In this document: positions 1-29,591 of the stretch, one piece after another
Layout of the letters: every line of letters starts with the position of its first letter
Numbering within the stretch: the first letter of the stretch is position 1
IMG/VR virus record: IMGVR_UViG_3300029309_000235
Location: 1 to 29,591 of that record
Direction: 5' to 3' (one strand)
DNA: 29,591 bases
DNA from: a virus
Program-made: the position numbers and the translations under genes
The notes under the pieces: generated by a model
Seen by the model: only the letters and a program-made list of their open reading frames with translations
The model's database searches: none
Told to the model about the DNA's origin: nothing

Positions 1-162
1 GTAGATTCCTTCATTCTCACGTCGGCCTCTATTCATCCAGTTGTAAAAAGTCTTCTGCTCAATCCCTGCATATTTTGACGCAAGCTCGATCGTCATTCCC
101 AGCTGTAGCGCCTCGATAATCATTGCTTGTCTTTGTGGGTTTAGCTTTGTTCGTCGAGACAT
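1..162 (-). CDS. Terminase small subunit, N-terminal fragment (left copy)
   Basis: These 54 codons are cut by the window edge. The peptide is identical to residues 1-54 of the complete small terminase at 28692-29126, although about ten bases differ, so all differences are synonymous. It contains the helix-turn-helix (LASKYAGIEQKTFYNWMNRG) that would bind the packaging site. The start ATG at 160-162 lies inside the end of the methyltransferase gene (22-bp overlap), with SD-like GAGGATGT just upstream. It is the second sight of a locus that is complete at the right end of the window. Confidence 0.85.
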   Translation of the reverse strand, partial: MSRRTKLNPQRQAMIIEALQLGMTIELASKYAGIEQKTFYNWMNRGRRENEGIY

Positions 163-612
163 ACATCCTCCTCTAAGCGCTCAATCTTTAAACCGTCTAT
201 CTCTACAATATCAACGCCCTCAGCATTTTTGATCCGCTGTAAACAAATATCAGCATAATCAGGCTCTCTCTCAATACCGATCGATCTGAACCCCTCAAGA
301 CTCGAAGCTACTCCAGTAGTCCCCGATCCCAAGAAAGGCTCTAAGACAAGACCGTTAACGGGTGTCACAAGGCGAATAAGCCACCGCATCAGATTGACGG
401 GCTTGACGGTAGGATGAAAGTTTTTAACCTCGCCCGCTGTTCTTCCTGCGCCCGCTCTTGGTGAAGATAGAGCTTTGGAATTTTCCCCATGATATTCAAC
501 AGCAGCTGAGCTTTTGCTCTCAAGATCTGTAAGTCCCTCCTCACGCTCTGATCGTGATGGTTTCGGGCATTGGTAGAGGTTAGCGGGCCATCTTCCTGTC
601 AAGTGACCACTC
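1..612. repeat. Left copy of diverged terminal redundancy
   Basis: This stretch aligns co-linearly with 28965-29591, offset 28964 at its left end and 28979 at its right end because the right copy carries 15 extra bases. It holds the first 54 codons of the small terminase and the last part of the methyltransferase. The copies differ by about 5-12% over most of the length and strongly in one block (about 455-518). They are identical over the last 93 bases (520-612 versus 29499-29591). The simplest reading is the same locus seen twice in a circular or permuted genome from a mixed population. A true duplication cannot be excluded. Confidence 0.85.
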
Positions 613-1850
613 CATTCTTCTCCTGCATTATAATCTAGTTTTCCATATACTACGCCAGCTCGCCCTTCACTCCAGCTGGCCTCCATTGTTGCAGGCTTTT
701 CCTGTGGCCCTATCCAGCAAGGATCACCATAACCAAACCGACAAGCATCTATATTGATCGCCCCTGTCCCAGTCTTCAAAACCTGACTTGCAACATTCTT
801 CTCAGCGATGGGCTTTCGAGCAAGCACACAAGGCTCATAAGCAGGTTTTAAGGCTGTGCCCCAGCCTTGCCAGTATTGCGCCTCTTTGGTGGATGGTTTT
901 GTTATTTTTCTATCAATCAAAATTCGCTCAGATCTGCCTGCGCTAACTATACCCGATGGTTCATTATATCGCCTATCAAGCCCTACAACCTCACGCTCAG
1001 CCCCTGCCATCTTATCAATTTGCTTAGAGATGTCCATACTCTTAGGAAATCCAGAGTAATAACACCAACCAAGCTGATCTCTTATCTCAAACCCTGCATC
1101 CTCAACCGCAACCGCTAATCTGTGTACTGTTCTTGTGGCAGCAAAACAAATCAGATGCCCTCCATCTTTCAAGACCCTCAAACACTCTCTAGCCCATTCT
1201 TCAGAAGGTACGCTGTGATCCCAGTCCCTCGACATGAACCCAATACCATAAGGGGCATCTGTAACGATTGAGTCAATACTGTTATCAGGCAAGGAGCGCA
1301 TAACCTCAACGCAATCACCGCATGCGACCTGTTGCCCGCCGATCTGATAAACCCCGCCAGCTTTCGCAATCTTGACCGATTCAGCAGGCATTTGATCCCA
1401 GTCTTCATCCTCAAGATCCTCTTCGATCACATTGTCCAGCGGTTCAAATTGAGCCTCTTCGATCAACTCCTCAAGCTCGGCATCTGAAAAGCCTAGCCCG
1501 CTCAGATCCTCATCTTTGAGATCCGTCAAAACCTCACTGAGCAGATCCTGATCCCATTCTGCGATCTCGCCGATCTTATTGTCTGCCAAAGCAAGCAACT
1601 GCGCCTCTGTAGGATCAAGATCCACAAAGCGAACAGGTACAGTGTCAAGACCCAAAGAGCGCGCCGCAGCTAGTCGGGTATGACCAGCAATGACCATATT
1701 ATCTTCCTTCCTTGCTATGATGGGCGAGGCAAAACCGAAGCGCTTGATCGATTTTGCAACCTCATCGACAGCGTGATCGTTGTGCCTTGGGTTATTGTCC
1801 CATTCTTTCAGATCCTCGATGGGCGTATATGTTCCGATGCTCTCACCCAT
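141..1850 (-). CDS. ParB-like nuclease/DNA methyltransferase fusion
   Basis: This 569-residue two-domain protein has an N-terminal ParB/Srx-type domain (about residues 7-130) with the AGHTRLAAA signature at 55-63. An acidic linker follows (130-155), then a beta-class N4-cytosine/N6-adenine methyltransferase. Its catalytic motif IV is TDAPYG (197-202; DAPY in place of the usual DPPY), and the SAM-binding motif I, FLGSGTTG (506-513), lies near the C-terminus, which is the order of the beta class. It should methylate phage DNA, for protection from restriction or for regulation; the target is unknown. ATG 1850 is preferred over 1883 because GGAGG sits 7 bases upstream. It overlaps the small terminase start by 22 bp, linking early and packaging genes. 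A second partial copy lies at 29105-29591. Confidence 0.85.
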   Translation of the reverse strand: MGESIGTYTPIEDLKEWDNNPRHNDHAVDEVAKSIKRFGFASPIIARKEDNMVIAGHTRLAAARSLGLDTVPVRFVDLDPTEAQLLALADNKIGEIAEWDQDLLSEVLTDLKDEDLSGLGFSDAELEELIEEAQFEPLDNVIEEDLEDEDWDQMPAESVKIAKAGGVYQIGGQQVACGDCVEVMRSLPDNSIDSIVTDAPYGIGFMSRDWDHSVPSEEWARECLRVLKDGGHLICFAATRTVHRLAVAVEDAGFEIRDQLGWCYYSGFPKSMDISKQIDKMAGAEREVVGLDRRYNEPSGIVSAGRSERILIDRKITKPSTKEAQYWQGWGTALKPAYEPCVLARKPIAEKNVASQVLKTGTGAINIDACRFGYGDPCWIGPQEKPATMEASWSEGRAGVVYGKLDYNAGEEWSGHLTGRWPANLYQCPKPSRSEREEGLTDLESKSSAAVEYHGENSKALSSPRAGAGRTAGEVKNFHPTVKPVNLMRWLIRLVTPVNGLVLEPFLGSGTTGVASSLEGFRSIGIEREPDYADICLQRIKNAEGVDIVEIDGLKIERLEEDVCLDEQS

Positions 1851-2118
1851 GTAACACCTCCATTCTTGCAAAGAAATCCTCAAGAATAGCCTGATTTGCC
1901 TCGATCATAAGGTTTTGAGGAGTAGAACCAACATAAGGCGCCAAGACAACAAAAACCCTGTAAAGCGTTTGATCTTTGGGGCGTTCTTTGATTGGCTTTG
2001 TTGCCCATTTCCACAGACATGGCCATGTTGTTTGTGACTGCCTACACAGCTCGCTCTGATTAATAGAGCAGCTGGCTAGCTCAAGTTGATGTTTAAAAAA
2101 TCGATTAAAGTGTGTCAT
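1843..2118 (-). CDS. Hypothetical protein, 91 aa
   Basis: A small early gene with a clear AACAGGAGATAAC leader before its ATG, translationally coupled to the methyltransferase by an 8-bp overlap. The first half is rich in Cys, Trp and Gln (three Cys, three Trp) and basic. The second half looks like an ordinary small globular domain ending in an amphipathic helix. I recognise no family. Its position directly before the methyltransferase makes a role in DNA modification or takeover possible, but that is only contextual. Confidence 0.7.
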   Translation of the reverse strand: MTHFNRFFKHQLELASCSINQSELCRQSQTTWPCLWKWATKPIKERPKDQTLYRVFVVLAPYVGSTPQNLMIEANQAILEDFFARMEVLHG

Positions 2119-2129
2119 GTTATCTCCTG

Positions 2130-2393
2130 TTATAATTTGCGATCTGTGAGTTGATGCAGACTGTCGATCATGATCGCATGTGGATCGTCGCTGTTGTATT
2201 TCTTCCAGTCTCCAAACGAGGACAAGATCGCCCCGTCTTTGAGCATAAAGCGGTATCTGGTAAGACAGCGCCCGTTTTGATAGATATGAAATTTGTCGAT
2301 CCGCTTGATGAGGTCAGATGCGCCATTTCGCCAGCCCTCATCCATCTGCTGAATAATGCGGTTTGCTGTTGTTCTTGTGATTGTGGGGTTCAT
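2130..2393 (-). CDS. Hypothetical protein, 87 aa
   Basis: A short early gene whose ATG overlaps the stop of the upstream annealing-protein candidate in an ATGA junction (2390-2393), so the two are probably translated together. The protein has a helical N-terminus (TTANRIIQQMDEGW) and a basic, aromatic middle (KFHIYQNGRCLTRYRF). No known motif is visible. The coupling suggests an accessory role to the upstream protein, but this is inference. Confidence 0.7.
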   Translation of the reverse strand: MNPTITRTTANRIIQQMDEGWRNGASDLIKRIDKFHIYQNGRCLTRYRFMLKDGAILSSFGDWKKYNSDDPHAIMIDSLHQLTDRKL

Positions 2394-2791
2394 TGTCCAC
2401 CCCCTAGTTCTTCAAGACTGGTCATGCCGATCGCACAATACAGCCTAAGCGCACGAGCGATCGCCCTAGTCTCGGCCATTCTGATCAGATGTGGTGCAAT
2501 CATCCTGCCTACATTCTTTGGGGATGCGTCCCCGTATGAGGTGAATGTGCCCATATCGCCGCTAACAGTGGCCTTGAATATCGTTAAGCCTGTGGCCTTT
2601 GTTATTACGGTTTGATCACCGTCGATCGTGGTCTGAGAGTCTTTATCGATGCTTACAAGTTCAGTGTTCACGCTATTAAGGCCCAGCTCTCTAGCTAGGA
2701 CTTGAAGCCCAGCAAAGAGCACAAACTCTTTGCCTTGTAGCTTCACAATAAAGCCCGCTTTTCTTAGGTTCTGTAGTGTTTCATTGTTCAT
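2390..2791 (-). CDS. Candidate single-strand annealing protein
   Basis: A 133-residue protein from the ATG at 2791, chosen because AACAGGAG sits just upstream. The longer frame to 2854 would overlap a 45-codon gene. The C-terminal part has the pattern GDASP-(x)n-PHLIRMAETRAIARALR-(x)n-GMTSLEELG, which I associate with phage recombination/annealing proteins of the Rad52/ERF-like group, where a helical MAETRAxARALR block is typical. The N-terminal part is a small beta domain. If right, it would anneal single strands during replication and repair, possibly with the DEDDh exonuclease at 6143-6712. Family assignment is from memory of the motif and is moderate only. Confidence 0.5.
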   Translation of the reverse strand: MNNETLQNLRKAGFIVKLQGKEFVLFAGLQVLARELGLNSVNTELVSIDKDSQTTIDGDQTVITKATGLTIFKATVSGDMGTFTSYGDASPKNVGRMIAPHLIRMAETRAIARALRLYCAIGMTSLEELGGGQ

Positions 2792-2814
2792 GGTGTTCTC
2801 CTGTTTGGTGGTGG

Positions 2815-2952
2815 TTATCGTTGATTGAGCCATGTGCTTAGGCTTTGAGCACAATAAAAGCAGACATACCCACCCTCTATTTTATAAAATGAGAAGCAGC
2901 TGGGGTTCTCTTTCTGCGCTAGATAGCGTGTTTCTTGATTTGAATAGATCAT
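2815..2952 (-). CDS. 45-aa Cys-containing small protein
   Basis: A short open frame with ATG at 2950-2952 and TAA at 2815-2817, positioned exactly behind a strong promoter (2981-3009) and an AACAGGA ribosome binding site. The peptide is aromatic-rich with C19 and a CFYC pair (C31, C34), which could hold a metal or be a half zinc finger. It is followed after 23 bases by the annealing-protein candidate. The promoter and ribosome binding site are much better evidence than length. Function is unknown. Confidence 0.65.
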   Translation of the reverse strand: MIYSNQETRYLAQKENPSCFSFYKIEGGYVCFYCAQSLSTWLNQR

Positions 2953-2980
2953 GGTGTTTCCTGTTGTTTGGTTATACTCT

Positions 2981-3009
2981 ATTATAAACCGGTCTTTTAT
3001 ACATTACAA
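2981..3009 (-). promoter_or_regulatory. Sigma-70 promoter P1 (minus strand)
   Basis: The minus strand reads TTGTAA, 17 bases, TATAAT. It is one of three copies of the same cassette: about 47 bases match the plus-strand promoter at 22680-22708 with a single mismatch. Downstream of the -10, GGTTTATAATAGAGTATAACC forms an imperfect inverted repeat (GGTTTATA/TATAACC) that could be an operator. It drives the 45-aa gene and the annealing-protein operon. Confidence 0.8.
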
Positions 3010-3011
3010 GT

Positions 3012-3152
3012 TTATAGCCTATCTTTTTTTAATTTTTTATCCATATTGATCACAAAACCGAAGGCGGCAGCGCCGATCACAATGAATAAAAATTTGATCA
3101 TTAAGTGGTGATCTTGCATAAAATAATGAACATTGGTCATCAATTCAGTCAT
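3012..3152 (-). CDS. Small single-span membrane protein, 46 aa
   Basis: ATG 3152 is preferred because AGAGGAGCTAGAA precedes it. The longer in-frame start at 3209 would lie inside the upstream gene with no ribosome site. The peptide has a polar N-terminus, one hydrophobic segment of about 20 residues (MIKFLFIVIGAAAFGFVI) and a Lys-rich tail (KKLKKDRL) that should stay in the cytoplasm. It overlaps the preceding zinc-ribbon gene by 8 bp. It could be a superinfection or membrane-modulating factor; nothing specific is shown. Confidence 0.6.
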   Translation of the reverse strand: MTELMTNVHYFMQDHHLMIKFLFIVIGAAAFGFVINMDKKLKKDRL

Positions 3153-3522
3153 TTCTAGCTCCTCTTTTTTCCTGTTGTTCTGTCGTGATTCCATATGCAG
3201 CAGCTGCATTTTTCAAGCATCTAAGCTGATCCCGCTGTTGTCTTAGATTTTGGCCTCTATTGGATGGCAAGATGCCACAGCTCAGATCCTGAATAGCAGC
3301 TTTGTGTCTTAGGTCGACCGCCCTTCTCAGCTCGTGGATACGGTCGAGCAACTGCTGCTTGGTGTAGTAGCGCCCTTTCTCGCTTGATGCCCCACAGCGC
3401 CCGCAGACGGTGCGATCCATGCCCTTTAAAGGCTCCCTTTGCGAATAGCCGCAGAAGGGACAGATAACGCAGACAATCACCGATCCTGATCGCTTGATCC
3501 TAGATGTTAAATAGTTCTTCAT
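3145..3522 (-). CDS. Zinc-ribbon protein, 125 aa
   Basis: The N-terminal region has CPFCGY (about residues 21-26) and CGRCGA (about 40-45), a four-Cys zinc ribbon. A basic helical segment follows (KQQLLDRIHELRRAVDLRHKAA), and the C-terminus is Gln/Arg-rich. It is likely a nucleic-acid or protein-binding early regulator. Start ATG 3522 is supported by AACAGGAGCAATC. It is part of the early operon between the 111-aa gene and the small membrane protein. No named family is recognised. Confidence 0.7.
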   Translation of the reverse strand: MKNYLTSRIKRSGSVIVCVICPFCGYSQREPLKGMDRTVCGRCGASSEKGRYYTKQQLLDRIHELRRAVDLRHKAAIQDLSCGILPSNRGQNLRQQRDQLRCLKNAAAAYGITTEQQEKRGARND

Positions 3523-3537
3523 GATTGCTCCTGTTGG

Positions 3538-3873
3538 TTAGTCGATTAATTCACAAATTGCATTGACAGCTGCATAATACCCGTCCCACAAGGACAGATG
3601 ATCAAACTGCTGCATAAAGTCGCCCTGATCCGCTGGTGTCCAGCCCAAAGCATCAAATGAGGCGCTTAAAAACTCTATGTGGTAGAACAGTGAAGCGATA
3701 TCGTGATAGTCGTGTTCTGTGCACTCAAACATATTCATGTGAGCGTTAAAGGTGATCCGCTTGTCGCCTGTGTGATAGTAGCTGCGGATCATGTCTGATG
3801 CGATGTTCTCGCCTGTTTTGATCTTGAGTTCTAACTGTCCGATCTGTGCTGTGTCGTGTCGATAAATGTACAT
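3538..3873 (-). CDS. Hypothetical acidic protein, 111 aa
   Basis: An early accessory gene preceded by an AACAGGAG site and by a small GNRA-loop hairpin (3895-3908) in its leader. The protein is acidic and His/Tyr/Phe-rich (for example ECTEHDYHDIASLFYHIEF), mostly helical by appearance, without a recognised motif. It is the second gene after promoter P2. This promoter-gene-hairpin-gene arrangement is mirrored by the plus-strand cassette at 22680-23393. Candidate host-takeover or anti-defence factor by context only. Confidence 0.7.
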   Translation of the reverse strand: MYIYRHDTAQIGQLELKIKTGENIASDMIRSYYHTGDKRITFNAHMNMFECTEHDYHDIASLFYHIEFLSASFDALGWTPADQGDFMQQFDHLSLWDGYYAAVNAICELID

Positions 3874-3894
3874 TGGTTTCTCCTGTTTGGTGGT

Positions 3895-3908
3895 GCCCCT
3901 TTCGGGGC
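3895..3908 (-). promoter_or_regulatory. GNRA-loop hairpin in intergenic leader
   Basis: On the minus strand GCCCC-GAAA-GGGGC forms a perfect 5-bp stem with a GAAA tetraloop, flanked by CCA and ACCACCAAACAGGAG. A homologous hairpin with the same flanks occurs on the plus strand at 23063-23078. It has no following T-tract, so it is not a classical terminator. It may stabilise mRNA, set relative expression, or resemble a boxB-type recognition hairpin. Confidence 0.65.
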
Positions 3909-3921
3909 TGGTAGTTGATTA

Positions 3922-4167
3922 TTATGAATTATAAATTTTGACTGCTGCCCTATGAAGACTTACAGCTTCAAGCTCTGACAGGCCAATGATTTTGTTATGC
4001 CAAGGCGAAGGCGCATAACCATGTCCAGCTTGGCGAAGGTCTGCAATTTTGGCTACAACCTTTTGACCTTTTCGGATAATGCTGTCATATGTTGTACCGA
4101 AAAATGGAACCTCTCTCATGATGAGTTCTACTGAATAAATACCTTTTGTTGTTTCGATGTTGATCAT
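3922..4167 (-). CDS. Hypothetical protein, 81 aa
   Basis: The first gene behind promoter P2. ATG 4167 follows AACAGGAGCTTAAAA; the upstream ATG at 4188 lies before the ribosome site and is rejected. The protein starts with a beta-rich part (INIETTKGIYSVELIMREV) and carries a basic stretch (RKGQKVVAKIADLRQ) and a helical C-terminus. I recognise no family. Two genes with the same leader structure follow P3 at 22741-23393, so this is probably one of a set of exchangeable accessory genes. Confidence 0.7.
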   Translation of the reverse strand: MINIETTKGIYSVELIMREVPFFGTTYDSIIRKGQKVVAKIADLRQAGHGYAPSPWHNKIIGLSELEAVSLHRAAVKIYNS

Positions 4168-4200
4168 TTTTAAGCTCCTGTTGCTCATTGGTTATACTCT

Positions 4201-4229
4201 ATTATGACCCGATAGATTATAATCGTCAA
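4201..4229 (-). promoter_or_regulatory. Sigma-70 promoter P2 (minus strand)
   Basis: TTGACG, 17 bases, CATAAT on the minus strand. It is followed by AGAGTATAACCAATGAGCAA and the AACAGGAG site, identical to the start of the P3 transcript at 22709-22732. The spacer differs from P1 and P3, so the cassette has diverged here while the region after the -10 stayed constant. Confidence 0.75.
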
Positions 4230-4287
4230 GTTTATATCATAAAATAACTAATCTTTTTTCAAAACCGCTATCCGCATAAACGATCAC

Positions 4288-4947
4288 CTATTCGATATTG
4301 TGATGCTTTTTATGGCAGCTGGTGCACAGAACACACAGATCCTCAAGCTCTTCTCTGCCCAATCTCTCATAGCTGTTGTGGTGCACCTCAAGCCGAGTTT
4401 GAGCTTGTGAACAAAGCTGACAACGATAACCGGCCCTTTTTAATGCAATCTTGCGCTTCTTCTTCCAGCTCCCGCTGTTGAGATATGCCGCATATCCCTG
4501 TTTATCTACAGAGTCGGGGATGTGATCGACCTCTTCCCAATCGAGGAGAAACGCCTTGTGTGCTCTGATTCTGTCCTTGTTGCTACAGATATCACATTGT
4601 TGATCATAGTCTGCGTTTCTGCTGGTCTTGCGGGCTGTGTAATCGCTACCACAAGAGACACATTGAGCCATAAAACACAGCGGGCCAGATATAGCGCTCA
4701 GCTGCTTTGCGCTCTTGCCTGTCAATTGCTGGATTGTGCTCGCATTTAAATTGCTATGCCAGTACAGAAACCTGACCAGCTCGGCCTTTTGATCGTCGTC
4801 AGCGCCTTGCAGAAAAGTAGAACAGGCATCATCTAGCTGCTTCATGCTCTCCTCTTTTAGCTCTTTAAGATATTGAATGTTGCCTGTGAGCATTTCCATC
4901 ATGCGCAAGGTTTCAACGATTCTAAATTGTGGGGGTCTTTTGGTCAT
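4288..4947 (-). CDS. HNH endonuclease with zinc ribbon
   Basis: A 219-residue protein. The N-terminal half is helical and includes a helix-turn-helix-like segment (LNASTIQQLTGKSAKQL). A CxxC...CxxC zinc ribbon follows at about residues 108-136 (CVSC, CDIC). The C-terminal HNH domain has CQLC, the catalytic LEVHHNSY and the CTSCHKKHH metal knuckle (about 175-217). It probably cuts or nicks DNA. Many phages carry HNH enzymes for packaging or as homing-like elements; this one lies in the replication operon, joined by an ATGA overlap (4944-4947) to the gene before it, so a replication or host-DNA role is more likely than packaging. Confidence 0.85.
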   Translation of the reverse strand: MTKRPPQFRIVETLRMMEMLTGNIQYLKELKEESMKQLDDACSTFLQGADDDQKAELVRFLYWHSNLNASTIQQLTGKSAKQLSAISGPLCFMAQCVSCGSDYTARKTSRNADYDQQCDICSNKDRIRAHKAFLLDWEEVDHIPDSVDKQGYAAYLNSGSWKKKRKIALKRAGYRCQLCSQAQTRLEVHHNSYERLGREELEDLCVLCTSCHKKHHNIE

Positions 4948-5591
4948 GGGCTGTTTTCTCTAAAGAGGGTTAACATATCTTTTTCATGGTTGGGTAAATG
5001 CTTTGCAAGTGGCTTGTAAGTCCTGCTTTTAAAGCCCTCGTTCCACCAATCCTGATCTGGGCACACTTGAAGCTCCATAGGTATCCGCTCCTCGTGCCTC
5101 GTTTGCACCCAGACATCCGTTATCAGGTTGTCTCTACGATCTAGGATCTCAAGCAGTACATCAAGCTTATGTATTCCGAGATTCTGCTTTTTGCGGCCTG
5201 CCTCACATTTGCAGCTGGCGAAAACTTGCGTCATTCTTGGGGCCTGTTTGATGCGCTCCCAGTAATGCACCAGCCTCAAACCACCGTCACAAAGCTCACA
5301 GTCTGCATAAGTGGTTTTGAGCTTGCTGTTTCCGATAAAACCCCGCATAGCTTTGACGATCTTTCCTGCTGGCGGTGGAAATTCGGCAAGACTCTCAGCT
5401 ATGAATTTCCCCGCTGCTTTGGTGATTGCTTCGGGCTTTGTTTCTTTAAAAGAGGATCTTAGTATTACCTCCATTTGTGTAAGCCATTCGTCATTTGTTC
5501 TAAGTATTGACCAGTTTGTTTGTAGCATAGATGCGGCATGATTGCACGCTCTCACATGGTCGGGTGTTCCGTATCTGTATTGATCTGTCAT
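4944..5591 (-). CDS. Cys-rich replication-accessory candidate
   Basis: A 215-residue protein just downstream of the winged-helix initiator, in the position that a helicase loader (lambda P, DnaC/DnaI type) takes in lambda-like replication modules. Visible features are a helical N-terminal half, then CELC (about 98-101) and CKC (about 126-128), consistent with one zinc site, and a basic/aromatic C-terminus. No Walker A motif is present, so it is not an AAA+ loader. Start ATG 5591 follows ACAGGAGCTACC. The loader idea rests on gene order only; it may instead be a primase-like or unrelated factor. Confidence 0.6.
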   Translation of the reverse strand: MTDQYRYGTPDHVRACNHAASMLQTNWSILRTNDEWLTQMEVILRSSFKETKPEAITKAAGKFIAESLAEFPPPAGKIVKAMRGFIGNSKLKTTYADCELCDGGLRLVHYWERIKQAPRMTQVFASCKCEAGRKKQNLGIHKLDVLLEILDRRDNLITDVWVQTRHEERIPMELQVCPDQDWWNEGFKSRTYKPLAKHLPNHEKDMLTLFRENSP

Positions 5592-5604
5592 GGTAGCTCC
5601 TGTG

Positions 5605-6069
5605 TTAAAAGTCTGAATCGAAATAAGAAGAAAAATCTACAATATTATCATGTTTATTATTTTGTTTATATATGTAGCTATCCTCAGACATGTTTGAGGC
5701 TGCTGATTTACTCACCATGTTGAGATTTCTATTGTCCTCAGACATGTTTGAGGATATTGAGGGCGCATCCCGAACAATCACAAGCTCAATAATTGCGGGT
5801 CGTCCTAGCTGCCTTGTTACTGTTAGCGTGTTAGGGAAGCGCTTTTTAAGCAGGGCGATCCCTCTTCCTATCGTTGCCCTGCTGATCCCTGACATTTTGC
5901 CCATTTGAGATTGTGAGACAGTGCATTTTGTTGTGATGTGCTTGTTGCTCATATGGAGATAGCTGCAATATCTCAAAGCGAGATAAGCTTTCATTTCGGC
6001 CTGTTTCATCTGTGCTATATGGCGCAGGTCTTCGGCGAAAAGCCGCGCGTGCTTTGTTTGTTTGGACAT
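5605..6069 (-). CDS. Winged-helix replication initiator, lambda O-like
   Basis: A 154-residue protein, the first gene of the leftward early operon. Residues about 48-98 form a winged helix-turn-helix (VSQSQMGKMSGISRATIGRG, then a TVTRQLGRPAIIEL wing), as in phage O-type and plasmid replication initiators. The last third is low-complexity, with a repeated SNMSED peptide. That repeat is the translation of iterons in the DNA at 5682-5753, next to an AT-rich stretch, so the gene appears to contain the origin its product binds. AACAGGAGGA precedes ATG 6069. It could alternatively be only a transcriptional regulator. Confidence 0.7.
   Translation of the reverse strand: MSKQTKHARLFAEDLRHIAQMKQAEMKAYLALRYCSYLHMSNKHITTKCTVSQSQMGKMSGISRATIGRGIALLKKRFPNTLTVTRQLGRPAIIELVIVRDAPSISSNMSEDNRNLNMVSKSAASNMSEDSYIYKQNNKHDNIVDFSSYFDSDF
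5618..5753. other. Putative replication origin inside initiator gene
   Basis: Three regularly spaced dyad repeats (5682-5753) lie next to about 60 bp of very AT-rich DNA (5618-5678), all within the coding region of the winged-helix initiator. This is the architecture of lambda ori: iterons in the middle of gene O followed by an AT-rich unwinding region. Assignment is by structure only. Confidence 0.65.
5682..5753. repeat. Three iterons, 27-bp spacing
   Basis: CCTCAGACATGTTTGAGG occurs at 5682-5699 and 5736-5753. A shorter, degenerate member, CTCACCATGTTGAG, lies at 5711-5724. The centres are 5690.5, 5717.5 and 5744.5, exactly 27 bp apart. Each is a hyphenated palindrome (CTCA/TGAG arms), as expected for initiator binding sites. 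Confidence 0.8.
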
Positions 6070-6084
6070 CTATTGTCCTCCTGT

Positions 6085-6105
6085 TGTTATGTTGGTGTGA
6101 TAACA
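6085..6105. promoter_or_regulatory. Operator-like inverted repeat at divergent switch
   Basis: TGTTAT-9-ATAACA is a 6-bp inverted repeat lying immediately downstream of the leftward early -10 box, where a bound regulator would block transcription. It also sits beside the start region of the rightward exonuclease gene. No repressor gene is obvious, so the binder may be the winged-helix protein itself or a host factor. Confidence 0.45.
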
Positions 6106-6133
6106 TTGTATAATCAGCAGGTTTATAACGCAA
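6105..6133 (-). promoter_or_regulatory. Leftward early promoter
   Basis: On the minus strand TTGCGT, 17 bases, TACAAT is followed by a 35-base leader with AACAGGAGGA before the initiator gene. The position at the head of the whole leftward operon makes this the likely main early promoter. Confidence 0.7.
6109..6114 (+). promoter_or_regulatory. Possible -10 box for rightward exonuclease
   Basis: A perfect TATAAT on the plus strand, 28 bases before ATG 6143. The only -35-like sequence is TTGTTA at 6084-6089 with a long 19-base spacer, so the promoter is weak or needs an activator. It overlaps the leftward -10 region, so the two directions would compete. Confidence 0.4.
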
Positions 6134-6142
6134 GGATTTATC

Positions 6143-6712
6143 ATGAAATACTGTTTTTTTGACACAGAAACCACCGGCCTCAAGCCTGATCGCCACGAGC
6201 TGATCAGCTTTGCTATAATATTACACAACAATGATAAAGAGATCTATAGGACGCATCAAAAAATCACACCTTTAAGGCTCAACGAGGCAGATCCGCAGGC
6301 CTTAAAAGTCAACGGTTACACTTATGAGGGTTGGAAAAACAGCGTGCACTCAAGCAAAGCAGCACTCTGGTTAAGAGACTTTTTTGATCAGCGGCCTGAT
6401 ATGGTGATTGTGGGACACAACCCGCTATTTGATATTGAGTTTGTCAAGGCTCTTGTTTGTCCTAGATACACTAATTTTAAGATGAAAAATCGATATATAG
6501 ACACAAAGCATTTAGCGTTAGCTTCGTTGTTTCCTTTGGGCTTGAAGAGCTGTCGACTCGATGAAATTAGGCGTTTTTTGGGATGGTCGCTGGACAATGC
6601 ACATGACGCGCTTGTTGATACTGAGCATGTGCGGGATCTGTTTTATCTGTGTCGCCGTGACCTTAAAAAATTAGAGTGGAAATTTTTGCCCGATGGGATA
6701 AACTACACGTGA
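6143..6712 (+). CDS. DEDDh 3'-5' exonuclease (DnaQ-like)
   Basis: A 189-residue protein of the DnaQ/RNase T superfamily. Exo I motif FFDTETTGL (acidic residues D7 and E9), Exo II region VGHNPLFDIEFVK and Exo III HDALVDTEHV with the catalytic His and final Asp are all present, so it should be active on DNA or RNA 3' ends. No polymerase is fused to it. It may trim ends for recombination with the annealing-protein candidate, degrade host nucleic acid, or proofread. It is the only non-structural gene on the rightward arm. AAGGAT lies 5 bases before ATG. Confidence 0.9.
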   Translation: MKYCFFDTETTGLKPDRHELISFAIILHNNDKEIYRTHQKITPLRLNEADPQALKVNGYTYEGWKNSVHSSKAALWLRDFFDQRPDMVIVGHNPLFDIEFVKALVCPRYTNFKMKNRYIDTKHLALASLFPLGLKSCRLDEIRRFLGWSLDNAHDALVDTEHVRDLFYLCRRDLKKLEWKFLPDGINYT

Positions 6713-6751
6713 GCAGAGTGGTGTCTGCTTGGATCGGTTTTTATGCCGGTT

Positions 6752-6844
6752 CTCCTGTTGTAGGGCTTTATTAAGTCCTTGGGGGTGGCGCTTGCCGCCC
6801 TCAAAACTTTTTGTTATTGATACTGCACACTATAACAACAGGAG
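6752..6844 (+). promoter_or_regulatory. Inverted repeat able to hide the fibre-operon SD
   Basis: CTCCTGTTGT at 6752-6761 is a perfect 10-base complement of ACAACAGGAG at 6835-6844, which is the ribosome binding site of the first fibre gene (ATG 6852). In a transcript coming from the exonuclease gene the two could pair, closing off initiation. A transcript started after 6761 would be free. The terminator-like hairpin 6779-6804 lies inside the loop. Confidence 0.5.
6779..6812 (+). terminator. Terminator-like hairpin after exonuclease gene
   Basis: An 11-bp stem with two G-U pairs (6779-6789 with 6794-6804) and a GCTT loop is followed by AAC and five T (6808-6812). It lies in the 139-base gap between the exonuclease and fibre operon. 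The few bases between stem and T-tract make it imperfect, so it may be partial or regulated. I found no convincing promoter in the rest of the gap. Confidence 0.5.
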
Positions 6845-6851
6845 CTATATT

Positions 6852-7262
6852 ATGCGCATGGACAAAGGACGATCTACAACGACTGTAACCGGTATCGGGA
6901 CAGCATACGACGCCTCAAAGGGTTTAGAGGTGGATCTGAACTACTCGCCGAGAACAGCTGTGTATCTGGCTAAAGTCTCACTAGTTCAGGTTTTTCTTAG
7001 CAATTTGAGCGATTCCAGCACGCCGACAAAGCTGACAATCTCAATCAGCGAGGATGCTGCGGGCAACAATTTCTTTTTGACTGATACCCAAAGCACGATC
7101 CAAACAGGGATAACCACTGCAACAGACGGAACAGCGCTCTATATGCTCGATGTGATTGTGACGATGAGCAACGACCTAACAGATAAGTGTTTTGTATTTT
7201 TTAAGGTGGATCAGGGATCGTGTGATGTTGAAAAAGTGACGATCACTTGGGAGGCCCCATGA
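6852..7262 (+). CDS. Beta-rich virion/fibre-associated protein, 136 aa
   Basis: The first gene of the rightward structural operon. ATG 6852 is chosen over an upstream frame to 6729 because ACAACAGGAG lies directly before it. The protein is Ser/Thr-rich with alternating hydrophobic strands throughout and no signal or membrane segment, as expected for a beta-sandwich virion protein. ATGA overlap couples it to the next gene (7259-7262). It is probably part of the fibre or a decoration on it. No named family is recognised. Confidence 0.65.
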   Translation: MRMDKGRSTTTVTGIGTAYDASKGLEVDLNYSPRTAVYLAKVSLVQVFLSNLSDSSTPTKLTISISEDAAGNNFFLTDTQSTIQTGITTATDGTALYMLDVIVTMSNDLTDKCFVFFKVDQGSCDVEKVTITWEAP

Positions 7263-7543
7263 GCATCGCACGAGCTTTTAACAATGAAGGCGGCACAGGT
7301 GGCGGCGGTGGCGGCGGTGCTTCTGGTACGCAAAAAACGCAGGATTTTAGTAGCGAATTGAACGGCTCAAAGACGAGCTTTGTCATTTCAGAAAGTTTTA
7401 GCTCAAACTCCGTTAGAGTTTATTATAATGGTGTCAGACAAAGCGGCTCATCTGTGACAGAAACAGCAAGCGGGTTCACAATTTCGTTTGCTGCTCCTCA
7501 ATCAGGTGAGAGCTTGATCGCAGATTATAATTCAACCTCATAG
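7259..7543 (+). CDS. Small fibre-like protein with Gly-rich hinge
   Basis: A 94-residue protein: a short N-terminus (MSIARAFNNEGG), a run of glycine (TGGGGGGGASG), then a beta domain with VRVYYNGVRQSG and FAAPQSGESLIADY. That pattern also occurs in the C-terminal domain of the next gene (for example VFRNGVALKQ and SSSDTLNAFYIA) and is common in phage fibre tips. The start at 7259 is used because of the ATGA overlap; the in-frame ATG at 7247 lies inside the previous gene. It is likely a fibre tip or adaptor. Confidence 0.65.
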   Translation: MSIARAFNNEGGTGGGGGGGASGTQKTQDFSSELNGSKTSFVISESFSSNSVRVYYNGVRQSGSSVTETASGFTISFAAPQSGESLIADYNSTS

Positions 7544-7552
7544 GAGCTAAAT

Positions 7553-9187
7553 ATGGCTATTCAAATCAGAAGCAATCAGATCGCAAATGCGCAGGTCGGC
7601 GCAGCGAAGCTGGATCTATCATCGGGCACGTTTAATTTTGCCTCTGCTACAGTACAAGTGGCGACACCATCAGCAGATGCACAAGCTGCTAACAAAGGCT
7701 ATGTAGACTCTGTTGCTCAGGGTCTTGATGTTAAAGACTCGTGTAAAGTCGCCACAACTGCAAACATCACTCTAAGCGGGACTCAGACCATAGACGGGAT
7801 CGCTGTTGCGGCGGACGATAGAGTGCTGGTAAAGAATCAGAGCACCGCCTCTGAAAATGGGCTTTATTTGTGTAAAGCTGGCGCATGGTCAAGAACAGAC
7901 GACCTATCAGCGGGATCAGATGCTGCGGGCGCTTTTGTCTTTATTGAGCAAGGATCAACACAAGCCGACGCCGGTTTTGTTTGCACCAGTGATAAAGGCG
8001 CTGCCGTAGTCGGCACAAATCCGTTAGCTTTCACTCAGTTTTCGGGCGCTGGGTCGGTAGAGGCTGGAAACGGTTTAAGTCGCTCAGGATCGACTTTAAG
8101 CGTCAATCTTGACGGATCGACCTTGGCAGTATCTGGATCAGGTGTAAAAGTTGCAGACGGTGGAATAGCTGATGCTCAGATCTCAAACAGTGCAGCGATT
8201 GCAGTATCTAAGCTTGCGGCCTCTTCTGTCACCTTGGGCGGGGTAACTGTCTCTTTGGGTGGCTCAGATGCCACACCGGCTTTTAATCTTCAGGATGCGA
8301 CCGGTTACGCAACTGGATCTCTAGTCGGTACAATCTCAAATGCGCAACTAGCGGGCAGCATAAGCGAGGATAAGCTTCTTGGGTCTATCCCAAATGGAAA
8401 GCTCGCAAATTCTAGCATTTCGATCGGTGGTGTAACTTTTGCGCTTGGTTCGAGCGATGCGACCCCTGCGCTAGATCTCGCCGATGCAACCAACTATCCT
8501 ACTAGTTCTCTAGTCGGGCAGATAAGCAATTCGCAACTTAGTGGTAGCATTGCGAATTCAAAACTTGCAAATTCTAGCATTTCGATCGGTGGTGTAACTT
8601 TGGCCTTGGGTGGCTCAGATGCGACCCCAGCGCTGGATTTGGCTGATGCGACTAATTACCCTACTAGTTCTCTGGTCGGGCAGATAACGAACTCACAGCT
8701 TAGCGGCAGCATAAGCGCAGATAAGCTAGCGGGCAGTATACCCGACTCAGCCCTGCTTAATATCAGCGCTGCTAACAAAGTTCAGGGATCAGCGGTTCAG
8801 CTTAAGGCTTCTGGATCTGGTATTGCCAACGACTCAGGACTTAAAATCAACACAGATGGAGCTACAGTACAGGTCAACGGATCAAACAATCTTGAAATCA
8901 AGGATAACGGAGTAACAGCTGCTAAAGTTAGCTTCAATACTCAAATAGACTTTTTCACGCCAAACGGATCTACTCAAAACTTCGATCTGTCTAATACGAT
9001 TCCCGCAGGATTTGAGGGAATGCTCGTGTTTCGAAACGGTGTTGCATTGAAGCAGGTTGCCTCCTCTCCTGCTGATGTTGACGAATTTGCTTTGAACAGA
9101 ACCGGTGGAAGTGGCGGCGTCAGCAGAATAGAGCTGGGCGCTCAACCATCATCAAGCGATACATTAAATGCATTTTACATAGCTTAA
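7553..9187 (+). CDS. Repetitive tail fibre protein
   Basis: A 544-residue probable host-recognition fibre. The N-terminal part (about 1-170) has the pattern ANKGYVDSVAQGLDVKDS...VLVKNQ...ENGLY...AGAFVFIEQG, widespread in phage fibres. The middle consists of repeats of about 54 residues (SSISIGGVTFALG...DATPALDLADATNYPTSSLVG). The C-terminal 90 residues form a different beta domain, likely the receptor-binding tip. GGAG lies before ATG. It ends before a terminator. The tape-measure and tail-tip genes lie on the opposite strand, so the fibre is regulated as a separate unit. Confidence 0.85.
   Translation: MAIQIRSNQIANAQVGAAKLDLSSGTFNFASATVQVATPSADAQAANKGYVDSVAQGLDVKDSCKVATTANITLSGTQTIDGIAVAADDRVLVKNQSTASENGLYLCKAGAWSRTDDLSAGSDAAGAFVFIEQGSTQADAGFVCTSDKGAAVVGTNPLAFTQFSGAGSVEAGNGLSRSGSTLSVNLDGSTLAVSGSGVKVADGGIADAQISNSAAIAVSKLAASSVTLGGVTVSLGGSDATPAFNLQDATGYATGSLVGTISNAQLAGSISEDKLLGSIPNGKLANSSISIGGVTFALGSSDATPALDLADATNYPTSSLVGQISNSQLSGSIANSKLANSSISIGGVTLALGGSDATPALDLADATNYPTSSLVGQITNSQLSGSISADKLAGSIPDSALLNISAANKVQGSAVQLKASGSGIANDSGLKINTDGATVQVNGSNNLEIKDNGVTAAKVSFNTQIDFFTPNGSTQNFDLSNTIPAGFEGMLVFRNGVALKQVASSPADVDEFALNRTGGSGGVSRIELGAQPSSSDTLNAFYIA
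8405..8728 (+). repeat. 162-bp tandem repeats in fibre gene
   Basis: Two tandem 162-bp (54-codon) units start at 8405 and 8567. Their first 35 bases are identical, and a degenerate, longer unit precedes them from about 8215. Unit-number change by recombination would shorten or lengthen the fibre shaft in steps of 54 residues. Confidence 0.85.
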
Positions 9188-9249
9188 TAAATGTGTTAAG
9201 TACTGGACACATCTGCATGTATCTACATGGTTTCTAGTTTTCGGACATT

Positions 9250-9276
9250 AAGGCCCTCAGAAATGGGGGCCTTTTT
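9250..9276 (+). terminator. Rho-independent terminator of fibre operon
   Basis: A stem of nine pairs, AAGGCCCTC/GGGGGCCTT with one G-T pair and a six-base loop, runs straight into T5-T7 on the plus strand. On the other strand the T-tract is lost and the stem abuts the stop codon of the convergent gene (9275-9277), so it mainly stops rightward transcription. Confidence 0.85.
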
Positions 9277-9523
9277 ATGCTTCTGGTATGTCTTTATTGC
9301 CTAGATGCATGATCGCCAGCTTGGCTTTAACCTCGCTTAAAATGCTGCTAAATGTGCGTATGACTGCCGCCTCAGATACTTTGGCGTTGTGACTTTGAAT
9401 TGCGACACAGTACAGCAGAGCTACAACAATTTGTGACTCGTCAATTTTTTCCTGTTCTTTCAAGTAAAAACATAAGAAATTCAGCATCTTAGCTGATCGT
9501 TCATGTTCATCTTTACTTATCAT
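9275..9523 (-). CDS. Hypothetical protein, 82 aa, end of late operon
   Basis: The last gene of the leftward late operon, overlapping the coiled-coil membrane protein before it by 11 bp. It looks wholly helical, with an N-terminal KDEHERSAKMLNFL and a central hydrophobic helix (SQIVVALLYCVAIQ) too polar at its edges for a clear membrane span. It sits in the lysis region, so an accessory lysis or regulatory role is possible but not shown. Confidence 0.65.
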   Translation of the reverse strand: MISKDEHERSAKMLNFLCFYLKEQEKIDESQIVVALLYCVAIQSHNAKVSEAAVIRTFSSILSEVKAKLAIMHLGNKDIPEA

Positions 9524-9851
9524 TTGTGCGATCTAGTAATTGATTTAGTTTAGACACAATCTTTTCTATTGATTTTTGCGTTTCTTTCTGAGCTTCGTCC
9601 CGCTCAGATTCGACTTTTTCAACCACAGATCGCCAGCGGTCAATAATTTCTCGCTCTCTATTTTCCATTTTATGCAGCAGAGCTTCTCTTTCTTCGAGAC
9701 CTCGCTGATTGATTTGCTCGACACGCTCCATAAATTCGCCCTGTAACGTATCGAGGCGCTTTTGTCCTTCTCTTTGTGTGTATATTGCATAGATCGCAAG
9801 TACGCCCAGCGGGCCAGCATTAAGCAAAATATCATAAACAATATCCATCAT
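9513..9851 (-). CDS. Membrane-anchored coiled coil (holin/spanin-like)
   Basis: A 112-residue protein: a hydrophobic N-terminal segment (about residues 3-24, with GPLGVLAIYAIY) followed by a long charged heptad-like helix (EQINQRGLEEREALLHKMENREREI) to the end. This N-in/C-out or N-out/C-in layout with a coiled coil is typical of i-spanins and some class II/III holins. It overlaps both neighbours (ATGA with the upstream membrane protein) and lies three genes after the lysin. The exact type cannot be decided from sequence. Confidence 0.65.
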   Translation of the reverse strand: MMDIVYDILLNAGPLGVLAIYAIYTQREGQKRLDTLQGEFMERVEQINQRGLEEREALLHKMENREREIIDRWRSVVEKVESERDEAQKETQKSIEKIVSKLNQLLDRTNDK

Positions 9852-10075
9852 GGGATCCGTTGCTTAATGTCGTCAATGTCCCGACCAATTTGATCGACCT
9901 TGCCCGCTAAGCTCAGCATTGTCTCACGATACATGGCCCTGTCTTCTCGGTGCTCACTTAACGATTGATCGATCAGTGTCTTATAATGCCGCATAACGAT
10001 AAGCAACATGACCACGGCCAAAACCAAAGCGCCAAATTGTCCCGTCACACCGTCTATAATTTGTTCTGTATTCAT
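9848..10075 (-). CDS. Holin-like small membrane protein
   Basis: A 75-residue protein with one strong membrane segment (about residues 14-30, FGALVLAVVMLLIVMRH) and a charged helical C-terminal half (SEHREDRAMYRETML...DQIGRDIDDIKQRIP). It resembles small one-span holins or anti-holins of the lysis cassette. It forms an ATGA overlap with the next membrane protein; the pair may act together. Short length and position near the lysin support lysis over other membrane roles. Confidence 0.6.
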   Translation of the reverse strand: MNTEQIIDGVTGQFGALVLAVVMLLIVMRHYKTLIDQSLSEHREDRAMYRETMLSLAGKVDQIGRDIDDIKQRIP

Positions 10076-10082
10076 GGCGCAA

Positions 10083-10487
10083 TTATAGCTCAGATTTTGC
10101 TTCTTGTATTAATTTAGGTATGGCTGATCGTAAAATATTACTTACAACCTCAATAGCCTCTCTTTTGGTTATAACTTCGCCCTGAGCACTGTCAGGAGCA
10201 CGTACACGCTCTAGCTCTTCTGGCAGTTGGGCTAGTTCTTGAGCGAGCATCTTTATCATAGTCCATCTAAGCTTAGATACTGGATCAAGGCTATTACGGG
10301 CAAGCAGTGCACCCTCTAATCTAGGTGCAAGCTCGCAGATGAAATCGATCAGCATCTGCCAGATCTCGCCCCGTGTAACTTTGCGCCCACCGTCGCTGTT
10401 TTCGCTTTGACTGTGTTGGAGGTCGCTGTAAACATCCATAAGCTCTTCAACGAAGATGTGAACCAGCTTTAACTTGTTGATTTTCAT
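10083..10487 (-). CDS. Hypothetical helical protein, 134 aa
   Basis: It lies between the YkuD-like lysin and the holin-like gene. The protein is mostly helical and charged, with a hydrophobic amphipathic region (EIWQMLIDFICELAPRLEGALLARN) and a C-terminus ending in a lysine-rich helix. No motif is recognised. Its ribosome site is weak (GGGAAT). It may be a lysis regulator or a structural accessory; neither is shown. Confidence 0.6.
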   Translation of the reverse strand: MKINKLKLVHIFVEELMDVYSDLQHSQSENSDGGRKVTRGEIWQMLIDFICELAPRLEGALLARNSLDPVSKLRWTMIKMLAQELAQLPEELERVRAPDSAQGEVITKREAIEVVSNILRSAIPKLIQEAKSEL

Positions 10488-10523
10488 ATCAAATTCCCAA
10501 TTGTAAAAAAGTTTAATAATTTT

Positions 10524-11108
10524 TTATAAAAAGCGGCCTTCTAAAACCGTCAAGCTGAACTTTGAACCCCGCCCGTTTTTCTGTTGCTTGTAACAAAGCT
10601 CCATAAATTCAGCAAATCCGGTCTGTAGCACACAGCACCCAGCGCTCCATTTATTAACCAAGGCAGATCGATCGCCCTTGCTCGCTCTGTGGATCTGGAT
10701 TGCTGTAGCCTCTCCATCGTTGAATTCGTCTAGCTCAAGATTGCGGTTTGAGTCCCGCCACACGCCGATCTTTTTTGCTTGCACAAGGCAAGGGTATTCT
10801 CCTTTGTGAGATCCAAATGTAAACGCTGATCTGTATTGGTGCGGGTGTTTGAGGTGTGCTGTTCCGCCTTTGCGCATGGGGTTTTCCATCCAATGAGCAC
10901 CAGCGTCAAGCGTGCAAGGGAAAATGTATTCATGCCATTTTGAATTGTGATAGTGGATCACGTGGAGCAGGTCGTCAAACTCGTTTATTCTTGGCATGGG
11001 GTTTCTGCACCCTATGATATTCAGATCGTAGCTTGCTTGAAATGTTTTAAACCCCTCTAGTTCAGCAGCTGTTAGGGCGGGCGGTTTGTCTAAGTGTATG
11101 CGCAGCAT
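10524..11108 (-). CDS. YkuD-like (L,D-transpeptidase fold) lysin candidate
   Basis: A 194-residue protein from ATG 11108, one base after the stop of the tail-tip gene. The C-terminal half has IQIH (H140) and, 14 residues later, SAGC (S155, C158). This is the His...[S/T]xGC pattern of YkuD L,D-transpeptidase-fold catalytic sites. A DSNRNLELDE segment (about 119-128) resembles a calcium-binding loop. In a phage between tail and holin-like genes it is most likely a peptidoglycan-cleaving endolysin. No other lysozyme, amidase or peptidase is visible in the window. No signal peptide is seen, so release needs the holin. The family call rests on the motif only. Confidence 0.6.
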   Translation of the reverse strand: MLRIHLDKPPALTAAELEGFKTFQASYDLNIIGCRNPMPRINEFDDLLHVIHYHNSKWHEYIFPCTLDAGAHWMENPMRKGGTAHLKHPHQYRSAFTFGSHKGEYPCLVQAKKIGVWRDSNRNLELDEFNDGEATAIQIHRASKGDRSALVNKWSAGCCVLQTGFAEFMELCYKQQKNGRGSKFSLTVLEGRFL

Positions 11109-11109
11109 G

Positions 11110-12732
11110 TTAGGCCTCTGTATCTGTTGTTTGTTTGGTTTTTCGGCTGGGTATGCACAAGGTGAGTACACAGCGCTGATTGTCAAAGTCAAAGTCGCAA
11201 GCGGTTACCATTGCTCGTTTTCCTCTAAAGGTTCGATTCTGTGACTCAAGTAATCCATATAAATAACGAGAAGAAATCTCAACAACATCACCAGCAACCA
11301 AGCCCGCAAACTTGAGAGATGCCCGCAAAACCAGCCTTTCAGATATGTATAGATCCCATCTCCGCATGCGCCTCAAATCGCCGAGCGCCATTGTTTCTGA
11401 ATTATCAACACCGCCTCTATCATGCAAGTAATACAAGTTATTGTCTCTTTGGATTGTGGCAAGTGCCGGCAATGTGTCGACTCGATCCCCGTCATAAACC
11501 CCGCCTGAAAATTTACCCGACCCAGCTTGGTTGTACACGATGCGAGTAGTGCGATAAATGTTTGATATGTCAGGGTTAAAAAAGTCGTGACTCAAGATCT
11601 CAATGATGTCTTGATCGCCTATTTGCGCAACAGGAGCACCACCGCTGATCTCGCTGTCGACCTCATCAGGATCAGAACAGCCCCGCCAGCTTATCTTGCC
11701 TTGACGGTATACGGGCCATTGTCCGCCTAAAGTCCCAATGTCGACGATCGATCGGATCCCATTTGTTAAAGGGGATTCAATCGCTAAACCCCACTCATAA
11801 ACACCGTTATCAGATCTCTTAATGTAGCTAGCTTGCTTTGACGCATCTGCAAAATCAAAGAGATCTCTTGAAATGTAACCACCTACAGACCACTCACGCG
11901 GGAAAATATCAAGTGGCCCATTTGCTGATGCTGTGCCCGTACTTGTAATTATTGACCCAAGAATATCCCACGGCTGATTTTCAGCAAATGCGATATAAGT
12001 CGCAGTGGATCCTACTTCAGCAGACACACGAGATCCGCCCCTGTTTGTTACGGTGCTGATCCCTGTTATGTCATTGGATCCGCTTGTGCCCGTCCAGAAT
12101 ACATAAAAATCAGGGTCTCCGCTCACAGGGGTTATCTTGATCATTCCCCTTGTAGGGATCGATGCCGTTCCGCTGTGCTTTTTAAATACAGAATTTGAGC
12201 TTACTGTTAGCGTGCTGTCTGATGTACCCAGTGCGCTTGTTATGTTTCTGGTCTGACCTACTGCATAAAACAGGTTAAACCGTGGAGGATCTGAGCTAGA
12301 GAAGGCAGTGCCCGCTCTTGTGTCTAGTGAGTTTTGTAGAGCGCTCAGTAAGTCCCTAAAAGTCATTTGAAATCGACCACGAAAGCCGCTTAATGTGTCG
12401 AGCTGGCCAATAGCGATCCGCTCAAAGTCTGTCGATCCTATGACCCTACAATACAAAACCGCTATTTGTCCTTTTCGGATGTATGGTAAGCATTTTCTCA
12501 AGTTCCCTACTATTTGCACACTGAACCCACCGAAGCTCACATTCCATCGCTGTGGTATCACTCTAGATCCTGCAATGGATATGCCCGATGTGTCGATCTG
12601 TGGATGTCCTCGATTGCTGTGTATTGTGTACTCTTGCCCTAAATGATTTGCCACATTGACGAATTGCAGCGCCCACTCTAGCGATATTGAGCTACTGCTA
12701 AGTGCTCCTAAAAAGTCACGATTCCAGCTCAT
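11110..12732 (-). CDS. Tail tip/baseplate protein, 540 aa
   Basis: ATG 12732 is used because CGGAGAG lies just upstream and the previous gene stops one base before. A longer frame to 12774 would overlap that gene without a ribosome site. The protein is beta-rich. Its N-terminal region (VNVANHLGQEY...VIPQRWNVSFGGFSVQI...GQIAVLYCRV) and a middle part with RGRFQMTFRDLLSALQNSL resemble the hub proteins that sit at the distal end of siphovirus tails, after the tape measure and distal-tail genes. A central Ser/Thr/Gly-rich insertion is probably an exposed domain. The assignment is by position and fold impression. Confidence 0.65.
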   Translation of the reverse strand: MSWNRDFLGALSSSSISLEWALQFVNVANHLGQEYTIHSNRGHPQIDTSGISIAGSRVIPQRWNVSFGGFSVQIVGNLRKCLPYIRKGQIAVLYCRVIGSTDFERIAIGQLDTLSGFRGRFQMTFRDLLSALQNSLDTRAGTAFSSSDPPRFNLFYAVGQTRNITSALGTSDSTLTVSSNSVFKKHSGTASIPTRGMIKITPVSGDPDFYVFWTGTSGSNDITGISTVTNRGGSRVSAEVGSTATYIAFAENQPWDILGSIITSTGTASANGPLDIFPREWSVGGYISRDLFDFADASKQASYIKRSDNGVYEWGLAIESPLTNGIRSIVDIGTLGGQWPVYRQGKISWRGCSDPDEVDSEISGGAPVAQIGDQDIIEILSHDFFNPDISNIYRTTRIVYNQAGSGKFSGGVYDGDRVDTLPALATIQRDNNLYYLHDRGGVDNSETMALGDLRRMRRWDLYISERLVLRASLKFAGLVAGDVVEISSRYLYGLLESQNRTFRGKRAMVTACDFDFDNQRCVLTLCIPSRKTKQTTDTEA

Positions 12733-12733
12733 G

Positions 12734-13612
12734 CTACTCTCCGAAGGTGATCGTTCCGCCGACCCCATCAGCATAACTAAAATCAGCTTCTGCGGCCGAG
12801 CTGTCTATTATGTCAATTTCTATTTCTGGTGCTTCAAACGGTAGCGGATCATATGATCCTACAAACGGCGGTGTTGTGCTGTTTTCGTCTGGTAGGGTAT
12901 TTGGATTCCTTGATATACCATCAAATGATCTATGAAATGCAAACAGGGCGCTTAAATCGACCATCAGACGCACATCTAAGCTGAATAGAAAGCCTCGCTC
13001 ATTTGTTATAATGTTTCGGCCTACATCACCGGCCGGGCGGCGCAAACAGAGCGGCCAAAATCTATAGTGTCTTAAAAAAGCTCGTCTTGGATAAGTAAAT
13101 GCAATTCTGTTTTTTAGCGTTATTGTTCCACCAGCAGCGGGCGTTGTTCCGTTCACGGTGATTTTACCCTGCTCTCTGATGCTTGCAGGGCTTTCGCTCT
13201 CTATCACAACATAGTCGTTAACTGCTGGCGTGATGCTCCCTGCCATATCTACAAAGGGATTAGGAGCACAGCCCACAGTTAGATCACCGCTGTTGGGTCT
13301 GTTTATCAGTGGGTACGCATAAGCTTTGTCTGTATCAGAACAGAAACCGACAACACCTCCTCTATCAAGATGATTTTGCATAGCCACAAATTGAATAGCT
13401 AGATCCTCAGATCCGGCCATCCGATCACGCTGAATGTTTACAATTTCTCTTGTCAAGCCTACCGATCTATTGATGCCCCCGTTGCGCCTGTTTGCGTCTA
13501 CTGTCTCAACCTCAAAATCAGAAAACAGCTCGCCTATAACTTCGCCCATGTTGATCGTTACGAGTCGCCTAGAGTCCGGCTTTGGGTAATAAAAAAACTT
13601 AGAATTGCCCAT
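12734..13612 (-). CDS. Distal tail-like protein, 292 aa
   Basis: It is immediately downstream of the tape measure gene, where siphoviruses encode the distal tail protein that closes the tube and carries the baseplate. The start is supported by GGGAG 6 bases upstream. The N-terminal part (FFYYPKPDSRRLVTINMGEVIGELFSDFEVE) and a central beta-region (AAGGTITLKNRIAFTYPRR) fit a two-domain beta protein. There are no enzymatic motifs. It could instead be another minor tail protein. Confidence 0.6.
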   Translation of the reverse strand: MGNSKFFYYPKPDSRRLVTINMGEVIGELFSDFEVETVDANRRNGGINRSVGLTREIVNIQRDRMAGSEDLAIQFVAMQNHLDRGGVVGFCSDTDKAYAYPLINRPNSGDLTVGCAPNPFVDMAGSITPAVNDYVVIESESPASIREQGKITVNGTTPAAGGTITLKNRIAFTYPRRAFLRHYRFWPLCLRRPAGDVGRNIITNERGFLFSLDVRLMVDLSALFAFHRSFDGISRNPNTLPDENSTTPPFVGSYDPLPFEAPEIEIDIIDSSAAEADFSYADGVGGTITFGE

Positions 13613-13614
13613 GT

Positions 13615-15912
13615 CTAACTCCCGAATAGAGGCGAGGTGCTTTGACCGAATGTTCTAAATCTGCGCTCAATCTGTCGCACCAGTTCATCAACTGCGTTTT
13701 GCTCTACTACCTGAGCATTGACCACAATGTTAACAGATCCGCCCATGCCGCCCATAGCACGCTTCACGCTTTGCGGCGCTTGTCCGCTTTCAGGGACAAC
13801 AAATTCATTTTTATGCAATAGGGCTAGTCCTGCATTTTGGCCCGTAAAATTCAGACCAGATCGAGCGCTGGGTATCCGCCCGCCCGCCCGCATACCTTCA
13901 AATGCTATGTCACCCAAAACACCCATGCGCCTAAAAAACTCACCAAATCGATCGCCTAATGTGGCTCTTCCCTCCCGCCTTTCTTTTCGTCGCTCCTGCC
14001 TACCTTCTCTTGTTAAAACTTGACGCAATCCAGTTAACAGCATGTTAATGTTTTCGGCTATTGCTTTTGCAATTCCAAATATGATCGCATCAGCTAGGAT
14101 TTGCACAATATGCGGCAGCACATCATTAAGTATTTTAGGCAAGACATGCAATCCTCGCTCTATGACCTCTGCTCGCTCTTGTACTGATTTTGTTAATTCA
14201 CTTTTTATTTCGTCGATGCTATCGCCCATTTTTCCGAATTTCTCAGCAAGCTGTATTAACCCAGCAGTGATCGCTATTGCTGCCCCGATCTGAGGTGCTG
14301 CCACGTTAATAGCAGTTGCTACATTTTGAGCCATAAGATCCAAATTACTTATGTCTCCCTTTCTCTTACTTTGTCCTCCAAATTTGCCCTGCTCACCAAG
14401 CATAAACAAAGCATGTGAAAAATCGTCCACTTGTGCCGTTATCTCTTTAAATCCTCCAAATTGCAAGCTTCGAGGAACACCGAGCTTATTCAAAACTGAA
14501 TTTAAAGAGCTAGCAGCTGCTGCCATTCTGTCTATTTCTTTTGTGGCTTCTTCTGTTGTTTCAATCAGATCTTCTTGTTCCTCAATAAATCCTTTCATTC
14601 TTGATTTACTACCTGCAACGATTTTATTAAACCGCTCAAAAGCTTTGTTTATTCCCTCTACAAAAACATCTCTGGTTTCTTGGCCCTCTTCTGTAAACGG
14701 ACTAAAACCCAGCTTTAGCGCCTGTAAAGATCCAAGCGTTGAAAAAATAGCCTCTTTCAGTTTCCCCAAAGAGCTTATGAGTGGTTCAAAAACATCGCCC
14801 ATGTTAAAAAATTCTGCAAAAGTGGCAATTGTAATTTCTGCGCTTATTACCAAATCACCAATTTTGAATATCAAAATTTGGATCGGAGTAATTACAGACG
14901 CAATTATTAACGACCCAAGAGTAAAAAACACATCTGCCAATATGTTAATTTCCTTATTTGTTTTCTCTGCTTCGGTATTGAAGCTAGAAAATAAATCAGT
15001 GATGGCACCGAATAACTCACCAAAAGAAGCAATCACATCATGAACCAAGTGTGCTGTGTGTTTGACTACTTTGCTCAAACCTGCAAAAATCGCCATTTGA
15101 GCATTAAGCACCCTTTGAAAAGTCTTCATCAGCCCAAGAGATAAAACCAACTCTTCTCGAAAACCTTCAAATGCAATATTTGAAAGGCTTATTGAATCTT
15201 GCACCAGCGCGGCGCTTTTTGCTGCTTGCGGCCCTGCCACTGCTCCAAACTCATTAACAAATCCTAGAAATTCATCAAAATTACCCGCTCCCAAAGCCTG
15301 AGACAATTGCTGTCCGCCAACACCGAAAAGCTCAACGGCAGCCCTTGATCTTTGAGATGTGTCTGCCAAGTGTTCAATTACATGCATGGCATCAAGTAAA
15401 ACATCATTGTTTGATCTCAAGTGACCTTCGACGTCACGAACAGCGACTCCGTATTTCGCAAAGCTCTTCTCTGCTTTTTTACTGCCTCGTGACAATGCAC
15501 CGAATTTCTTCGCTACAACGTCAAGTGTTGAGTTAACAGCTCCAGCTTCTTGTCCTGATGCATGAAAAGCTGCTTTTAGTGCTCCGATCGTATCTGCGGC
15601 AATACCTGATCTGTTTCCGATGTCTCCGAGATCGTTGATCATATCTACAGCTTCAGTGGTAAACTTTTTCATAGCTCCCACAAATTTAAAGACGCCCATT
15701 GCAGCAGCCGCGGCAGCAGCACCCGCCGCAAGAGCAGCGCCCCCTATAGCCTTAAAAGATTTTTTAAGGTCAGCGCCAGCTTTTTTTCCTTTGTCTTTTG
15801 TCTTATCTAATTCTTTTCCTGTCTTTTTTGCTCCAGATTCGACTTTATCTAATCCAACGACAGCGCCCTGAGTATCTACGGACAAAATGTATTTAACAAG
15901 ATTATCAGCCAT
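13615..15912 (-). CDS. Tail tape measure protein
   Basis: A 765-residue protein that sets tail length and reaches the host membrane during DNA entry. It has a charged N-terminal coiled coil (about residues 17-50) and an Ala-rich hydrophobic segment (about 56-76). Long helical stretches follow, with hydrophobic segments near 330-370 and 530-555 and a basic region (RQERRKERREGR) near 640. At about 1.5 angstrom per residue the tail would be roughly 110-120 nm. It follows the two tail chaperone frames directly, as expected. No lytic enzyme domain is visible. Confidence 0.92.
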   Translation of the reverse strand: MADNLVKYILSVDTQGAVVGLDKVESGAKKTGKELDKTKDKGKKAGADLKKSFKAIGGAALAAGAAAAAAAMGVFKFVGAMKKFTTEAVDMINDLGDIGNRSGIAADTIGALKAAFHASGQEAGAVNSTLDVVAKKFGALSRGSKKAEKSFAKYGVAVRDVEGHLRSNNDVLLDAMHVIEHLADTSQRSRAAVELFGVGGQQLSQALGAGNFDEFLGFVNEFGAVAGPQAAKSAALVQDSISLSNIAFEGFREELVLSLGLMKTFQRVLNAQMAIFAGLSKVVKHTAHLVHDVIASFGELFGAITDLFSSFNTEAEKTNKEINILADVFFTLGSLIIASVITPIQILIFKIGDLVISAEITIATFAEFFNMGDVFEPLISSLGKLKEAIFSTLGSLQALKLGFSPFTEEGQETRDVFVEGINKAFERFNKIVAGSKSRMKGFIEEQEDLIETTEEATKEIDRMAAAASSLNSVLNKLGVPRSLQFGGFKEITAQVDDFSHALFMLGEQGKFGGQSKRKGDISNLDLMAQNVATAINVAAPQIGAAIAITAGLIQLAEKFGKMGDSIDEIKSELTKSVQERAEVIERGLHVLPKILNDVLPHIVQILADAIIFGIAKAIAENINMLLTGLRQVLTREGRQERRKERREGRATLGDRFGEFFRRMGVLGDIAFEGMRAGGRIPSARSGLNFTGQNAGLALLHKNEFVVPESGQAPQSVKRAMGGMGGSVNIVVNAQVVEQNAVDELVRQIERRFRTFGQSTSPLFGS

Positions 15913-15914
15913 AA

Positions 15915-16160
15915 TTACCCCAGCAGATCAGCAAGATCAGATAAGCTTACATTTGGGAATAACATAGCAGACTTTTTGCGATTCTGCTTCTTTATAATGT
16001 TGTTTACCCTTTTCGATCGTGTCGACAAGCACCGAACACAGACGAACAGATCCGCCCAGCTAAGCTTTGCAATCTCACAGGGAAGTACACCGTAACGAGC
16101 GCCAATAAGATCGTAAATGTGGAGCAGTTGTTTGTCATTTGCGAAAGCTCGCCGCTTTTT
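15915..16160 (-). CDS. Tail chaperone frameshift extension (gpT-like)
   Basis: An open frame in the +1 (equivalently -2) register relative to the tail assembly chaperone. It has a nominal ATG at 16193, but no ribosome site there, and its first residues merely shadow the other gene. It is best read as a C-terminal extension of about 75-80 residues added by frameshifting near 16138-16160 to give a product of about 245 residues. The extension (KQLLHIYDLIGARYGVLPCE...) is mostly helical and basic. In phage lambda the equivalent gpG-gpT product recruits the tape measure. Confidence 0.75.
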   Translation of the reverse strand, partial: KKRRAFANDKQLLHIYDLIGARYGVLPCEIAKLSWADLFVCVRCLSTRSKRVNNIIKKQNRKKSAMLFPNVSLSDLADLLG

Positions 16161-16653
16161 GTGCGGCCTCCTTATGGCCTTGCATTGCTGCATCCATAAT
16201 AGCTGATCGGTCTTCCTTGCTCAACATACCAACCCACAAAGCGCCCGTATCGGGATTTTGCTGGTCAATACCCGTTACCAAAAATAACCGCTCCCACGAC
16301 ACACCACCGTCTGAGCTGCCTCTTTTAACAACCTCGCACAATATACGGTCTTCTTGATCAGTCATTGCACTAAGCTGCTCAGGACGCAAGGACGACATAA
16401 ACCCAATGAGCTGATCCTGCTCTTGCTCGGTTAGGTCTTCGCCCTCTTGCGCTTTGTTTGCAATGTCTTGGATGTTCTGTGCGCCGGTACTGCGTTGATC
16501 TTTGACGATCTGAGCTGCAATAAGGGAAGAGGCCAGCCCGGCCCGCTCTGCTTCTGCTGGGGTCAATATGCGGCCTTCAATGAGCACTTGCCCGCCAAAA
16601 CACTCAACCCGCCAAAAGCTATCCTGTACTAGCTCTTTTAAAAAATCCTTCAT
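16135..16653 (-). CDS. Tail assembly chaperone (gpG-like)
   Basis: A 172-residue acidic, helical protein between the tail tube gene and the tape measure, the fixed position of gpG-type chaperones that coat the tape measure during assembly. AACAGGAGGATC precedes ATG 16653. Its 3' end contains AGGAGG (16167-16172), an A5 run (16156-16160) and a TTT-C site shortly before TGA, and overlaps a second frame that lacks its own ribosome site. An 89-base gap separates it from the tail tube gene. I see no clear promoter in that gap. Confidence 0.8.
   Translation of the reverse strand: MKDFLKELVQDSFWRVECFGGQVLIEGRILTPAEAERAGLASSLIAAQIVKDQRSTGAQNIQDIANKAQEGEDLTEQEQDQLIGFMSSLRPEQLSAMTDQEDRILCEVVKRGSSDGGVSWERLFLVTGIDQQNPDTGALWVGMLSKEDRSAIMDAAMQGHKEAAQKAASFRK
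16138..16172 (-). promoter_or_regulatory. Programmed frameshift signal in tail chaperone
   Basis: On the minus strand AGGAGG (16172-16167) is followed six bases later by CAA AAA G. A -2 slip of the AAA tRNA re-pairs perfectly within the A5 run. A +1 slip at TTT-CGC (16146-16141) before the AAA TGA end is the other option. Internal SD-like elements are known stimulators (dnaX, prfB). Which slip occurs cannot be told from sequence. Confidence 0.55.
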
Positions 16654-16742
16654 GTGATCCTCCTGTTGATCTGTTAAAGGTGTCTAATTTCTTTAACATA
16701 TCGAGGATCATACATAAAGGATTTTGAGATTGTTTAATGTAT

Positions 16743-17681
16743 CTAGTTAGCAACAGCTGAGCTTTGTTGGTTCACGATCACAATACTGATCGCCTCGTTG
16801 CTGCTGTCAGCTTCGCCCATGAAGGTTACAGAACGCTCCAAAGCACCGAATGTGCTTACATCGTCGCTGTAGTCGGTTACATAAGCATTTTTGAGCGTAA
16901 AAGTGATGCTGTCACTTTCTGAGTTTGAAAATATCAAAATAGCGTCAGATGTGGTGTCAGCTAATTGCGCGTTGTAAAGGTTATCATCCTCCATCTCTAG
17001 CGTGAGATTAAACATAGCCTCACGCACATCGCTGATAGCGGGTTCTAAAGTCTTCTTGTCGCCTAGTACCTGCCGTCTTTCGAGCTTGTTATCTATGGTG
17101 CACTCAAAGGATCTAACATTGTAAGTATTTCCACCAAACGACAGTGTACCCGCTTCAAAATGGAAAACCTGACGACCAGATCCAAAAGTTGAGCTTGCTG
17201 TGCTTGTTCGGGCGTTTGCATCTTGTGCGATAAAATCAACACTCATCATAATCTCTTCGCCAGCTGCGCCGCTGAATGAGATTGTTGAAACCATACAGCC
17301 CAGAAATTTCTCGCTTGATCCTGTTCCTCTTTGAAATTCTACGGTCAAGCTAGGAAGGTCGGCAGATGCTGAAAAAGTGTGAGTATATGAAGGCCCGGCG
17401 CCAGCGGTTGATACAGATCCCAATGCTGCCTTGATGAGCAATCCTGATCCCTCATAGAGCAAAGGAAGTTCGACCGAGCCGCCGACCATAAGAAAATTAT
17501 CAAAGTGCCCGACTGAAAAAGCTGCCGCACTTTGTGATAAAAAGGTTTTTCTTGATCGTTCTTGTGATTCTGCTAGTGTTGCGCTCACAATTCTATTTGT
17601 TACCGTTAAGGCAGAAGCAGAACCATAGCTTGATTCTTCCCCTAAATTGATAAAACCTGATCGTCCAAACTGTAAAGGCAT
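16743..17681 (-). CDS. Major tail tube protein
   Basis: A 312-residue protein matching the layout of siphovirus tail tube proteins: a short N-terminus (GFINLGEESSYGSASAL), then a beta-sandwich (SVELPLLYEGSGLLIKAALG...YTHTF...LTVEFQRG...FLGCMVSTISFSG...EIMMSVDFIAQD). A repeated second half with the same strand pattern (YNVRSFECTIDNKLERRQVLG) follows. It is placed between the tail terminator region and the chaperone, as expected. ATAGGAGATCAAA precedes ATG. There is no C-terminal Ig-like domain. Confidence 0.85.
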   Translation of the reverse strand: MPLQFGRSGFINLGEESSYGSASALTVTNRIVSATLAESQERSRKTFLSQSAAAFSVGHFDNFLMVGGSVELPLLYEGSGLLIKAALGSVSTAGAGPSYTHTFSASADLPSLTVEFQRGTGSSEKFLGCMVSTISFSGAAGEEIMMSVDFIAQDANARTSTASSTFGSGRQVFHFEAGTLSFGGNTYNVRSFECTIDNKLERRQVLGDKKTLEPAISDVREAMFNLTLEMEDDNLYNAQLADTTSDAILIFSNSESDSITFTLKNAYVTDYSDDVSTFGALERSVTFMGEADSSNEAISIVIVNQQSSAVAN

Positions 17682-17690
17682 TTTGATCTC

Positions 17691-18452
17691 CTATTGAGCT
17701 GTTAGCTCTCTAACTTGTAATAAACATGACATGACGATCACCTCTGAATCAGTGGTAACCAATCCTAATCTAACTGTAAAATCATTTCCATCCGTGCCAG
17801 CTTTAATTCTCAAGCGGCACCAGCCATTAACCACCCTAAGCTCTTCAAGCGCAAACATTGACACTTGATTAACTTTGGTATTGTTTTTAACCTCGATAGA
17901 TGCCCTTTGCACCAGCTTAAAGTCGAGTCTTTGGTTGTACTGCACTCTTCTCTTTGCAAGCCTTGTGCCTATTGGGAACCATATGTCAATTTGATCATCT
18001 GGGTCTTTTTGAAATATGCTTGTCGGCACTGTACCGATCGGCCTGAATCCGCTATCTTTAACCACAAAGCCAGCAGGGCCGCCAAGATAGATATGTCCTG
18101 TTAAAACACTTGACACTGTGATCGAGGTCTGCAAGCTTGATGCCTGATTTGCATTGTCAAAATAAAGCTGGCAGACTCGCATCGTGTTGTTTGTTCCGAT
18201 GTTGATGTTCTCGGCCTCAAGTGTTAGCGATCTATTGGGCAGGTTGAAACCGCTCTTAAATTGGAAGTTCAAAATGCTCTTTCCGTCTGCATCAGTGAGC
18301 ACGATATCGTTACCGTCTGATCTGATGTTGTCCCAGAAATCATCCCAATCGGTCGGTATTGTCACCTCAAAGTCATGCGTACCGCTCGATGCGGCGCTTG
18401 CATTTATTGTAACCGGCATGCGGCGATTGAATGATCCGTTAAACCAGCTCAC
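17691..18452 (-). CDS. DUF2341-like beta protein
   Basis: A 253-residue protein starting at GTG 18452 (TTTGGAG about eight bases upstream). The N-terminal half (FNRRMPVTIN...THDFEVTIP...NIRSDGNDIVLTDADGK) matches the DUF2341 pattern, a jelly-roll domain often found in surface or adhesin proteins. The C-terminal half (about 145-253) is another beta-domain. It is inserted between the tail terminator and tail tube genes, so it is probably a virion component such as a collar or tube decoration that touches glycans, but this is inference. Confidence 0.6.
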   Translation of the reverse strand: MSWFNGSFNRRMPVTINASAASSGTHDFEVTIPTDWDDFWDNIRSDGNDIVLTDADGKSILNFQFKSGFNLPNRSLTLEAENINIGTNNTMRVCQLYFDNANQASSLQTSITVSSVLTGHIYLGGPAGFVVKDSGFRPIGTVPTSIFQKDPDDQIDIWFPIGTRLAKRRVQYNQRLDFKLVQRASIEVKNNTKVNQVSMFALEELRVVNGWCRLRIKAGTDGNDFTVRLGLVTTDSEVIVMSCLLQVRELTAQ

Positions 18453-18454
18453 AG

Positions 18455-18913
18455 CTAGACTCCAAATTGAGTTTGATGAGTTACTCTAACCTCAAGCAGA
18501 GCGATCCCTGCTTGACTTATACCATATTCTTCGCCGTCTAGCGCTGTTTGATTGACCAAAACATCTTCAGTGAGGCCCGCAAGACCCAAAGTACGATCAG
18601 ATGTAAGCGCCTTTTGTATGTCGCTAGCTAGGTTTATTGCAAGCCTGATCCGGTTCTCAAGCGTTGAGGCTCCAGCATAAGCCACAATCTGAAAGACAGA
18701 TTCACCAACGTAGCGCCCCAGTGTTCGGCCCTGTCTTTCAATCGTATCTATATAGATGATCGATGCACTGGGGATCAGTGGTGCTCCGTTTGGCGCTCCT
18801 ATGATCACCCGACCAGATGCAGACAAATCGGATCCGCTAAACCCTGAACTATAATCAGCAGCAATCAGGGTTTTGATCTTGTCAATGATTGTGACTTGTA
18901 TTGAGTTACTCAT
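18455..18913 (-). CDS. Tail terminator/completion protein
   Basis: A 152-residue protein in the place of the gpU/gp17-type tail terminator, between the HK97 gp10-like protein and the tail tube. It shows the alpha/beta pattern of that family: an N-terminal helix (IQVTIIDKIKTLIAADY), a strand (IIYIDTIERQGRTLGRYVGE), a central helix (LENRIRLAINLASDIQKAL), then a strand with LLEVRVTHQTQFG at the end. It overlaps the gp10-like gene by 8 bp. Function is inferred from order and pattern. Confidence 0.7.
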   Translation of the reverse strand: MSNSIQVTIIDKIKTLIAADYSSGFSGSDLSASGRVIIGAPNGAPLIPSASIIYIDTIERQGRTLGRYVGESVFQIVAYAGASTLENRIRLAINLASDIQKALTSDRTLGLAGLTEDVLVNQTALDGEEYGISQAGIALLEVRVTHQTQFGV

Positions 18914-19304
18914 TTTCTACCCCTAAAGCCACAGATAAAAGCGGGCTAAGCTCATTGGGTAGTCTGTCACGCTCTCGCATAACCGCCTTGCCCAAAAACA
19001 GGCGTGGTGGCTGAATAAAGCGTGTTCCAAATTCTTGATATTTTGCATAGTCCACATCTGATCCGGCAGATTGACCGCCAGCTCTTAATATTATTCTTGG
19101 CGTGCCTTGTGGCGCATCGGTCAAGCCCATAATAGACGATCTCAAGCGTCCTGTTTGTACCTTAGGGAAACTTGTGGCGTTCTTCTTGGCATCACGCTCC
19201 ATTCTTAAAGCGCTCTTCAATAGGATGTTGTTCAAATCCTTTATGAGTCGCCGCTGAGCCTTCTGTGCGCCTTTTATAAACTGGTCAAAGGATAGTTGAG
19301 CCAT
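18906..19304 (-). CDS. HK97 gp10-like head-tail/tail protein
   Basis: A 132-residue protein with the hallmark pattern of the HK97 gp10 family: an N-terminal helix, FPKVQTGRLRSSI, then YAKYQEFGTRFIQPPRLFLGKAV. These proteins join the connector to the tail. It overlaps the upstream connector gene by 20 bp and the next gene by 8 bp. Length and order are normal for the family. Confidence 0.85.
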   Translation of the reverse strand: MAQLSFDQFIKGAQKAQRRLIKDLNNILLKSALRMERDAKKNATSFPKVQTGRLRSSIMGLTDAPQGTPRIILRAGGQSAGSDVDYAKYQEFGTRFIQPPRLFLGKAVMRERDRLPNELSPLLSVALGVENE

Positions 19305-19896
19305 TTCTGAACCCTCTTAAAATCTCTTTGACTTCAGGCGGCATTGTGCGAGCGCTGAGTGTGACGGTTGAGTTACGCTGTGTGATTGCCTGATTCCCCT
19401 GTGATGTCTTCGCCCGCTGCAAATGGCTCGCATAGACACAGATCGCATGAACAAGGTCGTCAGGTGGTGAGGAGGTGGAGTAGCCCGCAGACACAACCGC
19501 TTTTATATTGCGGTATCCTCGATCAAATGAAGCTGTGCTGTCCGTCTTCAAAATAATGCGAGAGTTTTCTGTGTCGAGAATGTATTGTGAGGATGCAATC
19601 TCTGTGTCTGCGGAGTACTCCAGATCCGGATCACTGTGTAACGAGGAGACGGAAACAACAGGCTTGATCGGGATCTGTAGAACGGTAGGCATGGAAAACA
19701 TAGGCCCATCTATATGTAAGCTATAGGTGGACTGATCCAAAGTTAAAGATGTAGCCCCATCAGGCAAGGTGAATCCGAGATAGCGAGCTATAGCAGATTC
19801 AACTCGGCTGATGAGGCTATTGAGATCAGAGTCTAGATCTGATCCTTGTATCTCTGGTAGATACTGTCTGAGTGTCGCAGCAGATACAAGGGCCAT
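19285..19896 (-). CDS. Head-tail connector (gp6/gp15-like adaptor)
   Basis: A 203-residue protein with the helical adaptor layout: an N-terminal helix (ATLRQYLPEIQ), SLISRVESAIARYLGF, a beta-section (ILDTENSRIILKT...GYRNIKAVVSAGYS) and PPDDLVHAICVYASHLQRAKTSQG. This is typical of HK97 gp6 / SPP1 gp15 adaptors that ring the portal. AGGTGATC precedes ATG. Order (capsid, beta protein, adaptor, gp10-like, terminator) is that of many siphoviruses. Confidence 0.8.
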   Translation of the reverse strand: MALVSAATLRQYLPEIQGSDLDSDLNSLISRVESAIARYLGFTLPDGATSLTLDQSTYSLHIDGPMFSMPTVLQIPIKPVVSVSSLHSDPDLEYSADTEIASSQYILDTENSRIILKTDSTASFDRGYRNIKAVVSAGYSTSSPPDDLVHAICVYASHLQRAKTSQGNQAITQRNSTVTLSARTMPPEVKEILRGFRNGSTIL

Positions 19897-19904
19897 CAGA
19901 TCAC

Positions 19905-20273
19905 CTAGCTAAAATCTCTAGCAAGATCACAGAGAACATTGACTGAGATTTGACCATCAACACCGGATCCACTGTGACCAACACGGATCTTGATAGCTGA
20001 ACCAGCTGCAAAATCACGATCGTTTGCCTCGCCTAAAGTCAGAGACTCAACAACACCAACAGAGAAACCGCTTGAGTTGGTTGCTCTTGTTGCGTAGGTC
20101 TTTGAAGCATCAGCATTTTGAACGCTCAAAGTCAAAAAGTTAGATGCATTGGCTGCGATTGTGCTTGCACAAAGTCGAACTTCTTTCATTTGAAGACCGA
20201 CAGGACAGACCAAGAAAAGATCATGAGCAGATCCGGCTGTAATATCTAAATATCCATTAAGTATAATCGGCAT
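19905..20273 (-). CDS. Beta-rich capsid-adjacent protein (decoration candidate)
   Basis: A 122-residue protein directly after the major capsid gene. It is all beta in appearance (IILNGYLDITAGSAHDLFLVCPVG...FLTLSVQNADASKTYATRA) with GSGVDGQISVNVLCD at the end. Small beta proteins in this position are often capsid decoration or head-fibre proteins. TAGGAGTAAAAA precedes ATG. No family is recognised. Confidence 0.6.
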   Translation of the reverse strand: MPIILNGYLDITAGSAHDLFLVCPVGLQMKEVRLCASTIAANASNFLTLSVQNADASKTYATRATNSSGFSVGVVESLTLGEANDRDFAAGSAIKIRVGHSGSGVDGQISVNVLCDLARDFS

Positions 20274-20282
20274 TTTTTACTC

Positions 20283-21728
20283 CTATATTGCAAGATCAAA
20301 GTGATAAGCAACGTTTTTAGTTGATGCAGCATCAGCAGAATCAAAACATCCTCTCATAGTGGCGACAATTTGGATAACGCCGCTAGCTATATTTTTGTCT
20401 GTCTCAATAGTTATTCTTCTGCGCACATAATTAGCGTAAGAGTCACGATTGACGATCAGATAAGCTGTTTTGTTCTTAGATCCTGATCCTAAGAATTTAC
20501 CGTCACTTTCAAGGTCAGCGCCCATGAATCGACTCATTACGATCGGCATGCCCGCTAATGATGCGATCTGTCCGCTCAATACAGTCGCTTGAGGCCCAAA
20601 CTTATCAAGTGTGGCTACCTCTGTAAGATCAAGGAAATTAGCCAAAATTGCTTCAGGCGATGCAATGATCAATTTGTTGCCCATTGCAAGCTCGCCCATT
20701 GACGCAGAAACAGCTAGAAAGTTCTGAAAATTAAAGGTCGAAGAGTGCGTATTAGACTTGTCAAAAGCAGCAGCCCGCAGCCCTAAGAAGGTGCGTCTAT
20801 GATCTGCTGAGGTTCCGAGATCCGAAGATCCCCAACGTTCTCTAATATTCCAATTTTCAATGTCGTCTTGGTGAGAAGCGGCTGTGTCACCGTTGATCAT
20901 ACAGTCCTCATAAGCATCTTCAAGATCCTGAGCTACCTGTCGAGTCATAGCTGGGATGATTGCAAATGCGGAGTCTTCACCAGCAGCATCGTCAATGTTC
21001 ATCAGTACAGCTAAGCCCTTAGCTCTGATTGTCTTTTGTGCTGTCTCAATGGTTGAAGACTTATAAGAAGCGAGATCATCAGTAGCAGCGCCTTTAATAT
21101 AAGGACGTCCGCCACGGCTCAACTTTGGAACAAGAAGAGTCTCGCGATCCATTTGCACGTCAGCAAACAGAGCACGCAGTCCGCGAGGAATTTGGAAGGT
21201 CTGATAGAGCTGATTTGAAAACTCATCGGGGATCCACTCAGCACCAACTCCAGCAGAATCAGAAAAGATCTTCTCGACAGCTGGCTTCATGAATGAAGGT
21301 GCTTTTTGTAAATGGTTATAAAGCTTCATGTCGGCTTTAGGTGTAGACGCATCTCGCATAACGCTTCTTACCAAAGAGCGCTCTTGAGTCATTTTACACA
21401 GATCAGCATGCCACTCATTCGCATAGGTATCTGCATCAAGCAGGCCCTTCTCTTCTACTGTTACACGACCACGACCGGCTATTTCTTTGCGGCTGGATCC
21501 GCTTGTCCAGCGAACACCGTCTTCGTTCATAAACTGCTTGAGTGCAAAGTCGCCGCCGCTGATTTCGGGTGTGATGGTTCGCTCTTGACCTTCTGCCATG
21601 AGCTGTTGAGCTTTCTTGAGGTCTTTGACCTGCTGCTCAAAGTTATTCATGCGGTCATCTGATTCTCGCTGATGCTTGACCAGTCCCGCAACAAGGCGCT
21701 TAGCCTCTTCGATCTTATGGTTAGACAT
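20283..21728 (-). CDS. Major capsid protein, HK97 fold
   Basis: A 481-residue protein. An N-terminal coiled coil (about residues 1-50, HKIEEAKRLVAGLVKHQRE...FEQQVKDLKKAQQ) looks like the scaffolding delta domain that is removed on maturation. The body fits the HK97 family, with SSGVIQ-like C-terminal elements (NIASGVIQIVATMRG near 445) and the GMPIVMSRFM and TAYLIVNRDSYANYV strands. AAGGAGG lies 7 bases before ATG. It follows the prohead protease as usual, and no separate scaffold gene is needed. Cleavage would leave a mature subunit of about 40 kDa or more. Confidence 0.9.
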   Translation of the reverse strand: MSNHKIEEAKRLVAGLVKHQRESDDRMNNFEQQVKDLKKAQQLMAEGQERTITPEISGGDFALKQFMNEDGVRWTSGSSRKEIAGRGRVTVEEKGLLDADTYANEWHADLCKMTQERSLVRSVMRDASTPKADMKLYNHLQKAPSFMKPAVEKIFSDSAGVGAEWIPDEFSNQLYQTFQIPRGLRALFADVQMDRETLLVPKLSRGGRPYIKGAATDDLASYKSSTIETAQKTIRAKGLAVLMNIDDAAGEDSAFAIIPAMTRQVAQDLEDAYEDCMINGDTAASHQDDIENWNIRERWGSSDLGTSADHRRTFLGLRAAAFDKSNTHSSTFNFQNFLAVSASMGELAMGNKLIIASPEAILANFLDLTEVATLDKFGPQATVLSGQIASLAGMPIVMSRFMGADLESDGKFLGSGSKNKTAYLIVNRDSYANYVRRRITIETDKNIASGVIQIVATMRGCFDSADAASTKNVAYHFDLAI

Positions 21729-21748
21729 GTTATGTCCTCCTTAGGGTT

Positions 21749-22600
21749 TTATATGATCTGAGCAAACAGCTCAGCGATTTTATCAATATCAGTTTTAAAA
21801 TTTTTTCGCTTGTCGTCGTCTTCACTGTCCTCATCGTCACCGTATGCTTTCGGCATATCTTCGGTTGAGTCCTCTTCGCTGTCTTCGAGGTCTTTCTCTT
21901 CGTCCTCTTCGTCTTCCTCTTTGCGGCGATCAAGCGCCTCCTCTTCCATGTCCTCCATATCTTCCATTTCTTCTTTGGCCTTGGCAAAGGAGATCACGAT
22001 CTTATCGTCCTCTTCGCTGATCTCTAGAATGTGCTTGATGCGCATTTCAGGAAGAGTCAGAAGCTCAGATCGGATCATATTGCGGATCTCGTGGAGCATG
22101 GTGCTTTTAAATTCATTGAATTCTTTTTGTGTGATCATTGTGGCCTCACCATTTGCGGGTATTGTGACGATCGATACTTCGAGCAACTCAGCGCTCTTAA
22201 AAAATTGGCCGCTCTTACCGTAATAGGGGTTGTCTTTGGGCAGTTCAGCCCTAAGCGCACTTTGCAAAGGCTGAAAGCCCACAGAAACCGCGTTCATAAA
22301 GCCTTTTTGTGTCTTCCTTGCAACCTCGGCGGCTCGTGGATCGTCCATGTCAAACTCAACATCAATAACAAGCTGATCGTTCTTGACTTGTACCTGACCC
22401 CGCCCGATCGGCAGCTGTGAGCTATCGTGATTCAGCAATACGATCGGGTTCTTGTTGTACGCATCAAGTGTCCACCCTTTCTGATCTATGATATCACCAT
22501 AGCGATCAGGGGTAGCGGTTGACGCAACAAATGAGACTTTAGAAGGCTCAGCTTCTGCTGTCTGCTCTTGTCTTTTGACTATGTAATGTACTTTATTCAT
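21749..22600 (-). CDS. Prohead protease (HK97 gp4-like, S78)
   Basis: A 283-residue protein. The first 160 residues are a herpes/HK97-type serine protease: STATPDRYGDIID, LLNHD with catalytic H58, PIGRGQV, NAVSVGF with catalytic S106, and AELLEVSIVTIPAN. The C-terminal part is extraordinary, with about 70 residues of mostly Asp/Glu interspersed with Lys/Arg (about 195-265). It would act inside the prohead on the capsid delta domain and then be removed. The acidic tail may act as internal scaffold or packaging guide. It is the first gene after the inverted cassette and may have its own promoter. Confidence 0.9.
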   Translation of the reverse strand: MNKVHYIVKRQEQTAEAEPSKVSFVASTATPDRYGDIIDQKGWTLDAYNKNPIVLLNHDSSQLPIGRGQVQVKNDQLVIDVEFDMDDPRAAEVARKTQKGFMNAVSVGFQPLQSALRAELPKDNPYYGKSGQFFKSAELLEVSIVTIPANGEATMITQKEFNEFKSTMLHEIRNMIRSELLTLPEMRIKHILEISEEDDKIVISFAKAKEEMEDMEDMEEEALDRRKEEDEEDEEKDLEDSEEDSTEDMPKAYGDDEDSEDDDKRKNFKTDIDKIAELFAQII

Positions 22601-22614
22601 ACGATCCTCAACTC

Positions 22615-22643
22615 TATATACTACAGAAATGCAAATATTACAA
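22615..22643 (-). promoter_or_regulatory. Possible leftward promoter before protease
   Basis: Minus strand TTGTAA, 17 bases, TATATA lies 15 bases before the protease ATG. The match is moderate. Because the two plus-strand genes break the leftward operon here, a fresh promoter for capsid genes would make sense. Confidence 0.4.
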
Positions 22644-22679
22644 GAATGATATTTATTTTGATTTTTTTTATATATAAAC

Positions 22680-22708
22680 TTGCAATGTATAAAAGACCGG
22701 TTTATAAT
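22680..22708 (+). promoter_or_regulatory. Sigma-70 promoter P3 (plus strand)
   Basis: TTGCAA, 17 bases, TATAAT, preceded by an AT-rich UP-like stretch (22650-22679). About 47 bases are the same as P1 at 2981-3009 except one base, and the downstream leader is the same as P2. It drives two small genes against the direction of the late operon. Confidence 0.85.
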
Positions 22709-22740
22709 AGAGTATAACCAATGAGCAACAGGAGAACACC

Positions 22741-23052
22741 ATGAATGTAAGATACCAATACAATGACGATCTAAGCTGTGATGATCACGATATTATTGAT
22801 GAAGTTCATTATTGGCTAAGAGCAGCTTACAGTGAGATCAGTATCCATAAGGATGATTACTTTAGCATGTATTATGTAGAGGCATTCTGTTTTCAAAAGA
22901 TGAGATACCAAGAAATAGAATATTACACATATTCAGAAGCCAAAAAACAAGCATCTTTGATGAAAAAAGCTACCTTTGAGGATATTACCAAAGTCAACAT
23001 GCTCATTAAAACCAGCGGCTGGTTTGAACAAAACCAATCTCAACTATCGTAA
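22741..23052 (+). CDS. Acidic small protein in inverted cassette (moron)
   Basis: A 103-residue protein, the first gene behind P3, with an AACAGGAGAACACC leader. It is acidic and aromatic (YNDDLSCDDHDIIDEVHYW, DDYFSMYYVEAF, YQEIEYYTYSE), helical, and without known motif. It is transcribed against the surrounding head genes from its own promoter, the usual layout of phage morons such as anti-CRISPR, anti-restriction or exclusion genes. The acidic surface would suit a DNA mimic, but that is speculation. No family is recognised. Confidence 0.75.
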   Translation: MNVRYQYNDDLSCDDHDIIDEVHYWLRAAYSEISIHKDDYFSMYYVEAFCFQKMRYQEIEYYTYSEAKKQASLMKKATFEDITKVNMLIKTSGWFEQNQSQLS

Positions 23053-23062
23053 TCAACCACCA

Positions 23063-23078
23063 GCCCTCGAAAGGGGGC
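23063..23078 (+). promoter_or_regulatory. GNRA-loop hairpin in inverted cassette
   Basis: GCCCTC-GAAA-GGGGGC forms a 6-bp stem (one T-G pair) with a GAAA loop, flanked by CCA and ACCACCCAACAGGAG. It is homologous to 3895-3908 but with a longer stem that keeps pairing, which suggests the structure is selected. Confidence 0.65.
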
Positions 23079-23099
23079 ACCACCCAACAGGAGCAAATC

Positions 23100-23393
23100 A
23101 TGAACAACCTATATCAATCCCTCAACACATTTATGAGCGAGGCAGACGCAGCATATCAATCACACGATCACCCTGAGCTTAACGAGGCATTTGATCACCT
23201 TAATGCTCTGTATGAAAGGCTCAGCGATGAGCACGATCAGACAACAACAGCACCGCCCACAAAGCTGGTATTGATTACTTATCAGAGCTACAAAGAAGAG
23301 GTTATACCGTACAGCATAGAGGCGCTTGACTTTGTTGCTGCTCATCACGATTGTATTGACAGCATCAGAATAGTTGAGTTAAGAAACCTATAA
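23100..23393 (+). CDS. Second small protein of inverted cassette
   Basis: A 97-residue protein. The N-terminal half is an acidic helical hairpin (SLNTFMSEADAAYQSHDHPELNEAFDHL is the visible pattern, split by DHPE). The C-terminal half is a small alpha/beta part (LVLITYQSYKEEVIPYSIEALDF...SIRIVELRNL). AACAGGAGCAAATC precedes ATG, and the GNRA hairpin lies in the gap to the first gene. It is co-transcribed from P3. No family is recognised; candidate accessory or anti-defence factor by context. Confidence 0.7.
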   Translation: MNNLYQSLNTFMSEADAAYQSHDHPELNEAFDHLNALYERLSDEHDQTTTAPPTKLVLITYQSYKEEVIPYSIEALDFVAAHHDCIDSIRIVELRNL

Positions 23394-23407
23394 TAAGACT
23401 TGTTTAC

Positions 23408-23455
23408 ATGCGATCGGGCAGTGGGTCGAGAAGGATTGTCGCTGTCTGGTCGCAT
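23408..23455 (+). terminator. 17-bp stem-loop at convergent junction
   Basis: In plus-strand RNA, 23408-23424 pairs with 23439-23455 over 17 continuous pairs, five of them G-U, with a 14-base loop. It lies between the convergent ends of the inverted cassette (stop 23391-23393) and the MuF gene (stop 23458). There is no T-tract. On the minus strand the G-U pairs become A-C mismatches, so the fold belongs to the plus transcript, probably as terminator or 3'-end protector. Confidence 0.4.
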
Positions 23456-23457
23456 CG

Positions 23458-24585
23458 TTACAGATCTGTCTTACCATCAATAACGGGTACAATGGTACAG
23501 CGGCAGTTTACATCAAGCGATGGATCGCCGAAGTTGGCAGGGATGGGGCTGGTATATCCTTCGCTCTCAAACTCCTCATTGACCCCCACAATCACACCGT
23601 CAAGATCGGCATGTGCTTCTCTTACTTTTGCATCCCTTGAGCTAAGCCACTGCTTCTGAATGTTGATCCCTGCTGTAGCTGCTTGTCGATAGGCTTGATC
23701 CGTTGAAGCATTGAGTGCTTTGGTGCTTTCGGTTCTTGCTATTCTCAGCGCTCTATCTTGAGAGAATGCAAGAGAGCCAGATAAACTGCTTGCTATATCG
23801 GGCACGCTTGCACCTGCCACGAGGCCCCGCTGAATGATTGACTCCACGCTTTTAACAGTGGTATTTGTCATTTCTTGCGCAGCTCTATCCGACAGCTGCA
23901 CAGCAAGATCACGACGACCGAAGACCAGATCAAGCGGCCTAGCTACATCAGCAATTCGGAAGACCCGATCCAGCTCTGCGTTTCCGGTCAGCATAAACCA
24001 TTTAACAAACTCACCCTGATAACCTTGTTTCAGCAGTCTTAACTCTTCTGCTTTCTGCGCCCGTACCACATCAAGCAAGCCCTGCTCACTGTTCTCTTCG
24101 ACTATTCGCACAAAGCGCCTTCTTGCGCCCCTTAAATAGCCATTTACGCGCCTTTTAATGCCCTCTTCTGCTTTGCGCTGTGATCGCTCAACCCAAGCAT
24201 GCCACATGTCCGCCCGCTCTTCTGGAGTAAATGACCGATCTTCTTTATCGAGTTTGCGCTTTAACTCGTTGAGGACTTGCTTCATCCTGCTCTCACCGAT
24301 CACGCTTACCCCGTACCATTTGATTTGAGCCACAAGGCCCGCAACGGTGGACAGGTTGATCGGGTGATCTCTGTCTCTGAATTGCGCCCCGTCGCCCTCG
24401 TGCCTAGCGATCCAAGCTTCTCTAAGCCTTATGGCGTTCTCTTCTGATTCTGATGTGGGTACACCGTTGTTTTTTACTATTGGCGTGAGTCTTCGATATT
24501 GGTCATTGCCTCGTATGTTTCCGCCAGCTCTCCAGATCTTAGGGTACTCTTCTTTAAGCTTTGCTGCATAAGTAGGGTCGAACAA
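23458..24585 (-). CDS. MuF-like head morphogenesis protein
   Basis: About 375 residues from a TTG at 24585. The C-terminal half holds a phage Mu gpF-like domain: RIARTESTKALNASTDQAYRQ, then WLSSRDAKVREAHADLDG and the final DVNCRCTIVP. The N-terminal half (DPTYAAKLKEEYPKIWRAGGNIRGN...) is a separate conserved-looking region. The reading frame and what looks like conserved sequence (FPKRGDDLKVSLRNSQWK) continue upstream past the TTG to the A10 run at the end of the portal gene, with no usable ATG, GTG or TTG there. The protein is therefore probably made largely as a portal fusion by -1 frameshift. MuF proteins join the portal and enter the head. Confidence 0.8.
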   Translation of the reverse strand: MFDPTYAAKLKEEYPKIWRAGGNIRGNDQYRRLTPIVKNNGVPTSESEENAIRLREAWIARHEGDGAQFRDRDHPINLSTVAGLVAQIKWYGVSVIGESRMKQVLNELKRKLDKEDRSFTPEERADMWHAWVERSQRKAEEGIKRRVNGYLRGARRRFVRIVEENSEQGLLDVVRAQKAEELRLLKQGYQGEFVKWFMLTGNAELDRVFRIADVARPLDLVFGRRDLAVQLSDRAAQEMTNTTVKSVESIIQRGLVAGASVPDIASSLSGSLAFSQDRALRIARTESTKALNASTDQAYRQAATAGINIQKQWLSSRDAKVREAHADLDGVIVGVNEEFESEGYTSPIPANFGDPSLDVNCRCTIVPVIDGKTDL

Positions 24586-24644
24586 TTTCCACTGTGAGTT
24601 CCTAAGGCTGACTTTGAGATCGTCGCCTCGCTTGGGGAAATTGG

Positions 24645-26705
24645 TTATCTCAGAATTTTTTTTTTCGGTTGAAGGCTCAGGTAAACTGGCGACAAAGCTG
24701 GAGCATCTTGCCCGAGCTTGTCGTAGTATCTAGAGATCACACGATAGGCTCGCTCACGCTCCTCTTCAGTGATTGCTAACCTGCCGTCTGCGCCATTAAG
24801 TAGATCGACCGCCCGGCTGAGCAGATCCTGATAGACCACAAGGCGCCCTTTTTCAGGCGCTGCATTTGTGGGATCCTGTGGGTCTTCTCGCCTTGCAATA
24901 AGCAACAAGTAACCGTCTAACATTTGATCCTGTTCTGGATTATAGAGCGCATGTGCTTCTCTGTATCGCTCCCAGTTTGGGGGAGAGCCAAGAACAGATC
25001 GCCGGATGTCCTCGTGGCTTTGTTGCTGTGGGTTACCTGCATCTTTGCTCACTTCAAGATCCGCATATTCGGCATCGTAAACCCTAGAATGATCAACAAT
25101 ATATAGCCGCTCTTCGCTGCTCATCGGGTGATCTTTGGGTAGCAGATCTGTGTCGTGTTTGCCTGAGCGATACCGCCCGTTTCTAAGCGCATAAAGAAAG
25201 CTGTTGACTCTAGCCATAGCCCACTGTTGCGCACTGTTAACAGAAGGCCGCACAGATGCAGGGTTGTTTTCATAAGCGCCTAAGCCTCGATGGTAAGACA
25301 CAGCTAAATAATTGCTGTTCGTTAGCTTCTTAGCTTTGTTGTTCCCGTGCTCCTCATTGTGCTCTTTTGCTTTGCGCTTGAGTGCGGTCTGTGTTCCCTC
25401 TGGCAGGTCGTTCATCGCCGATCTTGCGTTTGACTTGTCGCCATAATCAACCGCCTTAAAAATGGCGCTCAGCATCCTTACATTGTCGTCCTCTTCTTGT
25501 CCGATGTCCGCCGGATCAGGTTGTACGCTTGGAAAATCAAGACCTTCTGCGGCATATGCTGCTTGAGGATCGATACCGTTGAGGATGTGCAATTGTACCC
25601 TGTTGAGCTGTTCTGTTCTCACGCTTTGCAAAGCTTCTACCCCGCTGTAGTCGTGTTCTATTCTATAGTCAGGGTTAAATCGTTGAGCGATCAGGGTCAA
25701 CAACTCACCTAGCTGCTTACCTTTCTTGATCTGATTCGTCCAGTAGTTGATCGCCTGTTGTCGGCTTGTGGCATAGTTCGCAGCTGGTAAACCGAGCACT
25801 GTTGGCGGCACACCCATAACTGCGGATATAGACTCTCTAGCCATGCGTCTTGATGCTTCGAATTCCATTTCACGCGGTGACAGTTGCAGTTCTCTAACTT
25901 CTACCTGTCCACTGAGCACAAGAGCACCACCTTCTGATGCTAGCCCGCTGTACTGATCCGCAATTTGTCGCCTTGTTTCAGAGGGCCAAATGTCCCCGTC
26001 TTCTTTTGGGTAGAGCAGAATATCGGGCCGCCCTTTTGCACTTGCGTCTGATGCTAGCTTTTGAGCGTTCAGGTCTGCATCGATCTCCCTGCTTAGGGCC
26101 TCAACAGCGCCGCAACCATAGACAGATTGAGCGCCCTTAGCATAGCTGTAGTTCTTGCCATGTATCACCCGCTCAGGAGGATAGAGGACTACTGAGCCGC
26201 TGCTGTTGTGTTCGTATCCAGTGATGCCCATCTTTGGATCTGTGACGATCCTAACCTCATCGGGATGCAATCTAACCAGCGACAAAGGCCGATTGTCACG
26301 AGGCCCAAGAAGCAAAATGTAACAGTTACCCGCCAGCATCAAATCTGTTAGCAGTGACTCCCTAAGCATGAAACCGCTTTCTTTGCTGTTGGGCTGGTCG
26401 AGCAGGTCGAGCACATCCGACTCAGCGATCTCTTCAGTGTTTGCGCCTCGCCCTTTGAGTAACTTGATCGGCAGTGCTGCGAGATCCTGAGCGCTTCGCT
26501 TAGCTGCGGCATGTGTATATCCGTGAATGCCATATGCGGCCAATGATGCGCCTTGTGAGTAGGTAGGTCGAACTCCAGCAGGAGCGGCCCAAGCAGCGCC
26601 CCTATTTTCTTCTTTGGGTCTTGCTACGGGTTGAGCGTAAGATTTTCCCGTGATCGCATCCCACAAGCGCAAAAAATAACCTTGTCTCTTTTCTAGATCT
26701 GACAT
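24645..26705 (-). CDS. Portal protein with C-terminal extension
   Basis: A 686-residue protein starting at ATG 26705 (AGAGG upstream; an in-frame GTG at 26711 is less likely). Residues to about 420 match HK97-type portals: AAAKRSAQDLAALPIKLL, ESGFMLRESLLTDLMLAGNCYILLLG, VIHGKNYS, SAVMGVPPTVLGL and YATSRQQAINYWTNQI. The rest is an extension with ALKRKAKEHNEEHG, VRPSVNSAQQWAMARVNSFL and a Lys-rich end, a region I associate with phage portal/MuF proteins. The last codons are an A10 run (24656-24665) before TAA. A -1 slip there would give a fusion of about 1,082 residues with MuF. Confidence 0.9.
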   Translation of the reverse strand: MSDLEKRQGYFLRLWDAITGKSYAQPVARPKEENRGAAWAAPAGVRPTYSQGASLAAYGIHGYTHAAAKRSAQDLAALPIKLLKGRGANTEEIAESDVLDLLDQPNSKESGFMLRESLLTDLMLAGNCYILLLGPRDNRPLSLVRLHPDEVRIVTDPKMGITGYEHNSSGSVVLYPPERVIHGKNYSYAKGAQSVYGCGAVEALSREIDADLNAQKLASDASAKGRPDILLYPKEDGDIWPSETRRQIADQYSGLASEGGALVLSGQVEVRELQLSPREMEFEASRRMARESISAVMGVPPTVLGLPAANYATSRQQAINYWTNQIKKGKQLGELLTLIAQRFNPDYRIEHDYSGVEALQSVRTEQLNRVQLHILNGIDPQAAYAAEGLDFPSVQPDPADIGQEEDDNVRMLSAIFKAVDYGDKSNARSAMNDLPEGTQTALKRKAKEHNEEHGNNKAKKLTNSNYLAVSYHRGLGAYENNPASVRPSVNSAQQWAMARVNSFLYALRNGRYRSGKHDTDLLPKDHPMSSEERLYIVDHSRVYDAEYADLEVSKDAGNPQQQSHEDIRRSVLGSPPNWERYREAHALYNPEQDQMLDGYLLLIARREDPQDPTNAAPEKGRLVVYQDLLSRAVDLLNGADGRLAITEEERERAYRVISRYYDKLGQDAPALSPVYLSLQPKKKILR
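24656..24665 (-). other. A10 slippery run joining portal and MuF frames
   Basis: On the minus strand ten A in a row are read as AAA AAA AAA ATT in the portal frame and contain the canonical A AAA AAA heptamer. The -1 frame is open from here to the end of MuF. Runs of this length also allow RNA polymerase slippage. A homopolymer sequencing error is the other explanation: A11 in place of A10 would fuse the genes outright. Confidence 0.7.
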
Positions 26706-26749
26706 AATCACCTCTTTGAGCGTAATATATCACAGATTGATCTTGCTTG

Positions 26750-28234
26750 TTATCTATGGGCCAAAAATCGCTTATACTGCATGATCTGATAGCGCAAAGC
26801 ATCAAGCGCATGATCGTATTTCTTGATCGGTTTGTCCTGTTTGCTTTTCTGATCCCACTTATACAGCTTAAGCTCTTTGATTAAGTTCCTACATTTCGGT
26901 TTTATGAGGAGCCTTACTTTGCCCTCAAGATCAGGAGCAAAAAACTCTTTGACTTGGTTGATCCCCTCCACCACTCCGAAATGCTTTGGCGCTGCTAGCG
27001 TTCTCAGGTCAAGTTCTCGCGCCAATGTGAGCCGCCCGTCACGACTCTCAGGATCTGCTACAGTCCAGTCGAAATCCTGCCCCTTTGAGCGCCTCAAGAT
27101 CTCCCTGCCGCTTTCCAGTGTGGTCTTTTCTGTCCAGTACAGCTCATCATAAACAATAAGCACCGGATCGGCAGCAAGATAACCAGCTGGAGCCTCAGCA
27201 AACCACAAGCAGCAAAACGGGTGTGATGTCCCAAAGTCGATCGATCTAAATCTGCGCCAATGATCCGGTAACTTTTCGAGCTTTGTAATGTGGCGATCTG
27301 GTCTGAATTCCGAATAGATGAGTCCGGTCTGCGCTGCAAACTCACCGAATAGCCTAGACTGCTGTGCCTCTTCGCTTAGGTGGCCCACAGCCCGCCGCAT
27401 CTTAACACTTGATATATACGGGTTATCAAGCCCTGAGATCTGAACACGTGCAAACCCTGCGGGCGGTTTTTCGACAAAGCGATCAAACATCCAGCTTAGG
27501 CCCTTAAGCGGGGTAGCGGTCACAATAACCCGCCCCCGCTGATCCACGGTACGAAGGATCGACTCCTCAAAGACCGGCTCAGGCGGCTCCTCATCCAGCC
27601 AAACCATCGACACGCTGCCGCCTTGCCAGCTCTCCCTGCCAGCGTCACAAGACATGGACACGATCCGTCCTTTGTTGGGCAAAATGGCGACCGCTCGATC
27701 TTGTGAGTTCCACCTTGTCCGCTTTGTGTTCTTGGGCAGGAATAGATCCAGCTTCGGCCGCATGTATTCAAGCCCGTCCTTGTAGCTCAAAGAACCACAC
27801 CAAACAGTCGAAGGTCGATCAGGGATAAGATCGGGCGGTATTTCATTGAGTGTGATCCAGTCCATAACCCACCGTTCATCCTTACCCGCTGCGAATGCTA
27901 CAGCCAATTGCGCTCCCATGTGACTTTTGCCGGATCTATTTCCCCCGCTGATCAGTGTCGCCTCATCGGCTAGAGATTTGATTGCTTCTTTCTGAGAAGT
28001 CCGTTCTTCGGTGATGTCGCAATGATCACACCGATAAAGTCCCGCGCTTATTTTGTGCATCTTACGACCGCACCCGCGCAAACGCGGGCTTTTATCGCTC
28101 AAGCCATCCCAACGACAGCAGAATGGTTCCCAAAGACGCCCCGCTGAAAGAGGATAGGCTTTTATGTAGGCAAGTAGCTCCTGTCGTAGTGTTAGCGACT
28201 TTTCCAGCTTTGTTCGATCTGATGTGGTGCTCAT
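26750..28234 (-). CDS. Terminase large subunit
   Basis: 494 residues from ATG 28234 (ATGA overlap with the GNAT gene; in-frame ATG 28249 with AGGTGA is possible). Numbered from 28234: Walker A GGNRSGKS (97-104), Walker B VWLDEEPP (211-218), coupling motif TATP, and nuclease acidic residues in SIDFG, VADPES and DHALDAL (D333, D394, D474/D478). This ATPase/nuclease packages DNA. An unusual N-terminal Cys cluster (C39, C40, C55, C69, C72) resembles a zinc ribbon. The 44-base gap to the portal gene holds only its ribosome site. Confidence 0.93.
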   Translation of the reverse strand: MSTTSDRTKLEKSLTLRQELLAYIKAYPLSAGRLWEPFCCRWDGLSDKSPRLRGCGRKMHKISAGLYRCDHCDITEERTSQKEAIKSLADEATLISGGNRSGKSHMGAQLAVAFAAGKDERWVMDWITLNEIPPDLIPDRPSTVWCGSLSYKDGLEYMRPKLDLFLPKNTKRTRWNSQDRAVAILPNKGRIVSMSCDAGRESWQGGSVSMVWLDEEPPEPVFEESILRTVDQRGRVIVTATPLKGLSWMFDRFVEKPPAGFARVQISGLDNPYISSVKMRRAVGHLSEEAQQSRLFGEFAAQTGLIYSEFRPDRHITKLEKLPDHWRRFRSIDFGTSHPFCCLWFAEAPAGYLAADPVLIVYDELYWTEKTTLESGREILRRSKGQDFDWTVADPESRDGRLTLARELDLRTLAAPKHFGVVEGINQVKEFFAPDLEGKVRLLIKPKCRNLIKELKLYKWDQKSKQDKPIKKYDHALDALRYQIMQYKRFLAHR

Positions 28235-28692
28235 AAGAGTTTGACCCATCTCACCTTGTCTATTTCTGGAAATAAGCCACTTTGTCGGGGTCTACTTTTA
28301 CAAGACCAGCTGCGCCCTTTTGTGTGTCCGTCTATCTCCCAGCCAGAAGCCTTTAAGCTGATCCCTGCCTCTGTATGCAAAATATATGTATAGATTCGTT
28401 TATATCCCAGCTCTCTAGCTATCCTAGCAGCGCGAGAATATACAAATGAACACGCGTTTTTATGGTCTCCATTAATACACAGTCTAGTTACCTCCAAAGA
28501 AAAACCATCCTGTAGTACCCTTGATACTGGCCTACCTATTTGCGCCACGCCTATAATTTTATTTTTGTCTGTTACATTGGCAATAGCAAGACGAAAAACA
28601 TCCCCATGCGATCCTTTCTTGTGGTGTCTGTGATGATCTTCAATAAACTTCTTTGCCTCTTTTTGTGTCATTGGTACAGTAACATAATGCAT
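28231..28692 (-). CDS. XF1762/Mom-like GNAT protein
   Basis: A 153-residue protein beginning MHYVTVPMTQKEAKKFIEDH with HHRHH, then IGVAQIGRPVSR, LEVTRLCING, NACSFVYSRAARIARELGY and ILHTEAGISLKASGW. This pattern is that of the XF1762 family, a GNAT-fold group related to phage Mu Mom, which adds a modified group to adenine in DNA. It forms a TAATG overlap with the small terminase and ATGA with the large terminase, so it is co-expressed with packaging. It may modify phage DNA to resist restriction, perhaps with the methyltransferase. Substrate not shown. Confidence 0.8.
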   Translation of the reverse strand: MHYVTVPMTQKEAKKFIEDHHRHHKKGSHGDVFRLAIANVTDKNKIIGVAQIGRPVSRVLQDGFSLEVTRLCINGDHKNACSFVYSRAARIARELGYKRIYTYILHTEAGISLKASGWEIDGHTKGRSWSCKSRPRQSGLFPEIDKVRWVKLL

Positions 28693-29126
28693 TATTCATC
28701 CAAATCGATCACAGGATCGGCAATAAAATTTTCTAGCTCAAGATCTGTCTCTTTGACCTGCTGAATGAGCTGTGTGATGCTCGCTTCTTTTGCGTCAATC
28801 TGCACAATGACCTCCGGCTCTTGTTTTGCGTGGTATTTGTGGCGGCGCTCCATAATCCAAGCTGAAGCCTGCCATGTTCCCTCCTTAGCGGCCTTCTGAA
28901 TGATTGCCATATTGACCAGAGCGCTCTTTGCAATTGCCTTTTCAATTGCTTGTAAAAACTGAAAGTAAATTCCCTCATTCTCGCGGCGACCTCTGTTCAT
29001 CCAGTTATAAAAAGTCTTCTGCTCAATCCCTGCATATTTTGACGCAAGCTCGATCGTCATTCCCAGCTGTAGCGCCTCGATGATCATTGCCTGTCTTTGT
29101 GGGTTTAGCTTTGTTCGTCTAGACAT
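28692..29126 (-). CDS. Terminase small subunit
   Basis: A 144-residue complete copy. The N-terminal helix-turn-helix (LASKYAGIEQKTFYNWMNRG, about residues 28-47) is followed by a helical oligomerisation region (QAIEKAIAKSALVNMAIIQKAA) and WIMERRHKYHAKQ, then an acidic tail. It recognises the packaging site and hands DNA to the large subunit two genes downstream. The start is inside the methyltransferase end (22-bp overlap) and its stop shares an A with the next ATG. The first 54 residues are identical to the left-edge fragment. Confidence 0.85.
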   Translation of the reverse strand: MSRRTKLNPQRQAMIIEALQLGMTIELASKYAGIEQKTFYNWMNRGRRENEGIYFQFLQAIEKAIAKSALVNMAIIQKAAKEGTWQASAWIMERRHKYHAKQEPEVIVQIDAKEASITQLIQQVKETDLELENFIADPVIDLDE

Positions 29127-29591
29127 ACATCCTCCTCTAAGCGCTCAATCTTTAAAGCCTCTATCTCTACAATATCGACACCTTCGGCATTCTTGATCCG
29201 CTGCAAACAAATATCAGCATAGTCGGGTTCTCGCTCAATACCGATCGATCTGAACCCCTCAAGACTTGAGGCTACACCAGTAGTTCCAGACCCAAGAAAA
29301 GGCTCTAAAACAAGACCGTTAACGGGTGTCACAAGGCGAATAAGCCAACGCATCAAATTGACGGGCTTGACTGTTGGATGAAAGTTTTTAACCTCACCCG
29401 CTGTTCTTCCTGTGCCCGCTCTCGGATCATTGATTCCCTTCTCCCACTTATTCGGCTTTGTGTCTTTCTGGTGCTGTACAGCAGGAGGAACTTTGGCTTC
29501 AAGATCTGTAAGTCCCTCCTCACGCTCTGATCGTGATGGTTTCGGGCATTGGTAGAGGTTAGCGGGCCATCTTCCTGTCAAGTGACCACTC
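28965..29591. repeat. Right copy of diverged terminal redundancy
   Basis: The partner of 1-612. It carries a 15-base net insertion and an unrelated block in the methyltransferase (about 29419-29498), while the last 93 bases are identical to 520-612. It holds the start of the small terminase and the end of the methyltransferase. Confidence 0.85.
29105..29591 (-). CDS. Methyltransferase C-terminal part (right copy)
   Basis: The C-terminal 161 codons of a second version of the methyltransferase, cut by the window edge. From FHPTVKPVNLMRW through motif I (FLGSGTTG) to the C-terminus it is nearly the same as the left copy; only EIEALK replaces EIDGLK. Between DLE and PRAG, 24 residues (AKVPPAVQHQK...) replace 19 (SKSSAAVEYHG...), a complete change. 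This block precedes motif I, in or next to the expected target-recognition region of a beta-class enzyme. It overlaps the small terminase start as at the left end. Confidence 0.85.
   Translation of the reverse strand, partial: SGHLTGRWPANLYQCPKPSRSEREEGLTDLEAKVPPAVQHQKDTKPNKWEKGINDPRAGTGRTAGEVKNFHPTVKPVNLMRWLIRLVTPVNGLVLEPFLGSGTTGVASSLEGFRSIGIEREPDYADICLQRIKNAEGVDIVEIEALKIERLEEDVCLDEQS

Follow-up and report, generated by a model that had tools for sequence, protein, structure and literature searches.

A run of ten A residues at the junction of the portal and MuF genes in the viral sequence analyzed here (29,591 nucleotides, termed the window) is very probably a programmed slippage site, at which slipping, most likely by RNA polymerase and otherwise by the ribosome, would produce both a plain portal and a MuF-bearing portal. 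On sequence comparison alone, the run in the window and its relatives appears to be kept by selection, with two meaningful products in different frames.

Both genes are on the minus strand. The HK97-type portal gene (24645..26705, PF04860 E=1.3e-42) has its ATG at 26705, preceded by the good ribosome site AGAGGTG, ends at TAA 24645 and encodes 686 amino acids, with the core domain at 25608..26510 (PF04860, residues 68-368). This is followed by a mobile DUF5824-like domain, termed DU (25113..25424), for which the PF19141 match (E=0.0036) is below that family's cut-off and of which copies 55-67% identical are present in other phages, and by a C-terminal portal extension, termed PC (24657..25091), which is lost or replaced in many relatives. 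The A10 run occupies 24656..24665. The MuF frame is the -1 frame, extends from stop to stop at 23458..24729 and would be read only after a slip at the run; it contains a second mobile domain at its N terminus, termed MN (24280..24654, with the pattern TNFP..RNS..IW..GGNI), and the MuF core (23491..23850, PF04233 E=4.9e-18). The scores for PF04860 (146.6 bits) and PF04233 (66.3 bits) both exceed the curated cut-offs for an HK97-type portal and an SPP1 gp7-type MuF protein, with the TIGR01537 and TIGR01641 matches falling just under theirs. The portal half and the MuF half both match PHROG 2662, a family of portals as long as such a fusion; the two halves do not form one continuous frame in the window DNA but do so in many relatives. 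An AlphaFold model of the MuF part is confident for the core and not for the MN domain, and no PDB match was found for it.

The portal frame ends CCG-A10-TTCTGAGATAA, the segment after the run (24645..24655) closing a short portal with the C-terminal residues QPKKKILR. This arrangement, with MuF in the -1 frame, was described in an earlier note on the same DNA and is confirmed by the sequence. The note placed the opening of the MuF frame about 25 codons before the run; the frame is indeed open to the MuF stop, from 24729 to 23458, with the opening 21 codons before the run. Recomputing the product of a one-base slip gives the 1,082-residue portal-MuF fusion that had been proposed (683+399). As had also been stated, the MuF frame contains no ATG, GTG, TTG or CTG between its opening and TTG 24585, the first start-like codon, which is located 70 nucleotides past the run inside the conserved MN domain and has no Shine-Dalgarno site. 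On the evidence of its codons the start-codon-free stretch ahead of it (24586..24655) is translated, because in the 72 nucleotides beginning with the final two A's of the run all eight codons that differ between the window and the relative L002 are synonymous in the MuF frame, each at the third position. The nearest relative with one continuous gene, L008, carries the same post-run peptide (NSEITNFPKRGDDLKVSLRNS), and many relatives have this peptide within a single portal-MuF gene that is in frame throughout, bearing out the earlier view that it is conserved and continues into MuF. Relatives checked for a MuF start of their own or for non-homologous sequence upstream show the opposite, the peptide being conserved and the run kept.

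Two ways of explaining the window without slippage can be weighed at this point. Independent translation of MuF from an internal start in phages with separate frames, for which the in-frame TTG 24585 is available, can be almost wholly discounted, as this codon is within the conserved MN domain without a ribosome site, the 70 nucleotides ahead of it evolve as MuF coding sequence, and the closest relatives with separate frames (L002, L004, L030, L031 and L040) also lack any start codon preceded by a ribosome site close to where the MuF part begins. Homopolymers are error-prone, and an assembly or sequencing error in a gene that is truly continuous is scarcely more probable: five other contigs from four metagenomes have the identical A10 and the same split, which makes a miscounted A11 or A8 unlikely, and L008 has the same A10 with its frame difference from the window outside the run.

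The A10 is the window's sole A9+ or T9+ run, both strands counted, although shuffled versions of the window contain a mean of 0.89 matches, so that one A9+ run somewhere is unremarkable by chance. Judged by comparison with relatives, its position at the junction and its retention are not chance. Relatives were gathered by scans of viral contigs in which the queries were the portal, the MuF frame and alignments of these, and the best 80 per scan were taken, so that the counts describe this sample; about 190 loci were obtained, some being overlapping pieces of one contig. Clusters of junctions were counted only where a run of at least eight was present, and clusters inside a clade are not independent. 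The run is present in 60 junctions forming 46 clusters among these best 80 loci per scan, with representatives carrying A9 (n=15), A10 (n=30) or A11 (n=1), so that all 46 fall within A9-A11. The coding strand of the same loci holds six other A9+ runs in 379 kb, and the portal-MuF genes outside the junction hold 4 in 116 kb. Both the window A10 and the runs of its relatives are thus coding-region homopolymers of at least about nine A or T, as in programmed transcriptional slippage.

The residues encoded by the run vary among clusters (KKK, EKKK, QKKN, GKKN, IKKK), as does its phase, and the DU, PC and MN domains come and go with the run staying directly before the MuF part. This retention while residues, phase and neighboring domains change points to selection acting on the nucleotides of the run. 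Flexible lysine-rich linkers are common between domains, and some relatives also have A-rich runs between MN and MuF, so the run could be viewed as a passively conserved A-rich lysine linker, with fused genes giving one fusion and split ones being separate or decayed genes. Such a linker is improbable, as AAA accounts for only about 0.4-0.8 of the lysine codons in these genes, the A9-A11 length is constant while the encoded residues vary, and a distant group of phages has T9 or T10 coding for phenylalanine at the same place. In L010, L011 and L038 the MN and DU domains are deleted, yet A9 and the split frame are retained.

Comparison with relatives, as the earlier note had advised, reveals both fused and split versions with the junction run retained. 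In the L015-L028 clade (A9) and most A10 relatives, portal and MuF are fused in the DNA and the -1 frame soon reaches a stop; the DNA encodes the short portal, with MuF in the -1 frame, in the window clade, L010, L030, L031, L040, L104, L117/L118, L122, L176 and L190. A slip therefore makes the short portal in fused clades and the fusion in split clades. At least seven changes between the two states are placed on the portal-core tree, a quick tree in which some forks are weak. The window differs from L008 by a one-nucleotide indel just 5' of the run, the A10 and the downstream length being the same; a one-base change that would break an ordinary gene is tolerated here, which fits slippage providing the other product in either frame. 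A -1-frame stop occurs within two codons of the run in 21 of the 34 fused clusters compared with 7.4 expected. Stop proximity was rejected as proof by itself, since background -1-frame stops are frequent in these genes and the gene-by-gene test is weak (combined P = 0.07), with only the count of very near stops being high.

Homopolymers are hypermutable, and the occurrence of both states across the family would also be compatible with DNA-level phase variation, in which run length switches the fusion on and off between generations. This is very improbable, because within each clade neither run length nor frame varies between independent metagenomes, with A10 in six window-clade contigs (the window included) and A9 throughout the L015-L028 clade, and the flip between the window and L008 lies outside the run.

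A second family carries T runs in the equivalent place. The portals of the isolated phages GBK2 and Silence are 25-28% identical to that of the window, and both have a T9 at the portal/MuF junction, coding for NFFL and SFFL; the other two frames reach stops after 0 and 3 codons. Six of the seven loci of this group whose sequence covers the junction (GBK2, Silence and L204-L208) have T9 or T10 at the junction, in each case the only run of eight or more T in the locus; the seventh, L207, has a T7 with a -1 stop immediately after. No such run is present at the junction in the more distant L209 and L213 or in Arthrobacter phage Abidatro, which has a plain fusion, and neighbors from Alteromonas, Pseudoalteromonas, Desulfofustis and spring water (L214-L220) have ordinary separate portal and MuF genes with no run of seven or more at the place searched.

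An alternative source of the same two products would be the ribosome, shifting by -1 on T TTT TTT or on A AAA AAA, the latter cited in the earlier note as a canonical slippery heptamer. The heptamer of the form X XXY YYZ is present in the right phase in every A9+ run as A AAA AAA, MuF is in the -1 frame wherever the split is clear (in L194 the relation is +1, but this locus contains additional runs, and in L094 and L188 there is a further shift elsewhere), the T7 of L207 with its immediate -1 stop suits a ribosomal slip, and a few sites have stable downstream RNA, with z below -2 at two of eight (L092, z -2.6; L117, z -2.2). Seven A's would be enough for the ribosome, however, yet 9-11 are present in all 46 clusters. 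Shine-Dalgarno sequences are not enriched upstream (8 of 46 clusters compared with a 15% background), and strong downstream RNA structures are not in excess over controls across the 46 clusters, the downstream RNA being slightly more stable on average (mean z -0.74 compared with -0.11). In the EKKK clade, a possible conserved stem after the run was examined by eye and rejected, as its third-position pairing seemed no better than chance. Slippage as such is supported, with polymerase slippage favored over ribosomal slipping because the runs are of nine or more (in all 46 A clusters and six of the seven T loci), either A or T is used and clear frameshift signals are absent; a length of nine is where many bacteria show selection against slippage (PMC1088944). 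Ribosomal frameshifting remains the less likely route, although the only alternative with appreciable probability.

About 20 fused family members among the best 80 loci per scan have no junction run, and the short form is therefore not universal there. In run-less L076, L077, L079, L082, L107, L151 and L154, and in L111, L161, L167 and L168, the LKKKAKEHN motif of the DU domain has A9/A10 or A AAA AAG, followed 1-5 codons later by a stop in the -1 frame, and may represent a slip site that has been displaced. A scan of prokaryote genomes gave seven loci with one clear run-bearing member, L194 (PBAL01000088.1), which has A10 beside MuF plus A8 and A9 runs close by and is located in a Verrucomicrobiales bin, a possible hint at the host. 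In Salinibacter phage 5_12 (L061 6290-9094) and other Salinibacter phages the MN and DU domains are ahead of an apparent prohead protease, and both look like mobile domains of head proteins.

Elsewhere in the window, a likely tail-assembly-chaperone pair on the minus strand (15915-16653) has frames that overlap near CACAAAAAGCGG (a +1 or -2 relation) and is probably a further site of recoding in this genome. Positions 1-612 and 28965-29591, the ends of the window, are 87.5% identical, each carrying one of two diverged copies of a DNA-methyltransferase gene end; this reflects either a true duplication or an artefact created in joining a permuted genome.

MuF-type proteins are present in few copies per head and are loaded through the portal. 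Slippage at the junction would allow one gene to give two proteins with a common portal N terminus, the plain portal and a portal with MN and MuF at the C terminus. In the window phage the DNA frame would give the short portal, and one nucleotide added in the RNA (or a -1 slip by the ribosome) would give the fusion. We infer that both forms join one 12-subunit ring, so that a few MuF copies would be tethered inside each head (PMC6316719), and the product ratio and the role in MuF copy number are likewise what we infer. The earlier proposal that a small part of the portals carry MuF may apply to split clades such as that of the window and cannot hold for fused clades. Selection would keep the mixture rather than the default product, which would let the run persist while the default frame flips. 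Somewhat on the favorable side of even, homopolymer slippage may be a recurrent, possibly independently evolved route to mixed portal rings in which a set fraction of subunits carries MuF and the default flips freely. If the slip site does mix plain and MuF-bearing subunits, it would directly answer how a symmetric ring sets a small MuF number, and the isolated phages GBK2 and Silence with their junction T9 make the idea testable. The family also offers a clear example from nature of selection apparently preserving a slippery run as the encoded frame changes, and it shows that such loci are misread by gene callers, which give either two genes or a single fused gene.

Ribosomal frameshifting to -1 is known in phage tail-assembly genes and in Escherichia coli dnaX. 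Homopolymer-slippage recoding, frameshifts in phage structural genes and portal-MuF fusions are each already known separately; a portal-MuF slippage site with a flipping default frame and recurrence with T in place of A was not found described in the open-licence papers searched. Natural fusions (PHROG 2662, GBK2 and Silence, and Microbacterium phage clusters EA3/EA5/EA8/EB; PMC7302621) similarly have portal and MuF in one polypeptide, but are described as plain fusions with no junction slippage run reported in the literature searched. The capsid and tail-chaperone frameshifts of lambda (G/GT), A2, T3 and Listeria phage PSA (PMC5009743) also yield a minor C-terminally extended structural protein, with a direction that varies among phages; these differ in being in coat, tail or chaperone genes rather than the portal, in being described as ribosomal, and in having no flipping default frame around a long homopolymer. 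In Thermus thermophilus dnaX, transcriptional slippage on A9 gives a long and a short protein and the slip shortens the product (PMC1088944), as it would in the fused clades here, although that gene encodes a DNA polymerase subunit with no known change of polarity, whereas here a phage portal is extended by MuF. The type VI secretion gene tssM has A11 in Citrobacter rodentium and A9 in Yersinia pseudotuberculosis, and the orthologues slip in opposite senses (PMC4256274), one giving the long form and the other the short form, as is seen between the clades here; that case concerns two bacterial genes, compared with at least seven changes in a phage family together with a distant family that has T runs.
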